Assembly: GCA_028700425.1 (NCBI GenBank)
Contig: JAQVSP010000002.1
Location: forward strand, 1-57,522
Direction of reading: 5' to 3'
Length of the DNA stretch: 57,522 bases
From: Sphaerochaetaceae bacterium
Lineage (GTDB): Bacteria > Spirochaetota > Spirochaetia > Sphaerochaetales > Sphaerochaetaceae
Under the pieces are notes generated by a model that saw only the letters and a list, made by a program, of their open reading frames with translations, had not been told where the DNA came from and searched no databases. Positions 1-57,522 of this stretch are shown in pieces; positions within the stretch are counted from its first letter, which is position 1, and each line of letters begins with the position of its first letter. A program made the translations under genes and the position numbers.

Positions 1-1
1 G

Positions 2-124
2 ACCCTCAGAAGACAAGCTTATGGGTTCAGGGATGACGAGTGCTTCTTCCTGAAGATCTGGGATGAGTCACGAAAGGGACTTGATGACAGGATGTACAAC
101 CGTCTCCACCGAAAACGTGCATGA
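2..124 (+). CDS. 3' end of a probable ISL3-like transposase (cut by window edge)
   Basis: An open frame enters from the left edge and ends at TGA 122-124. Its 40 residues contain RRQAYGFRDDECFFLKIW, which resembles the AYGFRD/N..FxLKI tail of ISL3/IS204-type DDE transposases (family knowledge recalled, not searched). The catalytic domain lies outside the window, so I cannot tell whether the gene is intact. It points toward the tRNA-Val on the other strand; no terminal inverted repeat is recognisable in the 50 bases after the stop. Confidence 0.5.
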   Translation, partial: TLRRQAYGFRDDECFFLKIWDESRKGLDDRMYNRLHRKRA

Positions 125-175
125 GCCAAAAATTATCACTTTTCTTATCACTTGCAGACTTTTTGCGCTAGGAAT

Positions 176-222
176 AAAAAAAGGCAAGTCTGCTTAGTCC
201 TTGTGGAATAATGACTTGCCTT
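176..222 (-). terminator. Rho-independent terminator of tRNA-Val(GAC)
   Basis: A perfect 10-bp inverted repeat (AAGGCAAGTC at 181-190, GACTTGCCTT at 213-222, 22-nt loop) is followed on the minus strand by a T run at 176-182. It starts two bases past the tRNA 3' end. Confidence 0.8.
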
Positions 223-223
223 A

Positions 224-295
224 TGGGCGATGGCAGGATTGAACTGCCGACTTCAACGATGTCAACGTTGCACTCTCCCGCTGAGTTAACCGCCC
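224..295 (-). tRNA. tRNA-Val (anticodon GAC)
   Basis: The minus strand folds as a 72-nt tRNA. The acceptor stem pairs GGGCGGT with ATCGCCC, the D arm follows as ACTCAGCGGGAGAGT, the anticodon stem CAACG/CGTTG closes the loop TTGACAT (anticodon GAC), and the T loop is TTCAATC. The discriminator base is A and CCA is not encoded. A second valine tRNA (CAC) lies at 49491-49562. Confidence 0.95.
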
Positions 296-308
296 GTGTG
301 CAGAAGTT

Positions 309-337
309 AAAATATAACAAAACAACAAAGTTGTCCA
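309..337 (-). promoter_or_regulatory. Predicted sigma70 promoter of tRNA-Val(GAC)
   Basis: TGGACA (332-337) and TATTTT (309-314) are 17 bp apart on the minus strand, about 14 bp upstream of the tRNA 5' end. Confidence 0.55.
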
Positions 338-366
338 TACCCTATTGAAGCTTTTTTGGTTTTTCC

Positions 367-1200
367 TCAGAAGCGGTTTCTTCTTGCCTTGACAGCTGAA
401 TAGGCTATAAGCGTGATCAGCGTTATGACATAGGGCAGGGCCAGCACAAAGTCAGAAGGCACATTCAGAGCTCCCTGCAGCCTGTTGCCCAATGCTTCGA
501 AGAAGCTGTAGAGCAGGCATGAAACCAGAAGGCCAAGAGGCTTTGAGCCTCCTAGCAGCACCAGGACCAGGGCTATCCAGCCTCTGGAAGCCGACATGTT
601 GGGAACAAAGGATCCTGTTGCAAGGCTCAGCGATGCACCGGCCAGTGTGCAAAGGGATGCACAGATGATATAGGTTTCCATTATCAGGGACTTGCTGCTA
701 AGGCCTATGGAATCCAGGGCCTCTCTCTTCTTGCCGCAGATCCTGAGCCTCAAGCCCCACACTGTCCTGCCTAGCATTATCGGGGTGATGGCCAAAAGAG
801 CCAAGGCGATGTAGAAAAGCGCCTGCTGGCCAAATAGCGCTGGGATGGGCTTAAGATTGGCAAAGAAGAGGACGCCCTTGGTTGAGAAAAGCGCATAGCT
901 CAAGGTGGCTGTAAGCCCGCTTGACAGAAGGTTTATGGAAAGGCCAGCAACATACAGGTTGGCCTTGAGCCTTTCTACGGCCATGTGCATGAGAAGGCTT
1001 ATGACAATGTTTGCAGCCATTGCCAGCAGCACTCCAAGGACATAGGAATTGCACATGCTGGAGAAGATGATGGAGAAGAAGGCTCCGCTTAGGATCAGGC
1101 CCTCGATGGCGATGTTGGTGAATCCTGCCTGCTCGCAGAAAAGCGCTCCAAGGCCTGAGAGCAGAAGAGGTGTCATGATTGTGAATATGCTGGCTATCAT
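367..1200 (-). CDS. ABC importer inner-membrane permease (sugar/nucleoside type, second permease)
   Basis: This 277-aa, almost wholly hydrophobic protein belongs to the BPD_transp_2 class (RbsC/NupQ-like). The GLGALFCEQAGFTNIAIEGLIL stretch near residues 16-37 matches the early conserved motif of the second permease in BMP-type nucleoside or sugar importers. It should form the membrane channel with the product of the preceding gene. The ATG overlaps the TGA of that gene (ATGA, 1197-1200), indicating translational coupling. It is the last gene of the minus-strand operon. No strong terminator was seen between it and the tRNA promoter. Substrate cannot be set from sequence. Confidence 0.85.
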   Translation of the reverse strand: MIASIFTIMTPLLLSGLGALFCEQAGFTNIAIEGLILSGAFFSIIFSSMCNSYVLGVLLAMAANIVISLLMHMAVERLKANLYVAGLSINLLSSGLTATLSYALFSTKGVLFFANLKPIPALFGQQALFYIALALLAITPIMLGRTVWGLRLRICGKKREALDSIGLSSKSLIMETYIICASLCTLAGASLSLATGSFVPNMSASRGWIALVLVLLGGSKPLGLLVSCLLYSFFEALGNRLQGALNVPSDFVLALPYVITLITLIAYSAVKARRNRF

Positions 1201-2192
1201 AGGCTCTTCTTCCTCTTGAATGCAAAGGTGCAGGTCACCAGCAAGAACACAGCAGCCTGGACTATCAGGGCCATCTCCACTGTGACATCGGTTCTTTGCA
1301 TGGCTATGCGCGAGCCGCTGGAAAGCCAGGCGAAGAACAGGGAGGCCGGCAAGGCGAGAATCGGATGCTTGCGGGCAATCAGGGCAATGGCCAGGGCATT
1401 GAAGCCCATCTGGCTTGAGAACTCCTTGACGCAGGAGTAATAGGTGCCAAGCACGCTCAGGCTGCCAGCCAGGCCGTAGAAGCCGCCTGATATGACCATG
1501 GGGGCTATCTGGCAGAAGGATGGGGAGATGCCGCCGTATTGGCAGAATCTTGGGTTGGAGCCATAGAGCCTGAACTCATAGCCCTGCTTTGTCTTGTAGA
1601 GCAGAAGCCAGGAAAGCAGGCATAAGGCCAGGGCAATTAACAAGGCGCTTGACAGGTCGGAGGGCAGAAGGATCTTGCTCAGCCTGAAGGCCTGAGGGAT
1701 CTTCTGGGTGGAGAAAAGGTTTGTGCTTGGATCCTGGAAAGGTCCTGTGACTAGATAGTTCACAATCAGGATCAGGGCATTGCTTATGAGATAGCTTGAT
1801 ATCAGCTCACTGGTCTTCCAAAGCGACTTGAAGAGCCCTGACAGCCCTGCAACGATGGCAGCGGCCAGGATGCTGATCAAGACAGCAAGAACCGCCCCGA
1901 AGGCTCCAAGAGAGGACAGGCCTATGCTCAGGATGGCGCAGAGGAAGCCTCCTAGGTAGATCTGGCCTTCTCCGCCTAGGTTGAAGGAACCTCCTTGAAG
2001 GCTGATGCACATCCCAAGGCTTCCTATAAGCAGCGGAGTGGCGCTGTTGAGGAGGTTCCCAAGAAAGTAGAGGCTCTCGAAGGGCCCGAGCACAAAGCTT
2101 GAGAAGCTCTTCATGGGAGTGGGCGAGAAGAGAAGGCACAGGCATAGAAGCAGGGCCAAGGAGAACAGGATCATCAAGGCTTGCCTTTTCAC
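1197..2192 (-). CDS. ABC importer inner-membrane permease (sugar/nucleoside type, first permease)
   Basis: The protein has 331 residues with about eight to ten membrane segments. QGGSFNLGGEGQIYLGGF near residue 65 is the conserved signature of the first permease (NupP/YufP-like, BPD_transp_2) of BMP-dependent importers. The frame is open further upstream, but I place the start at GTG 2192. There the GTG overlaps the TGA of the ATPase gene (GTGA) and is preceded by a GGAGGAGGAG ribosome-binding site at 2195-2204. A start at 2309 would lie well inside the ATPase gene and add a polar, non-membrane N-terminus. It should pair with the next permease and the double ATPase. Substrate unknown, probably a nucleoside or simple sugar. 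Confidence 0.85.
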   Translation of the reverse strand: MKRQALMILFSLALLLCLCLLFSPTPMKSFSSFVLGPFESLYFLGNLLNSATPLLIGSLGMCISLQGGSFNLGGEGQIYLGGFLCAILSIGLSSLGAFGAVLAVLISILAAAIVAGLSGLFKSLWKTSELISSYLISNALILIVNYLVTGPFQDPSTNLFSTQKIPQAFRLSKILLPSDLSSALLIALALCLLSWLLLYKTKQGYEFRLYGSNPRFCQYGGISPSFCQIAPMVISGGFYGLAGSLSVLGTYYSCVKEFSSQMGFNALAIALIARKHPILALPASLFFAWLSSGSRIAMQRTDVTVEMALIVQAAVFLLVTCTFAFKRKKSL

Positions 2193-3706
2193 TGCTCCTC
2201 CTCCTTGCTGCCAAGCATGCAGGATCCTAGGATCCTTGCATTCAGGCTTGCGTCGTTTATGAACATGCGCTCTATGTGGCCCTTGCAAAGCACTGCGACT
2301 CGGTCGCAAAGAGCAAGGATCTCGGTGAGGTTCGAGCTGAGAAGCAATATGGCCCTTCCGCTGTCGCGAAGAGCCTTCATGCGGTCCCAGATGGCAGCAG
2401 TGCTTGCTATGTCCAGGCCCCAGGTGGGCTGGGCGAAGACTATGTAGGGCCCGTTCTGCGACAGCTCACGGGCAAGTATGGCCTTCTGGATATTGCCTCC
2501 GCTGAGGCTCTTCATCATCATCTCGCTTCTGGCCTGGACTGAATACTGGCTGATGAGGCTGTCTGAGAAGGCCTTGGAGGCCTTTGTGTCCAGAACCCAG
2601 CGAGGGAAGAACTTCTTGCGGTCAACAATGATCAGGTTCTCCATTACGCTGGCATCCTGGCACGAGCCTGTGCTCATCCTGTCTGAGGGCACATAGCAGA
2701 GGCCCATCTGTCGAAGCTTTCTGGAGGAGAAATTGGTTATGTCGAGGCCCTGGGATATGATCCTTCCTTCCTTTATGGGAAGAAAGCCTCCAAGGACTGC
2801 TTCCAGAAAGCCGATTCCATTGCCTTCCATGGCAGCAAAGCCCAGGATCTCGCCCTCATGCAAGGTGAATGACAGGTGGTCAAGACGAAGGACCTTCTGG
2901 TTTCTTTTCTTCACGCATACATCGTCGAAGACCAGGACAGGCTTCTTAGCCTTTGCCTCTGGGTTCTCGGCCTTGGCAGGGGACTTGAGGATTGTGCCAA
3001 ACAGAAGGCTGGAAAGCCTTTCTATGTTCATGTCCGCAGTCCTGTACAGGCCTGCGAGCATGCCCTGCCTTAGTATGGCGACCTTGTCCGATATGGCAAG
3101 CACCTCGTTCATCTTGTGGGTTATGAGGATTATGGTCTTGCCCTTGGCCTTGAGGGCGCGAAGGGTGTCGAACAGCCTGGCTGTCTCGCTGTCTGTGAGA
3201 ACCGCTGTGGGCTCATCAAGTATGAGGACCTTGGAGTCATGGAACAGGAGCTTCAGGATCTCAGCCTGCTGCTTCTCCCCAACGCTCAGGCTGTCTATGA
3301 GGCTTGTGGCCTTTATGGTGAATCCACATTCATCGATTATGGCCTGGACCTTGGCGTTCATTGCCTCCATGTCCAGAAAGAGGCCCTTGCGAAGCTCGCT
3401 GCCTAGGCTGGCGTTCTGAGCCACTGTAAGAGAGCTGGCCAGCATGAAATGCTGATGGACCATTCCGATTCCCAGAGCCAGGGCGTCGGAGGGGCTCTTT
3501 ATAAGGCCTTCCTGGCCCATGAAGCTTATGGAGCCAGAATCTGGTGTCTCAAGGCCCCTGAGAATACGCATCAGCGTGGACTTTCCCGCTCCATTCTCTC
3601 CGGCTATGCACAGGATCTCGCCTTGCTCGATATCCAAGGTGATGGATGAGCATGCGATTGTCTGGCCAAAGGCCTTGGTTATGGAGTCCAGGTGTATAAG
3701 CGTCAC
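2189..3706 (-). CDS. ABC importer ATPase with two nucleotide-binding domains (RbsA/NupO-like)
   Basis: This 505-aa protein carries two fused ABC domains, as in RbsA, MglA and NupO. The first has a complete Walker A (GENGAGKST, about residues 35-43), signature LSVGEKQ and Walker B LILDEPT. The second has a degenerate Walker A (MEGNGIGF), signature SGGNIQKA and VFAQPTWGLD, which is the usual asymmetry of this family. It powers import through the two downstream permeases. The start is GTG 3706, which overlaps the TGA of the binding-protein gene (GTGA), so GTG starts inside stop overlaps occur twice in this operon. Confidence 0.93.
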   Translation of the reverse strand: MTLIHLDSITKAFGQTIACSSITLDIEQGEILCIAGENGAGKSTLMRILRGLETPDSGSISFMGQEGLIKSPSDALALGIGMVHQHFMLASSLTVAQNASLGSELRKGLFLDMEAMNAKVQAIIDECGFTIKATSLIDSLSVGEKQQAEILKLLFHDSKVLILDEPTAVLTDSETARLFDTLRALKAKGKTIILITHKMNEVLAISDKVAILRQGMLAGLYRTADMNIERLSSLLFGTILKSPAKAENPEAKAKKPVLVFDDVCVKKRNQKVLRLDHLSFTLHEGEILGFAAMEGNGIGFLEAVLGGFLPIKEGRIISQGLDITNFSSRKLRQMGLCYVPSDRMSTGSCQDASVMENLIIVDRKKFFPRWVLDTKASKAFSDSLISQYSVQARSEMMMKSLSGGNIQKAILARELSQNGPYIVFAQPTWGLDIASTAAIWDRMKALRDSGRAILLLSSNLTEILALCDRVAVLCKGHIERMFINDASLNARILGSCMLGSKEEEQ

Positions 3707-4731
3707 TTGTCCAGGCTTGGAAGGCTGTATTCAAGCTTGCCTTCCTTCAGCTTGTCAGCTAGTCCCACAACCTTTTCCCTTATATCAGAGGGAAGGCTTG
3801 AGATAAAGAGAGGATCCTGGTCAAGAAGGCTGATGTAGCCTTCCTTGAAGCCCACTATTGTGCTTTTGCCATATTCCAGGCTGCCTTCATAGGCCTTCTG
3901 CAAAGCAGTGCTGCAAAGCTCTCTCTGGCCGATGAGACAGCATCCGAGAACCAGGGATGGGGCTTGCTCATATGCATCCTCGTTGAAGCTTACAAGATAG
4001 GCGCCCTTCTGCTTGGCCACAGCGACGATGCCCTGCGCCGCCCCTCCTGCTATGGAAGTGATCACATCAACTCCTGAAGCTATCATCGAGGCTGCCAGCT
4101 CGCCTGCCTTGGTGGCATCATACCAGTTTCCGATGACCCTGTAGTCGAGCTTGATTGCAGGATCTGCCATGTGGGCTCCATCAATGAAGCCTGGTATCAT
4201 GTGCTTGTTGAGCAGCGGGAACTCCTGGGAGGCGATGAAGCCTATGGTCTTGCTTGTGTTTGCCTTCTCCATGGAGCTGACAGTCACAAGGCCGGCCAGA
4301 TAGCCTAGGACCAGGGACTGTTCATACTGGTTGAAAAGATAGGTGGCCATGCTGGAGTTTCCAGAGTAATCGGCATCTGTGATGATGAACTTCACATTGG
4401 AAAAGCGCTTTGAGACAGCGTCGCATATGTCTGGAAGAGAGGGGTTGGAGGACAGGACCACATCATAGCTGCCAGTGGAGACCAGGTCGTTGAGCTGGCT
4501 CTCCCATTCGGCCTGGTTGAAGCCAGCCTCGTAGACCTTGATGGTCACATCGCTCTTGCCTTGTGCAAAATCCTGGGCTCCCTGAACCATCATCTCGTAT
4601 CCCGGGGATCCTGCAGTCACTCCTGTGACATACACAAGGACGCTGAAGCCCTGGCTTTGCTCAGCCTTTCCGCCTGCCCATGCGTAAAATGCCATGGCGA
4701 TGATGACAATCATAAGAAGCAGTTTCTTCAT
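3703..4731 (-). CDS. BMP-family (PnrA/TmpC-like) substrate-binding protein
   Basis: The 342-aa product begins with a signal peptide of about 20 residues ending AWA-GGKAEQ. The Gly/Lys/Glu-rich mature start is typical of exported spirochaete binding proteins, and no lipobox cysteine is visible. VYVTGVTAGSPGYEMMVQGAQDFA (in parts, about residues 33-56), the GYLAGLVT motif and the ITDADYS segment fit the BMP family, which binds purine nucleosides in Treponema PnrA and related proteins. It is encoded directly downstream of an FGGY kinase (TAATG, one-base overlap) and upstream of the ATPase and permeases. That suggests an import-then-phosphorylate route; the ligand may be a sugar or a nucleoside. 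Confidence 0.85.
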   Translation of the reverse strand: MKKLLLMIVIIAMAFYAWAGGKAEQSQGFSVLVYVTGVTAGSPGYEMMVQGAQDFAQGKSDVTIKVYEAGFNQAEWESQLNDLVSTGSYDVVLSSNPSLPDICDAVSKRFSNVKFIITDADYSGNSSMATYLFNQYEQSLVLGYLAGLVTVSSMEKANTSKTIGFIASQEFPLLNKHMIPGFIDGAHMADPAIKLDYRVIGNWYDATKAGELAASMIASGVDVITSIAGGAAQGIVAVAKQKGAYLVSFNEDAYEQAPSLVLGCCLIGQRELCSTALQKAYEGSLEYGKSTIVGFKEGYISLLDQDPLFISSLPSDIREKVVGLADKLKEGKLEYSLPSLDK

Positions 4732-6125
4732 TATCTATCTCCCTTGCTTATCTCATAAGCTTTCCTGAATCTATCAAGCATTTCAAGCCTTAGGGTCTTG
4801 GCCTGCTGATCTGGCGCATATGTATGACTTGTCTTTGCCACAAGATTGGAGGCCTTGTCAATCGGGATGTCGCTCATGGCGATGGCTCCAAGCCCGCTGA
4901 GCTCTGTGCATGGGCTGAGCAGGGTTCTCGTGGCTATGCCGCTTAGGTCAGCCTTGAGCTGGCACAGGAAGGCCGAGTTGCTTGGCCCTCCTGTTATGGT
5001 TATGCTCTCAACCTTCTGGGAGAACAGGCTTATCACAGACTGGGCTGCAAGGCACACGCCTTCGCATATGGCCCTTGCCTTGTCTGCAAGGCTGCTGTCC
5101 GATCTTGAGAAGAAGAAGCCGGCCCTTGCCTCTGGATCCCAGATGGGAGCTCTCTCTCCATCAAAGTAGGGAAGGAAGACAAGGCCGTTGGATCCAAGAG
5201 GACTTGTAGAAGCCAGGGCATAGAACTCGTCCCAGCCCATATCATCAAGGCCTATCAGGGCCTTGCCAAGCCCAAGGGCCTTGGCGCAGTTGGAGATGAT
5301 GCCGCTAGTGTTGTAGTCTCTGCCGTTGGGATGGCGGTAGCTCATGAGCCTGGAATCTGGGTCTTTCTGGCTTGCACATAGGTTGAGCCCTTCGCTTGTG
5401 CCCATGCGGTCGCAAAGAAGGCCGGGCTTCATGACCCCCGATCCGCATAGATCGGCTATGAAGTCCACGCAGGGCGCATATATTGGAATGCCTTCCCCCA
5501 GGCCGAAAAAGCCTGAAGCTTCTAAGCTGACGCTGCCTATGCAGGAACCTAGCTGGGCAAAGGGTGGAAGCTTGGACTTGTCCAGGCCAAGCTTATCTGC
5601 CCAGCCCTCTCTCCAGTACCAGTCTTCAAGGCCCTCAGGCGGCATTGCGCTTGAAAGCTCGGAACCAAGGGCCCAGCACAGAAACTCTGCAGAGCCAGGA
5701 AGAAAGACAGCGCTTCTGTAGAGCTCTGGGTCGTCTTTTCTGATCTTAAGTATCTTTGGCAGGACAAAGGATGCGTCGATATAGTGGCCGCATAGGTCGC
5801 TGATGGTCCTTGCTTCCTCTGCTGCATCGCCTCTAAGCCATAGCTGGGCCTTTGGGACCTCGATTGAGAAGTCCAGGTAATCCAGGCTTGTCAGAACAGG
5901 AACCAGGGTGGGAGCGTTGCCGCATATGATGACCTTCGTCGCCCTGCCTGGATCCACCAGGCATGCCCTGAGGGCAAGAAGCCACTTGCGAGGATCGATT
6001 TCCAGGCCGCAGGGAATCTTCTCAATGCGATAGTCATGGAAATCTCCCGCCTTGTCTATGAAGGCTGTCTTCAGATCAGCAGTGCCTATGTCGATGGCTA
6101 GTATCACAATGGCATAGCATATCAT
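4731..6125 (-). CDS. FGGY-family carbohydrate kinase
   Basis: This 464-residue protein begins with the phosphate-1 motif AIDIGTADLKT (residues 10-20) of the FGGY kinases (xylulokinase, gluconokinase, glycerol kinase). A catalytic-region segment CVDFIADLCGSG and the DRMGTSEG motif lie near residues 225-245, and TGGPSNSAFLCQLKADLSG forms the C-terminal nucleotide-binding part. It is a little shorter than a typical xylulokinase. The sugar cannot be named from sequence. It is the first gene of the minus-strand importer operon, so it probably phosphorylates what the transporter brings in. ATG 6125 follows a weak GACGGAAA; a GTG six codons later is an alternative start. Confidence 0.85.
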   Translation of the reverse strand: MICYAIVILAIDIGTADLKTAFIDKAGDFHDYRIEKIPCGLEIDPRKWLLALRACLVDPGRATKVIICGNAPTLVPVLTSLDYLDFSIEVPKAQLWLRGDAAEEARTISDLCGHYIDASFVLPKILKIRKDDPELYRSAVFLPGSAEFLCWALGSELSSAMPPEGLEDWYWREGWADKLGLDKSKLPPFAQLGSCIGSVSLEASGFFGLGEGIPIYAPCVDFIADLCGSGVMKPGLLCDRMGTSEGLNLCASQKDPDSRLMSYRHPNGRDYNTSGIISNCAKALGLGKALIGLDDMGWDEFYALASTSPLGSNGLVFLPYFDGERAPIWDPEARAGFFFSRSDSSLADKARAICEGVCLAAQSVISLFSQKVESITITGGPSNSAFLCQLKADLSGIATRTLLSPCTELSGLGAIAMSDIPIDKASNLVAKTSHTYAPDQQAKTLRLEMLDRFRKAYEISKGDR

Positions 6126-6159
6126 TTTCCGTCGTTTGTTGAAAGCTATTGCTATTTTA

Positions 6160-7530
6160 ATGGAAAAGCTGTTTCATAGGCTCATGGAAAAGCGAAGCTT
6201 GGCAACAGCCTTCTCAAACAGGTACATAATGGCACTTGCTCTTCCATTGATGGCGGAGCTCTTTCTGGGTGTTCTCATAGGCTTTGCCGACACTGTAATG
6301 GTAAGCTCCTGCGGCCAGAGCGCTGTAAGCGGGGTGAGCCTGGTGGACACCTTGAGCCAGCTGGTCATCCAGGTCCTCTCAGCCTTTGCAACAGCGGGCA
6401 GCGTGGTTGCAGCCCAGTATCTTGGGCGAGGCGAGGCTTCCAAGGCCTCAGAAGCCTCCCGGCAGCTTATTGTAGCAAGCTTTGCTACCTCCTCTGTGAT
6501 GGTTGCAGCCTGCATACTGCTTCGCGAGCCGATAATCGACATGGTGTTCGGCTCCATTGAGCCAAGCGTCAGGGAGGCAAGCTGCACCTACTTTGTCTGG
6601 ATCTTCCTAAGCTATCCTTTCCTGGCTGTGTTCAACTGCTGCACAGCAACCTTCCGCGCCATGGGCAACGGCAGCCTTCAGCTGAAGGTGTCGCTGCTTA
6701 CGAATGTGCTCAACATAGCAGGCAATGCCCTTCTTATCTATGTCTTCAACCTCGGAGTTGCCGGGGCGGCAATCAGCTCTCTCTTCTCAAGAATCGTTGG
6801 CATGGCCATAATGCTGGTCAGCCTTGGGAAAAAGGACAATCCGATTCATATAGACAGCCTGGCCAGGGCCAAGGGGGAGCAGGCTCACCTTGGAAGGATC
6901 CTCAGGATTGCTGTTCCCTCCGCTATTGAGACCTCTTTCTTCCATATCGGCAAGATCAGCGTCCAGAGCATTGTAAGCAGCCTTGGCACTGTGGCCATCG
7001 CTGCCAATGCCGTGACAGTGAGCATAACCAGCATAACCTGCGTTCCAGGCTCTGCGATGAGCCTGGCTGCCATCTCGATCATCGGAAATCTTCGAGGGTC
7101 GAACAAGATCGATGAGATCAAGCCCATGTCCAGGAAGCTCTATCTCATAGCTGAGGCGGTCATGGCTGCGGTCTCTGCCATTGTGTTTATCCTGCGCCGA
7201 CCCATGTTCGGCCTTTTCAGCATCAGCAGCGAAGCCAGGGCCATGGCGCTGGGAATCATGAATGTCTATCTGATTGCCCAGGTGGGCCTATGGTGCCTGT
7301 CCTTTGTCGTGCCCAACTTCATGAAGGCCTGCGGGGATGCAAGGTTTCTCATGGTTATCGGGATTTGCTCGATGTGGCTTGCCCGAGTCCTGGCAGCAAA
7401 GGTCTTTGTGTACCTAGGGCTGGGGCTTCAGGGAGTATGGCTTGGCATGTACCTTGACTGGCTTGTCAGGAGCATCTGCTTCCTAGCCCGCTTCTCTACA
7501 GACAGGTGGCTCAAGAAGGAGGTCATATGA
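6160..7530 (+). CDS. MATE-family multidrug/toxin efflux transporter
   Basis: The product has about 456 residues and some twelve membrane segments. The first begins at NRYIMALALPLMAEL, with the MATE-type pattern GFADTVMVSSCGQSAVSGVSL after it and the second-half echo ISVQSIVSSLGTVAIAANAVT. MATE proteins export cationic or organic compounds in exchange for Na+ or H+. The frame is open from TTG 6136; I prefer ATG 6160, and ATG 6184 is also possible. None has a strong ribosome-binding site. It is divergent from the FGGY kinase, with about 35-60 bp between the starts, so the two share a control region. Its stop overlaps the start of lplA (ATGA). Confidence 0.88.
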   Translation: MEKLFHRLMEKRSLATAFSNRYIMALALPLMAELFLGVLIGFADTVMVSSCGQSAVSGVSLVDTLSQLVIQVLSAFATAGSVVAAQYLGRGEASKASEASRQLIVASFATSSVMVAACILLREPIIDMVFGSIEPSVREASCTYFVWIFLSYPFLAVFNCCTATFRAMGNGSLQLKVSLLTNVLNIAGNALLIYVFNLGVAGAAISSLFSRIVGMAIMLVSLGKKDNPIHIDSLARAKGEQAHLGRILRIAVPSAIETSFFHIGKISVQSIVSSLGTVAIAANAVTVSITSITCVPGSAMSLAAISIIGNLRGSNKIDEIKPMSRKLYLIAEAVMAAVSAIVFILRRPMFGLFSISSEARAMALGIMNVYLIAQVGLWCLSFVVPNFMKACGDARFLMVIGICSMWLARVLAAKVFVYLGLGLQGVWLGMYLDWLVRSICFLARFSTDRWLKKEVI

Positions 7531-8456
7531 TCAAGCTGTACCGTTCCTTGTCAAATGACATAAGGACCAACCTCGCCATAGAGGCCTGCCTTATAGATCA
7601 AGGCAGAGAGGCTCTCTTTCTCTGGCAGAACGACAGCTGCGTTGTCATCGGAGCCCATCAGGATCCTTGCGCTGAATGCAACCTGGCTCTGATGAAGGCT
7701 GAAGGGGTAGCCCTAGGCAGAAGGCCCAGCGGGGGAGGAGCGGTATACCAGGACATGGGAAATGCCTGCTTCACCTACATAAGCCCCTCTTCCAGGACCT
7801 TCAAGAGCTATAGCTTTGGTTGTCTTCTCAAGGCCCTTTCCAGTCTTGGCCTGGATGCCAGCCTAAGCGGGCGCAATGATGTCATCATCGACTCAAGGAA
7901 AGTCAGCGGCAGCGCCTTTGAAAACAGGGGCAATACTAGCAGCCATCATGCCACAATGCTGATAAATACCGATATCGGAATGATAGGACGATATCTTACT
8001 CCTTCAAAGCTTAAGCTTCAGGCTCATTGCGTTCAGTCTGTGCAAAGCAGGGTGGCCACCCTTTCAAGCTTTGACCCCGGCATTGACGCCCAGATGTTCT
8101 TCAGCAGCCTCTCAAAGGCCTATGGATGCATTGAAAAGCCCTTGGAGCTTGACAGGACAAGCCCATTGGAAGGGCTGGAGAGCCATCTTGAGCTTTTCTT
8201 CAGCGATGAATGGATATTTGGAAAGACTCCCAGGCATAATGCCCAGGTTGAGGTAAGAACAGATGAGGGCATCTTCACCTTCCTTCTTGAGATCGATGGA
8301 AATGAGATTGCTGAATGCAAGGTTTACTCTGACTGCCTAGATGAAAAGAAGCCTCTTCTCCTGGAGAAGAAGCTTCGAGGATGTGCAATCGCTGATGGAC
8401 TGGACCAGCTTGAGGAACCTGAGATAAGGGCTCTTGCTCTTAAGCTTGGAATCTAG
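7527..8456 (+). CDS. lplA: Lipoate-protein ligase A
   Basis: This 309-aa enzyme should activate scavenged lipoate with ATP and attach it to lipoyl domains such as GcvH or 2-oxoacid dehydrogenase E2. It has the family motif RRPSGGGAVYQDMGN at residues 65-79 and GRNDVI...RKVSGSAF at 115-131. K125 matches the conserved lysine of the RK(I/V)SGSA motif, and the HHATMLINTD segment follows. The start is ATG 7527, overlapping the MATE stop and preceded by AAGAAGGAGG (7513-7522). The frame continues upstream to 7506, but that start has no ribosome-binding site. No lipA/lipB lies nearby, which fits scavenging. Its TAG overlaps the TAG of the convergent acidic gene through the palindrome CTAG. Confidence 0.93.
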   Translation: MIKLYRSLSNDIRTNLAIEACLIDQGREALFLWQNDSCVVIGAHQDPCAECNLALMKAEGVALGRRPSGGGAVYQDMGNACFTYISPSSRTFKSYSFGCLLKALSSLGLDASLSGRNDVIIDSRKVSGSAFENRGNTSSHHATMLINTDIGMIGRYLTPSKLKLQAHCVQSVQSRVATLSSFDPGIDAQMFFSSLSKAYGCIEKPLELDRTSPLEGLESHLELFFSDEWIFGKTPRHNAQVEVRTDEGIFTFLLEIDGNEIAECKVYSDCLDEKKPLLLEKKLRGCAIADGLDQLEEPEIRALALKLGI

Positions 8457-8707
8457 TTGCCGTACGGATCCTCGATGTAGAAGCCGTCAGAAAAGTCGTC
8501 CTCTTCTTCCTCTTCCTCATCCTCTTCCTTCTCTAGATCATTGTCGTCTTCGTAGTCGCTGATGTCGGGAGCGTCATAAGGATCCTTGAAGTCGTCGGTC
8601 TCTTCATCGAAATCGTCGTCCTCTTCTTCCTCTTCCTCTTCCTCTTCCTCGAAATCCTCATCAAAGTCGTCATCGTCCTTGTCAAACTTATAAAGATGAA
8701 TTGGCAT
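8453..8707 (-). CDS. Small, extremely acidic protein of unknown function
   Basis: The 84-residue frame has about 49 Asp/Glu. It has two Glu runs (ten, about residues 20-29, and six, near 64-69) separated by a segment with aromatic and Pro residues (KDPYDAPDISDYED), and it ends YIEDPYGN. No signal peptide or fold is recognisable, and it is likely disordered. I accept it as a gene because a near-ideal sigma70 promoter (8726-8754) and a GAGG ribosome-binding site stand just upstream of ATG 8707, and it ends exactly at the lplA stop. Low-complexity acidic tails occur in the RNA polymerase delta subunit and in DNA mimics, but nothing here shows such a role. Confidence 0.7.
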   Translation of the reverse strand: MPIHLYKFDKDDDDFDEDFEEEEEEEEEEDDDFDEETDDFKDPYDAPDISDYEDDNDLEKEEDEEEEEEDDFSDGFYIEDPYGN

Positions 8708-8725
8708 GTGAACCTCGCTGGCTAA

Positions 8726-8754
8726 ACTTTAGAGAAAGAAGATGCAGTTGTCAA
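8726..8754 (-). promoter_or_regulatory. Strong sigma70 promoter of the acidic protein gene
   Basis: TTGACA (8749-8754) and TAAAGT (8726-8731) are exactly 17 bp apart on the minus strand. The ATG is 18 bp downstream of the -10 box. Confidence 0.75.
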
Positions 8755-8814
8755 TAAACTATCGGAAAATAGATGGCAATGGACATACAATCTTTACGGT
8801 GGTATGATTCACGC

Positions 8815-10023
8815 ATGAAAAAGATTTCAAGCAGGACTTTTACAGTCATCATATGCGCCCTGGCGATTATGATCTCCAGCTGCTCGAGCTGGGTCACAGT
8901 GAGAACCCTCGAGCCGGCAGAGGTCAGCCTCGGCGGAAGAAAGACCATAGCAGTAGCTTCGGTCGATGGATACAAGCAGCTCATGAGCGATTACTTCTTC
9001 GTTCCTGAGATTGGAGAGTATTCAGTCAATCCCCTTGTCCCTTACCAGAGGGTCAGCCTGATCTCAGGCTACACCAAGGGCGTGAACAGCGATGTTGCCT
9101 CCTATGGCCAGGAGCAGCTTCTCAAGGGCCTCAGGGCAACGGGATTCTTCAACGTCATTCCTCCTGAGGTGACTGATCCCATCGTAAGCGTGGGCATGGT
9201 GATGGGCAACACCCAGAAGAAGCTTCTGGAGCAGGGCATTGAGCTCCTGCTCAGGGTCTCTGTTCCCTCGATGACCTTCGATGAGCACATCTACACCAAG
9301 CAGGCCGTCCAGTACATCTCAAGCCATGTCAAGGAGGATAACACCACCTGGGCAGGAGGAGATGTTGTGATGGGCACCAACTACCTGCTCAAGCAGACCT
9401 ACTCAATGACCATCTCCTATACCTTGCTTGCTGTGGATACAGCTGCGGTTGTGAGCTCTGGGACCTTCACCAGCAAGGGCGACAGGGAGATCAAGGTTGC
9501 AGACAGCCTGTTCCCGCTGACAAGCAAGGGCGATCCTGACTACTCCAAGCAGCCTGTGTTCAGGTCCTACTACCTGTCCTCAAGCGTTCCAAAGGACTGG
9601 TACAATGAGTTCTTCGCCTCCAGCATGAAGACGCTTTGCCAGAAGCTCGCTCCCTACCAGGGAAGCGAGTCCTATGAGCTTCTGGAGATAAAGGGCATCA
9701 AGGAAGCCTACAAGCTTTCCGACCGTGGCAGCTATCAGGGAGCAAAGAACCTGTTCATGCATCTCTGGGACAAGGAAAGAAACCCAGATGCCCTCTACAA
9801 CGCTGCCTTGCTTCAGTGGGCTATGGGAGACATAGAGGGAGCCTACAAGCTTGTCCAGACTGGCTTGAACTCCTCCTGGACAAGCAGCCTCCAGAGCCTG
9901 GCCTCCAGCATAGAGTCGTCCATGGCTCGCCAGAAGAAGGCTGAATCCCAGGTGGCAGGGAAGGACGAGCTCTCCACTTCTGACAGCTTCCAGACTCAGA
10001 TCTACCAGATTTTTGGCAATTGA
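8815..10023 (+). CDS. Lipoprotein with TPR-like C-terminus (DUF6340-like)
   Basis: The 402-aa product starts with a lipoprotein signal peptide, ending with lipobox ISSC at about residue 24, so it should be anchored to a membrane. The next stretch (VTVRTLEPAEVSLGGRKTIAVASVDG) resembles a Bacteroidota-type lipoprotein family with a leading TLxPAExxxxxxKTIAV motif. Residues about 285-350 (YELLEIKGIKEAYKLSDRGS, then LYNAALLQWAMGDIEGAY) look like two TPR-type helical repeats, so a role in protein-protein contact at the envelope is likely. The frame opens earlier at 8773, but ATG 8815 gives the clean signal peptide. A terminator follows at 10066. Function unknown. Confidence 0.8.
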   Translation: MKKISSRTFTVIICALAIMISSCSSWVTVRTLEPAEVSLGGRKTIAVASVDGYKQLMSDYFFVPEIGEYSVNPLVPYQRVSLISGYTKGVNSDVASYGQEQLLKGLRATGFFNVIPPEVTDPIVSVGMVMGNTQKKLLEQGIELLLRVSVPSMTFDEHIYTKQAVQYISSHVKEDNTTWAGGDVVMGTNYLLKQTYSMTISYTLLAVDTAAVVSSGTFTSKGDREIKVADSLFPLTSKGDPDYSKQPVFRSYYLSSSVPKDWYNEFFASSMKTLCQKLAPYQGSESYELLEIKGIKEAYKLSDRGSYQGAKNLFMHLWDKERNPDALYNAALLQWAMGDIEGAYKLVQTGLNSSWTSSLQSLASSIESSMARQKKAESQVAGKDELSTSDSFQTQIYQIFGN

Positions 10024-10065
10024 TAGCTTAGATTTGGAATAATATCTAATAATCTAGGAGATTAT

Positions 10066-10108
10066 AAAGCAAGCAGGGCATCAAATGATGGCTTTGCTTG
10101 CTTTTTCT
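10066..10108 (+). terminator. Rho-independent terminator of the lipoprotein gene
   Basis: AAAGCAAGC (10066-10074) pairs with GCTTGCTTT (10096-10104). The T tract runs from 10102 to about 10110. Confidence 0.8.
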
Positions 10109-10157
10109 TTGTCTTTTGCCTCATTTGATGTCCTGAAACAAACATCTCTAAAGCTTC

Positions 10158-10186
10158 TTCACATTTTGCTTGACTTATCCTATAAT
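10158..10186 (+). promoter_or_regulatory. sigma70 promoter of the PHP-ATPase-RloB-LuxR operon
   Basis: TTCACA (10158-10163), 17 bp, then the perfect -10 TATAAT (10181-10186). A GAGG ribosome-binding site (10194-10197) and ATG 10207 follow, so the leader is short. Confidence 0.75.
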
Positions 10187-10206
10187 GGCCAGCGAGGTTT
10201 GCTGGC

Positions 10207-10869
10207 ATGGCATTATTTGATTTCCATTCACATTTGCTTTACGACGTCGATCATGGCGTCCAGGAGAGAGTGCGCATGATTGAGATCTTCAAGCGCTACA
10301 AGGCAGCAGGATTCGGAGGCATTTGCCTGACTCCCCACCTTTTCCACCCTACAGTGCACACCAAGATCGAGAACATAAGGGAGCACTATCGAACAGCCAG
10401 GGAGGATGCAAGGGAGCTTGGGCTTCAGACATATCTGGGAAGCGAGCTCTATGTGGGCAGCCAGATGGAGCTTCAATGCATGCCGATTGCCTCCCGCTAT
10501 GCCCTGGTGGAGTTCTCCTACAAGCTGGAGCCAATGAACCTCAAGGCACGGCTGATGAGCCTGAAGAGCCAGGGCCTGGATATATGGGTGGCCCACGTCG
10601 AGAGATACGAGTGGCTGGGGCTTCGAAGCAAGGCTATGGCGGATATGCAGAGCCTTGGATGCTATCTTCAGGTAAACGCAGAGGACTATGGCAGCAAGAG
10701 GGTCAAGGAATTCCTGGATGCAGAGATTGTGGACATGATAGTCACTGACAATCATGGCAAGCTGGATGCACCGTCTCTTCTGTCGAGGATCCTTGACAAG
10801 GAAGCCCTTGTCGCCGATCGAATGGAGAATATTGCCGCAAGCCTTTGCAGCGATGATGATATAGCGTAG
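10207..10869 (+). CDS. PHP-domain phosphatase, CpsB/YwqE-like (protein-tyrosine phosphatase class)
   Basis: This 220-aa cytoplasmic protein starts with the PHP metal motif FDFHSHLLYDVDHG (H7, H9). Further motifs are TPHLFHP, the SELYVG segment, VAHVERY and a C-terminal VTDNHG in place of the usual SDAH. This fits the CpsB/CapC/YwqE group, Mn-dependent tyrosine phosphatases that usually act on bacterial tyrosine kinases controlling capsule or polysaccharide export. No tyrosine kinase or capsule genes are in the window, so the partner is not evident. Twenty-one bases separate it from the AAA ATPase gene, so it probably heads that operon. Confidence 0.82.
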   Translation: MALFDFHSHLLYDVDHGVQERVRMIEIFKRYKAAGFGGICLTPHLFHPTVHTKIENIREHYRTAREDARELGLQTYLGSELYVGSQMELQCMPIASRYALVEFSYKLEPMNLKARLMSLKSQGLDIWVAHVERYEWLGLRSKAMADMQSLGCYLQVNAEDYGSKRVKEFLDAEIVDMIVTDNHGKLDAPSLLSRILDKEALVADRMENIAASLCSDDDIA

Positions 10870-10890
10870 CTTTCAGCTAGGAGGATATTT

Positions 10891-12117
10891 ATGCTTATAG
10901 AGATGACCGTGGCGAATTTTCGGTCAGTCAAGGAACCTCAGACAATCAGCTTTGTCGCCCTCAATGATTCCAGGCTGCCGGTCGAGAGGACCTATCAGAC
11001 AAGCGCAAGCTGGAAGGTCTTGAAGTCAACAGCAATCATCGGGCCCAACGGAGCTGGAAAGAGCACCTTTGTAAGAGCTCTTGAAGCCCTTAAGGGCATC
11101 ATCACAGCACCCTCCGACATGGAGAATCCTCTAGCCCGCTTCTTTGCAGGAAACTTCTTCGCCTATTCAGAGGTCAAGGGAAGCCCTTGCGAGATCTCCA
11201 TCAAGGTCCTTCTTGACAATGTCACTGAGGACGGCCAGCCCATAGTGGCCATCTACACCCTGGTTGCAGACAGCAAGCAGGTCTTCCAGGAGAACCTGAC
11301 CTACAGCTTCGGCAACACCAGGAAGATGATGTTCGACCGCCAGGTCACCCCATCGCTGGACGAGGAGCCTGTATATGCCTACCGCTATGGCAAGCTATAT
11401 AGAGGCGAGAAGAAGAAGACCGAGAAGAAGATCCCAGCCACCCACAGCTTCCTGGCCTGGGCTGCTGCCAAGGGCGGCATAACCTGCGGCGAGCTGTACA
11501 AGTGGTTCAACGAGACGCTCTATATCATGCCCATGGGGGCTGCCAGCGCCAGCGCAGACTACTTGGCAAGCGCCCTTGAAGCTCATCCGCTCTGGGTCAA
11601 GCAGCTTGTTGACTTCCTCTGGTCTGTCGACATCACGGACATAAGAAACGTTGTCGTAAAGGACAATGCAGTCTATTTCATCCATACCAATGTCACCCAG
11701 CACTACAGCGCCAAGTTCATGAGCGAGAGCCTTTCGCTGCGAAGGCTCTGCGTCATAGCGGTATCCTTCTTTGAGGCTTTCACAAGCCAGAGAGTGATGC
11801 TTGTGGACGATTTCGGGATGTTCCTGCATCCCAATGTGCTAAGCCATATCGTCAAGATATTCGAGAAAAGCTCCAAGGGCCGCAGCCAGCTCATCTGCGT
11901 TGACTGCAACCCAGCTCTTCTTGAGGAAGGCCTATTCAGGCGCGACGGCATCTGGTTCGCCCAGAAGGACAGCAAGGGAGCCTCCCAGTTCTTCTCCCTT
12001 TGCCAGTTCAAGTACAGCGCATACAAGGACAAGGCCAGGCTCATGTATGAGAATGGCTCCTTCGGCGCCTTGCCGATAGTCAGCGAGTTTTCCTTCAGCG
12101 ACGAGGAGGTAAAGTAA
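10891..12117 (+). CDS. AAA-15/21 family ATPase, AbiLi/RloA-like
   Basis: The 408-aa protein opens like OLD/RecF-type and RloA/AbiLi ATPases (MLIEMTVANFRSVKEPQTISF), with Walker A GPNGAGKST at residues 51-59. The C-terminal half carries the ABC-like core in altered form. SESLSLRRL stands where an S-x-G signature is expected. Walker B LVDD ends with D307 instead of Glu, and VDCNPALL (about 337-344) stands where relatives have TTHDTxLL, so the switch His appears to be Cys339. The end (GIWFAQKDSKGASQFFSL) matches the family's IWFVEKD.xGxS..YSL tail. GAGGATATTT precedes ATG 10891. It directly abuts an RloB-like gene. Family is clear; altered catalytic residues are my alignment from memory. Confidence 0.82.
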   Translation: MLIEMTVANFRSVKEPQTISFVALNDSRLPVERTYQTSASWKVLKSTAIIGPNGAGKSTFVRALEALKGIITAPSDMENPLARFFAGNFFAYSEVKGSPCEISIKVLLDNVTEDGQPIVAIYTLVADSKQVFQENLTYSFGNTRKMMFDRQVTPSLDEEPVYAYRYGKLYRGEKKKTEKKIPATHSFLAWAAAKGGITCGELYKWFNETLYIMPMGAASASADYLASALEAHPLWVKQLVDFLWSVDITDIRNVVVKDNAVYFIHTNVTQHYSAKFMSESLSLRRLCVIAVSFFEAFTSQRVMLVDDFGMFLHPNVLSHIVKIFEKSSKGRSQLICVDCNPALLEEGLFRRDGIWFAQKDSKGASQFFSLCQFKYSAYKDKARLMYENGSFGALPIVSEFSFSDEEVK

Positions 12118-12756
12118 ATGAAAAGAGCTAGAATAACTGTTGAGCCAAGAGAGGCCATGCTTCTGGTCACCGCCACAGGCTTTGAGCAGGCCTATTTCGA
12201 CCAGATGAAGAAGGACTGCAGGTACACAAGCCTGACAGTCAAGTGCTCAAGCAAGGCATCATCAATAATGGACCTCATCAGCTTTGCAACCAAGAGCCGC
12301 ACTGCAGGCAAGTTCCAGAGCGTCTACATCTTCTTCGCCTATGCTGATTTTGAGGCTCTGAGCGTAGAGGACATCAAGGCAGCCTCTCTTGTGGCTGAGA
12401 AGAAGAGGATGCACCTGATCTGGACGATACCATCGCTGGCCATGTGGTTCTACATGCACTTCAAGACCCTGGAGAGCTATGTCTCCAAGCCAGAGGTGTT
12501 CAATGATGCACTTTCCAAGGTGTTTCCGGGCTTCAGGGAAGATGCAGAGTACTTCAGCACTGAGGGCCAGAACTTCCATCTCAAGCTCTTCTCCTCCTTC
12601 TCCAAGGCTCTTGCGAATCTCAGCGCCTACAACAGGATCTCTGTTGCTAAGACAGGGATTCCGGCATCCAACATGATGGATCTTTACACCGAGATCAACA
12701 GGGTATGTGGAAGCGCGGACATAACGCACAACCAGAAGACCCTGGCCAAGAAATAG
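12118..12756 (+). CDS. RloB/AbiLii-like protein with degenerate TOPRIM motifs
   Basis: This 212-aa protein begins directly after the ATPase stop (TAA then ATG). Its pattern follows RloB. MLLVTATGFEQAYF (residues 14-27) stands at the usual (I/V)CEGExTExxYF, VYIFFAYADF (69-78) at VxxVFDxDDF, and HLIWTIPSLAMWFYMHF at the (A/V)SNxxFExWxxLHF segment. The acidic residues that would make a TOPRIM metal site are mostly gone: no CEG Glu, and A-Y-A instead of D-x-D at 74-76. In AbiL and PARIS-like pairs the TOPRIM partner is the toxic effector. Here I infer a non-nucleolytic or repurposed partner. The assignment rests on pattern order and gene pairing. Confidence 0.65.
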   Translation: MKRARITVEPREAMLLVTATGFEQAYFDQMKKDCRYTSLTVKCSSKASSIMDLISFATKSRTAGKFQSVYIFFAYADFEALSVEDIKAASLVAEKKRMHLIWTIPSLAMWFYMHFKTLESYVSKPEVFNDALSKVFPGFREDAEYFSTEGQNFHLKLFSSFSKALANLSAYNRISVAKTGIPASNMMDLYTEINRVCGSADITHNQKTLAKK

Positions 12757-12758
12757 CT

Positions 12759-13631
12759 ATGAGCTACATCGTGCTCATTATATACCTTGCTTCCTTTGCA
12801 ACCGGGGCGATGGCGCTGGCCCTGGCCATTCTCTATTCGGCCACTGTCAAGACAAAGTGGTCCAAGTACATCGTGCCCTTGCAGGCTGTGCTTGTAGGGG
12901 TGATGGTGCTGGGGCTGCTGATGCAGTATGCCAGGCTTTTCTCAGGCAACATGACCCTTGTCCTTGTGGTAAGGGGAATCCTTACTGGAGTCCTGGCTTA
13001 TTTCATAGTCGTCTTCCCCTGGGCCATCAGCCAGCTGGTGTCCCAGCCCCTTAAGAGATGGGCCCTGATTCCCCTGGTGCTGGTGAGCGCGCTCTATGTG
13101 GCCTTGACGGTGCTTGACATGATCTTCAAGGTAGCTAGCCTTCAGCTTGGCATCTCGATTCTTGTAGGCTGCCTGTACTTCAGCTGCGTAGCCTCGATCT
13201 GGAGCAATCTCAAGCGCATCGAGGACAAGCTTACAAGAAGCTTCCTTCTTGTCTTCAACATCGTAAGCCTTTCCATGATACCTGTCAGCATCCTTGCCAT
13301 AATCTTCCCGGAGTTCGAGTTCTCAAGCTATTCGCTGTATTACCTGGCCTTCTCGATCATCATGGTCACCTACTTCTTCAACTACTTCTCCTCGGTGAGC
13401 AAGGAGCATGAGAACAGCATTGCAATCACCTTCGACAAGGCTTCCAGCTTCAAGATAAGCGAGCGCGAGTTCGAGGTCGTCAAGCTGGTGGAGGGAGGGC
13501 AGACCAACAAGGAGATAGCCCAGGCTCTTGGCATCTCTGTCAACACTGTCAACAATCACCTTGCCAACATCTTCCAGAAGACTGGAGTCCGCTCCAGGAT
13601 AGACCTGCTGAACAAGATGAGAGGACTGTGA
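12759..13631 (+). CDS. Seven-TM membrane protein with C-terminal LuxR-type DNA-binding domain
   Basis: This 290-aa protein has seven hydrophobic segments in residues 1-215 and then a LuxR/GerE helix-turn-helix (SEREFEVVKLVEGGQTNKEIAQALGIS, split, followed by VNTVNNHLANIFQKTGV) ending at the C-terminus. It would be a membrane-tethered transcription regulator that may sense a signal in or across the membrane. I choose ATG 12759, two bases after the RloB stop; the frame also runs back to 12705 inside the RloB gene. Tight spacing makes it the last gene of the PHP-ATPase-RloB unit. No receiver domain is present, so control by phosphorylation is unlikely. Confidence 0.85.
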   Translation: MSYIVLIIYLASFATGAMALALAILYSATVKTKWSKYIVPLQAVLVGVMVLGLLMQYARLFSGNMTLVLVVRGILTGVLAYFIVVFPWAISQLVSQPLKRWALIPLVLVSALYVALTVLDMIFKVASLQLGISILVGCLYFSCVASIWSNLKRIEDKLTRSFLLVFNIVSLSMIPVSILAIIFPEFEFSSYSLYYLAFSIIMVTYFFNYFSSVSKEHENSIAITFDKASSFKISEREFEVVKLVEGGQTNKEIAQALGISVNTVNNHLANIFQKTGVRSRIDLLNKMRGL

Positions 13632-13717
13632 CCTCAGCCTGGTCCACCAGGCCCGCTCCTAGGACCTTTGCAGCGAATGCCTGCCCTTTTTCCAATAAGC
13701 AGATTTCTCGGTCCCTG

Positions 13718-13746
13718 TTGAGCTTAATTGCTGTTTTCTATATAAT
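13718..13746 (+). promoter_or_regulatory. sigma70 promoter of gltX
   Basis: TTGAGC (13718-13723), 17 bp, TATAAT (13741-13746). GGAG (13762-13765) and ATG 13771 follow. The 139-bp gap also has a small hairpin (13637-13652) without a T tract. Confidence 0.75.
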
Positions 13747-13770
13747 GCATAAGTTGAAATTGGAGTTAAC

Positions 13771-15246
13771 ATGGAAGTTCGAGTTCGCTATGCTCCTTCT
13801 CCCACCGGACTGCAGCATATCGGTGGAGTGAGAACAGCGCTTTATAACTATTTCTTTGCCCGGGCAAACCAGGGCAAGTTCATCCTTCGTGTCGAGGACA
13901 CTGACCGCACCCGCTATACGGATGAGGCGCTGCAGGACCTTTATGACACCCTTGACTGGCTTGGAATCGACTATGACGAAGGCCCTCGCGTTGGAGGCCC
14001 TTTTGGCCCTTATGTGCAAAGCGAGCGCTTTGAGCTCTACAAGAAGTACGCCGAGCAGCTTGTCAAGGACGGCAAGGCCTATTACTGCTACTGCACCGAG
14101 GAGCGCCTTGAGAGCCTTCGGTCAGCCCAGACCGAGGCCAAGAGCGAGGAGCAGGGCTACGACAGGCATTGCCGCAACCTGACCAGCGAGCAGATAGAGG
14201 CCAACGAGAAGGCCGGAATCCCTCATGTCATCAGGCTCAAGGTGCCAATGGAAGGCAAGACGACCTTCCACGATGTGCTTATGGGCGACATAACCCGCAA
14301 GAACAGCGATGTATCACCCGATCCAGTGCTTCTGAAGAGCGATGGATTTCCAACCTACCACCTGGCCAACGTCATCGATGACCACCTCATGGGCGTGACT
14401 CACATAATGAGAGCCCAGGAGTGGATACCCTCCGGTCCGCTGCACATACTGCTCTACCAGGCCTTTGGCTGGGAGCCTCCTATGTATTGCCATCTTCCGA
14501 TGGTCATGGGCAAGGACGGCAAGAAGCTGTCAAAGCGCCATGGCTCCACATCTGTCAGGGATTTCCGCGAGCAGGGCTATCTGCCGGAGGCTCTTCTCAA
14601 CTATGTGAGCCTTGTAGGCTGGTCCTTTGACGGACAGAGAGAGTTCTTCAGCAAGGAAGAGCTTTCCCAGGTATTCACGCTGGAGAAGATCAACAAGGCC
14701 CCAGGCGTCTTCGACTACAAGAAGCTTGACTGGTTCAATGGCCATTACATAAGGCTGAAGACCGATGAGGAGCTTGCAAGGCTGCTTGTCCCGTTCATGG
14801 AGAAGGCGGGCCTTCTCGACCAGGCACCCGACAAGCTCGAGGCCGCTCTTAGGGTTGCACCGCTGGTAAAGGAGCGCCTAAGGCTTCTTGGCGATATCGG
14901 CCCCATGGTCAGCTTCCTCTTCAAGGATCCAGGAGAGCCCAGCCTTGAGTCCCTTCTGCCCAAGGGCCAGGATGCACAGTCCACCTATCTTGCCCTGTCC
15001 AAGGCCTATCCGGTGCTCAGGCAGGGCCTTGAGAGCGGAGAGCCTGAGAGCCAGATTGAGGAGAAGCTCAGCAATCTTGCCCTGGAGCTTGGCCTGAAGG
15101 TCAATGGCGTGTTCATGCCCATAAGGGTGAGCATTACAGGAAGCACGGTGAGCCCCCCGCTTTTTGATTGCATAAGGGCTCTTGGCTATGACAAGTCCTT
15201 TGAGAGGATCCAGAGATCCATCAAGGTTCTGGAGGAGAATAAATAA
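13771..15246 (+). CDS. gltX: Glutamyl-tRNA synthetase
   Basis: This 491-aa class I synthetase charges tRNA-Glu. RYAPSPTGLQHIGG (residues 6-19) holds the HIGH-type motif and KLSKR (252-256) is the KMSKS loop. The insertion near residues 108-138 begins YYCYC and ends YDRHC, like the CxC..YxxxC metal-binding region of many GluRS. Length is normal. It heads gltX-glyS-tyrS. Its TAA overlaps the glyS ATG by one base (TAATG). I cannot tell from sequence whether it is discriminating or also charges tRNA-Gln. Confidence 0.97.
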   Translation: MEVRVRYAPSPTGLQHIGGVRTALYNYFFARANQGKFILRVEDTDRTRYTDEALQDLYDTLDWLGIDYDEGPRVGGPFGPYVQSERFELYKKYAEQLVKDGKAYYCYCTEERLESLRSAQTEAKSEEQGYDRHCRNLTSEQIEANEKAGIPHVIRLKVPMEGKTTFHDVLMGDITRKNSDVSPDPVLLKSDGFPTYHLANVIDDHLMGVTHIMRAQEWIPSGPLHILLYQAFGWEPPMYCHLPMVMGKDGKKLSKRHGSTSVRDFREQGYLPEALLNYVSLVGWSFDGQREFFSKEELSQVFTLEKINKAPGVFDYKKLDWFNGHYIRLKTDEELARLLVPFMEKAGLLDQAPDKLEAALRVAPLVKERLRLLGDIGPMVSFLFKDPGEPSLESLLPKGQDAQSTYLALSKAYPVLRQGLESGEPESQIEEKLSNLALELGLKVNGVFMPIRVSITGSTVSPPLFDCIRALGYDKSFERIQRSIKVLEENK

Positions 15247-16571
15247 TGGCACAGGTTACCATGGACAAGCTCGTTTCCCTCTGCAAGCGCAGAGGCTTCA
15301 TCTTTCAGTCAAGCGAGATTTACGGAGGCCTTAATGGAGCCTACGACTACGGCCCGCTTGGAGTCGAGCTTAAGAACAACATCAGAGACTTCTGGTGGAA
15401 GGAAATGACCCAGCTGCACGATGACATCGTCGGCCTGGATGCCTCGATTCTCATGCATTCCAGAGTCTGGGAAGCCAGCGGACATGTCTCCAACTTCACT
15501 GACCCGATGGTGGACTGCAAGGTCTGCAAGGCACGCTTCCGCGCTGATCAGATCGACCTCAATGCCCCCTGCCCGAATTGCGGCAACAAGGGCACCTTCA
15601 CTGAGCCTAGGAACTTCAACCTGATGTTTGCAACCCACATCGGGCCTGATGCAGACAGCGCAAGCACCATATACCTTCGCCCAGAGACAGCACAGGGCAT
15701 CTACGTCAACTTCAAGAACGTTGTCCAGTCCTCAAGGGTAAAGGTCCCCTTCGGCATAGCCCAGGTCGGCAAGTCCTTCCGCAATGAGATCACCACCAAG
15801 AACTTCATCTTCCGCTCCTGCGAGTTTGAGCAGATGGAGATGCAGTTCTTCTGCAAGCCGGGCACCGACGAGCAGTGGTTCCCGTACTGGAGAGAGCAGA
15901 GAATGGCCTTCTACGGCAAGATGGGAATCAGGCTGGATTGCCTGCGTTGGCACCAGCACGGTCCAGACGAGCTGGCCTTCTACGCCAAGGATGCCTACGA
16001 CATCCAGTACCTCTTCCCAATGGGATGGCAGGAGCTTGAGGGCGTGCACAGCAGGACCGACTACGACCTGACCCAGCATCAGAAGTTCTCCGGCAAGGAC
16101 ATGACATACCTGGATCCTGAGACCAATGAGCGCTATATCCCATACGTCGTCGAGACCTCTGCAGGACTCACCCGCAATGTGCTGATGGCACTCAGCGATG
16201 CCTATGACGAGGAGCCGACCCCAGAAGGCGACACAAGAACCGTGCTTCATTTCCATCCTCTCATTGCACCGATCATGGTTGCAGTTCTTCCACTGGTCAA
16301 GAAGGATGGAATCGGAGAGTATGCTGAAAAGCTTGAGCACGAGCTCAGGGAGGACTTCACCACATTCTTCGATCAGAGCGGAGCCATCGGCAGGCGCTAC
16401 AGGAGAATGGATGAGATCGGCACACCTTATTGCGTGACTGTCGACTATGACACTCTCAAGGACAACACCGTCACACTCAGGATGCGCGACAGCATGCAGC
16501 AGATCCGCATCCCCGTAGATCAGATCGTAAGCGAGATTCACAAGGCAAGCAAGACATACAAGAGGAGCTAG
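15246..16571 (+). CDS. glyS: Glycyl-tRNA synthetase (single-chain, dimeric type)
   Basis: This 441-aa class II synthetase is of the one-subunit kind (also called glyQS or GRS1), not the alpha/beta form. C91/C94 and C109/C112 form a zinc site in the N-terminal part. FRNEITTKNFIFRSCEFEQME (split) is motif 2 near residue 178, and the anticodon-binding domain fills the last 120 residues. ATG 15246 overlaps the gltX stop. Three bases separate its stop from tyrS. The large open frame on the opposite strand here (15732-16766) is a codon-bias shadow. Confidence 0.96.
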   Translation: MAQVTMDKLVSLCKRRGFIFQSSEIYGGLNGAYDYGPLGVELKNNIRDFWWKEMTQLHDDIVGLDASILMHSRVWEASGHVSNFTDPMVDCKVCKARFRADQIDLNAPCPNCGNKGTFTEPRNFNLMFATHIGPDADSASTIYLRPETAQGIYVNFKNVVQSSRVKVPFGIAQVGKSFRNEITTKNFIFRSCEFEQMEMQFFCKPGTDEQWFPYWREQRMAFYGKMGIRLDCLRWHQHGPDELAFYAKDAYDIQYLFPMGWQELEGVHSRTDYDLTQHQKFSGKDMTYLDPETNERYIPYVVETSAGLTRNVLMALSDAYDEEPTPEGDTRTVLHFHPLIAPIMVAVLPLVKKDGIGEYAEKLEHELREDFTTFFDQSGAIGRRYRRMDEIGTPYCVTVDYDTLKDNTVTLRMRDSMQQIRIPVDQIVSEIHKASKTYKRS

Positions 16572-16574
16572 ATT

Positions 16575-17819
16575 ATGAACAAGACACTGCAGTTGCTCAC
16601 AGATCGAGGCTTCTTGAAGGCATGCACGGACATTGATGCACTCAGCGACCTTATGGACAAGGGTCCGGTTAAGTTCTACCTCGGGGTAGATCCCACCGGA
16701 CGCAGCCTCCATATAGGCCACATGGTCCCGTTCTTTGCAATGCACCATCTTCAGGAAGCAGGCCATCAGCCCATCGCCCTGGTAGGCGCTGGAACAGCCA
16801 TGATTGGAGATCCCTCAGGCAAGACCGAGATGCGCAAGATGCTCACCGCCGATCAGGTCAAGGAGAACAGCGTCCATCTCAAGGACCAGCTGTCCAAGAT
16901 CATCGACTTCTCCGAGACTCCAGCCCCTGGGCTTGGCAAGGCCATCATGCGCAACAACGCTGACTGGCTGCTGAAGCTGAACTACATAGATTTTCTGCGC
17001 GAGATCGGCTCTCAGTTCTCCGTCAACAGGATGCTGACCTTCGAGAGCTACAAGCAGCGTCTTGAGAGAGGCCTGTCCTTCATCGAGTTCAACTACCAGC
17101 TTCTTCAGTCCTACGATTTTCTGATGCTCTCCAGAGCAGAGGGCGCCAGGCTGCAGATTGGAGGAGATGACCAGTGGGGCAACATCGTCGCCGGCATTGA
17201 CCTGATCCGCAAGATGGATGAAAAGGAGTGCTACGGCCTGACATTCAATCTCATCACAAGAAGCGATGGAAAGAAGATGGGCAAGAGCGAGAAGGGCGCC
17301 ATATTCCTTGATCCGGAGCTCTGCAGCGTCTATGACTTCTACCAGTACTGGAGAAACGTCACTGACGACGATGTGCTTAAGTTCATGAAGCTCTTCACCT
17401 TCCTGCCTCTCGAGGAGATCGAGAGCTACAGGAACGTGAATCCAAATGAGGCCAAGGAGCGCCTTGCCTACGAGGTGACCAAGCTTCTCCACTCCGAAGA
17501 AGCTGCCCAGCAGGCTCGCAGCGCAGCAAAGGCTGCCTTCGGAGGAGAGGGCGGAAACCTTGAGCATGTGCCAACAGCCGAGCTTTCCAAGGACCTTTTC
17601 GAAGGTGAGGGTGCACTAGCCGTCGATGTCTTTGCATCCACAGCTCTTTGCAAGACCAAGAGCGAGGCCAGGCGCCTGATACAGGAAGGCGGTGCTGTGA
17701 TAAACGACAGCAAGATAAGCGATGTAGCAGCCAGGATCGACTCATCCTGGCTTGATGAAGATGGATGCCTGATGCTGAAGGCTGGAAAGAAGAGGTTCTT
17801 CAGGGTCAAGGCGATATAG
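16575..17819 (+). CDS. tyrS: Tyrosyl-tRNA synthetase
   Basis: The 414-aa class I enzyme charges tRNA-Tyr. It has LGVDPTGRSLHIGHM (HIGH at 46-49), the tyrosine and ATP pocket segment GGDDQWGNI, and KMGKS at 234-238. The C-terminal S4 RNA-binding domain (about 345-410) includes KTKSEARRLIQEGGAVIND. Length and order are standard. It is the third gene of the synthetase cluster. The stop at 17817-17819 overlaps the AGGAGG used by the following ABC binding-protein gene, so transcription probably continues. Confidence 0.97.
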   Translation: MNKTLQLLTDRGFLKACTDIDALSDLMDKGPVKFYLGVDPTGRSLHIGHMVPFFAMHHLQEAGHQPIALVGAGTAMIGDPSGKTEMRKMLTADQVKENSVHLKDQLSKIIDFSETPAPGLGKAIMRNNADWLLKLNYIDFLREIGSQFSVNRMLTFESYKQRLERGLSFIEFNYQLLQSYDFLMLSRAEGARLQIGGDDQWGNIVAGIDLIRKMDEKECYGLTFNLITRSDGKKMGKSEKGAIFLDPELCSVYDFYQYWRNVTDDDVLKFMKLFTFLPLEEIESYRNVNPNEAKERLAYEVTKLLHSEEAAQQARSAAKAAFGGEGGNLEHVPTAELSKDLFEGEGALAVDVFASTALCKTKSEARRLIQEGGAVINDSKISDVAARIDSSWLDEDGCLMLKAGKKRFFRVKAI

Positions 17820-17830
17820 GAGGCTGAAAT

Positions 17831-18721
17831 TTGAAAAGAATACTCTTAACTGCCCTATTGATGATTGTTTCACTGTCCCTGTGCTTTGCCCAGGGCCAGG
17901 TCGAGGAGAGCCAGAACCTAAGCCTGGCTGTCATGCAGGGGCCTACTGGATTTTCCAGCGCCATGATCGAGGGTGTTGACCTGGTCGTCTATCCTTCCCC
18001 GAATGAAGCCGTGTCAAGGCTTGCAAGCGGGGAGCTGGATATGGCCTGCCTGCCTGCAAACACTGCAATGAACCTTTATAGCAAGGGCGTCAAGATCAAG
18101 GCCCTGGCTGTAGTGGGAGAGGGCATGCTGAGCCTGGTATGCAGCGGATCCAGCCCAGAGGACAAGACTGTCTATGTTCCAGGAGCCGGCGGCACCCCAG
18201 ATCATTTTGCCATGCTTTTCTGCAAGGACTACACCATAGAGCGCTCTGTAGCAGCCCCAGCCCAGCTGGCCCAGATGATCATAGCCAAGAAGGCCTCCTA
18301 TGCGCTTCTGCCGGAGCCTTTTGTGACCATGATCCTCAACTCCAGCAAGGATGCCTACATAGTGCGCGACATGAACGATGACTGGAAAGCCCTTACAGGC
18401 CAGAGCACCTATCCGATGAGCATCCTGGTTGCAAGCGAGAAGGCCCTTCAGAGCCGTCCTGTCTCAGTGCTTGATGCTGCTGCCTCCTATAAGGCATCGG
18501 TGGAGAAGGTGCTCAGCGATCCCGCGCAGGCCGGAAAGAGGATTGAGGAGCTTGGAATCATGAAGGCTGCCCTGGCCCAGGCTGCAATACCCAATTGCAG
18601 GCTGGTCTATGTCGGCGCATCACAAGCCAAAGAGCAGATCATGTCCTATTGCGACGTGCTTTTGGAGCTTGCTCCTCAGGCCATCGGATCCAAGAGGATT
18701 GATGACGGGTTCTTCTATTAG
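17831..18721 (+). CDS. ABC importer substrate-binding protein (NitT/TauT/SsuA-like)
   Basis: This 296-aa exported protein starts at TTG 17831, chosen because AGGAGG (17818-17823) is well placed and the frame yields a clear signal peptide ending FAQ-GQVEES. The body has the SsuA/THI5-like order: DLVVYPSPNEAVSRLASGELDMACLPANTAMNLYSKG (split), then ALAVVGEG, YVPGAGGTPDHFA and the LPEPFVTMIL segment. This class binds sulfonates, nitrate, pyrimidine precursors of thiamine and similar small anions; the ligand here is unknown. It is followed by its permease and ATPase. The gene is unusual for being fused transcriptionally to the aminoacyl-tRNA synthetase operon. Confidence 0.85.
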   Translation: MKRILLTALLMIVSLSLCFAQGQVEESQNLSLAVMQGPTGFSSAMIEGVDLVVYPSPNEAVSRLASGELDMACLPANTAMNLYSKGVKIKALAVVGEGMLSLVCSGSSPEDKTVYVPGAGGTPDHFAMLFCKDYTIERSVAAPAQLAQMIIAKKASYALLPEPFVTMILNSSKDAYIVRDMNDDWKALTGQSTYPMSILVASEKALQSRPVSVLDAAASYKASVEKVLSDPAQAGKRIEELGIMKAALAQAAIPNCRLVYVGASQAKEQIMSYCDVLLELAPQAIGSKRIDDGFFY

Positions 18722-18724
18722 ACA

Positions 18725-19471
18725 ATGAGCAAGAGAAGAGAGAGGATTGTCTTTGCCCTCAGCTGCCTTGGCCTTCTGGCCTTGTGGCAGGCCTTGAGCA
18801 TGGCAGTCGATTCGCCAGTGCTGGTGCCAAGCCTTCTTGATATAGTCAAGGAGGCTTGGTCTGTCATCAGGTCAAAGGCCTTCCTTCTCAACCTGGGCTC
18901 TACGCTTCTTCGAGGAGCAGAGAGCTTTGCTCTCATAGCTGCAGTGTCGATTGCCCTGGCTGTGGCCAGCCATCTCTATAAGTGGGTCTCGGTGGCCCTG
19001 AGGCCCTTGCTGCTTCTGTCCAAGGCTGTGCCGGTGATGAGCATAATACTGCTTGCCTTCATCTGGTTCTCCTCGGCTGCAGTTCCAGTATTCAGCGCCT
19101 TTCTTATGGGCTTTCCCATAATGTACACCCAGGTCTTCAGCGCCCTGGAGAGCCTGGATCCTCAGCTTGAGCAGATGTGCCTTGTCTATGGAATAACAGG
19201 CAAGAGAAGGCTGAGGCACTTTGTCATTCCTTCTCTCGAGCCTTATCTGATAGTTGGCTCCAGGCAGGCGCTGTCTGTGATATGGAAGGCTGTAATAGCC
19301 AGCGAGGTTCTCACCGTTCCAGGCCTTGGAGTGGGTTCCCGGATCCAGCTAGCCCAGGTGCAGCTTGAGACCTCCCGGGTCCTTGCCTGGACGATGGCCG
19401 CGGTGCTTCTCACCGCCCTAAGCGATGGGATCTTTGAGATCCTGCTCAAAAGGAAGGCATCATGGAGATAA
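18725..19471 (+). CDS. ABC importer permease (SsuC/TauC-like)
   Basis: The 248-aa membrane protein has about six membrane segments. ITGKRRLRHFVIPSLEPYLIVGSRQALS (split), near residues 157-184, is the EAA loop that docks on the ATPase. WKAVIASEVLTVPGLGVGSRIQLAQ (split), typical of the SsuC/TauC group, follows. ATG 18725 stands three bases after the binding-protein stop. Its 3' end overlaps the ATPase gene by 10 bp. Confidence 0.88.
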   Translation: MSKRRERIVFALSCLGLLALWQALSMAVDSPVLVPSLLDIVKEAWSVIRSKAFLLNLGSTLLRGAESFALIAAVSIALAVASHLYKWVSVALRPLLLLSKAVPVMSIILLAFIWFSSAAVPVFSAFLMGFPIMYTQVFSALESLDPQLEQMCLVYGITGKRRLRHFVIPSLEPYLIVGSRQALSVIWKAVIASEVLTVPGLGVGSRIQLAQVQLETSRVLAWTMAAVLLTALSDGIFEILLKRKASWR

Positions 19472-20157
19472 GAGGGCTATTTAAGAGCTTTGGCAGCCTT
19501 GAGGTCTTCAAGGATTTCTCCCTGAGCATAAGGGACAGACGCATTACAGCTCTCATGGGACCGTCAGGCTGCGGGAAGACAACGCTGCTTAACATGATAA
19601 GCGGACTGGAAAAGGCCGACAAGGGCACAATCGAGGCCTCCGATGGAGCCTTGTTCATCTTCCAGGAGCCAAGGCTCCTGCCTTGGAAGACAGCCTTGGA
19701 GAATGTCGAGATAGTCCTTGAGACCCTGGTGGAAAGCCCTCTGGAGCGAAGAGCCAGGGCCATAGAGAGCCTAGAGATGATGAGGCTTGGGGACAAGCTG
19801 GACAGCTATCCAAGCCATCTGTCCGGAGGCCAGCGTCAGCGCGTAGCCTTGGCAAGGGCTTTCTGCCTCCCAGCGAAGGTCCTGCTGATGGATGAGCCCT
19901 TCTCAAGCCTGGACTCCAGGCTTGTGGACTCCATCATGAAGGATTTTCTTGCCATGTACCAGAAAAGCCCAAGGACCGCCATATTTGTCACCCACGATGG
20001 GCTGCAGGCTGGCAGGCTTGCCGATGAGGTGGTGCTGCTAGGCTCAAGCCCCTGCACCGTGCTGGATCGGTTCATTGTGCCCTCAGACAAGGCCTCGCGA
20101 AGCCTGGCTGATGCCCTGAAGGCCCACGACAGGATAGAGAGGGTGTTTGAGCAATGA
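19462..20157 (+). CDS. ABC importer ATPase (SsuB/TauB-like)
   Basis: This 231-aa protein is a single ABC domain with Walker A GPSGCGKTT near residues 34-42, Q-loop FIFQEPRLLPW, signature LSGGQRQRVALARA, Walker B VLLMDEPFSSLD and switch His in FVTHD. The LLPWKTALENV segment is typical of nitrate/sulfonate/taurine importers. It completes the binding protein-permease-ATPase set. The last codon overlaps the start of the glycosylase gene (ATGA at 20154-20157). Confidence 0.92.
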   Translation: MEIRGLFKSFGSLEVFKDFSLSIRDRRITALMGPSGCGKTTLLNMISGLEKADKGTIEASDGALFIFQEPRLLPWKTALENVEIVLETLVESPLERRARAIESLEMMRLGDKLDSYPSHLSGGQRQRVALARAFCLPAKVLLMDEPFSSLDSRLVDSIMKDFLAMYQKSPRTAIFVTHDGLQAGRLADEVVLLGSSPCTVLDRFIVPSDKASRSLADALKAHDRIERVFEQ

Positions 20158-20894
20158 ATCTTGCTGTCACGCTTTCCTGCGGCCAGTGCTTCCGCTTTTC
20201 CCAGGACCAGGATGGATACTGGAATGGGATCGCTGGAATCAAGGGCTCCGAGCATAGGCTTCACACACGCCAATGCGACCAGAGAGCTCTTGAGGACGAT
20301 CCCTTCTGGCATCATTACTTCTCCTTTGACAGGGATTATGAGGCCATAGAGAGCGATCTCAGGGGGCGCTTTGAGATTCTGGACAAGGCTATGGATGCCG
20401 TCGGCCAGATTAGGATCCTGTCCCAGGATCCCTGGGAGACCCTTGGATCCTTCATCCTGTCGCAGAACAACAACATAAAGCGCATAAGAGGCATGGTGGA
20501 GCGCCTTTGCAGGGGCTCTGGCTTTCCTAGTGCAGAGGAAATAGTCCAGTGCAAGGACTTTCTGTGCACCATAGGACTGGGCTTTAGGGACAAGTATCTT
20601 TACTGTGGAGCTGCGAGCATAGCTCAGGGCAAGCTGGATCTGAAGGCCCTGTCGACAATGAGCACAGAGGAAGCCAGGAAGGCCCTGATGACCATATACG
20701 GGGTGGGGCCGAAGGTTGCAGACTGCACCTTGCTCTATGGACTTGGACGCTACGAGGTATGCCCGATGGATGTTTGGATGAAGCGAGTCATGGAGGCCTG
20801 GTTCAACGGGGAATCGCCTTCTATACTGGGACCCTATGCAGGAGTTGCACAGCAGTACCTCTTCCACTATGCTAGAATGATTGATCTTAAGTGA
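20154..20894 (+). CDS. 8-oxoguanine DNA glycosylase/AP lyase (OGG1-like)
   Basis: This 246-aa protein has the OGG N-terminal start (LSCGQCFRFSQDQDGYWNGI, residues 8-27) and a helix-hairpin-helix GPD domain. In GVGPKVADC the catalytic lysine is K187, and in CPMDVWMKRV the aspartate is D206. The 19-residue gap equals that between K249 and D268 of human OGG1, which supports a working bifunctional enzyme. The SQNNNIKRIRGMVERLC segment is also family-typical. It removes 8-oxoguanine opposite C. The gene overlaps the ABC ATPase gene by four bases and sits in an otherwise unrelated operon. No Fe-S cysteines are present, unlike nth at 25202. Confidence 0.9.
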   Translation: MNLAVTLSCGQCFRFSQDQDGYWNGIAGIKGSEHRLHTRQCDQRALEDDPFWHHYFSFDRDYEAIESDLRGRFEILDKAMDAVGQIRILSQDPWETLGSFILSQNNNIKRIRGMVERLCRGSGFPSAEEIVQCKDFLCTIGLGFRDKYLYCGAASIAQGKLDLKALSTMSTEEARKALMTIYGVGPKVADCTLLYGLGRYEVCPMDVWMKRVMEAWFNGESPSILGPYAGVAQQYLFHYARMIDLK

Positions 20895-20901
20895 GGTTCA
20901 T

Positions 20902-21348
20902 ATGATATTCGATATTCTTGACAACCTGGAGCTGTACCAGGCAAGCGTTCCAAAGATCCAGAAGGTCACAGAGGCCTTTGACAAGGACTACCTTTTTGAT
21001 AAGCCAGCAGGCCACTACAAGACAGACGACCCGGATGTGGAGTTCGACATAGAGGAAGCTGCCCTTAAAAGCGGTGATGCAGACTTCGAGTTTCACAAGA
21101 AGCATCTGGAGATCTACGTCGTTCTTCAGGGCAGCGAGCTCTTGAGCACTGCCTTCTCTGAGCTTCGCAGCCTTAGCGACAATTACGACGAGAAGAAGGA
21201 CGTATCCTACTTCAAGGCCTCTCCTTCCTCTGTGTTTCACGGCACTCCAAGCGCCTTCTGCCTCTTCTTCCCAGGCGAGCCACATAAGGCAGGGATCAAG
21301 AGCGACGATGAGAAGGTCAAGAGGGCTGTTTTCAGGATAAAGGAGTGA
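20902..21348 (+). CDS. YhcH/YjgK/YiaL family protein (DUF386, cupin-like)
   Basis: The 148-residue protein starts at ATG 20902 (GTGAGG ribosome-binding site overlapping the glycosylase stop). The open frame begins earlier at 20881, but that start would lie inside the previous gene. DFEFHKKHLEIYVVLQGSE (about residues 66-84) and FFPGEPHKAG carry the conserved His and Glu of this family's metal-binding beta-barrel. Members are EbgC-like, with proposed roles in anomer conversion or N-acetylneuraminate handling; the sugar here is unknown. Last gene of the 13771-21348 run. Confidence 0.85.
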   Translation: MIFDILDNLELYQASVPKIQKVTEAFDKDYLFDKPAGHYKTDDPDVEFDIEEAALKSGDADFEFHKKHLEIYVVLQGSELLSTAFSELRSLSDNYDEKKDVSYFKASPSSVFHGTPSAFCLFFPGEPHKAGIKSDDEKVKRAVFRIKE

Positions 21349-21399
21349 AGCTCAAGCTGTGAAACAGCACATATCCATGATATAAAGTGCTGCAGGGCA

Positions 21400-21430
21400 T
21401 AAAAATGGGATCCAGCTGGATCCCATTCTT
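21400..21430 (-). terminator. Terminator of potD, probably bidirectional
   Basis: The perfect stem ATGGGATCCA (21405-21414)/TGGATCCCAT (21417-21426) has a 2-nt centre. Minus-strand transcripts end in TTTTTA (21400-21405). On the plus strand TTCTTCTT follows, so it may also end the yhcH transcript. Confidence 0.8.
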
Positions 21431-21449
21431 CTTGATAGGCAGATTGGCT

Positions 21450-22502
21450 CTACTGTGTTCCGTACTTGACTCTTTCCCAGATTGCTGTGTAGGTTGCCAG
21501 GTTCTCCCCAAGGTCAACCATAAGCTCGTGGTTGGATAGCCACTGTGCGTCATAGAACGGAGTGACTGTCATGTACTGGGCTGCTTCGCTGTTGCAGGTT
21601 GATGGGAAGTGGAAGGCATCAAGGAACATGGCGTAGATCTGAGGATCAAGGATGAAGTTGATGAACTCATGGGCCAGGTCCACATGCTTGGCGTTCTTTG
21701 GAATGAGCATGTTGTCGATGTAGATCGTGCCTCCCTTAGGACTCATGAAGAAGTCGATGTTGCCCCAGTTCTCCTCAGAGACCTCGGTGAAGACTCCTTC
21801 CGGGTATCCATGGACTGCCCAGAACTCTCCGCGGCTGAAGGCCTTGCCAAAGCCTTCGGCATCGAACTTTACAAGGTTGGGCTTCCATACGTTGGTAAGA
21901 AGGTTCTCCATTGCCTTGAGCTCTTCGGGGTCTATGGTGTTCACAGAGTATCCCAGGTAGCTTGCTGCAGCTCCCATGGTCTCTCTCATGTCATCGAGCA
22001 TAGTCATCTTTCCGGCAAGCGATGTGTCGGCGAAGATGGACCAGTCTCGGTCGTACTGCTGAACCTTGGACTTGTTGACCATGATTCCAGGAGACCCCAT
22101 GAAGTATGGAACGCTGTAGGTCTGGCTTGGATCGTAGGTCACCTTGGAAAGCACCAGTGGTGAGAGATACTTGAGATTTGGAAGCTTGTCATGATCCAGC
22201 GGCGTACACATTCCTTGCTTGATCATTATGGATGTGTAGTCTGCGCTTGGGATTATGATATCGTAGCCGGAGGCTCCGCCTGCGGCTATCTTGGCAAACA
22301 TCTCCTCATTGGAGGAGAAGTAGCTGAGCACAACCTTGCAGTCATATTTCTCTTCGAAGAGCTCTATGACGCTGTCTGGTGTGTAGTAGGTCCAGTTGTA
22401 GAGGTTCAGGACCCTTTCGTTGCTTTTTGAGCAGGACGTGAAGCAAAGGATTGAAGCTGCAAGAGCTATCACCAATGCAATCAGTTTGAAGGATTTGTGC
22501 AT
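21450..22502 (-). CDS. potD: Spermidine/putrescine-binding lipoprotein (PotD-like), orphan
   Basis: The 350-aa product starts at ATG 22502, after the strong ribosome-binding site GGGAGGTG (22509-22516). An earlier in-frame ATG at 22517 lacks one. The signal peptide ends with lipobox FTSC (about residue 23), so it is a lipoprotein. The mature start RVLNLYNWTYYTPDSVIELFEEK is the classic PotD/PotF opening, and YDIIIPSADYTSIMIKQGM and VNKSKV follow the family. It should deliver polyamines to a PotABC transporter, but no potABC genes are adjacent. A good promoter was not found; TATAGT about 50 bp upstream is a weak -10 candidate. Confidence 0.9.
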   Translation of the reverse strand: MHKSFKLIALVIALAASILCFTSCSKSNERVLNLYNWTYYTPDSVIELFEEKYDCKVVLSYFSSNEEMFAKIAAGGASGYDIIIPSADYTSIMIKQGMCTPLDHDKLPNLKYLSPLVLSKVTYDPSQTYSVPYFMGSPGIMVNKSKVQQYDRDWSIFADTSLAGKMTMLDDMRETMGAAASYLGYSVNTIDPEELKAMENLLTNVWKPNLVKFDAEGFGKAFSRGEFWAVHGYPEGVFTEVSEENWGNIDFFMSPKGGTIYIDNMLIPKNAKHVDLAHEFINFILDPQIYAMFLDAFHFPSTCNSEAAQYMTVTPFYDAQWLSNHELMVDLGENLATYTAIWERVKYGTQ

Positions 22503-22629
22503 ATGAGCACCTCCCACAGGTAATATTCGCGCAAACTATATCAAAATGGTAGTGCAGATGAAAGAATCTCAAAGGCCAAAAGTGAAAAATAAACTTCATT
22601 TTATACTTCTCCGGGACAATTTGTTCTGC

Positions 22630-22635
22630 TAGAAT
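22630..22635 (+). promoter_or_regulatory. -10 box six bases before the GGDEF gene ATG (possible leaderless start)
   Basis: TAGAAT (22630-22635) ends six bases before ATG 22642, so transcription would begin at or next to the A of the ATG. No Shine-Dalgarno sequence is visible. The -35 (TTCTCC, 22607-22612) is poor. Confidence 0.35.
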
Positions 22636-22641
22636 GATTTT

Positions 22642-25071
22642 ATGTCTTCCAGCAAGCTTGATAGGGTGTCTTTTGGCTTCTTTCTCTTTCAGGAGCTTGT
22701 CAGCCTGGTCACATCCTTGGCCTGCCTGATAAACCCTCGGGAATTTCAGAACCTTGTAGTGGTTCAGGAATTCTGCGTCTCCTCTGTCCTGGGCTGGACA
22801 GTGCTATATGCAGGCATGATAATCATATCCATAGTGCTGCTGGCCATGTGCATCCGGGCTCGGGTGTGGAAGCTTGACGTTCTGCTGATTGGATCTCTTT
22901 CTTGCTTTATAATGATATGCGGCTCATGGATTTACCTTGAAACCGGCATTCCTCTGATGCTTGCTCCATCCTTTGAAGAGCTGTGGAGGCTTCTTTCCTT
23001 CTTCACCTTCCATCTGATGCTAGTGCCGTTCCTGCTGTTTGCAAGGCTATGCTTCACCAAGGGCAAGGACCTGTTCCTGGCCCTGGCGTGGGTGATCATG
23101 GCCATGTTTGTCTTCAACTACATATGGCTGGTGGCCAGCGGCATGGAGTATCCTCCGACGCTTCTAGCCTTGCATATCATGCTGGTAGTGTCCATTGCAG
23201 CTGTGATCTGGGCCAGCATGTGGGAGATGAGAAAAGGCAAGGCGACACTGGGAAGGCCGATTGTCATCGGCAGCTTTGTCGTTGCCCTGGCAGGCCTTGC
23301 AGATCTTTGCACCTACTATCTCTCTGAGCCTCTTTTCCATTCCTCGACGTTCTTCATAGGAATAGCCCTGTCGGCTTTTCTCATAGTAATAGCCTATGTG
23401 AACTTCAGGTCCTTCTCCAGGAGCATAAGCATGGCCCTGGGCTGCCAGAGCCTGGCCAGCGAGCTGCCAAGCGGAATCTTCAGGTCCAGGCTGGATGACA
23501 GTCTCAGCGTAGAGCTTGCCAACAAGGCCTTCTACGAGACCTATGGCTTCCAGGACAGGGAGCAAGCCCTTTCCGAGGGCTTTGTGCAGGGAATGAGGAT
23601 GAGTCCCGATAAGCTCTCCGGCTTCGTGGAGGACTTACGCAGGTCCATAGCCCTTGGACAGAAGGGCATTGTCGTGGAAGCCCAGCAGAATGACAGAAGC
23701 GGCAAGCCGCTCTGGCTTCAGACTCACCTTCACTATGCCCCTGAGCAGGACAGCGTGCTTGGCTTCGTAGTGGACCTGACCAGCCGCAAGCTGGCTGAGG
23801 ACAGCCTCAAGGAAAGCGAGGAGCAGCTCAGGCTCACCGAGCAGCAGTACATGGTCACCCTTGCCCAGACAGGGCTCAATGTCTATCGCTATGACATTGA
23901 CAAGGATACAGCCTATCTGGATGGAAACCTTGTCAGCGCATATGGGCTGCCCAAGGTCATAGCTGATGTTCAGAGCTTCATCACCGAAGGCTCCTTGATA
24001 GTCAAGGAGAGCCAGAAGACCTTCCTTGACTTCATCAGAAGCCTTGACAATGGCCAGAAAAGCGCCAGATGCGATGTGGAGGTCGAGCTGGCAAGCAGCC
24101 AGAGGCTGTGGATCAGGCAGTCAGCCTCGATAGTGTTCGATTATGGCAGGCCGAGGCATGCAATCATCACCCTGAGCGACATCACCTTGAAGAGGGCCAA
24201 CGAGCTGGCCTTCGAGGACTGGAAGGCAAGCATAGATGCCCTAGGAACAAAGAACATAGCCAAGCTCAGGTGGAACCTTGCCTCAAATCGCCTTGAGCAA
24301 TGCAGCGGAGACCTGATTCGCCTGTCCTGTCCCGTTGAGGGCTTCGACAGGCACCTAGCACACATCATCGATACTCATGTAGCCCTTGAGGACCGCGGGC
24401 TGGTAGCCGGCAATCTCAGCGTCGATAAGCTGATAAGAAGCTACGAGAGCAAGAACTATGAAAGAAAAGTGGGCTTCAGGCTCCAGAAAGGCACGCAGAT
24501 GAGCCTGCTTATAAGGCTCATGGAAAGCGGCACAGGGCCCGATGTGACAGCCTACATTGTACTAAAGAAAATAGAGGAGAGCATCGACAGCGACCTGGGC
24601 TGCTGCGACTCTCTTACAGGGCTTCTTGCAAGGCAGGCCTTTGAGGCCAAGGCCAGCCAGGATTATGTCAGCTCTTCAAGGCCCTTCTGCATTGCCATCA
24701 TGGACCTTGATGGATTTGGGGCTGTGAATAGCCTCTATGGCCACGATGTGGGCGACCAGAGCCTGGTCAATGCAGCCCAGGCCATAGAAAGCGTCATAGA
24801 CAGCGAGGGCATAGTCGGCCGCTATGGCAATGATGAGTTCATAGCTGCCTTTGCCTGCTCGAGCATGGAGCAGGCCAGCCTGATGGCCAGAAGGCTTTGC
24901 CTGAGGATCAAGACCATATTCAGCGAAAGGCTGAAGCTGACAATGACAGTGGGCCTCTCTCTCAGTGCAGGCTTCAGAAGCCTGGATGAAATGCTCAAGA
25001 ACGCAAGCAAGGCCCTAGAAAAAGCGAAAACCGTCGGAACTGACGGTTTTGCATACAGCGATGAAGCTTAG
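22642..25071 (+). CDS. Membrane protein with PAS domains and a GGDEF domain (site GNDEF)
   Basis: This 809-aa protein has about seven hydrophobic segments in residues 1-255 (7TM sensor type), PAS-like regions about 275-385 and 400-515, a further sensor-like region, and a C-terminal GGDEF domain (about 650-805). The domain begins CDSLTGLLARQAFE and has MDLDGFGAVNSLYGHDVGDQ (split). The active site reads GNDEF (729-733) where GGDEF is expected; Asn at the second Gly would be expected to hinder GTP binding, so activity is doubtful. It may instead bind or sense nucleotide. Monocistronic by position; its last codons contain the minus-strand tRNA-Pro terminator. Confidence 0.88.
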   Translation: MSSSKLDRVSFGFFLFQELVSLVTSLACLINPREFQNLVVVQEFCVSSVLGWTVLYAGMIIISIVLLAMCIRARVWKLDVLLIGSLSCFIMICGSWIYLETGIPLMLAPSFEELWRLLSFFTFHLMLVPFLLFARLCFTKGKDLFLALAWVIMAMFVFNYIWLVASGMEYPPTLLALHIMLVVSIAAVIWASMWEMRKGKATLGRPIVIGSFVVALAGLADLCTYYLSEPLFHSSTFFIGIALSAFLIVIAYVNFRSFSRSISMALGCQSLASELPSGIFRSRLDDSLSVELANKAFYETYGFQDREQALSEGFVQGMRMSPDKLSGFVEDLRRSIALGQKGIVVEAQQNDRSGKPLWLQTHLHYAPEQDSVLGFVVDLTSRKLAEDSLKESEEQLRLTEQQYMVTLAQTGLNVYRYDIDKDTAYLDGNLVSAYGLPKVIADVQSFITEGSLIVKESQKTFLDFIRSLDNGQKSARCDVEVELASSQRLWIRQSASIVFDYGRPRHAIITLSDITLKRANELAFEDWKASIDALGTKNIAKLRWNLASNRLEQCSGDLIRLSCPVEGFDRHLAHIIDTHVALEDRGLVAGNLSVDKLIRSYESKNYERKVGFRLQKGTQMSLLIRLMESGTGPDVTAYIVLKKIEESIDSDLGCCDSLTGLLARQAFEAKASQDYVSSSRPFCIAIMDLDGFGAVNSLYGHDVGDQSLVNAAQAIESVIDSEGIVGRYGNDEFIAAFACSSMEQASLMARRLCLRIKTIFSERLKLTMTVGLSLSAGFRSLDEMLKNASKALEKAKTVGTDGFAYSDEA
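25022..25050 (-). terminator. tRNA-Pro terminator embedded in the GGDEF gene 3' end
   Basis: AAAACCGTC (25027-25035) and GACGGTTTT (25042-25050) form a 9-bp stem with a 6-nt loop. On the minus strand it is followed by TTTTCGCTTTTT. It lies within the last 17 codons of the GGDEF gene. Confidence 0.65.
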
Positions 25072-25078
25072 AAGGTAT

Positions 25079-25151
25079 TCGGAGCGAAAGGACTCGAACC
25101 TTCGCTATCCTGGTCCCAAACCAGGCGCCATAGCCACTAGGCGACGCTCCG
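25079..25151 (-). tRNA. tRNA-Pro (anticodon TGG)
   Basis: A 73-nt cloverleaf on the minus strand: acceptor CGGAGCG/CGCTCCG, anticodon stem CCTGG/CCAGG with loop TTTGGGA (anticodon TGG), T arm GAAGGTTCGAGTCCTTTC. C1-G72 and A73 are the usual proline tRNA features. CCA is not encoded. Confidence 0.94.
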
Positions 25152-25164
25152 ATAGACAAAGGAG

Positions 25165-25193
25165 AGTATATTTGCAATGATGAATCTCGTCAA
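25165..25193 (-). promoter_or_regulatory. sigma70 promoter of tRNA-Pro
   Basis: TTGACG (25188-25193) and TATACT (25165-25170), 17 bp apart on the minus strand. It fills the gap before nth, whose ATG is only nine bases beyond the -35. Confidence 0.75.
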
Positions 25194-25201
25194 GGCAGGT
25201 T

Positions 25202-25843
25202 ATGGAAGAAAGTAAGCTAGATTTGATAATTTCAGTGCTGGATCGAATCTCTCCAAGGGAAATAACCTTCCTGGAGCCTCACGACCCGTTCCAGTTTCTC
25301 ATAAGCGTCATACTGTCGGCCCAGACCACAGATGCATCAGTCAACAAGGTCACCCCGGCCCTGTTTGCCAGGTACCCAGACCAGAGGGCGCTGGCCAAGG
25401 CTGACATTGAGGAGGTCAAGGCCATAATAAGGCCCACCGGCTTCTACAACACCAAGGCTCGCAACATCATCGCCGCCTCCCAGATGCTGTGCGAAAGATA
25501 TCCAGACAGCTTTCCCATGACCATCGAGGCCATATCCAGCCTGCCTGGGGCAGGGCGCAAGACAGCCAACTGCGTCCTTGGCTCTGTGTTTGGCCAGAGC
25601 GCCATCATCGTGGACACCCATTTTGGCCGTGTGGTCGGCCGCCTTATGGGCCCTTCCTACACCCTGGACCCCACAGCCCTGGAGCTTAAGCTGAAGGCCG
25701 AGATGAATCCAAAGGACACCTATCGCTTCTCAATGACAGCCAATCTTTTTGGCCGTACCACCTGCCATGCCCGAAACCCTCAGTGCCAGTCCTGCCCTCT
25801 GTCCAGCCTTTGCTGCTACTTCCAGGAGCACAGCAAGGCCTGA
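25202..25843 (+). CDS. nth: Endonuclease III
   Basis: This 213-aa DNA glycosylase/AP lyase removes oxidised pyrimidines. LPGAGRKTANC contains catalytic K120 and VDTHFGRV contains D138, the same numbers as in E. coli Nth. The C-terminal C-x6-C-x2-C-x5-C set (CHARNPQCQSCPLSSLC) binds a 4Fe-4S cluster. ATG 25202 has only weak AGG spacing upstream and starts close to the divergent tRNA-Pro promoter. Length is standard. Confidence 0.96.
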   Translation: MEESKLDLIISVLDRISPREITFLEPHDPFQFLISVILSAQTTDASVNKVTPALFARYPDQRALAKADIEEVKAIIRPTGFYNTKARNIIAASQMLCERYPDSFPMTIEAISSLPGAGRKTANCVLGSVFGQSAIIVDTHFGRVVGRLMGPSYTLDPTALELKLKAEMNPKDTYRFSMTANLFGRTTCHARNPQCQSCPLSSLCCYFQEHSKA

Positions 25844-25899
25844 CGGATTTGGTCGTCCTCATTGCTCTTGCATCTACACATCTGGATTTGCAACCTTAA

Positions 25900-25928
25900 T
25901 TGACGAATGCTCCACCAGGGGTTAAGAT
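25900..25928 (+). promoter_or_regulatory. sigma70 promoter of the MFS transporter gene
   Basis: TTGACG (25900-25905), 17 bp, TAAGAT (25923-25928). AAGGAG (25938-25943) precedes ATG 25950. Confidence 0.75.
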
Positions 25929-25949
25929 GAGACCCAAAAGGAGCCTATC

Positions 25950-27536
25950 ATGAAGCTTAATTACAAGAGGACCCTGTTTGTTGGGTTCGCGTTCTTCCTT
26001 ATCTGCCTTTTCTGGCAGGCATACGACAACATCGTCCCAAAGATCCTCATTGACAAGTTCGGCATGTCCCAGACCTGGAGCGGAGTCATAATGGCCCTGG
26101 ACAATGTGCTTGCCCTGTTCATGCTTCCTCTCTTTGGATCCATCTCCGACAAGTGCAAGAGCAAGCTTGGCAGAAGGACCCCGTTCATCCTCATAGGCAC
26201 CATCTGCGCCTGCGTGCTTTTTGTAGGCCTTTCCTTTGCAGACAACCTTCAGCTCAAGAACCTCGGGCCTGCAGCCCGCTTTGTCACAGGCTCTGATGGG
26301 CTTCGCAGCATCGATGCTGAGGGCATGAAGAGCATCTATGATGCAACGGAGGGCATGATCCTGGAGACCACCGATGAGGGCAAGCAGTTTGTCCTGGGCA
26401 AGGACATCAGCGAAAAGGAGTTCCTATCCATCAAGGCTGAGATCAGGACCGAAGAAGGAAAGACAGCTGTCAATCCTGTTTTCTCCAACTATGTTGTACC
26501 GGCCAGGGAGGCCTATGCAGCAACTGTGAAGGATGCCAACAAGCTTCCTCTTGCGCTCTTTGTCATAGTGCTGCTTCTGCTTCTGGTAAGCATGGCCACC
26601 TTCCGCTCCCCGGCAGTGGCCCTGATGCCTGATGTGACCATCAAGCCCCTAAGAAGCAAGGCAAACGCCATCATCAATCTCATGGGAACAGCAGGAGGAA
26701 TCCTGGTCCTGGCGCTTGGAATGGTGTTCGCAACAGGAAAGTACTACAACGCGATGATCAGCTACACAGGCTACTTCTCCCTTATAGCAGGACTTATGCT
26801 GCTGGCCCTCCTGGTCTTCCTATGGAAGGTCAAGGAGCCCAAGCTTGTGGAGAAGATGAAGGCCGACAGCGCCAAGTATGGAATCGAGGAAGTTGATGCA
26901 GATGCTCCTGAGAACCTGAGAAAGCTCTCCAAGGAGGAGAAGCAGTCGCTCTTCTTCATCCTGGCCTCCATCGTGCTCTGGTTCATGGGCTACAACGCAG
27001 TTACCTCCAAGTACTCGGTCTATGCGGGAACAGTGCTCAACCTTGACTACAACTCGACTCTTCTCATTGCCCAGGCTGCAGCCATAGTGGCCTATCTTCC
27101 AGTTGGAATGGTTGCTTCCAAGCTTGGACGCAAGAAGACCATCATGGCGGGCATCATCATGCTTACCACAGCCTTCTTTGTCGCCTCCTTCCTTCGCCAG
27201 GGCTCTCCTGCTTTTGTCATGAACCTGATGTTTGCCTTGGCTGGAATAGGCTGGGCCACTATAAACGTCAACAGCTTCCCGATGGTTGTTGAGCTGGCAA
27301 AGGGCGGCAACGTAGGCAAGTACACAGGCTTCTACTACACAGCAAGCATGGCTGCCCAGACCCTGACCCCGCTTTTCTCAGGCTATCTCATGGACACCAC
27401 TGGAACTATGACAGTGCTTTTCCCATACGCCACTCTCTTTGCAGCGCTGGCTTTCTTCACCATGATTTTCGTCAAGCATGGCGATTCCAAGCCTGAGGCA
27501 CGGAAGGGTCTTGAGGCCATGGATGTGGATGATTAG
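25950..27536 (+). CDS. MFS/GPH-like sugar transporter
   Basis: The 528-aa protein has about twelve membrane segments. The loop ISDKCKSKLGRRTPFILIG (about residues 66-84) is the MFS loop 2-3 motif in the form found in SLC45/GPH-type sucrose and maltose transporters. KLGRKKTIMAGI is its second-half echo. A hydrophilic insert of about 110 residues (about 90-200) separates the third and fourth segments and probably lies outside the cytoplasmic membrane; it makes the protein longer than usual. The substrate is probably a sugar or glycoside. It stands alone with its own promoter. Confidence 0.85.
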   Translation: MKLNYKRTLFVGFAFFLICLFWQAYDNIVPKILIDKFGMSQTWSGVIMALDNVLALFMLPLFGSISDKCKSKLGRRTPFILIGTICACVLFVGLSFADNLQLKNLGPAARFVTGSDGLRSIDAEGMKSIYDATEGMILETTDEGKQFVLGKDISEKEFLSIKAEIRTEEGKTAVNPVFSNYVVPAREAYAATVKDANKLPLALFVIVLLLLLVSMATFRSPAVALMPDVTIKPLRSKANAIINLMGTAGGILVLALGMVFATGKYYNAMISYTGYFSLIAGLMLLALLVFLWKVKEPKLVEKMKADSAKYGIEEVDADAPENLRKLSKEEKQSLFFILASIVLWFMGYNAVTSKYSVYAGTVLNLDYNSTLLIAQAAAIVAYLPVGMVASKLGRKKTIMAGIIMLTTAFFVASFLRQGSPAFVMNLMFALAGIGWATINVNSFPMVVELAKGGNVGKYTGFYYTASMAAQTLTPLFSGYLMDTTGTMTVLFPYATLFAALAFFTMIFVKHGDSKPEARKGLEAMDVDD

Positions 27537-27661
27537 TCCAATTAGGACCTTTTTGCCAAAAAAGAGACAACAGGGCTATTTACTAAACTTCCTTTTTTTG
27601 ATAGCTTGTTATCCGTGCCCAAAAGGGCTTAGTCTGATTATGATTTAAGGCGGATAGAGTT

Positions 27662-27910
27662 ATGGCAAGAAGATGTGATATTTGCGGAAAAGGCACTGTA
27701 TCAGGAAGCAACGTTCCGAGAAAGGGACAGGCCAAGAAGAAGGGCGGTGTCGGACAGCATATCGGCGTAACAACCAAGAGGGTCTTCAGGCCCAATCTCG
27801 TCACCGTCAAGGCAATGGTTAACGGCACTCCGAGGACTATCAAGGTATGTGCAAGATGCCTGAGAGCCGGAAGGGTCGAGAAGGTTGTCAACATCAAGCA
27901 GGAAGCCTAA
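27662..27910 (+). CDS. rpmB: 50S ribosomal protein L28
   Basis: This 82-aa protein starts MARRCDICGKGTVSGSNV and has the typical KKRFRPNL-like segment TKRVFRPNLVTV. Paired CxxC motifs (C5/C8 and near residues 61-64, CARC) indicate the zinc-binding (C+) form. ATG 27662 follows a GGCGGA-type ribosome-binding site. A terminator follows at 27932. Confidence 0.97.
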   Translation: MARRCDICGKGTVSGSNVPRKGQAKKKGGVGQHIGVTTKRVFRPNLVTVKAMVNGTPRTIKVCARCLRAGRVEKVVNIKQEA

Positions 27911-27931
27911 GGGCTTTTATGCTTGAAGTAG

Positions 27932-27962
27932 AAGAGTCCTTTCGCAGGGCTCTTTTATTTTA
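27932..27962 (+). terminator. Rho-independent terminator of rpmB
   Basis: AAGAGTCCT (27932-27940) pairs with AGGGCTCTT (27946-27954, one G-T pair) around a TTCGC loop. TTTTATTTTATT follows. Confidence 0.85.
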
Positions 27963-27974
27963 TTCAAAATCTGC

Positions 27975-28003
27975 TTCAGATTCACTGATTCGTTTGATAT
28001 ATC
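27975..28003 (+). promoter_or_regulatory. Possible promoter of the thr genes
   Basis: TTCAGA (27975-27980), 17 bp, TATATC (27998-28003); 18 bp to ATG 28022 with AAGGAG between. No leader peptide rich in Thr/Ile codons or riboswitch-like fold is visible in this short leader. Confidence 0.5.
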
Positions 28004-28021
28004 GAACAAGGAGAAAGCCCA

Positions 28022-29959
28022 ATGAGAAGAACAGTCAATGCAATACCCCAGTCATTCCTTGATTGCAAGGAAAGCTTTGAGACCTTGCAGTCCATATTCA
28101 GGCAGACAGACATTCTTGTGCTGCCTACCCTGACAGAGCAGCAGGAGCAGTGGCTGGACAAGGCCATGGCCTTCAGGAATGCCTTTGCTGTCGACTATGA
28201 TGTCCTGCTCAAGGGCGGCCTTGATTCAGGGATCATCTCCCTTGTGCTTTGCCGCTGCAAGCTCTCTGGAGACACCGAGCATAACAGCGCCCGGCTGGCA
28301 GCCAAGCTTGGCAATGTGGATCTGGTATTCTGGAGCGATGAGAAGCTTTGCGATGCTGACAGGCGCTATGTGAGCCACGCAAGGCCCATAGAGCATCTGA
28401 GCTACGGGGAGGCTGCCGAGCTTTCCTTCTTCGGATCCAAGCTGCTTCACAGCGCTCACATGGCCCCTGCCATGGAGAAGGGCATCGCAGTGAAGCTTGC
28501 CTGCCTCAGCGACCCGGATGCCAAGGGAACCATCATTGATTCCAATGTCGTTGAGTCCAGCAGAATAGTAAGCGGATTTGGGCTCATAGAGAATGTTGCC
28601 CTGCTTAGCATAGAAGGTCCTCTGATGAGCGGGGTGCCTGGAGTGTCCTCCAGGCTCTTCACTGCCCTCAGCGACCAGAATGTCTCGGTGATAATGATAA
28701 GCCAGGCTTCCAGCGAGTACTCCATATGCCTTGCTGTGGATGCAAGCGTCAAGGACAAGGCTGCAGAAGCTGCAAAGCAGGCCATGGGCGCCTTGTTTGC
28801 TGATATGATCGAGGTCAGGGCAGTGCCTGACTGCGCCATCATAGCCGCCGTCGGCGAGAGGATGGCAGGCTCGGTGGGAGTTTCTGCCAGGCTTTTCAGC
28901 AGCCTGGCAAGGGCAAACGTGAGCGCCAAAGCCATATCCCAGGGCTCCATGGAGCGCAACATAAGCGTGGTTGTAGACAAGGCTGATGTGAAGAAGGCCC
29001 TCATGAGCCTTCACGATGCTTTCTTCGCTCCCAAGGGCCCAAGGCTGCTTATAGCAGGATCGGGCAATGTGGCATCAGCCTTGATGAAGCTTCTTGCCAG
29101 GCGAACCGATGTCTCTGTCAGTGCAATCTGCAACAGCCGATCAGCCTTGCTTGATCCCCTAAGCCGAAAGGACTGGAAGCAGGATCTTCTGGTGGCTGAT
29201 TCCAGGTCCCTGGAAAGCCTTATGGACAGCCTGGATTACGACATACTTGTGGACTGCACGGCATCCAGCAAGACCGCAGACCTTTATGAGAAGGCTCTTG
29301 GAAGCGGAAGATGGGTAGTGGCAGCCAACAAGGACTGGGCAAGCCGAAAGGGCACAGACCCAAGGCGCATTGGCCATGAAGCCACTGTAGGGGCAGGACT
29401 GCCGCTAATGAGAACCCTTAGGTCCCTGAAGGCAACAGGGGATGAGATAACAGCCATAGAGGCAACCCTGTCTGGAACGCTTTGCTGGATATTCAGCAGC
29501 CTTGATGAGTCAGCAAGCTTTTCTGAGCTGGTGATCAAGGCCCATGAGCTTGGCTACACTGAGCCAGATCCAAGAATGGATCTCAGCGGGCTTGACGTGG
29601 CCCGCAAGGCTGTGATACTTGGCAAGGAGATGGGAATGGATTGCTGCCTGGAAGATGCAAAGGTCCAGAGCCTTGTTCCAGAAGGACTTGAAGGCGTGAG
29701 CAAGGAGGAGTTCCTCTCTCGTCTCAAGGACCATGACAGCGAGCTGGGCAAGCTGGGCAAGGTAAGCTATGTAGCATCCATCAAGCCTGGCTGCATTGAG
29801 TGCGGTCTCAGGCCCTTTGACTATGCCCAGGGCAAGAACAATGCCATTGTGATCTATACCAAGGCCTATGAGAGCGGACTGGTCATCCAGGGCCCGGGGG
29901 CTGGAGCTGATGTTACAGCCTATGGCGTTCTGGCCGATATACTTGACTGGAGGAGATGA
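28022..29959 (+). CDS. ThrA-like protein: truncated aspartokinase domain, ACT domains, homoserine dehydrogenase
   Basis: The protein has 645 aa, against about 820 for ThrA. The order is an aspartokinase C-terminal remnant (about 1-175), two ACT-type regulatory domains (about 190-335) and homoserine dehydrogenase (340-645). The dehydrogenase looks intact: GSGNV at 346-350, VVAANKDW, EATVGAGLPLMRTL, SGTLCWIFS and DLSGLDVARKAVIL. The kinase part lacks the starting KFGGTS motif, and SGDTEHNSARLAA stands where GRxGSDxSA is expected, while WSDEKLCDADRR and LSYGEAAELSFFGSKLLH still align. So it should make homoserine but not aspartyl phosphate; an aspartokinase elsewhere is implied. rpmB lies only 111 bp upstream, so no missing front is hidden. 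ATG 28022 has AAGGAGAAAG. thrC follows by one base. Confidence 0.85.
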   Translation: MRRTVNAIPQSFLDCKESFETLQSIFRQTDILVLPTLTEQQEQWLDKAMAFRNAFAVDYDVLLKGGLDSGIISLVLCRCKLSGDTEHNSARLAAKLGNVDLVFWSDEKLCDADRRYVSHARPIEHLSYGEAAELSFFGSKLLHSAHMAPAMEKGIAVKLACLSDPDAKGTIIDSNVVESSRIVSGFGLIENVALLSIEGPLMSGVPGVSSRLFTALSDQNVSVIMISQASSEYSICLAVDASVKDKAAEAAKQAMGALFADMIEVRAVPDCAIIAAVGERMAGSVGVSARLFSSLARANVSAKAISQGSMERNISVVVDKADVKKALMSLHDAFFAPKGPRLLIAGSGNVASALMKLLARRTDVSVSAICNSRSALLDPLSRKDWKQDLLVADSRSLESLMDSLDYDILVDCTASSKTADLYEKALGSGRWVVAANKDWASRKGTDPRRIGHEATVGAGLPLMRTLRSLKATGDEITAIEATLSGTLCWIFSSLDESASFSELVIKAHELGYTEPDPRMDLSGLDVARKAVILGKEMGMDCCLEDAKVQSLVPEGLEGVSKEEFLSRLKDHDSELGKLGKVSYVASIKPGCIECGLRPFDYAQGKNNAIVIYTKAYESGLVIQGPGAGADVTAYGVLADILDWRR

Positions 29960-29960
29960 C

Positions 29961-31223
29961 ATGAACTACGCAAGCACAAGAGACAGGAAGCAGGAGAGGC
30001 TCTACAGCCTGCCTGAGGCCATGATGACAGCCCTTGCCCCAGACGGAGGGCTCTTCGTCCCGGTTGTGATACCGCAGATCAACAACGCACCTCTTGGGCA
30101 GTGCAGCAGCTTCGTGGAGATGGCCTTTGAGGTTCTTCACCCGTACTTCGAGGACAGCGAGCTTGAGTCAAGCCTGCCTGAGATCTGCATGGATGCCTTC
30201 AGCTTCCCAGTGGACCTGAAGCAGATAAGCCCCAAGACAACGGTGCTTGAGCTCTTCCATGGCCCCACAGCGGCCTTCAAGGACTTTGGAGCCAGGTTCC
30301 TGGCCTCTGCCATGGACAGGCTTCTGGAGCTCTCCGGCCAGAGAAGGACAATACTGGTGGCTACCAGCGGAGATACAGGATCGGCTGTAGCCTCAGCCTT
30401 CCATGGAAAGAAGAACATAGATGTGAAGGTGCTTTTTCCAAAGGGAAGGGTCAGCGAGAGGCAGAGGATCCAGCTGACATGCTGGGATTCCAATGTGTCT
30501 TCCTATGAGGTGGATGGCTCCTTCGATGATTGCCAGGCCATGGTCAAGCAGGCCTTCATGGACCCAGGCCTTAGGGGCCTGGCCAGCGCCAACAGCATAA
30601 ACCTAGGCAGGCTGCTGCCCCAGACCACATACTACTATTTTGCAAGCTTCAGCTACGCCTTGCAGGCTGGGAGAATGCCCACCATCATCGTTCCGTCGGG
30701 CAACCTAGGCAACTGCACGGCTGCCTTCATGGCCCAGATAGCAGGAGCTCCCATTGAAAGGATCGTTCTTGCCACCAATGCAAACAGAAGCGTCGAGGAC
30801 TATCTTGAAAAGGGAGGCTTTGAGCCTAGAGCCAGCATCCAGACCCTTGCCAACGCCATGGATGTAGGGTCCCCTAGCAACATGGAGCGCCTTATGTACC
30901 TATACCCTGACTTCAAGGACTTCAAGAGCCAGATAAAGGCTTTCAGCGTCAGCGATGAGGAGATAAGAGCCACGATCAAGGCCGTCTATGATGAGACTGG
31001 ATACGTCATGTGCCCTCATACAGCCACCGCCGAATGCGTGAGAAGGCGAGACCTTGGGGATAGGGAGGCAATTGTCGTCTCCACAGCAAGCCCAGCCAAG
31101 TTCAACCATATAGTCGAGCCTATAATTGGGCGCCAGTTGATGGTTCCAAGCCAGCTTGAGAGCCTGCTTAAGAGGCCCTGCAAGGCCATAGCAATCAAGG
31201 CCGACTATCACGAGCTTTTCTAG
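29961..31223 (+). CDS. thrC: Threonine synthase
   Basis: This 420-aa PLP enzyme converts O-phosphohomoserine to threonine. HGPTAAFKDFGARF carries the PLP lysine K107, the same number as in E. coli ThrC. ATSGDTGSAVA is the phosphate loop. The start is ATG 29961, one base after the thrA-like stop with GGAGGAG (29950-29956); the open frame reaches back to 29868 inside thrA and is not used. thrB (homoserine kinase) is not adjacent. Confidence 0.96.
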   Translation: MNYASTRDRKQERLYSLPEAMMTALAPDGGLFVPVVIPQINNAPLGQCSSFVEMAFEVLHPYFEDSELESSLPEICMDAFSFPVDLKQISPKTTVLELFHGPTAAFKDFGARFLASAMDRLLELSGQRRTILVATSGDTGSAVASAFHGKKNIDVKVLFPKGRVSERQRIQLTCWDSNVSSYEVDGSFDDCQAMVKQAFMDPGLRGLASANSINLGRLLPQTTYYYFASFSYALQAGRMPTIIVPSGNLGNCTAAFMAQIAGAPIERIVLATNANRSVEDYLEKGGFEPRASIQTLANAMDVGSPSNMERLMYLYPDFKDFKSQIKAFSVSDEEIRATIKAVYDETGYVMCPHTATAECVRRRDLGDREAIVVSTASPAKFNHIVEPIIGRQLMVPSQLESLLKRPCKAIAIKADYHELF

Positions 31224-31302
31224 ATTCCTTTAACAAGCCGAAGAAGAGGCTGCATAAGTTCCAGGGGCTTCCTTGTCTTAACTTAGAAATCTTATTCAGA
31301 GC

Positions 31303-32364
31303 CTAGCTTATGTAAAGGGGATTTGAGAATGCGATGATGCTGCCATCCGAACCCCAGATCTCCACTCTCACCAAGCCTGTGCTGCTCTGGGTTGGGATAC
31401 GGATTGCAAGGCTTGAGCTGGTGGCTGCCTGCTCAAGGACCAGCCCTCCCTTGTTGAGCACCTTCACTATGGAGCCTTCAGCCAGGGCTGTGATGTTGAT
31501 ATCGACAGACTGGCCAGTGCTGCAGCTCACGGTATCGCCCATGATGGCCGTGCCGCAGGTCAACTGAATCACCGGCCCATCAGCTGCGGTTGTCACGTAG
31601 GAATGGCCCTTATTGAGGGCATACAGCACAGCCACCTCAGTTCTCTCGGTCACCCAGACATTGTTGAACTCATGACGGCTGGTATAGTCTCGGTGGGCAT
31701 CGCTGCCGGCGGTCCCCACAAAGCTCTTTCCTGCAGCCAGCATATTGTAAAAGTCGCGCTGAAGGGTTCTTTTATCTTCGTCATTCAGGCCCCTGTTCAG
31801 GATCTCCACAAAATCAGTGTTCAGATTGTAGGTGAAGGGGACGCTGGGATCCAGGCCCCTGTTGGGATGGTTGTGCTGGATCAGCGCTCCAAGGCCATGC
31901 AGGTAATCGATGTAGGTGTTGAATTCTTCTTCTGTAGAATCGCTTTTAGGAAGATTTGGCATCTCTGTGAGCCCAAGGATATTGAAATGCCCAAGGTTGG
32001 TGCCAAGCTCCAGGCCGCTGAGCACGAGAAGCTCGTCAGTGCTCCAGTCGTACTTGTTCTGATCGACTGTGTCATGGTCGGTCAGGGCTACAAAATCGTA
32101 GCCTGCCTTGATGGAATCGGCCAGGACCCTGCTTGTGGGAATGCCAGACCCGTTTGATTCACCGCTATGGCAATGCAGGTCTCCGGTGAGGACAAAGCGC
32201 TCTCCAGGCAGCTCAGTATAGCCATTCAGCAGCAATGCAGCTTCCGCTGGCCTTGTCCTAAGAGTGGGCTCCGGATAGTCGCCTGGGGCAAATTGACAGC
32301 CAGCTAGAGCTAGGATCGCTGAAATGATGGCAGCTGTGAACAGCAAGTTGCGTTTTCTTCTCAT
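31303..32364 (-). CDS. PHP-domain metal-dependent hydrolase lipoprotein
   Basis: The 353-aa product starts at ATG 32364, chosen for AGAGGAAAG upstream and a clean signal peptide with lipobox ALAGC (about residue 22). The frame opens at 32577, but that part reads as non-coding. GDLHCHSG and ALTDHDTVDQNKYDW are the first PHP metal motifs, and IQHNHPNRG and GTAGSDAH complete it. A beta-rich C-terminus follows (about 255-353). Extracytoplasmic PHP proteins of this form (CehA/McbA class) are phosphoesterases with unknown natural substrates. It is convergent with thrC and divergent from recQ. Confidence 0.83.
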   Translation of the reverse strand: MRRKRNLLFTAAIISAILALAGCQFAPGDYPEPTLRTRPAEAALLLNGYTELPGERFVLTGDLHCHSGESNGSGIPTSRVLADSIKAGYDFVALTDHDTVDQNKYDWSTDELLVLSGLELGTNLGHFNILGLTEMPNLPKSDSTEEEFNTYIDYLHGLGALIQHNHPNRGLDPSVPFTYNLNTDFVEILNRGLNDEDKRTLQRDFYNMLAAGKSFVGTAGSDAHRDYTSRHEFNNVWVTERTEVAVLYALNKGHSYVTTAADGPVIQLTCGTAIMGDTVSCSTGQSVDINITALAEGSIVKVLNKGGLVLEQAATSSSLAIRIPTQSSTGLVRVEIWGSDGSIIAFSNPLYIS

Positions 32365-32386
32365 GATATGCTTTCCTCTTGCCCAC

Positions 32387-32416
32387 AGTATAGCACGGGT
32401 CACATTTAAAATCCAA
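32387..32416 (-). promoter_or_regulatory. Promoter of the PHP lipoprotein gene
   Basis: TTGGAT (32411-32416), 18 bp, TATACT (32387-32392) on the minus strand; 22 bp to ATG 32364. Confidence 0.55.
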
Positions 32417-32550
32417 TTAAGAGAGCTGGTTGCATATCCAGAGGGAAATAGGCTTAATTGTTCATAGATACTTAGCAAATATAGAGGATGAAAAGCTTGG
32501 TTTTCTTGCATCTTGACCTGTTGTGTTGCCACTTTGTGGCTGGAATGTCC

Positions 32551-32556
32551 TAGATT
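32551..32556 (+). promoter_or_regulatory. -10 box six bases before the recQ ATG (possible leaderless start)
   Basis: TAGATT (32551-32556) stands six bases before ATG 32563 and no Shine-Dalgarno sequence is present. The spacing equals that at 22630. No good -35 box is visible. Confidence 0.3.
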
Positions 32557-32562
32557 GCATAT

Positions 32563-33975
32563 ATGGACATTCAGCAAATGATCGAGGCGGTTGCGCTCAA
32601 GCGCTTTGGCATCTCATCGCTCAAGCCCTTTCAGAGGCTTGTGATCCAGGATATCCTTGAGGCCTTGGATGGTGTGGAGCAGAAGAGGATCCTGGTGGTC
32701 CTTCCCACAGGGCTTGGAAAGAGCCTTTGCTTCATGCTTCCTAGCCTGCTGTGCAAGAATCTTTCCATACTTGTCTATCCCTTGCTCTCTCTGATGAGCG
32801 ACCAGCTTGGCAAGCTTGAGGCCCTGGGCATCGAGGCAGCCTGCCTCAAGGGCGGCCAGACAAGACAGGAAAGGCAGCATGCCCTAGGCAAGCTCAGCAA
32901 TGGGACAAGAATAGTGGTCACCAACCCAGAGACTCTTGGCCAGAAGGCTGTGCTTGAGGCCCTGAAGGCCTATGAGGTAAGCCTGCTTGTGGTCGACGAG
33001 GCCCATACTGCAAGCCTTTGGGGCAGGGCCTTCAGGCCTTCCTGCCTAAGGCTTGGAGCCATTGCCGAGGCTCTAAAGCCCAAGGCAACCCTTGCCTTCA
33101 CGGCAACTGCATCTGATGCTGTTGTCAAGGACATTGGCTCTATAGTGTTTTGCAATAAGTCCTTTGCCTTGATTCGAGGCGATGCTGACAGGCCAAACAT
33201 CTACTATGGCAGCGTGCAGAGCCTATCCAAGCTTCATAGCCTGAGGCTCATGGTCACAAGCGCCCCCAGGCCCTTGATAGTCTTCTGCAGGAACAGGGCC
33301 CTCACTGAGAGCCTGGCACGTTGGCTGAAGGCCTGCACCTTTTTGGATTGCAGGGCCTATCATGCAGGCCTGAGCAAGAAGGCGCGAGGCGAGATCGAGG
33401 CCTGGTTTCTCAAGTCCTCTGATGGGGTATTGTGCAGCACGAATGCCTATGGAATGGGGGTAGACAAGCGCGGTCTTAGGACTGTGGTTCATTATCGCAT
33501 GCCGGACTGCCTTGAGGACTTTCTTCAGGAGTCTGGAAGGGCTGGGCGGGATGGACTTTCCGCCTGGTCCTGGGTGCTTCGGGACCCAGGGGAGAAAAGG
33601 GAGATCTTCGACTGCTGCATAAGAGCCTCGGTTCTCAAGGCCTTTGGTTCGCTTCAGGTCAAATGCAGCGGGTGCGACACCTGCATGGGCGTGCAGGACC
33701 GCATCGAGGGCCTTGAGGAGATAAGGGCGGTGCTGGTCCATCATCCTCTTCGCTATGACAGAAAAAGCCTCATCGAAGTCCTTATGGGCAAGTGCAAGGA
33801 TGGGCTTGAAAGCTATTATGGAGTCCTGTGCTCATGGAAAGAGTGCGAGGTGGAAGAGGCCATAGACAGCTGCCTGCGCCTAGGCCTTGCGAAGGCCATT
33901 GGCAAGGCAGGGCGTATCTATTGGGCTTTTAAAAACAGTTCTTATGTATTAAGATCGACGTGGAGGAAGGTATGA
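32563..33975 (+). CDS. RecQ-family ATP-dependent DNA helicase
   Basis: This 470-aa helicase has the RecQ core. Motif I is LPTGLGKS (residues 47-54), motif II is DEAH at 145-148, motif III is AFTATAS, and motif VI is QESGRAGRDG. A short zinc-type CSGCDTC follows near 372. The winged-helix region is short and the HRDC domain is absent, so it is smaller than E. coli RecQ (about 610 aa). It unwinds 3'-5' in recombination or repair. The stop overlaps the galK ATG (ATGA). A ribosome-binding site is not evident. Confidence 0.9.
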   Translation: MDIQQMIEAVALKRFGISSLKPFQRLVIQDILEALDGVEQKRILVVLPTGLGKSLCFMLPSLLCKNLSILVYPLLSLMSDQLGKLEALGIEAACLKGGQTRQERQHALGKLSNGTRIVVTNPETLGQKAVLEALKAYEVSLLVVDEAHTASLWGRAFRPSCLRLGAIAEALKPKATLAFTATASDAVVKDIGSIVFCNKSFALIRGDADRPNIYYGSVQSLSKLHSLRLMVTSAPRPLIVFCRNRALTESLARWLKACTFLDCRAYHAGLSKKARGEIEAWFLKSSDGVLCSTNAYGMGVDKRGLRTVVHYRMPDCLEDFLQESGRAGRDGLSAWSWVLRDPGEKREIFDCCIRASVLKAFGSLQVKCSGCDTCMGVQDRIEGLEEIRAVLVHHPLRYDRKSLIEVLMGKCKDGLESYYGVLCSWKECEVEEAIDSCLRLGLAKAIGKAGRIYWAFKNSSYVLRSTWRKV

Positions 33976-35216
33976 TCGACATAGATGCAAGGACCATGGA
34001 GATGGTCTGGGGCAAGGATTGCGACAAGAAGGCATGCATGTCTCGAATAGAGAATGTCCGCTCTGGCTTTGAGAGGCAGTTTGGGTGCCAGCCCAAGGAG
34101 CTCTTCTCCACCTCAGGGCGCACTGAGCTAGCTGGAAACCATACCGACCATAACAGGGGCTTGGTCATAGCTGCCACTGTAACGCTGGACACCCTGGCTG
34201 CTGTGAAGAAAAACGACGATATGGTCGTTCGCCTTATAAGCGAAGGCTTCGCTCCCTCCTATGTAGATCTCACTGAAGGCCTTGAGCCCAAGGAAGCCGA
34301 AATAGGCACGTCCATGGCTCTTGTCCGCGGCGTTGCCAAGGCTCTTAAGGAGAAGGGCTGCAGGCTTCAGGGCTTTGATGCCTACACCCAGTCCATTGTG
34401 CCAAAGGCCTCAGGCATGAGCAGCTCAGCCTGCATAGAGGTCCTGTGCGGCACAGTCTTTGATGAGTCCCAGAGTCCTCTTGCGCTGGCCCAGGCTGGCC
34501 AGTATGCTGAAAATGTGCATTATGGCAAGCCTTGCGGGCTCATGGACCAGATGGCCTGCGCCTATGGCGGAATCATCAGCATAGACTTCAAGGATCCGCT
34601 CAATCCCATTGCCAGGAGGGTGGAGTATGACTTTGGCTCCAGGGGCTATGACCTGGTCATTGTCAACACAGGCGGCAGCCACGCCGACCTGACAAGCGAC
34701 TATGCCGCCATCCCTGCCGAGATGAAGGCTCTTGCGGCCTTCTATGGCAAGAAAAGCCTTAGGGACGTGGAGCCCGAGGAGCTCTACAGCTCCATCAGCC
34801 TTGCCCGAAAGGCCATGGGCAATGATAGGTGCATTCTCAGGGCCATTCACTTCTTCCAGGAGAACGACAGGGTCAGGGCCATGTCAAGAGCCATTGAGGA
34901 GGACGACATTGCTTCCTACCTTCGTCTTATGAAGGAGTCCGGCCATTCCTCCTTTGAGTATCTTCAGAATATATACAGCCCCTCCGATCCAAGGCAGCAG
35001 GGCATCAGCCTTGGGCTAGCCCTTGCACAGAGATTTCTTGGCAGCGATGGTGCATATCGAGTGCAAGGCGGCGGCTTTGCAGGAACCTTCCAGGCCATGG
35101 TGCCCAAGTCCAGAACCGAGGCTTATGTAAGGCTGATGGAGGGTGTATTCGGGCAAGGAAGCTGTATAAACGCCTCAATTCGCCAAATGCCCACTGCAAA
35201 AATAGCTTTCTTCTAA
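33972..35216 (+). CDS. galK: Galactokinase (GNHTD-type)
   Basis: The 414-aa GHMP kinase starts at ATG 33972, preceded by GGAGGAAGG (33962-33970) and overlapping the recQ stop. SGRTELAGNHTDHNRG (residues 48-63) is the galactose-binding motif, but N56 replaces the Glu of the classical GEHTD. This GNHTDH form occurs in a recognised subgroup annotated as galactokinase. SGMSSSACIEVL is the ATP-binding GHMP motif, with LMDQMACAYGG after it. It phosphorylates galactose at C1; galT and galE are not nearby, and an FGGY kinase operon and a GH27-like protein are the only other sugar genes close by. Confidence 0.88.
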   Translation: MIDIDARTMEMVWGKDCDKKACMSRIENVRSGFERQFGCQPKELFSTSGRTELAGNHTDHNRGLVIAATVTLDTLAAVKKNDDMVVRLISEGFAPSYVDLTEGLEPKEAEIGTSMALVRGVAKALKEKGCRLQGFDAYTQSIVPKASGMSSSACIEVLCGTVFDESQSPLALAQAGQYAENVHYGKPCGLMDQMACAYGGIISIDFKDPLNPIARRVEYDFGSRGYDLVIVNTGGSHADLTSDYAAIPAEMKALAAFYGKKSLRDVEPEELYSSISLARKAMGNDRCILRAIHFFQENDRVRAMSRAIEEDDIASYLRLMKESGHSSFEYLQNIYSPSDPRQQGISLGLALAQRFLGSDGAYRVQGGGFAGTFQAMVPKSRTEAYVRLMEGVFGQGSCINASIRQMPTAKIAFF

Positions 35217-35273
35217 AAAAACAGTCTATTGCATAATTCATGCATGTGGTATTATCCACTACGGAGGGCTAGC

Positions 35274-38200
35274 TTGGGCATAAGGACGATTCTATGCAGG
35301 AAAAGGGTGCTTCTCTGCTTTTTGCTTATTCTTGCCATGCTTCCAGCCAGGGCCTACAAGGTCGGCCTCTATGAGATGAATGGCTTGCTCCGTGTGAATG
35401 CAAGCGGCCAGTATGCTGGATACATTATCGATTACATGGACATGCTCGAGTCCTATTGTCCAGAGGGCTTCGAGTATGAGCTGCATAGCCTGGATGAGTG
35501 CATGAATCTTATGGAGAATGGGGAGCTGGACTGCATACCAGCCCTTGAGCGCAGCGAGGATAGGCTCAGGCGCTTTGACTTCTCAAGCATCTCCATGGGC
35601 TCTGATGGATGTCAGCTTGCATGCCTGGAATCGGCGCATATGAATGCAAGCTCGTCCCTGGACAATCTGAAGGTGGGAATCATAGCAAGATCCATATACG
35701 GAAAAGCCTTGCTGGAATATGCCCTAGTCCACTCGCAGGCTCCACAGATAATTGAGTACAGCACCCAGGAAGAGCTTGCCAAGGCTCTTGAAGACGGGCA
35801 GATCGATGCCGTGGCAATGAGCCGTGCAGGCCTTCTTCCTGGCTGCAAGGTCATCCTGGAGATACCGACCTCTCCGTTCTATATAGCCACATCCAAGAGC
35901 AATCCGGCGGTCCTCTACGACATAGAGGATGCCCAGAGAGCCCTTTTTGCAGACAACCCTGCCATCATATCTGAATTGTCGCGCATTCATTACAATGTAG
36001 GATCCAACAAGCCTCTGGTGCTCACCCGCGAAGAGGAGCAGTACGTTGCTTCGGCCGATCCCATACGCGTGGCAGTGAACACCAACGCTCCTCCATATGC
36101 ATATTACTCCTCCAAATCGGTGGTCAAGGGCCTGATTGTGGATCTGCTTGGCATCATCAGCGAGAAGACTGGGCTTCAGTTCACTCTCATAGAGGTCAGG
36201 GACTTCGAGGAGGCCTACCTGCTTGCAAAGGAGGGAAGGGCTGACGTGCTTGGCCTCTGCTACAGCGACAAGGCATTCTGCGAGTACAATGGACTCGATA
36301 GCACCTCGTCCTTCCTTTCAAGCCAGATGGTGCGGGTCTATAATGCCGAGAAGGAGAATGGCCAGCTTGCGGTGGTGTCGGGAACCTACAGCGAGTTCCT
36401 CTGCCAGCAGAAGCAGCTTGCCTGCCAGCCTTACAGCACATGGAAGACAGTCTTTGATGCCATTCTTGACAACAAGACCGGCCTTGTCTATGTCAACCAG
36501 AACACAGCCAGCTTCTTTCTGAACCAGCCTCGCTACAGCAGCCTGACCTACACCTATCAGGATCATCTGGACAAGGCATTGCTCACCTTGGGCATGATCA
36601 AGGCCGAGGATCCAGTTCTTCTCGGGATTCTCAGCAAGACCATAGATGCCATTCCAGAGGATATGATAGACAGGGCCCTTGTAAGCTCCATGAGGCTTGA
36701 CAACGGAGTGTTCACCAGCCTTGTCATGTCCTATCCAGGAGCCTTCATAGCATCGGCGCTCTTTGTCATCTGCCTTATCATATTCATATCCATTCTCATA
36801 AGCCAGATACGTAAGAGGAAGGCCAAGGAAGCTGAGAGCCAGATAATAGCGGCCAGGGACCTGGCCCTGTCCCAGAGAAGGCAGGCTGAGCTGGACAAGC
36901 TGACCATGATCTTCACCAGGACAGCCTTTGAAACAAGGCTTGGGAAGATGCTTAGGGAGAACGCTTTCGAATCCTATGTTGCCGTAAGCATGAAGATCGG
37001 CCATTTCAGCCTTTACAGCGATGTCTTTGGCAACGAGGCGGTGGATTCTCTGATAGCAAGTGTTGCAGGTGCCTTGAATGCCTTCTGCAAGGACCTGGCT
37101 CAGAAAGACAGATGCCTGTACGGAAGGCTTCATGACGATCATTTCATAGCTGTCTTCTTGAAGGAGGACCTGGATCTGGAGGGTCTTTCCCAGTCCATCG
37201 GGCAGGTCTGCCTGCAGAACGAGACTTCCATCGAGCTGGTGCCTCGCTTTGGAATCTATCCCATAGAGGATTCAAGCCAGGCTCCTGAGGAGATCTGCAC
37301 CATAGCCGACTCGGTCCTGCATGGAGATGATCAGAGATCGATACACTACTACTCTCATGACTCCCAGAAGAAGAGGGCCCTTGAACAGGAGGTACTGTCG
37401 AGCTTCTCGACGGCCTTGAAGAATGAAGAGCTATGCATGTACCTGCAGCCTATATGCAGCAGGGATGGCAGGATATCAAGCGCAGAGGCCTTGGCTCGCT
37501 GGATACGAAAGTCCGGCCAGGTCATAATGCCTCAGGTCTTCATTCCTGTTCTTGAGAAGAGCGGGCTGATCAGCAAGCTTGACTTCTACATGCTTGGCCA
37601 AGCGCTCAGGTACATCGAGGACCGCAGGTCCAGGGGCCTCTTCCTCTTCCCGATCTCAGTGAACTTCTCAAGAGTGAGCCTTTTCTCAAACAGCTTTGAG
37701 CATAACATTGACGAGATTCTAGCCCGGTTCAATGTAGACAGCAGCTTGCTGTATATAGAGATCACAGAGTCCACAATAGCCAGCTCCCCGCGCTATCTGC
37801 TGGATGTCATCAACCGCCTTCATCAGAAGGGCCTCAAGATCATGATGGATGATTTTGGATCTGGATATTCCTCGCTTAACATGCTGATGGACATGCCAGT
37901 GGATTTTCTGAAGCTGGACATGAGCTTCGTCCGTTCGGTTGTAACCTCCACAAGAGCCCAGAAGATTGTCCAGTCTGTCTGCAAGCTCGCCCAGGCTATG
38001 CGCCTCATAACTGTATCAGAGGGCATCGAGACAGAGGAGCAGCTCTTCATGATGGAAAGCTTTGGCTGCGATTTCTTCCAGGGCTTCTATTTCTCGGCTC
38101 CTGTTGGGACAAAGGCCTATGAGGACATGGGCTTTGAGGCTGCAGCCAGCACTGACACAGGCCATATGGCAGCAAGCGAGGACAGTACAAGCGGCTCTTC

Positions 38201-39482
38201 GATGAGAAGCATATTGTCCAACCTGGCTGTAGGGATAGCCATCTACCCCTTCGATGAGCCTGATAAGCCCATGTTCATGAACTTCAGCCTGTGCGACATG
38301 ATATGTGCAGCCTCTGAGAGCAAGGAGTCTGCGCTGTCCAGGTTCGTCGGCCGGCTCTTTGATGAAGGAAAGGCCAGCATAACAGAGCGCATGGGAGACT
38401 TTGTCAAGGGCAAGCTCTACGAGAAGGAGACCAGGTTTCTCCGCGCCGATGGCAAGACTCTGGTCATCAAGGCAAAGGTGCGCTTCGCGGCCAGCCTTGA
38501 TGGCGCCTATACCTGCTATGCCTGCTGCGAGGACATCACTGAGGTAGTGCAGAACCGACAGGCCAATGCCTGGCAGGCAGAGCGCTTCAAGGTCCTGGCC
38601 GAGATGACCAACATGCTTGTCTTCGACTATGACTGCAGGACAAGCATCCTCTCTTATTCCATTGTGCTTGGAGAGGCTGGCATGATAGAGGTCAAGCGTG
38701 AGCTTGGAGACATCAGCGAAGGTGCGTTGCCCAATTTCCCGCCTCAGAGCATGGCCTTGCTAAGGTCAAGCTTCAAGTCTCTTATGCAGAATCCTGGCAC
38801 CACCACCATTGAGCTCCAGACCAAGCTTCCAGGCAAGGAGGATGTGCGCTGGTATGCCATGAGGATACAGAGCATACAGGATGAAGATGGATCGGTTTAC
38901 AGCCTTGTAGGAGGCTTTGAGGATATCCAGTCGGCAAAGGAGCAGGAGAAAGAGAGCAAGATGCGCGAGCAGGACCTCATACGGCAGGCCTACTATGACA
39001 TGACCACATCGGTTCTGACCCGGTTCGCCTTTGAGCAGGCCTCACAGAGGATGCTGATGATGGCAAGCCCTTCACAGGTCTCGATGCTCTGCATTTATGA
39101 CCTGGACAACCTGAAGTACATCAACGATCACTGGGGCCACCAGAGGGGCGATCTGGCGCTCATGCTCATCAGCCAGGCTTTCAAGGCTTCCCCAATCATG
39201 ACAGAGGCTGTATTTGGCAGGGTCGGAGGAGATGAGTTTGGCATCATAATGCCCCTGAGAATCAGCCAGGAGGCTCTTCTCAAGGGCCTTGAGGAGATCC
39301 AGTCAAGCATAGCTGAGCTCAGGACCCAGGTGGATGAGGGAGCTTCCCTGTCTGTAAGCGGAGGCATTGTCATAGCCAATAGGCCAATGGCTTATGCTGA
39401 GGCCTTCCAGATTGCAGACCGGGCCCTGTACAAGGCAAAGCAAGGCGGAAAGGGCTGCTTCCATATAAGCGAGCAGCAGTAG
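35274..39482 (+). CDS. Giant membrane c-di-GMP sensor: SBP_bac_3 x2, TM, GGDEF-like, EAL, PAS region, GGDEF
   Basis: About 1402 aa from TTG 35274, chosen for GGAGGG (35263-35268); the frame is open from 35229. A signal peptide ends about residue 28 (PARA-YK). Two periplasmic SBP_bac_3 domains follow (about 28-240 and 265-485), the type that binds amino acids in BvgS-like sensors. One membrane helix lies near 490-515. Next is a degenerate GGDEF (site LHDDHF), then an EAL domain with E738-A739-L740, IEITES, MMDDFGSGYSSL, KLDMSFV, SEGIE and QGFYFS all kept. PAS-like regions (about 985-1215) lead to a complete GGDEF (1318-1322, RVGGDEF). It could both make and break c-di-GMP under ligand control. 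Its last 816 codons are duplicated downstream. Confidence 0.93.
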   Translation: MGIRTILCRKRVLLCFLLILAMLPARAYKVGLYEMNGLLRVNASGQYAGYIIDYMDMLESYCPEGFEYELHSLDECMNLMENGELDCIPALERSEDRLRRFDFSSISMGSDGCQLACLESAHMNASSSLDNLKVGIIARSIYGKALLEYALVHSQAPQIIEYSTQEELAKALEDGQIDAVAMSRAGLLPGCKVILEIPTSPFYIATSKSNPAVLYDIEDAQRALFADNPAIISELSRIHYNVGSNKPLVLTREEEQYVASADPIRVAVNTNAPPYAYYSSKSVVKGLIVDLLGIISEKTGLQFTLIEVRDFEEAYLLAKEGRADVLGLCYSDKAFCEYNGLDSTSSFLSSQMVRVYNAEKENGQLAVVSGTYSEFLCQQKQLACQPYSTWKTVFDAILDNKTGLVYVNQNTASFFLNQPRYSSLTYTYQDHLDKALLTLGMIKAEDPVLLGILSKTIDAIPEDMIDRALVSSMRLDNGVFTSLVMSYPGAFIASALFVICLIIFISILISQIRKRKAKEAESQIIAARDLALSQRRQAELDKLTMIFTRTAFETRLGKMLRENAFESYVAVSMKIGHFSLYSDVFGNEAVDSLIASVAGALNAFCKDLAQKDRCLYGRLHDDHFIAVFLKEDLDLEGLSQSIGQVCLQNETSIELVPRFGIYPIEDSSQAPEEICTIADSVLHGDDQRSIHYYSHDSQKKRALEQEVLSSFSTALKNEELCMYLQPICSRDGRISSAEALARWIRKSGQVIMPQVFIPVLEKSGLISKLDFYMLGQALRYIEDRRSRGLFLFPISVNFSRVSLFSNSFEHNIDEILARFNVDSSLLYIEITESTIASSPRYLLDVINRLHQKGLKIMMDDFGSGYSSLNMLMDMPVDFLKLDMSFVRSVVTSTRAQKIVQSVCKLAQAMRLITVSEGIETEEQLFMMESFGCDFFQGFYFSAPVGTKAYEDMGFEAAASTDTGHMAASEDSTSGSSMRSILSNLAVGIAIYPFDEPDKPMFMNFSLCDMICAASESKESALSRFVGRLFDEGKASITERMGDFVKGKLYEKETRFLRADGKTLVIKAKVRFAASLDGAYTCYACCEDITEVVQNRQANAWQAERFKVLAEMTNMLVFDYDCRTSILSYSIVLGEAGMIEVKRELGDISEGALPNFPPQSMALLRSSFKSLMQNPGTTTIELQTKLPGKEDVRWYAMRIQSIQDEDGSVYSLVGGFEDIQSAKEQEKESKMREQDLIRQAYYDMTTSVLTRFAFEQASQRMLMMASPSQVSMLCIYDLDNLKYINDHWGHQRGDLALMLISQAFKASPIMTEAVFGRVGGDEFGIIMPLRISQEALLKGLEEIQSSIAELRTQVDEGASLSVSGGIVIANRPMAYAEAFQIADRALYKAKQGGKGCFHISEQQ

Positions 39483-39934
39483 CCTGAAGCTTCGAGATTG
39501 ACGTTTCCATCAAGCTGACTTAAACTCTAGCTAGAGGTCACATGAGAGTATTAGTCATCAACCCCGGCGCAGTCTCCACCAAGATAAGCATATTTGAAGA
39601 GGAAGTTGAGGTCTTCAGAACATCCATTCCTCACAGCGACTCAGACCTCAGGCAGTTTGACAGGATCATAGACCAGAAGGCCTATCGCATGGGCCTGGCA
39701 AGAGAAGCGCTTCGCTCTTCAGGGTTCAGCAGCTTTGATGCCATATGCTCAAGGGGTGGGCTTCTTGCCCACATTCCTTCAGGCACCTATCTCATCAACG
39801 AGGCTGCCATTGCTGATGTGCTAGACCCTCCCTATGGGGAGCATGCCTCGAATCTGGGAATCCTGATGGCTCATCAGCTGAGCATAGAGTACAATTGCCC
39901 AGCCTGCTTCGTCGATCCGGTGAGCACCGATGAG
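37032..39934 (+). repeat. Tandem duplication, unit 1 (2,903 bp)
   Basis: Unit 1 starts at codon 587 of the giant sensor gene and ends after codon 131 of the first buk copy. The same sequence repeats head-to-tail at 39935-42837, with no difference in the stretches compared and identical translations. At the ends, TTTGGC|AACGAG (left), GATGAG|AACGAG (junction) and GATGAG|CTTTGC (right) share no bases at the breakpoints. Confidence 0.97.
39498..39526 (+). promoter_or_regulatory. buk promoter, copy 1, with palindrome
   Basis: TTGACG (39498-39503), 17 bp, TAAACT (39521-39526). The 12-bp perfect palindrome CTCTAGCTAGAG (39525-39536) overlaps the -10 box end and reaches the AGAGG ribosome-binding site, an operator candidate. 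Here it drives the chimeric gene. Confidence 0.75.
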
Positions 39935-42385
39935 AACGAGGCGGTGGATTCTCTGATAGCAAGTGTTGCAGGTGCCTTGAATGCCTTCTGCAAGGACCTG
40001 GCTCAGAAAGACAGATGCCTGTACGGAAGGCTTCATGACGATCATTTCATAGCTGTCTTCTTGAAGGAGGACCTGGATCTGGAGGGTCTTTCCCAGTCCA
40101 TCGGGCAGGTCTGCCTGCAGAACGAGACTTCCATCGAGCTGGTGCCTCGCTTTGGAATCTATCCCATAGAGGATTCAAGCCAGGCTCCTGAGGAGATCTG
40201 CACCATAGCCGACTCGGTCCTGCATGGAGATGATCAGAGATCGATACACTACTACTCTCATGACTCCCAGAAGAAGAGGGCCCTTGAACAGGAGGTACTG
40301 TCGAGCTTCTCGACGGCCTTGAAGAATGAAGAGCTATGCATGTACCTGCAGCCTATATGCAGCAGGGATGGCAGGATATCAAGCGCAGAGGCCTTGGCTC
40401 GCTGGATACGAAAGTCCGGCCAGGTCATAATGCCTCAGGTCTTCATTCCTGTTCTTGAGAAGAGCGGGCTGATCAGCAAGCTTGACTTCTACATGCTTGG
40501 CCAAGCGCTCAGGTACATCGAGGACCGCAGGTCCAGGGGCCTCTTCCTCTTCCCGATCTCAGTGAACTTCTCAAGAGTGAGCCTTTTCTCAAACAGCTTT
40601 GAGCATAACATTGACGAGATTCTAGCCCGGTTCAATGTAGACAGCAGCTTGCTGTATATAGAGATCACAGAGTCCACAATAGCCAGCTCCCCGCGCTATC
40701 TGCTGGATGTCATCAACCGCCTTCATCAGAAGGGCCTCAAGATCATGATGGATGATTTTGGATCTGGATATTCCTCGCTTAACATGCTGATGGACATGCC
40801 AGTGGATTTTCTGAAGCTGGACATGAGCTTCGTCCGTTCGGTTGTAACCTCCACAAGAGCCCAGAAGATTGTCCAGTCTGTCTGCAAGCTCGCCCAGGCT
40901 ATGCGCCTCATAACTGTATCAGAGGGCATCGAGACAGAGGAGCAGCTCTTCATGATGGAAAGCTTTGGCTGCGATTTCTTCCAGGGCTTCTATTTCTCGG
41001 CTCCTGTTGGGACAAAGGCCTATGAGGACATGGGCTTTGAGGCTGCAGCCAGCACTGACACAGGCCATATGGCAGCAAGCGAGGACAGTACAAGCGGCTC
41101 TTCGATGAGAAGCATATTGTCCAACCTGGCTGTAGGGATAGCCATCTACCCCTTCGATGAGCCTGATAAGCCCATGTTCATGAACTTCAGCCTGTGCGAC
41201 ATGATATGTGCAGCCTCTGAGAGCAAGGAGTCTGCGCTGTCCAGGTTCGTCGGCCGGCTCTTTGATGAAGGAAAGGCCAGCATAACAGAGCGCATGGGAG
41301 ACTTTGTCAAGGGCAAGCTCTACGAGAAGGAGACCAGGTTTCTCCGCGCCGATGGCAAGACTCTGGTCATCAAGGCAAAGGTGCGCTTCGCGGCCAGCCT
41401 TGATGGCGCCTATACCTGCTATGCCTGCTGCGAGGACATCACTGAGGTAGTGCAGAACCGACAGGCCAATGCCTGGCAGGCAGAGCGCTTCAAGGTCCTG
41501 GCCGAGATGACCAACATGCTTGTCTTCGACTATGACTGCAGGACAAGCATCCTCTCTTATTCCATTGTGCTTGGAGAGGCTGGCATGATAGAGGTCAAGC
41601 GTGAGCTTGGAGACATCAGCGAAGGTGCGTTGCCCAATTTCCCGCCTCAGAGCATGGCCTTGCTAAGGTCAAGCTTCAAGTCTCTTATGCAGAATCCTGG
41701 CACCACCACCATTGAGCTCCAGACCAAGCTTCCAGGCAAGGAGGATGTGCGCTGGTATGCCATGAGGATACAGAGCATACAGGATGAAGATGGATCGGTT
41801 TACAGCCTTGTAGGAGGCTTTGAGGATATCCAGTCGGCAAAGGAGCAGGAGAAAGAGAGCAAGATGCGCGAGCAGGACCTCATACGGCAGGCCTACTATG
41901 ACATGACCACATCGGTTCTGACCCGGTTCGCCTTTGAGCAGGCCTCACAGAGGATGCTGATGATGGCAAGCCCTTCACAGGTCTCGATGCTCTGCATTTA
42001 TGACCTGGACAACCTGAAGTACATCAACGATCACTGGGGCCACCAGAGGGGCGATCTGGCGCTCATGCTCATCAGCCAGGCTTTCAAGGCTTCCCCAATC
42101 ATGACAGAGGCTGTATTTGGCAGGGTCGGAGGAGATGAGTTTGGCATCATAATGCCCCTGAGAATCAGCCAGGAGGCTCTTCTCAAGGGCCTTGAGGAGA
42201 TCCAGTCAAGCATAGCTGAGCTCAGGACCCAGGTGGATGAGGGAGCTTCCCTGTCTGTAAGCGGAGGCATTGTCATAGCCAATAGGCCAATGGCTTATGC
42301 TGAGGCCTTCCAGATTGCAGACCGGGCCCTGTACAAGGCAAAGCAAGGCGGAAAGGGCTGCTTCCATATAAGCGAGCAGCAGTAG
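39542..42385 (+). CDS. Chimeric gene: butyrate kinase N-terminus fused to EAL-PAS-GGDEF
   Basis: This 947-codon frame was made by the tandem duplication. Residues 1-131 equal the start of butyrate kinase (MRVLVINPGAVSTK to ...VDPVSTDE). Residue 132 is N587 of the giant sensor, and the rest is identical to the sensor to its end. The join (39934/39935) is at a codon boundary in both parents, so the frame stays open. The product keeps the back half of the degenerate GGDEF, the whole EAL domain, the PAS region and the RVGGDEF domain. It loses signal peptide, SBP domains and membrane helix, so it would be cytoplasmic. The Buk part is only the first half of an ASKHA fold and should not be active. 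It has the buk promoter and AGAGG ribosome-binding site. Whether it exists in the cell depends on the assembly being right. Confidence 0.85.
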   Translation: MRVLVINPGAVSTKISIFEEEVEVFRTSIPHSDSDLRQFDRIIDQKAYRMGLAREALRSSGFSSFDAICSRGGLLAHIPSGTYLINEAAIADVLDPPYGEHASNLGILMAHQLSIEYNCPACFVDPVSTDENEAVDSLIASVAGALNAFCKDLAQKDRCLYGRLHDDHFIAVFLKEDLDLEGLSQSIGQVCLQNETSIELVPRFGIYPIEDSSQAPEEICTIADSVLHGDDQRSIHYYSHDSQKKRALEQEVLSSFSTALKNEELCMYLQPICSRDGRISSAEALARWIRKSGQVIMPQVFIPVLEKSGLISKLDFYMLGQALRYIEDRRSRGLFLFPISVNFSRVSLFSNSFEHNIDEILARFNVDSSLLYIEITESTIASSPRYLLDVINRLHQKGLKIMMDDFGSGYSSLNMLMDMPVDFLKLDMSFVRSVVTSTRAQKIVQSVCKLAQAMRLITVSEGIETEEQLFMMESFGCDFFQGFYFSAPVGTKAYEDMGFEAAASTDTGHMAASEDSTSGSSMRSILSNLAVGIAIYPFDEPDKPMFMNFSLCDMICAASESKESALSRFVGRLFDEGKASITERMGDFVKGKLYEKETRFLRADGKTLVIKAKVRFAASLDGAYTCYACCEDITEVVQNRQANAWQAERFKVLAEMTNMLVFDYDCRTSILSYSIVLGEAGMIEVKRELGDISEGALPNFPPQSMALLRSSFKSLMQNPGTTTIELQTKLPGKEDVRWYAMRIQSIQDEDGSVYSLVGGFEDIQSAKEQEKESKMREQDLIRQAYYDMTTSVLTRFAFEQASQRMLMMASPSQVSMLCIYDLDNLKYINDHWGHQRGDLALMLISQAFKASPIMTEAVFGRVGGDEFGIIMPLRISQEALLKGLEEIQSSIAELRTQVDEGASLSVSGGIVIANRPMAYAEAFQIADRALYKAKQGGKGCFHISEQQ

Positions 42386-42837
42386 CCTGAAGCTTCGAGA
42401 TTGACGTTTCCATCAAGCTGACTTAAACTCTAGCTAGAGGTCACATGAGAGTATTAGTCATCAACCCCGGCGCAGTCTCCACCAAGATAAGCATATTTGA
42501 AGAGGAAGTTGAGGTCTTCAGAACATCCATTCCTCACAGCGACTCAGACCTCAGGCAGTTTGACAGGATCATAGACCAGAAGGCCTATCGCATGGGCCTG
42601 GCAAGAGAAGCGCTTCGCTCTTCAGGGTTCAGCAGCTTTGATGCCATATGCTCAAGGGGTGGGCTTCTTGCCCACATTCCTTCAGGCACCTATCTCATCA
42701 ACGAGGCTGCCATTGCTGATGTGCTAGACCCTCCCTATGGGGAGCATGCCTCGAATCTGGGAATCCTGATGGCTCATCAGCTGAGCATAGAGTACAATTG
42801 CCCAGCCTGCTTCGTCGATCCGGTGAGCACCGATGAG
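39935..42837 (+). repeat. Tandem duplication, unit 2 (2,903 bp)
   Basis: Second head-to-tail copy of 37032-39934. It contains the chimera's c-di-GMP part (39935-42385), a second copy of the buk promoter and the first 131 codons of the intact buk gene. 2,903 is not a multiple of three, yet the junction is in frame because both breakpoints are at codon starts. Confidence 0.97.
42401..42429 (+). promoter_or_regulatory. buk promoter, copy 2, with palindrome
   Basis: TTGACG (42401-42406), 17 bp, TAAACT (42424-42429), identical to copy 1. The palindrome is at 42428-42439. This copy drives the intact buk operon. Confidence 0.75.
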
Positions 42838-43518
42838 CTTTGCCCCTTGGCGCGCTACAGCGGGTTTGCCCCCATGCAGCGCGAAAGCTTCTTTCATGCC
42901 CTCAACCAGAAGAGCATGGCAAGAAAGGCCGCTGAGATCCTTGGGCGCAGGTATGAGGACCTGAATCTCATAGTCGTCCATATGGGCGGAGGCGTCTCGG
43001 TGGCTGCCCACCGCAAGGGCCTTGTAATTGACAACTACAATGTGAAGGACGATGGGTCCTTTTCCATGGACAGGGCTGGGGCCCTGCCTGTGAACGCAGT
43101 GATAAACTATTGCTTCTCCGGCCTGACCAAGGCCCAGGTCAAGAAGACCCTGGGCTATGAGGCAGGAGTCTACTCCTACCTAGGCACCAGAAGCTTCATG
43201 GAGGTTGAGCAAAGGGCAAAGGAAGACCCCAAGGCCCGCGAGGTCATGGAGGCTCTTGTCTACCAGCATGCCAAGGACATCGGGGCCATGGCTGCGGTGC
43301 TTAAGTTCAAGGTGGATGCAATAGTCTTGACAGGAGGCATGGCCAACAGCCAGCTTTTGTGCTACTCAATCTGCGAGTATGTAGGCTCCATAGCCCGCAT
43401 CATCATCCTTCCAGGTGAAAGCGAGATGACAGCCCTTTGCCAAGGAGCCTTGAGAATGCTTCGAGGAGAGGGAACCAGAGTATATCCAAGTGGAGAGATA
43501 AATGAGACATCTAGATGA
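42445..43518 (+). CDS. buk: Butyrate kinase (branched/aryl acyl kinase)
   Basis: This 357-aa ASKHA-fold kinase transfers phosphate from an acyl phosphate to ADP. It starts MRVLVINPGAVSTKISIFE, with VVHMGGGVSVAAHRKG near residue 174, GSFSMDRAGALP, and the late nucleotide-binding TGGMANS. Length matches Clostridium Buk. With the following genes it should recover ATP from acyl-CoA made from amino acids, so branched or aromatic acyl phosphates are as likely as butyryl phosphate. The ptb gene overlaps its end by 17 bp. The first 131 codons are also present in the chimera upstream. Confidence 0.95.
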   Translation: MRVLVINPGAVSTKISIFEEEVEVFRTSIPHSDSDLRQFDRIIDQKAYRMGLAREALRSSGFSSFDAICSRGGLLAHIPSGTYLINEAAIADVLDPPYGEHASNLGILMAHQLSIEYNCPACFVDPVSTDELCPLARYSGFAPMQRESFFHALNQKSMARKAAEILGRRYEDLNLIVVHMGGGVSVAAHRKGLVIDNYNVKDDGSFSMDRAGALPVNAVINYCFSGLTKAQVKKTLGYEAGVYSYLGTRSFMEVEQRAKEDPKAREVMEALVYQHAKDIGAMAAVLKFKVDAIVLTGGMANSQLLCYSICEYVGSIARIIILPGESEMTALCQGALRMLRGEGTRVYPSGEINETSR

Positions 43519-44383
43519 GCTTTTTGCTCTGTGCAAGGGGCATAGGACCTGCGCTGTAGCTCAGGCTGCAGACAGGCCTGTGCTTGAGGCATGCGTCATG
43601 GCCAAGGCCCGGAATCTGGCCAGCTTCATCCTTTGCGGCGACAAGGCAGCGATTGAGGCAGGCCTGAAAGACCTTGGCGAGGAGGCTGGGGCCTGGGACA
43701 TACGCCACCAGGACAGCCCACAGGCCTGTGCAGCGGAAGCTGTGAGGCTGGCAAGGGAGGGGGAGGCAAGCCTTCTGATGAAGGGCTTATTGAGCACCTC
43801 GATTCTCATGAGAGCTGTCCTTGACAGGGAGAAGGGCATAAGAGGGCCAGGCCTGCTAAGCCATGTGATGGCCTATGAGGTGCCTTCCTGCCCTAGGATC
43901 CTCTTCAATACCGACGGCGGGCTCAATACCTTTCCCAATGCAGAGCAGAAGGCCATGATACTTGAGAATGCCATAGGCCTTCTGCACAGGCTTGGCTACA
44001 TAGGCATCAACGCAGCCCTGATAGCAGGCAGCGAGACTGTGGATCCAAAGATACAGGCCACTTTGGATGCGCAGAAAATATGTGCGCAGCAAGAAAGGTG
44101 GGAAAGCCTTGGCTGCAATGTATATGGACCTGTGGGCCTGGACCTTGCAATAAGCAAGGACGCATGCGCTCATAAGGGCTATGAGGCCAAGGGAGCAGGG
44201 GAGGCCGACATACTGCTGGTTCCAACCTATGAGGTGGGAAACGCCATGGGCAAGGCCCTGACCTACTTTGCCAACGCTCAGAGCGCAGGCATCATAGTCG
44301 GAGCGGCCTGCCCGATTGTTCTTGTATCGCGATCAGACAGCGCCATGACGAAGCTTCACTCCATCGCCATGGCTCTTGCATAG
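43502..44383 (+). CDS. ptb: Phosphate butyryltransferase (phosphotransacylase)
   Basis: The 293-aa enzyme converts acyl-CoA and phosphate to acyl phosphate and CoA. ACVMAKARNLASFILCGDKAAIE (split) at about 30-52, LLMKGLLSTSILMRAVLD and the late VPTYEVGNAMGKALTYFA motif fit Ptb. ATG 43502 has GGAGAG upstream and lies inside the end of buk. The order buk-ptb is the reverse of that in Clostridium acetobutylicum (ptb-buk). AGGAGG follows its stop for iorA. Confidence 0.94.
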   Translation: MRHLDELFALCKGHRTCAVAQAADRPVLEACVMAKARNLASFILCGDKAAIEAGLKDLGEEAGAWDIRHQDSPQACAAEAVRLAREGEASLLMKGLLSTSILMRAVLDREKGIRGPGLLSHVMAYEVPSCPRILFNTDGGLNTFPNAEQKAMILENAIGLLHRLGYIGINAALIAGSETVDPKIQATLDAQKICAQQERWESLGCNVYGPVGLDLAISKDACAHKGYEAKGAGEADILLVPTYEVGNAMGKALTYFANAQSAGIIVGAACPIVLVSRSDSAMTKLHSIAMALA

Positions 44384-44393
44384 GAGGTTTACC

Positions 44394-46145
44394 ATGCCAA
44401 AACATCTTTACAGCGGAAATGAGGCTGTTGCAAGAGGCGCTTATGAGGCGGGGGTCAAGGTGTGCTCAGCCTACCCAGGCACTCCAAGCACCGAGATATT
44501 CGAATCCTTGCCCCAGTATGAGCCAGCTCTCTATTGCGAGTGGGCTCCCAATGAGAAGGTTGCCCTTGAGGTTGCCTATGGCGCCTCTATAGCCAACGTG
44601 CGCTCGATGTGCGCAATGAAGCACGTCGGGCTCAATGTGGCCGCCGATCCCATGTTCACCGCAGCCTACAATGGGGTGGGAGCAGGGTTTGTGATCATCA
44701 CCGCCGACGATCCGGACATGCATAGCTCCCAGAACGAGCAGGACAACCGGCGCTATGCTGAGTTTGCCAAGATCCCCATGCTTGAGCCTTCTGACAGCCT
44801 TGAGTGCCAGGCCTTCATCAAGGAGGCCTTCGAGATATCGGAGAGATTCGATGTTCCGGTGATATTTCGCATGACCACCCGCCTTTGCCACTCAAAGAGC
44901 CTCATAGAGCTTCACGAGCCAATAGAGATTGAATCCAAGCCCTACAGCAGAAATGCATCCAAGTTCGTCTCCACCCCTGCAAACGCCAGGCGCAACCATG
45001 CAAGCCTTGAGAAGAAGCTTGCAGATCTGGAGGCCTTCTCCAACGCAAGCCCCTTGAACCAGGAGATAGACAATCCTGGAGCAACCATTGGTGTAATATC
45101 CAGCTCTGTTGCCTTCCTCTACGCCCAGGAGGCCTTTGGAGACAAGGCTTCCTACCTGAAGCTCGGGCTTACCTTCCCGCTTCCAATGGATAGGATAAGG
45201 CAGTTTGCCTCGCGTTTTGAGAGGGTAATTGTCATAGAGGAGCTGGAGCCCTTCATGGAGACTGCCATAAGGGCCGCAGGCATAGAGTGCGAAGGCAAGG
45301 CCATGACAGGCAAGATCTATGAGCTGAATCCTCAGTTGGTGGAGCAAAGGGTGCTTGGCATCCAGAAGCCCTATGTCGCTTGCCCCATCAAGCTTCCAGC
45401 AAGGGCTCCTTCGCTATGCCCAGGATGCCCACATAGAGGCTTCTTCTATGCCTTGTCCCAGAATGCAGACTATGTGATCTGCGGGGATATCGGCTGCTAC
45501 ACCCTAGGCTGCGCCCCTCCGCTGAATGCCATGGACAGCGTGGTATGCATGGGCGGCGGATTCACCCTTGCCCACGGCATGGCCAAGGCCTTCGAGATGC
45601 TTGGCGACAAGCGCCACAAGGTCTTCGGGGTGCTTGGGGACTCAACGTTCTTCCATTCAGGGCTTACTGGAGCATCGGAGATAATCTACAACAGCAGCTC
45701 TGTCATACCCTGCATCCTGGATAACAGGATAACCGGCATGACAGGCCAGCAGGACAACCCTGGAACAGGGCGCAATCTCATGGGCGGCAGCGCTCCTGTG
45801 CTGGACATAGAGGCGATTCTCAGGTCCATGGGCTATGACAAGGTCCTTGTCGTGGATCCCTGGAAGCTGGATGAGGTCAAGGCCGCCATCAAGGAAGCCC
45901 TGGATCATGAAGGCCATTGCGCCCTGATAGCCAAGAGGCCATGCCTTCTGATCAAGGGCGCACCCAGGACAGCTCGACGGTTTGCTGTGGACACCCAGGT
46001 CTGCAAGGCTTGCCGAAAGTGCCTCAAGCTTGGCTGTGGAGCCATAAGCATGAAGGAAGGCAAGTCCAGCATCGACCCGGTTCTTTGCGGGGGATGCTCA
46101 TTGTGCGCTCAGACATGCCCCTTTGGGGCAATCAAGGAGGCTTGA
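44394..46145 (+). CDS. iorA: Indolepyruvate ferredoxin oxidoreductase, alpha subunit
   Basis: This 583-aa protein decarboxylates aryl 2-oxoacids to aryl-acetyl-CoA with thiamine diphosphate, passing electrons to ferredoxin. It starts at ATG 44394 after TAGGAGG; the frame opens at 44376 inside ptb. GNEAVARGAYEAGVKVCSAYPGTPSTE (split) is the pyrimidine-binding start and GDIGCYTLG...GGGFTLAHG the TPP region. Two CxxCxxC-type Fe-S sets end the protein (CKACRKCLKLGCG and CGGCSLCAQTCPFGA). IorB follows by one base. Substrates of relatives are indolepyruvate, phenylpyruvate and hydroxyphenylpyruvate. Confidence 0.95.
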   Translation: MPKHLYSGNEAVARGAYEAGVKVCSAYPGTPSTEIFESLPQYEPALYCEWAPNEKVALEVAYGASIANVRSMCAMKHVGLNVAADPMFTAAYNGVGAGFVIITADDPDMHSSQNEQDNRRYAEFAKIPMLEPSDSLECQAFIKEAFEISERFDVPVIFRMTTRLCHSKSLIELHEPIEIESKPYSRNASKFVSTPANARRNHASLEKKLADLEAFSNASPLNQEIDNPGATIGVISSSVAFLYAQEAFGDKASYLKLGLTFPLPMDRIRQFASRFERVIVIEELEPFMETAIRAAGIECEGKAMTGKIYELNPQLVEQRVLGIQKPYVACPIKLPARAPSLCPGCPHRGFFYALSQNADYVICGDIGCYTLGCAPPLNAMDSVVCMGGGFTLAHGMAKAFEMLGDKRHKVFGVLGDSTFFHSGLTGASEIIYNSSSVIPCILDNRITGMTGQQDNPGTGRNLMGGSAPVLDIEAILRSMGYDKVLVVDPWKLDEVKAAIKEALDHEGHCALIAKRPCLLIKGAPRTARRFAVDTQVCKACRKCLKLGCGAISMKEGKSSIDPVLCGGCSLCAQTCPFGAIKEA

Positions 46146-46146
46146 G

Positions 46147-46716
46147 ATGACAAGCATGCTTATAGTTGGAGTTGGCGGCCAAGGCGCCATACTTTTCTCT
46201 AAGATCCTCACCGAAGCCTTGGTTGAAAAGGGCTATGATGTGAAGATGAGCGAGGTTCATGGCATGGCGCAGAGGGGAGGAAGCGTCTCCACCCAGGTTC
46301 GCTTTGGAAAGAAGGTTCTCTCCCCCATAATCGGGCTGGGAGAGGCTGACATCCTGGTCAGCCTGGAGGAGATGGAGAGCGCCAGGTACTGCAGCTATCT
46401 GAAGCCCGGCGCCATAGCCATCATAAATCGCTACAGGCTGCTGCCTGGCAGCCTTGCTGATGGAAAGGAGAGCTATCCTGAGGGCATAGTGGACTTCATG
46501 TCCGCACACTTTGAGACCCATCTTGTGGAGGCTGCAGCAGCTGCGCAGGCTCTAGGCAACTCAAGGTGCATGAACCTTGTGCTTCTTGGAGCCATGAGCA
46601 ACCTTGAAGCCTTCAAGGACCTAGATTGGGAGACCGTGATCAGAAGATCTGTTCCCCAGCGCCTGCTGGACCTTAATCTCAAGGCCTTCGAGGCAGGGAG
46701 GGCCTTGCCATGGTAA
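46147..46716 (+). CDS. iorB: Indolepyruvate ferredoxin oxidoreductase, beta subunit
   Basis: The 189-aa partner of IorA has LIVGVGGQGAILFSKIL (residues 5-21) and SEVHGMAQRGGSVSTQVRFG (about 39-58), which are diagnostic. ATG 46147 is one base after the iorA stop; the frame runs back to 46123 but that start is inside iorA. Its stop overlaps the start of the aminotransferase gene by seven bases. Confidence 0.95.
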   Translation: MTSMLIVGVGGQGAILFSKILTEALVEKGYDVKMSEVHGMAQRGGSVSTQVRFGKKVLSPIIGLGEADILVSLEEMESARYCSYLKPGAIAIINRYRLLPGSLADGKESYPEGIVDFMSAHFETHLVEAAAAAQALGNSRCMNLVLLGAMSNLEAFKDLDWETVIRRSVPQRLLDLNLKAFEAGRALPW

Positions 46717-47870
46717 GTTCCCTGATGGAAGCCTATGGAAGAAAGAGATCCTGCATAAGAGAGCTTTTCGAGTTCGGCAGAACCCTTGATCCAGACCTAG
46801 TCATGGACTTCAGCCTAGGAAATCCCAGCGTCAGGCCGCCCCAGGCTGTGCTGGATGCCTTGTCAGAGCTGGGCAAAAAGGATGTTCATGGCTACACGGT
46901 AGCTCCTGGATCCATGGAAGTCAGGAAGGCTGTATGCCGGCATCTCAACAGCATAGGCAAGGCTCACTACGAGCCAAGCGGCATAATCATGACATGCGGA
47001 GCGGCAGCGGCCTTGTGCATATGCATGAAGGCCTTAGCCATCGACTCTAGCACCCAGTTCCTGGCCCAGGCCCCGTACTTTGCTGAGTATGAGTGCTTTG
47101 CCCGCGGCTGTGGAGCCAGATTTGCGGCAGCTGAAGCTGATCTTGAAAGCTTTCAGATCAACTTCCCAGCCCTTGAAGCCCTTATCGGGCCAAGCACCCA
47201 GGCCCTTGTGCTCAACAGCCCCAACAATCCATCAGGGGCCATCTTGTCAGAATCCACCCTAAGGCGCCTTGCCCAGCTTCTTGAGAGAAGAAGCGCAGAG
47301 CTTGGCCATAGGATCTACATAATAAGCGATGAGCCCTACAGGGAGATTGTCTATGATGGGGCAAGCATGCCTCACATAGCGGACTGGTACGACAGCACCA
47401 TCGTCTGCTATTCCTACAGCAAGAGCTTCAGCCTGCCTGGTGACAGGATAGGCTACATCGCCGTCTCTGATAGCGTTGATGACAAGGACAGCCTCATGGC
47501 CAGCCTGGCTGGAAGCGCCAGGGCCATGGGCTATGTCTGCGCTCCATCGCTTCTTCAGGCAATGGTAGCTCGCTGTGCCGATGTAAAGCCGGACATCTCT
47601 TCCTATAGGGAGAACCGAGACCTGCTCCTTGGCAGCCTTGAAGCGATGGGATATGAGTGCGTGATGCCCAGCGGAGCCTTCTATCTTTTCATCAAGTCGC
47701 CCTATTCCAGCGCCAAGGCCTTCAGCGATGAGGCCAAGAAGCATGGGCTGCTGGTCGTCCCAAGCGATGACTTTGGCTGCAAGGGGTTCCTGCGAATAAG
47801 CTACTGCGTGGACAGAAAGGTCATAGAGCGCTCATTGCCTGTCTTTGAGAAGCTGCTTAAGCAGGACTAG
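46710..47870 (+). CDS. Class I aminotransferase (aspartate/aromatic type)
   Basis: This 386-aa PLP enzyme has the fold type I pattern. It opens with MDFSLGNPSVRPPQAVLDAL, has the NSPNNPSG motif, SDEPYREIVYDG, and YSYSKSFSLPGDRIGY with PLP lysine K238. It ends with an FLRISYCV arginine segment. In this operon it should move the amino group of aromatic or branched amino acids to a 2-oxoacid, feeding IorAB. The substrate cannot be read from sequence. Last gene of buk-ptb-iorA-iorB. It is convergent with the PH-domain gene four bases away. Confidence 0.92.
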   Translation: MVSSLMEAYGRKRSCIRELFEFGRTLDPDLVMDFSLGNPSVRPPQAVLDALSELGKKDVHGYTVAPGSMEVRKAVCRHLNSIGKAHYEPSGIIMTCGAAAALCICMKALAIDSSTQFLAQAPYFAEYECFARGCGARFAAAEADLESFQINFPALEALIGPSTQALVLNSPNNPSGAILSESTLRRLAQLLERRSAELGHRIYIISDEPYREIVYDGASMPHIADWYDSTIVCYSYSKSFSLPGDRIGYIAVSDSVDDKDSLMASLAGSARAMGYVCAPSLLQAMVARCADVKPDISSYRENRDLLLGSLEAMGYECVMPSGAFYLFIKSPYSSAKAFSDEAKKHGLLVVPSDDFGCKGFLRISYCVDRKVIERSLPVFEKLLKQD

Positions 47871-47874
47871 GTCC

Positions 47875-48282
47875 TCAAGGCAACAACACAGCGCTTTTGA
47901 GATCGGAGAAGGCCTTCAGGGTCTTCTCCTCTGTGCTGCAGTTGAAGAGGATGCTTGCATCCTCGGTTCTGATGGCTATCAGGGGCCTTACCTTCTCATA
48001 GGCGAAAAGATAGTAGTCCACTTCATCGACTCTATAGACCCCGCTGGAAGCCAGGATCGAGGCAATGCCAGTGACCTTGGTCCCTCTTTCGGGGTCATCC
48101 AGGATTTCTACAGCCTTGATCGATGAAAATGGTATCTCGACTCTTGAGCTGAAAAGGCCCTCTACAATAACTCTGTCCTTCTTTATCACATGGCTTGGGA
48201 CCGCTATGACCATCAGCATAGCTGTCAGCAGGACAGCTGCAGCCAGGGTAGTCAGAATGGCTGTCATTGTTCCTTTCTTCAT
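47875..48282 (-). CDS. Small membrane protein with bacterial PH-like domain
   Basis: The 135-residue protein has one N-terminal membrane helix (about residues 8-30). A beta-rich domain of the bPH type follows (VIKKDRVIVEGLFSSRVEIPFSSIKAVEIL, in parts, then FAYEKVRPLIAIRTEDASILFNC). Such domains are common in spirochaete and Firmicute membrane proteins of unknown role. ATG 48282 overlaps the stop of the GH27-like gene (ATGA), so the two are co-translated. Confidence 0.7.
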   Translation of the reverse strand: MKKGTMTAILTTLAAAVLLTAMLMVIAVPSHVIKKDRVIVEGLFSSRVEIPFSSIKAVEILDDPERGTKVTGIASILASSGVYRVDEVDYYLFAYEKVRPLIAIRTEDASILFNCSTEEKTLKAFSDLKSAVLLP

Positions 48283-49418
48283 GATCGGGCCTCATAGATT
48301 GCGCTTTGATGGCTTGCAAGCTGCACAACAGGGTCGCTAGAAAGCAGATTCTGCTGCCAGTCATAGGCTTTTCCGCTGTACTTCAGGCTTATAGCTTCCT
48401 CTGAGGTGTTGAAAAGCGCAGTGATTGAAGAGCCATTGAGCTCGGCCATCCATATTCTCAGCTTGCCTGTATCGCAGGTCTGTCTTGGGCATTGGCCGCT
48501 CTTGTGAAGCTCCAGCAAGAAGCGATCGGAAAGGATCTTCAGAGTTGCCTTGTCCAAGGCAGAAGGATCTGCATCAATGATCATAGGAGAGCCCATAAGG
48601 CTCCAGAAGCGCATCGCAGTCTGCAGCTCTACAGGATCCATGCCCGGCTTTATAAAGCCGCAATCAAGCAAGCAGCCAGGCCTCCTGAAGGCCGCCCATG
48701 AGCTGGCCTTGTCAAGCGCATGGACTATGTCGCTATAGCTGCTGCAGGACCTGTGAGCGATGCTGAAGGCACCATTGTTGTCTACAAGCTCATCGGCAAG
48801 CTCAAGAAAGGCATCTGAGGAGCCTAGGCTCAGCACCATGTCCGTCTGTCTTTGCTCTATGCTGTCTACAAGAAGGGCAGCCTCGTCAAGGGAGCCTTCA
48901 AGCACATCCTCGACTCTTATAAGGTCCACGCCCCAGCTCTCATACAGGTCAATCAGCGATTGATAATATTCAAATGCCCCGCTTCTGTGAGGATCGACTC
49001 CATAGCAATCAGCATTCCATGAGCATGCGGGGAAGGCTCTGGCTATATCAGAAGCTGTGGATTCAGATTCCATGATGGCAGAGCCCTTGTAGACGCATTG
49101 GCGCGCTATGCCATGCATGATCTCAAGGCCGAGCTTGAGGCCCATAGAATGGAGCTTGGAGGCAAGAGGGCCAAAGCCCTTGGAAGACTTGGAGGATGGG
49201 AAGCGGACAGGACTGGGGATGAGCCTTGAATAATCATCGGTGAAGACCGGCTCAAAAGGGGAGGCTGGCTTGGCTGAATACCAGCCTAGGGGAATTATGA
49301 TGTACTCATATCCAAGATCAAGGAGATGGGCCTTCATGAATGAGGCTGCCTGAAGAACCTGGTCCTCATTGAGGCCGGTCATGAAACCCCGGTATGGCTT
49401 GCTAAGTGCGGCTAACAT
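48279..49418 (-). CDS. GH27-like (alpha-galactosidase fold) protein with altered catalytic positions
   Basis: This 379-aa cytoplasmic protein follows bacterial GH27 closely in its first 200 residues: YEYIIIPLGWY, RLIPSPVRFPSS, GFGPLASKLHSMGLKLGLEIMHGIARQ (split), CSWNADCYGVD and YYQSLIDLYESWGVDLIRVED. But the expected K-x-D nucleophile motif (VDFIKVDD in relatives) reads R168-V169-E170-D171, and the usual N-terminal W-x-x-W-D is replaced by PYRGFMTG. In GH27 the nucleophile is Asp, so Glu170 would be unusual. Either activity is lost or changed, or D171 serves. No signal peptide. A TAA stands two codons upstream of ATG 49418. It leads the PH-domain gene. Confidence 0.75.
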   Translation of the reverse strand: MLAALSKPYRGFMTGLNEDQVLQAASFMKAHLLDLGYEYIIIPLGWYSAKPASPFEPVFTDDYSRLIPSPVRFPSSKSSKGFGPLASKLHSMGLKLGLEIMHGIARQCVYKGSAIMESESTASDIARAFPACSWNADCYGVDPHRSGAFEYYQSLIDLYESWGVDLIRVEDVLEGSLDEAALLVDSIEQRQTDMVLSLGSSDAFLELADELVDNNGAFSIAHRSCSSYSDIVHALDKASSWAAFRRPGCLLDCGFIKPGMDPVELQTAMRFWSLMGSPMIIDADPSALDKATLKILSDRFLLELHKSGQCPRQTCDTGKLRIWMAELNGSSITALFNTSEEAISLKYSGKAYDWQQNLLSSDPVVQLASHQSAIYEARS

Positions 49419-49454
49419 GCCTTAAGACTAGCAACAAGAGCCCCGCAGGTCAAT

Positions 49455-49490
49455 CAGAAAACAAATGGCAGGACTTTCATCCTGCCATTT
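49455..49490 (-). terminator. Rho-independent terminator of tRNA-Val(CAC)
   Basis: AAATGGCAGGA (49463-49473) and TCCTGCCATTT (49480-49490) form an 11-bp stem with a 6-nt loop. Minus-strand TTTGTTTTCT follows. It starts at the tRNA 3' end. Confidence 0.8.
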
Positions 49491-49562
49491 TAGGGCCGAC
49501 AAGGTTTGAACTTGTGACTTCTACCGTGTGAAGGTAGCACTCTCCCGCTGAGTTACGACCCC
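49491..49562 (-). tRNA. tRNA-Val (anticodon CAC)
   Basis: A 72-nt minus-strand cloverleaf: acceptor GGGGTCG/CGGCCCT (G1-U72 and U5-G68 wobbles), anticodon stem CTACC/GGTAG with loop TTCACAC (anticodon CAC), T arm ACAAGTTCAAACCTTGT. The D arm equals that of the tRNA-Val(GAC) at 224. CCA is not encoded. The weak first acceptor pair is unusual. Confidence 0.9.
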
Positions 49563-49573
49563 GCGCAACGAAC

Positions 49574-49602
49574 AATATAGCAAAACAGCCTCTTGATGTC
49601 TA
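49574..49602 (-). promoter_or_regulatory. sigma70 promoter of tRNA-Val(CAC)
   Basis: TAGACA (49597-49602), 17 bp, TATATT (49574-49579) on the minus strand, 12 bp from the tRNA. The next 100 bases (49603-49706) show no gene or clear site. Confidence 0.7.
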
Positions 49603-49706
49603 GTAAGAGCAAAAGAAGAAATTGAGAAAAAGGCGCTCTATGCACTTTCCTGCCGAAAAAAACCTTTATAAACCCACGTAGTGCAACAGAATGACTAAGG
49701 CTTTTG

Positions 49707-49735
49707 TTTACAAAATCGGTTTAGTAAGCTAAACT
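49707..49735 (+). promoter_or_regulatory. Promoter of the coiled-coil gene with overlapping inverted repeat
   Basis: TTTACA (49707-49712), 17 bp, TAAACT (49730-49735). The inverted repeat GTTTAG (49719-49724)/CTAAAC (49729-49734) overlaps the spacer and -10, as an operator would. ATG 49803 is 67 bp further with GGGAGG before it. Confidence 0.5.
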
Positions 49736-49802
49736 CAATGCATAGATGCTCTAAACGGGCAAGGCTTGTTATATAAAAACAGCCTATCATGGGAGGCAAA
49801 GC

Positions 49803-50864
49803 ATGGATGCAAAGAAAATCAAAGCCAAATATGACGAAAAGCGCATGAACCTTACCAAGACCTTGAAGAAAGGAACTCCAGAGTATGAGAAGCAGCTCAA
49901 GGCTCTGGACAAGGCTGAAAAAGAAGCGCTTGCACAAATTCCCATGACCAAGAGAGAGAAGATCAAGGCTGAGAAGGCCGAGATCTACAATCGTGTTCTT
50001 GAGCAGTGCCAGGCTCGCTGGGATGAAAAGTCCGCTCTAGCGCAGAAGCAGGCTGAGTCCCTGGCTGCCGAAGAAGCCAAGAAAGCTGCTGAAGCCAAGA
50101 AGGCCGAAGCCGCCAGAAAGGCAGAGGAAGCACGCAAGGCCGAGGAAGCCCGCAAGGCAGCCGAGGCCAAGAAGGCTGAAGAGGCCAGAAAGGCTGAGGA
50201 AGCACGCAAGGCCGAGGAAGCCCGCAAGGCAGCCGAGGCCAAGAAGGCCGAAGAGGCCAGAAAGGCTGAGGAAGCACGCAAGGCCGAAGAAGCCCGCAAG
50301 GCAGCCGAGGCCAAGAAGGCCGAAGAGGCCAAGAAGGCTGAAGATGAGGCTCGCAAGGCAGCTGAAGAGGCCAAGACTGCTGATGAAGCCCGCAAGGCTG
50401 CAGAGGCAGCAAGGCTTGAGGAGCTTGCCAGGGCGACTATCAGGAAGATTGAGGAACAGGAAGCTGAAAAGGCAAAGAAAGAGAGGAGACCTCCAAAGCC
50501 GGTTGACTTCAATTTCCTTTCCAGGAGAGCATCCAAGCTTTATGACGATACATTTGTAGCCTTGCATGACCTTCAGGCCCAGGTAGACCGGAAGAATGGC
50601 GAAATCAAGGCTCTCAGGACCCCAAAGGATGCAACTGAGGACCAGAAGAAGGAGCTGTCAGCAAGGCGCGCTATTTTGAAAGCCGAGGCGAAGAAGCTTC
50701 AGGCAGCATTTGAGATCAAGGTTGAGTGCGCAATCTCTCTTCAGAAGAACATACTCGATTACCAGACCGTTCTCAGAGCGCAGAAGCAGGAAGTCAAGGT
50801 CTATAACAAGCAGCCGCTTCTGGAGCTGGTTGAAGAAGTTGATCCTAATGAGCTGAGCAGATGA
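49803..50864 (+). CDS. Cytoplasmic Ala/Lys/Glu coiled-coil protein, TolA-like in composition
   Basis: This 353-aa protein has a charged N-terminal part (1-80), a long repetitive helix (about 80-215) built from AEAKKAEEARKAEEARK-type units, and a non-repetitive C-terminal domain (about 225-353: FNFLSRRASKLYDDTFVALHDL and further predicted helices). There is no signal peptide or membrane segment, so despite the TolA-like repeat it is not TolA. The central part should form a single long alpha-helix or coiled coil. No family is recognised. It has its own promoter and terminator, so it is monocistronic. GGGAGGC precedes ATG 49803. Confidence 0.82.
   Translation: MDAKKIKAKYDEKRMNLTKTLKKGTPEYEKQLKALDKAEKEALAQIPMTKREKIKAEKAEIYNRVLEQCQARWDEKSALAQKQAESLAAEEAKKAAEAKKAEAARKAEEARKAEEARKAAEAKKAEEARKAEEARKAEEARKAAEAKKAEEARKAEEARKAEEARKAAEAKKAEEAKKAEDEARKAAEEAKTADEARKAAEAARLEELARATIRKIEEQEAEKAKKERRPPKPVDFNFLSRRASKLYDDTFVALHDLQAQVDRKNGEIKALRTPKDATEDQKKELSARRAILKAEAKKLQAAFEIKVECAISLQKNILDYQTVLRAQKQEVKVYNKQPLLELVEEVDPNELSR
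50089..50340 (+). repeat. 72-nt in-frame tandem repeat (about 3.5 copies)
   Basis: Repeat starts are at 50089, 50161, 50233 and 50305, exactly 72 bases apart. Each encodes 24 residues of the A/K/E/R helix; within each unit a 15-nt sub-repeat (EEARK) is visible. The second and third copies are nearly identical. Confidence 0.9.
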
Positions 50865-50889
50865 TTGCATGAAGCTCTAGAAGATGTGA

Positions 50890-50917
50890 GGGCAATGCCA
50901 ATGGCATTGCCCTTTTT
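50890..50917 (+). terminator. Rho-independent terminator of the coiled-coil gene
   Basis: GGGCAATGCC (50890-50899) and GGCATTGCCC (50903-50912) with a 3-nt loop, followed by TTTTT. Confidence 0.92.
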
Positions 50918-50938
50918 CATGATCTGGATATGCGGGCT

Positions 50939-51863
50939 TCAGCTCTTTTGGGATTCTATTATGGTCTTGACTTGATCGACAGGAAGTCCAACATATCTGC
51001 TGATGGTCTCTAGATCCAGTCTGTCATTGTGCATTCGCAACACAGCCTCCAAATTTGCTTCAGCCATTCCCTTGACCATTCCCTTTTCAAAGCCTTCCTT
51101 AAGCACCTCGTTCTTTTCAGCTCGTAGGTCCCTTTCCCAGTCCTTATGGCCCCTGTAAAGCTTGTACAGCTCCTGGTTGCTCATCAAGTCCTCATACAGC
51201 CTGGCAAACTCCTTCAGCCCTTCCTCAGAAACTTCCAGCATCCTGATTTCCTCCTCTGTAACATGCTTGTTGCATAAAAAAGTACAGGCATTTAAATAAT
51301 ACATTGTCATTGCAATCATGTAAAGTCTTCAGAGATATGAGAATGCGATTCATATGTACATCAATTATTGTCAGGCTTACGCGCCTGCTCTTTTTGTTCG
51401 TGTCCATAAGCCTCATCACATTGACAAGCCTGTCGTCCTTAATCCCCCTTGGTGTATAATTAAGGAAGTTCACTTGGGTCACGCTGCTGAGGCAGCTGTA
51501 ATCATCTCCTCTGCTAAGTGAATCAACTATTATCCTGCACAGGTAGTAGATGCTCCTGTTTGCAGATGTCTTTCGCTCCTGCATTGTGAACTCAACATTG
51601 ACTAGCTCAGCATCAGTGCACTGGGCAATGAGGTCAACCTTGATCTCCTTGCCAAACCTATTCTGGCCTTTGTAGGTCTTCTGTGTCTCAACTGAGACGA
51701 TGCTGATTCTCTTGTCCAGGTCAGCCATGCAGAATGTCTCATTGAGCATGCCTTCCAGGGCAGGCCATGACCTTCTGTCAGAAAAGAAGATGCTTATGTA
51801 AGGCTCGTTGAGCAGGCAAGGCCTTCTTCTCTTCTCAGATTCGCTGATGATCTAGCTCTTCAT
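50939..51863 (-). pseudogene. Decayed Rpn-family (PD-(D/E)XK) nuclease/transposase gene
   Basis: Two minus-strand frames together cover an Rpn-like protein. The first (51225-51749, extended to 51863) reads LLNEPYISIFFSDRRSWPALEGMLNETF (in parts), then FGKEIKVDLIAQCTDAELVNVEFTMQERK (in parts), which holds the D...ExQ-type nuclease core with VEFTMQ for the usual EIQ. The second (50939-51319) has the family's tail, EEGLKEFARLYEDLM, then KEGFEKGMVKGMAEANLEAVLRM and an ETISRYVGLPVDQVK helix. The two overlap out of frame near 51230-51320. An in-frame TAG is the fourth codon after ATG 51863, and the middle appears shortened. So the gene carries at least one frameshift and one stop and is probably inactive. 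Confidence 0.75.
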
Positions 51864-51881
51864 GCTTCAATAAGGAAGCAA

Positions 51882-51916
51882 AAGCCAGAATTGCTCAAGG
51901 CAAGATATTCTGGCTT
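51882..51916. repeat. Inverted repeat, 10-bp arms
   Basis: AAGCCAGAAT (51882-51891) and ATTCTGGCTT (51907-51916) with a 15-nt loop, upstream of the Rpn relic. Pyrimidine-rich sequence flanks both sides, so it may be a weak terminator or a relic element end. Confidence 0.4.
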
Positions 51917-51951
51917 CCTTTCTTGAGAAATAGAAAGCTTTTATAAGTGCA

Positions 51952-51983
51952 TAAAAAAGCGATGCACTGCTTTGTTGCATCGC
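51952..51983 (-). terminator. Rho-independent terminator of gtrA
   Basis: GCGATGCA (51959-51966) and TGCATCGC (51976-51983) form the stem; minus-strand TTTTTT (51953-51958) follows. Confidence 0.8.
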
Positions 51984-52005
51984 CTTGACAGCCTTGCAGG
52001 CTTGA

Positions 52006-52428
52006 TCAGCCTTGCTCTTTCTGAGATAGAGTATCTATGGACTTGCCAAACACCCAGAAGCGATAGACGCAGAACTCTGTGCCCATGTTGATGAGCATAG
52101 TGCCAAAGAGGATTATATACTCATTCCAGCCAGCTACATCCAGGGCGTTTCCCCACCATGTGGAAAGCGGCGTGAAGACACAGTAGTAGGCAAGGATCTT
52201 CAGCATTGCAACTGGCACGTTCGCAGCGCTCTTGAAGGTGAAGTTGCGGTTCAAGGTGAAGTTCCAGATGACCGAGCAGACCAATGCTATCAGATAGCTA
52301 GGCCAGTACTTCCAGCCGATTAGGCTGTTTAGAAGCGCAAACACCCCCGTCTGGATCAGCCCGGCGCTGGCTGAAAACAAAACGAACTTGACGGCCTGGA
52401 CCAAGGTCTTGCCTTTACTCTCTTCCAT
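52006..52428 (-). CDS. GtrA-family membrane protein
   Basis: This 140-aa protein has four membrane helices. The pattern AVKFVLFSASAGLIQTGVFALL, then SVIWNFTLNRNFTFKS between helices 2 and 3, and a late FCVYRFWVF fits GtrA (PF04138). Members help move lipid-linked sugars across the membrane in O-antigen or teichoic acid glycosylation. No glycosyltransferase is adjacent, so the pathway is unknown. ATG 52428 has AAGGAG upstream, and the gene has its own promoter and terminator. Confidence 0.9.
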   Translation of the reverse strand: MEESKGKTLVQAVKFVLFSASAGLIQTGVFALLNSLIGWKYWPSYLIALVCSVIWNFTLNRNFTFKSAANVPVAMLKILAYYCVFTPLSTWWGNALDVAGWNEYIILFGTMLINMGTEFCVYRFWVFGKSIDTLSQKEQG

Positions 52429-52446
52429 AGAAGCTCCTTGGGCGCC

Positions 52447-52475
52447 ATTCTACTACTAAAGTCCTGGCATGGAAA
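52447..52475 (-). promoter_or_regulatory. Predicted promoter of gtrA
   Basis: TTTCCA (52470-52475), 17 bp, TAGAAT (52447-52452) on the minus strand; 18 bp to ATG 52428. Confidence 0.55.
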
Positions 52476-52555
52476 CAACCAAGGCTTCATCAAGCAGCTT
52501 AAAAAGGGGAAAAAGCCAGGACACCCAAGCAAAAGATGGAGACTGGACTACAATG

Positions 52556-52584
52556 AAAAAGGCTCTTCTGATGAGAGAAGAGCC
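52556..52584 (-). terminator. Rho-independent terminator of the acyl-CoA synthetase gene
   Basis: GGCTCTTCT (52561-52569) and AGAAGAGCC (52576-52584), 6-nt loop, minus-strand TTTTT at 52556-52560. Confidence 0.88.
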
Positions 52585-52606
52585 CTTTGACCTGAAAGCC
52601 CTGAGG

Positions 52607-54319
52607 CTAGCCGATGAGATGGTCTATTGTCCTTAGGACCTTGTTGCGCTGTATCTTGCGGGTGCTTGTCATGACCATAGGCTTATCGAGGATCGTGATC
52701 TTGCTGATCTTCTTGTAGCCAGGAAGATGGATGTTCACATCCTTGACGGCGCCTTCTATGGCCTTCTTGACCTCCTGTTCAGCCTTGTCCTTGGCAAAGT
52801 CCTGGCTTGGATATATGACAGCCTCTATGCCTTCGCTCTTCTGGGACTTGTTCATCATGTAGCCTCTGACCATGATCTGCGCAATGGCTGGGCAAAGCTG
52901 AAACTTGTCCTCTATCTCCTCTGGGTACACATTCTTGCCGCCTTCTGTGACTATCAGGTTCTTGGCTCTTCCCTTGAGGTACAGATAGTTTCTTTTAAGC
53001 GATCCAAGGTCGCCGGTGCGAAGGTATCCATCCTCAGTGAACAGGGCCTTGGTGTTTGCTGGATCCTTGTAGTAGCCCTGGGTGACGTTTGGACCCTTGA
53101 CCACGACCTCGCCGACGCCAAGGAAGTCAGGATTGTCGATTCTCATCTGGACAAGCGGAAAGACCTTTCCTACGCTCTTGATCTTGAAGCCCTTGACTGG
53201 ATTGAGAGTGAGAATCGGGCTTGTCTCAGTAAGGCCATAGCCCTGTATGAAGTTTATGCCAAGCTGCTGGAAGGCCTTGAAGGTCTTCGACGAGAGCGGG
53301 CCGGCTCCGCATATGCAGACTCGGTTGTCCATGAGCCCAAGCCCATCAATAAGGGGCTTGAACCAAAGCTTCCTATGATTGAGGCCAAAAAGCTTGCGCG
53401 TTATGCCGTTGATGAACATCAATAGCCTTACCACCCAGTACCCAAAGGCTCCCTTCTTCTCCCTTACGGTCTTCATGGCTCCTTCAAGGAACTTGTTGTA
53501 GACAATGGGAATTGCGTTGAGGAAGGTCACATGGCCTCGCTTCATGTCCTTGATCATCTTTGTAGGTGCAATGGATGACGACATGAGACAGCAGCAGCCA
53601 TTGGCGGCGCACTCAAGAAGAACTGAGGTGCAGCAGTAGGAGTGATGCAGCGGCAGAATTGCAAACATCACGTCATTGCTGGAGAGGTCAAGGAACTGAT
53701 AGTCGCAAGCCTGGTATACATCGCTTGTGATATTTGCGTGAGTGAGGATGACAGCCTTCTCGTTGCCGGTGGTCCCGCTTGTAAAGAGCAGGGCAGCCAC
53801 ATCGTCGCAGGAGCATTCGACCATGTCAATCGGCTCGGTGTCCAGCCTCCACAGGTCCTCTGCAAGGTCCCTGCAGAAGGAAAGGCTGCTGATGAACTGA
53901 GGGTGGCTCTCCTTGAGCCTGCTGGCCACATCAGGATCGAAGAAGCAGGCCTTGCAGTCTGCAAACGGCAGAAGGGCAGCCATCTTATCATCGTCCATCT
54001 GATTGTCAACAGGAACGACTATGGCTCCTGCAAAGAGCACAGCAAAGTAAGCCAAGGCCCATTCTGGGCTGTTCTTGCCATTCACTGCAACCTTGTCGCC
54101 CTTGTGTATTCCCATGCCGGCTATGTAGCCTGCAAGCCTTCTGATGGCCCCCCAGGTCTCCTGGAAGGTAAAGGAGACCTCATCAGGCCTGTATGCCTTC
54201 AAGAATGGCCTGTCCGGATACTGGGACACCGTGATGTGGAGCATCTGTGGTATAGTCGGCCACGCCTGCGTATAAAAGCGCCCTTTGAACTCTTCCAATA
54301 CTTCCCATCTATGTTTCAT
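52607..54319 (-). CDS. Long-chain acyl-CoA synthetase (AMP-forming)
   Basis: This 570-aa adenylate-forming enzyme activates fatty acids to acyl-CoA. Motifs in order: LLFTSGTTGNEKAVILTH (about 177-194, P-loop), FIQGYGLTETSP (about 355-366), YLRTGDLGSL and YLKGRAKNLIVTEGGKNVYPEEIE (split; hinge), and the C-terminal MTSTRKIQRNKV lysine region. No signal peptide. With few lipid genes nearby, it may serve uptake of host or dietary fatty acids. CCAGGAG stands before ATG 54319. Exact chain length cannot be read. Confidence 0.93.
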   Translation of the reverse strand: MKHRWEVLEEFKGRFYTQAWPTIPQMLHITVSQYPDRPFLKAYRPDEVSFTFQETWGAIRRLAGYIAGMGIHKGDKVAVNGKNSPEWALAYFAVLFAGAIVVPVDNQMDDDKMAALLPFADCKACFFDPDVASRLKESHPQFISSLSFCRDLAEDLWRLDTEPIDMVECSCDDVAALLFTSGTTGNEKAVILTHANITSDVYQACDYQFLDLSSNDVMFAILPLHHSYCCTSVLLECAANGCCCLMSSSIAPTKMIKDMKRGHVTFLNAIPIVYNKFLEGAMKTVREKKGAFGYWVVRLLMFINGITRKLFGLNHRKLWFKPLIDGLGLMDNRVCICGAGPLSSKTFKAFQQLGINFIQGYGLTETSPILTLNPVKGFKIKSVGKVFPLVQMRIDNPDFLGVGEVVVKGPNVTQGYYKDPANTKALFTEDGYLRTGDLGSLKRNYLYLKGRAKNLIVTEGGKNVYPEEIEDKFQLCPAIAQIMVRGYMMNKSQKSEGIEAVIYPSQDFAKDKAEQEVKKAIEGAVKDVNIHLPGYKKISKITILDKPMVMTSTRKIQRNKVLRTIDHLIG

Positions 54320-54350
54320 AAGACTCCTGGTGATTTATCACTATCAACTC

Positions 54351-54380
54351 CTTATAGCACTTATGGCCTTATATAGTCAA
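54351..54380 (-). promoter_or_regulatory. sigma70 promoter of the acyl-CoA synthetase gene
   Basis: TTGACT (54375-54380), 18 bp, TATAAG (54351-54356) on the minus strand. Confidence 0.65.
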
Positions 54381-54595
54381 TGAAAACTTAAATTAGATAA
54401 ATTAAGGAGATAATACGCTGGCTAAAATTAACTATTGCTAACTATTGCCTAGTTTTGCCGTATTTCGTTAGGCTTGACAGCCTTAGACGGCCTTGTTCAC
54501 TGCTTTGTTGAAGTCAAGCGCCTAGCCCAGCCAATGTGACCTAATCACCATCCTCTAGGTGCAATTAAGGGCATGTAATGTAACTCTTTTACAGA
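54381..54595. other. Intergenic region without a gene; 10-bp direct repeat
   Basis: The 335-bp gap between the divergent acyl-CoA synthetase and outer-membrane protein genes is AT-rich. TAACTATTGC occurs twice in direct tandem (54429-54448), one helical turn apart. A lone TTGACA at 54474-54479 has no matching -10 box. No RNA gene or ORF is seen. Confidence 0.5.
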
Positions 54596-54624
54596 TTTTC
54601 AGTTTCTCTTTTGATTGCTATGAT
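54596..54624 (+). promoter_or_regulatory. Predicted promoter of the 927-aa envelope protein gene
   Basis: TTTTCA (54596-54601), 17 bp, TATGAT (54619-54624). AGGAG (54646-54650) precedes ATG 54655. Confidence 0.55.
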
Positions 54625-54654
54625 GTAATATGAAGGTGAAACAATAGGAGCTAT

Positions 54655-57438
54655 ATGAAAAGAATACTTGCATCAGTCTTGCTGACTACTCTTGCTGCAC
54701 TTGTCTTTGCAGCAGGTCCGCTGTGCTACTCTACTGAGCACTTTGAAATTATCTTTGATGAAAGCGAGGAGGCCTTTGCAAGGATTCTCCTTGGCCGATG
54801 CGAGGATGAATACCAGAAATACGCCGCAATGCTTGGCCTTGAAGGCTCATCAACAATAACCGTCTTTCTTGAAGGAGGGCCTGAGAGCAGCTTCATCGAT
54901 CCCGATCCAAGGGCCTCGATCACCTTGGTGACCAAGGCTGCAGGAGACTATCTGGCTGATTTCTCCCGCCTTCTTGCCAAGTTCATGGTCCTTGGCTATG
55001 AAAAGGGAAGCCTCCTGGGAGATGCCTATACAAAGGCTGCCTTCAACATGCCATCCTGGATAGCTGACGGAATCTCCTATTATCTCAGCGGCCAGAGCCT
55101 GGATATATCAAGCCTTGGATTCATGCCGGAGCGAGACAGGCTGGCAAGCCTGGCTGATGAAGCTGTTGCAAGCCTTTACGGCTATGGCTTTGTGCAATAC
55201 CTTGCCCAGACCTATGGAGAGCCGGCACTGCATGCCTACATACAAGGTTGCCGAAAAGGTCCTCTATCTTCGGCAAAGGCCTTCACTGCAGCCTTTGGCC
55301 TGAATATCGATGATGCCTTCAATGCCTTTGACGAGGGCCTGCGTACAGAACCCAGCCTTAAGGGTGAAAAGGTGCAGGGAGTCCAGAGCCTGGACGAGAT
55401 GCTCTGGCTTGACAGCGAGCTTTATGGACTTGGAGAGGAGATGGTGCTCTTTGCTGGATCCACTCTCAAGACTCTCAGCTCAAGCTCCCACGACCTGTCC
55501 ATAAGTCCTGATGGCCTGAGATTCTCCCTTGTCCAGACCGATGGCTCCCACTCCCTCTATTGCCTATACAGCAGAGACGGAAAGCTTCTGCTAAAGTCAT
55601 CGGCAATCGACAGGGCCGTGCTTCTGGATGCTATCATCGCAGCTTTCCGCCTGGAAGGCGACATGCTGGCTCTTGATGCCTATGACTACAGCGGAAACCT
55701 GATTTCCAGCCACGTGATCGGGCCTATGGGAAGCGGATTCTATGCCGCTGCAGCAGGCTCTGAACTGGCGGTGAAAGCAGGAGATTTCATATACCTTCTC
55801 AATGCTGATCTTCAGGTCAGGGCTGCCTACCAAGCCGCTCTTGACCAGTTCAGCTACTGCGATGGCAGGCTCTACGGAGTCTCAGGCTCCCGTCTTGCCT
55901 ATCTGGACCTGGAGACTGGAAGCCTATCTATAGCAAGCCAGTCAGTCGGCCCCTTGAGCTATCCCAGCATCCACAACGGCATGGTCTACTATCTGTCTGA
56001 GAGAGTTGTCACTAAGATCGCCCTGGACAGCTTCACCTTCACAGCCCAGCAGCCAAGAGCTGTACAGCCGGTCAAGCCTGCAATGCTCAAGAGCCAATCA
56101 GCTATGAGCGTGGAGGTAGGCCAGGAGACCGCTGTCTTCAGCCTGGGTGACGGGCTTTTCACCATCACCCTGCCTGGCTCCATCACCCCAGACTCCATGG
56201 AGGCGGCCCTTGCAGGCTTTGCTTCAAGAAATCCTGATCTTATGGCCCTCCTTGGAACCACAGCGATGTCCAGAGAGCCGGGAAAGCTGGTGGTCAGCTA
56301 TGACCAGGAGCTCACTGACCAAGCCGGCGAGATGATCATCGCAATCCTGGTGCAGGATCTCAAGACCAGCTATCCGGGCATGGCCTTTGCCAATCTCAAG
56401 AGCATTGAGGGCCAAGCTGAAGCTGAGCCTGAGGTCGTGGTGGAGACTGCCGCTGCTGCAGAGGAGGCCCTGCCTGAAGCCACAGTGAAGGTCGAGCCTG
56501 ATTCTGGCGACCAGTTCCCTTATTCAGAGTTCAGGAAAGGCTCAATGCCAACCTTGGTTCCCTTTTACAGGGACAAGGAGAAGATGCTTCTTGGACTGGG
56601 CATCTCGTATCTTGACAAGCTTGAGAAGCTTGGAGCTGGGCTTTATGCCGGCTATGCTCTGCAGGACCTGAGGCCAGTGGCCTTTGCCAATGTCTTCTAT
56701 GAGGAGGATGGCCTCTTTGCAGAGCTCAGCGACAGCTATGAGATGGGCCTGTCAAACGTCCTTGGTGCAAGCGTCAGCTGGCAAGGGAATGACTTGGCCT
56801 GGTACAGGACTCAGGCTGCCTTCATGGCTGAAGTCAAGGCAGCATACACCATGGGCTTTGACGGAACCTCCCTTCTGGCTCCTCTGAATAGGCAGACCAT
56901 AGACATCAGTGCCAGGATGGGGCTGGCAATCGACAGCTTCTTCATAGGACCTGCTGCAAAGGTGGTCTGGCTTGTCGACATCGGCAAGTCGCTGGCCATG
57001 GGCGGCCTTGGCCTTGATATGGCTTTTGAGAATTCCTCAAGCGGCGTGATCTACGCTCTTCCATTGAGCCTGGAAGCCCAGGCGCTTATGGGAAGCGCCC
57101 TTGGAGGAGCAACAGGAGACGCGATGCTGATCACTGCAGATCTTGATGCTCTTGTTATAGGCTTCAGCCCTGTTGAGAAGTCTGATTCAATCGGGCCCTT
57201 CATAATCGACAGGGCAGGCCTATATGGCGGAATCAGCTTTGAGGCTTCAAGCCAAGGCACTGAAGACGACATCAGGCTTAGCAGGACAGGAACTCATATA
57301 GGCCTGGAGTATTATGGAGCAGTCCGCCTGGATGCAAGCTACATGCGCTTTGAGCCAGGCAAGCCGATGACCCTCGAGCTAAAGGCAAGCTGGAACGGCA
57401 CCCTGAGCTTCAAGGCGACTCTGAAAGCCCGCTTCTGA
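54655..57438 (+). CDS. Outer-membrane protein: peptidase-MA-like domain without HExxH, propeller-like middle, beta-barrel-like end
   Basis: This 927-aa protein has a signal peptide of about 19 residues (VFA-AGP). Residues about 25-235 resemble the peptidase MA family: STEHFEIIFDE, MPSWIADGISYYLSG (132-146, at the PxWLxEGxAxY motif), then GYGFVQYLAQTYGEPALHAYI (split). Where HExxH is expected (about 103-114) it reads RLLAKFMVLGYE, and the downstream Glu is Asp138, so it should not be a working protease. Residues about 255-480 have repeated S-x-D-G-type and YxxSGN strands like a beta-propeller. A short Ala/Glu-rich linker (about 598-620) leads to a C-terminal region of alternating aromatic strands ending in Phe, like an outer-membrane barrel. 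Function unknown. No clear terminator is visible in the last 84 bases. Confidence 0.78.
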   Translation: MKRILASVLLTTLAALVFAAGPLCYSTEHFEIIFDESEEAFARILLGRCEDEYQKYAAMLGLEGSSTITVFLEGGPESSFIDPDPRASITLVTKAAGDYLADFSRLLAKFMVLGYEKGSLLGDAYTKAAFNMPSWIADGISYYLSGQSLDISSLGFMPERDRLASLADEAVASLYGYGFVQYLAQTYGEPALHAYIQGCRKGPLSSAKAFTAAFGLNIDDAFNAFDEGLRTEPSLKGEKVQGVQSLDEMLWLDSELYGLGEEMVLFAGSTLKTLSSSSHDLSISPDGLRFSLVQTDGSHSLYCLYSRDGKLLLKSSAIDRAVLLDAIIAAFRLEGDMLALDAYDYSGNLISSHVIGPMGSGFYAAAAGSELAVKAGDFIYLLNADLQVRAAYQAALDQFSYCDGRLYGVSGSRLAYLDLETGSLSIASQSVGPLSYPSIHNGMVYYLSERVVTKIALDSFTFTAQQPRAVQPVKPAMLKSQSAMSVEVGQETAVFSLGDGLFTITLPGSITPDSMEAALAGFASRNPDLMALLGTTAMSREPGKLVVSYDQELTDQAGEMIIAILVQDLKTSYPGMAFANLKSIEGQAEAEPEVVVETAAAAEEALPEATVKVEPDSGDQFPYSEFRKGSMPTLVPFYRDKEKMLLGLGISYLDKLEKLGAGLYAGYALQDLRPVAFANVFYEEDGLFAELSDSYEMGLSNVLGASVSWQGNDLAWYRTQAAFMAEVKAAYTMGFDGTSLLAPLNRQTIDISARMGLAIDSFFIGPAAKVVWLVDIGKSLAMGGLGLDMAFENSSSGVIYALPLSLEAQALMGSALGGATGDAMLITADLDALVIGFSPVEKSDSIGPFIIDRAGLYGGISFEASSQGTEDDIRLSRTGTHIGLEYYGAVRLDASYMRFEPGKPMTLELKASWNGTLSFKATLKARF

Positions 57439-57522
57439 TTCAAAGGGGATTGACATGTTCACCTAAAATGCTTGTCGTACCAAGTGAAGATAGCTTTGAT
57501 CCATCTTATGGAAAAGCAGAAA

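Follow-up and report, generated by a model that had tools for sequence, protein, structure and literature searches.

An exact head-to-tail repeat of 2.9 kb, spanning a c-di-GMP sensor gene and the start of a butyrate kinase gene (buk), raises the question of how much a draft contig can tell about a duplication in the cells from which it was assembled. The repeat lies in a contig (C2) of a Sphaerochaetaceae bacterium; the window, that is, the whole stretch of DNA analysed, is this entire contig of 57,522 bases. The earlier note offered a choice between a real duplication and an assembly error. These are indeed alternatives, but the choice is too coarse, since the junction may be real while the copy number, or the share of cells carrying it, is wrong.

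The repeat unit and its junction

By direct comparison within the window, positions 37032-39934 and 39935-42837 are adjacent, head-to-tail and identical at 2,903 of 2,903 bases, so that the sequence contains the at least two adjacent direct copies that define a tandem duplication. The run of identity at an offset of 2,903 is exactly 37032-39934 and extends to neither side; its length excludes a chance origin. The locus has the following features.

35229 to 39482, forward strand: whole c-di-GMP sensor gene, 1417 aa, with SBP_bac_3 domains, a membrane helix, a degenerate first GGDEF, EAL and GGDEF
37032 to 39934, forward strand: copy 1 of the unit, made of sensor codons 602-1417, a 59-bp gap and buk codons 1-131
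39498 to 39526, forward strand: promoter-like match ahead of the fusion ORF, occurring again at 42401-42429 ahead of the whole buk
39542 to 42385, forward strand: in-frame fusion ORF, 947 aa, with Buk residues 1-131 followed by sensor residues 602-1417
39934 to 39935, no strand: novel junction, with no shared bases, covered by 127 words of 128 bases
39935 to 42837, forward strand: copy 2 of the unit, identical to copy 1 throughout
42445 to 43518, forward strand: whole butyrate kinase gene buk, 357 aa, which opens the run buk-ptb-iorA-iorB-aminotransferase

The unit is preceded by C and the junction by G; the junction is followed by A and the second copy by C. Because the flanking bases differ on both sides, the two breakpoints have no base in common, neither the homology expected of RecA-dependent recombination nor a microhomology being found there. 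The junction holds zero inserted bases and falls on codon boundaries of both genes, after buk codon 131 and before sensor codon 602, counted from the TTG at 35229 that opens the longest ORF. An imperfect local match of CAGCGATG-TCTTTG with CACCGATGAGCTTTG was rejected as homology: it lies off the join and is no better than random pairs of positions, 683 of 2944 of which equal it at +/-20 bp. Among the neighbouring genes scanned (RecQ, galactokinase, sensor, buk, ptb, iorA, iorB and the aminotransferase), no insertion sequence or mobile element of the kind expected of an IS-mediated event was found at the junction or its flanks. There is no tRNA or known RNA at the unit ends, the three tRNAs lying elsewhere. 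A search of the genome (94% complete) for a Ku gene (PF02735) gave no match, with B. subtilis positive as a control; since no Ku gene was found, the simplest zero-homology repair route, Ku/LigD end joining, is not in evidence.

Most of what the earlier note had said of the repeat agrees with these results. It described two identical 2,903-bp stretches, and their coordinates proved exact; it placed one break after buk codon 131, saw no shared bases at the breakpoints and considered both parent genes whole, all of which the base comparison and the gene coordinates bear out. Its view that homologous or microhomology-driven recombination is not suggested also holds, the imperfect match being at random level, as does the absence of an insertion sequence at either end, as far as the scanned neighbour genes are concerned. 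Its sensor codon 587, on the other hand, depends on the start chosen, and the longest ORF puts that break just before codon 602.

The whole Buk protein (P0003) reaches 392.8 bits against TIGR02707 over residues 2-343, above the cut-off of 289.1, and can be assigned at the equivalog level. Further along the run, iorA, one iorB model and the aminotransferase each exceed their own cut-offs, and the best model for ptb (275 bits) stays below its cut-off of 410.5. In the sensor protein, a single membrane helix is found at about 498-529, EAL at 725-958 and the C-terminal GGDEF at 1254-1408. Linkage of sensor and buk was not seen in relatives within the short stretches covered: at E<=1e-5 the sensor (P0001) had no match within about 1.5 kb on each side of the 19 buk loci tested, which were drawn from 29 loci in other genomes.

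The fusion ORF keeps EAL (255-488) and the C-terminal GGDEF (784-938), with the EAL and GGDEF motifs retained. It has no SBP match, and the membrane helix of the sensor falls outside it. Its Buk part scores 132.5 bits against TIGR02707, under the cut-off. A ribosome-binding-like AGAGG precedes its ATG, and the fusion would be expressed from the buk start; promoter-like matches over the region number 4, against 4.1 expected, and are thus no more frequent than by chance. If the duplication is real, the locus would consist of the whole sensor gene, a fusion gene read from the buk start, and the whole buk with its downstream genes.

Several other observations concern the surroundings of the unit. 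The genome has 15 matches to the sensor protein, and the contig encodes a second long GGDEF protein at 22642-25071. An ORF at 49803-50864 contains an array of an 18-bp repeat (50031-50425, at least 12 copies in register) encoding an Ala/Glu/Lys-rich stretch. About 3 kb upstream of the unit lies a gene for a short RecQ-family helicase (470 aa, 32563-33975), above the cut-off of the subfamily model TIGR00614 and below that of the long equivalog. The relevant part of PMC11111574 refers to RecQ as regulating illegitimate recombination; the position of this gene near the unit is probably a coincidence.

What the contig can attest

The assembly comprises 2,096,323 bases in 210 contigs and is 94.5% complete. 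Our sample covered 75 of these contigs including the window, five of them read only to 20 kb; seven consisted only of N, and the 68 readable ones amount to 609,243 bases. Three contig pairs (L055/L111, L102/L122 and L102/L147) share terminal overlaps of exactly 127 bp, and the other overlaps listed measure 47 to 126 bp and stop short of the partner's end, none of those listed being longer than 127. L145 matches the opposite strand of the window with its final 121 bases, the match starting exactly 127 bases from the window's 5' end. The 127-bp overlaps at contig ends therefore point to a de Bruijn graph with k=127, i.e. to short reads. There is also a gap of exactly 100 N in L049 (4834-4933), which suggests scaffolding joins in the draft.

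Such a fixed word length is far below the length of the unit, as a de Bruijn loop requires. Two, three and ten copies all yield one and the same set of 128-base words, and so does one copy accompanied by the unit as a closed circle; the single-copy arrangement lacks only 127 words, all of them over the junction, and these are the sole sequence of the window missing from it. From the 127-bp overlaps and the equal word sets we infer that the unit forms a self-loop in the assembly graph. It follows from the equal word sets that a de Bruijn assembler attests the junction and, beyond depth, nothing more. In the pertinent sections of PMC6052550, tandem repeats appear as graph loops with one entry and one exit, and SPAdes scaffolds carried 2 copies whether the simulated truth was 2, 3, 4 or 5 (units of 100-500 bp, with some table cells at 0). 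Both "two" and "identical" may consequently be products of the assembler. Since a loop walked twice yields the same letters twice, identity cannot date the duplication. Assemblers also merge close variants. What the sequence attests is one new junction; the number of copies, their identity and the fraction of cells concerned are not readable from the contig.

Two further claims of the earlier note are not supported. It called the duplication, if real, "very recent", but identical copies are what walking a de Bruijn loop produces by itself. It also called it "unstable", but duplications of 2.6 and 3.3 kb engineered in P. aeruginosa are long-lived, 50% loss taking about 7,100 and about 4,300 generations, respectively, in the experiments concerned (PMC12607827); a 2.9-kb unit need not be unstable. 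The caution is a general one. In a short-read draft, an exact tandem repeat of kilobase size is proof of one junction at most; two identical copies do not follow from it, and thus neither recency nor copy number can be read from it. Nor should genes be counted from this locus, where a second EAL-GGDEF protein and a partial second butyrate kinase would enter the tally.

Origin of the junction

Because the window differs from a single copy by the 127 junction words, these words must, by the logic of the method, have been present in the reads. We infer that reads crossed the junction and that it arose in cells. The reading that we consider moderately probable is that illegitimate recombination produced a real tandem duplication in some cells at least, and that the loop was written as two copies. 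A new head-to-tail junction would have joined buk codon 131 to codon 602 of the c-di-GMP sensor gene lying upstream, through homology-independent illegitimate recombination, so that part or all of the sampled population would carry a 2.9-kb tandem duplication or a higher amplification; in the short-read de Bruijn graph this junction would have formed a loop, which would then have been written out as two copies. In favour of a real duplication, head-to-tail ends lying 2.9 kb apart would be an unlikely product of random fragment ligation, and nearly homology-free duplications have been documented in bacteria, as far as the excerpts of PMC4432121 and PMC11111574 go. Counting against it are the absence of a Ku gene and zero homology at the junction: in a Salmonella study (PMC3411829, in the part concerned), duplications taken as true had at least 11 bp of junction homology, and little homology was mostly the sign of ligation chimeras.

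The same points lead to the main alternative, in which the cells carry a single copy and the junction words came from a 2.9-kb fragment that had closed into a circle, from a chimeric read or from a small number of PCR duplicates. A junction without homology is what ligation chimeras display (PMC3411829, in the same part), the Ku gene was not found in the genome, and a fragmented de Bruijn draft, in which word sets are equal across copy numbers, is in keeping with such an accident. Nevertheless, a random chimera should rarely join ends 2.9 kb apart head-to-tail, and assemblers would usually drop weakly covered junctions. That the 68 readable contigs (609,243 bases) contain no further exact direct repeat of similar length cuts both ways: a one-off accident fits it as well as a real event does, but a systematic library fault should have given more such loops, and loops were thus not written indiscriminately in this assembly. 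Taken together, an artefact of library or assembly appears unlikely, yet it deserves serious weight. For comparison, 899,864 bases from 83 loci in other genomes contained a single exact direct repeat of 300 bases or more (L163, offset 3,214). It was rejected as a parallel case, being a partial repeat that covers about 1.4 kb and does not double the entire 3.2-kb period head to tail. At L164 12365-13728 (G029 contig 5), where the sensor protein has a match in another family of the class, about 1.4 kb of sequence recurs at an offset of 3,214 with many exact 60-base words. In a single scan of genome_contigs, 45 loci came up at 28-35% identity, too distant to show the single-copy form.

An excised circle of the unit beside a single-copy chromosome would give exactly the 128-base words of the window. 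The ends of the unit, however, carry no repeat and lie inside two ordinary genes, and no recombinase was found among the scanned neighbour genes; we regard such a circle as improbable. It is also appealing to see in the fusion an adaptive capture of a promoter, by which a soluble Buk-EAL-GGDEF protein would come under the control of the buk start. The in-frame ORF of 947 aa sheds the sensor and membrane parts while retaining the EAL and GGDEF motifs, it has the ribosome-binding-like AGAGG before its ATG, and promoter capture via tandem duplication is known from the cases described in the excerpts of PMC11111574 and PMC4432121. On the opposite side, the promoter-like site does not stand out from chance, and a 20-base junction word had no exact match in viral_contigs (where own records may be left out). 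Joining by chance would be in frame in one in three cases. Adaptive capture therefore deserves very little credence. Hardly more credible is the fuller version of the story: a natural zero-homology 2.9-kb amplification in an uncultured bacterium, with a soluble Buk-EAL-GGDEF fusion made from the start of an amino-acid/butyrate fermentation run and a c-di-GMP enzyme freed from its membrane sensor. A real tandem duplication in at least some cells, of whatever copy number, thus remains the reading that we prefer.

Comparison with known systems

The event is an ordinary kind of duplication, or an artefact. If the junction is confirmed, it would represent a natural homology-independent duplication fusing two genes in frame. 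Junctions linked to insertion sequences, as treated in the part of PMC13423834 concerned, do not fit this one as a model. In its graph properties, the locus resembles the de Bruijn tandem-repeat loops of PMC6052550 and the self-loop calls made by rhea (PMC11211843), at least as presented in the relevant sections: the repeat is much longer than k, has one entry and one exit, and is written as two copies. In size class it is similar to the short P. aeruginosa duplications (2.6 and 3.3 kb), which, according to the passages cited (PMC12607827), were engineered with a marker at the join. In the almost homology-free join it is like the patAB duplication of Streptococcus pneumoniae M184, for which the corresponding text of PMC4432121 gives 2 shared bases. 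The support differs. In the accounts drawn on here, copy numbers were checked by depth or simulation (PMC6052550, PMC11211843), the patAB duplication by junction PCR and expression assays (PMC4432121), and the fusions in the his genes of Salmonella were laboratory-selected, whereas the present repeat is known from the sequence of a draft contig alone. The outcome differs from patAB as well, a change of transcription there standing against a protein fusion here. The Salmonella his genes (Anderson and Roth 1978, cited in the part of PMC11111574 concerned) provide an instance of a tandem duplication that fused a gene to a novel promoter, and the arrangement described here is of the same design: a head-to-tail junction sets one coding part behind the start of another gene, and both parent genes stay whole.

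Follow-up and report, generated by a model that had tools for sequence, protein, structure and literature searches.

An in-frame chimera of butyrate kinase and a c-di-GMP protein at the join of an exact 2,903-bp tandem repeat: very probably a by-product of the join

Two described systems come close to the arrangement reported here. In S. aureus, short-junction (SJ) tandem duplications generate the chimeric genes nusG'-'sigH and rplK'-'sigH at junctions made of 7–8 bp direct repeats; the chimeric products were detected by Western blot, and the clones that carry them were selected and revert (PMC3486894). The rnk-citG duplication behind the Cit+ phenotype of the E. coli long-term evolution experiment (Blount et al. 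2012, in PMC5918244) activated citT and, in the passages of PMC5918244 that treat it, is described as collapsing readily without selection. Here we analyzed a 57,522-nt stretch of DNA (the window), which is one whole contig of a 210-contig draft assembly that is 94.5% complete, and which holds a chimeric frame joining butyrate kinase (Buk) to a c-di-GMP protein. This frame is very probably the mechanical by-product of the point where a 2,903-bp segment meets its own exact copy, rather than an established gene; the source would be an assembly loop or else a duplication that is very recent and unstable.

The two copies lie head to tail, and comparison of the window with itself at a lag of 2903 showed 2903 of 2903 bases to be identical (Table 1). 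The sequence context outside the repeat breaks cleanly at both repeat ends, and as sequence a perfect repeat of 2.9 kb greatly exceeds what chance would give. At the join, GTGAGCACCGATGAG from Buk abuts AACGAGGCG from the upstream c-di-GMP protein. Microhomology at this point is 0 bp, with left contexts ending in GGC versus GAG and right contexts beginning with AAC versus CTT; the short direct repeat at the breakpoints that marks an SJ duplication is thus absent (0 bp shared). Direct tandem copies with both parent genes intact are present in the assembly, where the reading frames of the upstream protein and of Buk are each complete.

Table 1. Coordinates of the repeat, the parent genes and the chimeric frame in the window.
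Feature	Positions	Strand	Basis
Intact upstream parent, 1417 aa: signal-peptide-like N-terminus, two SBP_bac_3, membrane helix (residues 496–530), degenerate GGDEF, EAL, weak PAS-like region, GGDEF	35229..39482	+	ORF, Pfam, hydropathy
First, degenerate GGDEF domain of upstream parent, GRLHDDHF at signature	36885..37319	+	Profile match, motif
Repeat copy 1, 2903-bp exact tandem repeat	37032..39934		Maximal identity run at lag 2903
Promoter-like match TTGACG-17-TAAACT, weak, upstream of buk start	39498..39526	+	Motif search
AGAGG, possible ribosome-binding site, 4 nt before ATG	39533..39537	+	Read from sequence
Chimeric ORF, 947 aa, Buk 1–131 plus parent 602–1417	39542..42385	+	ORF list, residue comparison
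Junction GTGAGCACCGATGAG/AACGAGGCG, join between 39934 and 39935	39920..39943	+	Contexts read from sequence
Repeat copy 2, 0 mismatches	39935..42837		Exact comparison with copy 1
EAL domain of chimera, residues 255–488, catalytic motifs kept	40304..41005	+	Pfam, structure-sequence alignment
C-terminal GGDEF domain of chimera, RVGGDEF kept	41891..42355	+	Pfam, motif match
Intact butyrate kinase, 357 aa, closest solved relative butyrate kinase 2 (1saz/1x9j)	42445..43518	+	Pfam, structure-database match

The chimeric ORF opens with ATG and runs for 947 codons without an internal stop, its frame continuous across the join. Residues 1–131 are identical to residues 1–131 of Buk, and residues 132–947 are identical to residues 602–1417 of the upstream protein. 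The first-pass annotation of this DNA had proposed an in-frame fusion of the Buk N-terminus to an EAL/GGDEF protein, and the open frame and residue identities bear this out. It had also placed the junction at a codon start in both parents and given a one-in-three chance of an open frame, in agreement with the coordinates: 39935 − 39542 = 393 = 131 × 3, and 37032 − 35229 = 1803 = 601 × 3. Since the computed probability of frame agreement between the parents is 1/3, the in-frame state needs no special cause and is evidence of nothing.

Hydropathy analysis of the upstream parent gave a hydrophobic N-terminus and a strong hydrophobic segment at its predicted membrane helix. The C-terminal GGDEF domain of this protein is intact and its first GGDEF domain is degenerate; the repeat begins inside the latter, about one third of the way in. 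Intact Buk is related to butyrate kinase 2 (PDB 1saz, 1x9j) over residues 2–343, with an E-value of about 3e-92. It is cut in the chimera at residue 131 of 357, ahead of the entire Acetate_kinase Pfam match (residues 150–304). The first residues of the chimera match the first ~137 of butyrate kinase 2, compared with which about two thirds of the fold is missing, including the Acetate_kinase match, and the chimera is therefore short of the complete acetokinase fold of a butyrate kinase. From position 42445 to 47870 the window encodes, in a row, Buk, Ptb, an IorA-like protein (POR_N/TPP), an IorB-like protein (POR) and an aminotransferase, as assigned by Pfam. By its gene content this row looks like an amino-acid fermentation operon that would make ATP through acyl phosphates, for which reason the true substrate of Buk may be something other than "butyrate". 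Elsewhere in the window, positions 28022–29959 encode a 645-aa protein with homoserine dehydrogenase and ACT domains and an amino-acid kinase match to the C-terminal part of the profile only (149–231), which resembles a bifunctional aspartokinase-homoserine dehydrogenase whose kinase part is shortened. A 353-aa ORF at 49803–50864 contains an array of 18-bp repeats coding for a K/A/E-rich coil, and its one match to Pfam is sub-threshold.

The breaks fall inside two domains, a point absent from the first-pass annotation. Because Buk is cut at residue 131 and the repeat starts within a GGDEF domain, both folds are split and the N-terminal part of the chimera consists of two broken domain halves. 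Beyond these, which occupy the first ~230 residues, come an EAL and a GGDEF domain, each of which could fold. The EAL region scores 213.9 bits with Pfam EAL and contains EALARW, NFSR, ITEST, DDFGSGYSSL, LKLD, SEGIET and FFQG, as expected of an EAL phosphodiesterase. The GGDEF region scores 95.2 bits with Pfam GGDEF and has an intact RVGGDEF signature, and is a predicted diguanylate cyclase domain. Both regions align with the motility regulator PDB 4rnh (GGDEF-EAL) with catalytic motifs kept, but in the chimera the order is EAL then GGDEF, preceded by a kinase fragment and half a GGDEF domain. The Pfam matches and motif comparison thus agree with the first-pass annotation that the EAL catalytic residues and RVGGDEF are retained. 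It was likewise correct that the signal peptide, ligand-binding domains and membrane helix are lost, as both SBP_bac_3 domains and the helix are absent from the chimera, and its description of the product as soluble is fair, since no segment of the chimera exceeds the hydropathy threshold. Its description of the enzyme as unregulated is unproven, as the region between EAL and GGDEF persists in the chimera with a weak PAS-like match (PAS_3, 20.7 against a cut-off of 25.6).

We next consider how the draft was assembled. We read 136 contigs or contig parts (1.27 Mb, about 60% of the 2.10-Mb assembly), of which eight short ones are N throughout. A 16S search of the draft gave no match. All exact end overlaps of at least 20 bp that fully read contigs share have a length of precisely 127 bp (10 counted), and the window starts with the same 127 bases as another contig (L185). 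Overlaps of this length indicate a short-read de Bruijn assembly with k=127; the assembler was probably SPAdes, whose largest k-mer is 127 (PMC5481147). Within the 1.27 Mb, no exact direct repeat inside a contig exceeds 127 bp other than the 2,903-bp repeat. Two further direct repeats of at least 60 bp occur in other contigs, both exactly 127 bp, one forming a 330-bp loop where a contig starts and the other flanking a 100-N gap. The insert size, typically < 1000 bp, sets the limit of the repeats that short reads can resolve (PMC5481147). For an identical stretch as long as this one, such reads would look the same whether there are one, two or many copies, and whether the repeat is chromosomal, a circle or a minority variant. 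Because an assembly of the k=127 short-read type can neither span nor count a 2.9-kb repeat, it does not establish that the repeat exists in the chromosome. We infer that the repeat owes its place in the assembly solely to a second pass of the assembler through a loop.

Two routes could have led to the join, and we regard them as roughly equal in odds. In the first, to which we give just under an even chance, the repeat is purely an artefact: the assembly graph would owe a loop to a chimeric read or a low-coverage junction, the k=127 assembler would have walked the loop twice and emitted the 2.9-kb segment twice, and no chromosome would be duplicated. The k=127 signature fits this route, as does a repeat length far above the span of short reads or inserts (PMC5481147). 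Zero microhomology is also what 57% of random joins would have by our calculation, and of the duplications tested in Salmonella, those whose microhomology was 7 and 9 bp went unconfirmed, the confirmed ones having at least 11 bp (PMC3411829). Against it, the breakpoints lie just 2.9 kb apart in one contig and in the right orientation for a tandem copy, which is rare for random ligation chimeras, and a 127-mer graph holds the junction only if some reads contain the junction sequence. Moreover, the assembler does not often produce such repeats, as no other was found in the contigs read.

In the second route, which we hold somewhat short of evenly probable, all or some cells in the sample would carry a genuine, very recent tandem duplication formed by illegitimate recombination, with no selected function and an expected collapse between the identical copies. 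Perfect identity with intact parents is the outcome of a fresh tandem duplication, tandem duplications are frequent and unstable (PMC3411829; PMC3486894), and microhomology is reported not to be strictly required (PMC11111574). The assembly type is unable to establish such an event, however, and microhomology is absent from the join. Were the duplication real, a soluble protein would be expressed from the buk start site. A duplication could even be real and selected, because spontaneous duplications are common in growing bacteria, being present in an estimated 20% or more of cells (PMC3411829).

Relatives lent no further support to a duplication, with one genome per species in the comparison. 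The same junction was not found at the DNA level in 60 related genomes. The first-pass annotation had proposed a search for the same fusion in related genomes; our protein search found none among 139 family or 297 class genomes, where Buk and GGDEF/EAL proteins occur separately. Matches in these genomes to the first 294 residues of the chimera, its own genome aside, stop at residues 115–144, approximately the end of the Buk part. Among GTDB contigs, the relatives of the chimera are EAL/GGDEF proteins only, mostly from Lachnospiraceae at 29–39% identity, and the matched stretches of the query begin at chimera residue 133 or later, past the Buk part. The adjacency of the EAL gene and buk is also seen in this genome alone among the loci examined. 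The closest buk (G026, 64–65% identity) lies in the order buk-ptb-iorA on L191, and because that locus ends ~0.26 kb upstream of buk, the ancestral state without the duplication is not visible there. With a single genome per species, absence from relatives says little about a strain-level event. In the class search, Buk matches in six genomes (G221, G058, G180, G241, G037 and G210) lie in open frames of about 740–752 aa, roughly twice the usual length, and may represent Buk fused to Ptb or to a second kinase domain.

The first-pass annotation had further suggested that the chimera gains the buk promoter and ribosome-binding site. The Buk upstream region and start site do precede the chimera, but the promoter-like match there is not above shuffled sequence: seven such matches were found against 5.9 ± 2.5 expected, with no excess. 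The suggestion that the enzyme is made together with the fermentation enzymes is unsupported. A selected functional fusion, in which a soluble EAL/GGDEF protein expressed from the buk start with the fermentation operon alters c-di-GMP, possibly as a reversible switch, is very improbable: its EAL and GGDEF motifs are intact and its layout equals that of S. aureus nusG'-'sigH, where the chimera is made and active (PMC3486894), but it shows zero divergence and no conservation, both N-terminal domains are split, the promoter evidence is not above chance, and a profile search gave 15 GGDEF matches in this genome, so that other GGDEF proteins are already present. The exact copies, judged by their lack of divergence, appear to carry no trace of selection. 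Gene birth by tandem duplication, as had been proposed, is thus unsupported, given an assembly type that cannot prove the repeat, zero divergence and a fusion absent from the relatives searched. For now, the by-product reading of the chimeric frame is of value mainly as a caution: in short-read drafts, exact repeats longer than the insert size, and fusion genes across them, need read support before they are read biologically.

By analogy with sigH, one could imagine a natural population in which a reversible in-frame tandem duplication would switch on a cytoplasmic EAL-GGDEF enzyme from a fermentation-operon start site, a contingency switch acting on c-di-GMP, though we think there is very little chance of this. 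The layout of the S. aureus nusG'-'sigH and rplK'-'sigH duplications matches that of the present chimera precisely, but their junctions have short direct repeats where the present join has none, and their products and revertible clones were observed, whereas the present chimera is known from assembled sequence alone. The E. coli rnk-citG case, as far as it is set out in PMC5918244, is likewise a tandem duplication that placed a gene behind a neighbor's promoter and formed a truncated fusion ORF. Its benefit, according to the same passages, came from the capture of a promoter by the complete gene citT, and it differs from the present chimera in this and in being experimentally proven. Because its layout is the same as in these precedents, the present chimera, even if real, is of a known kind. 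The precedents that we found comprise one laboratory selection and one evolution experiment; if real and expressed, the present chimera would be a wild case of tandem duplication making a chimeric signalling protein.
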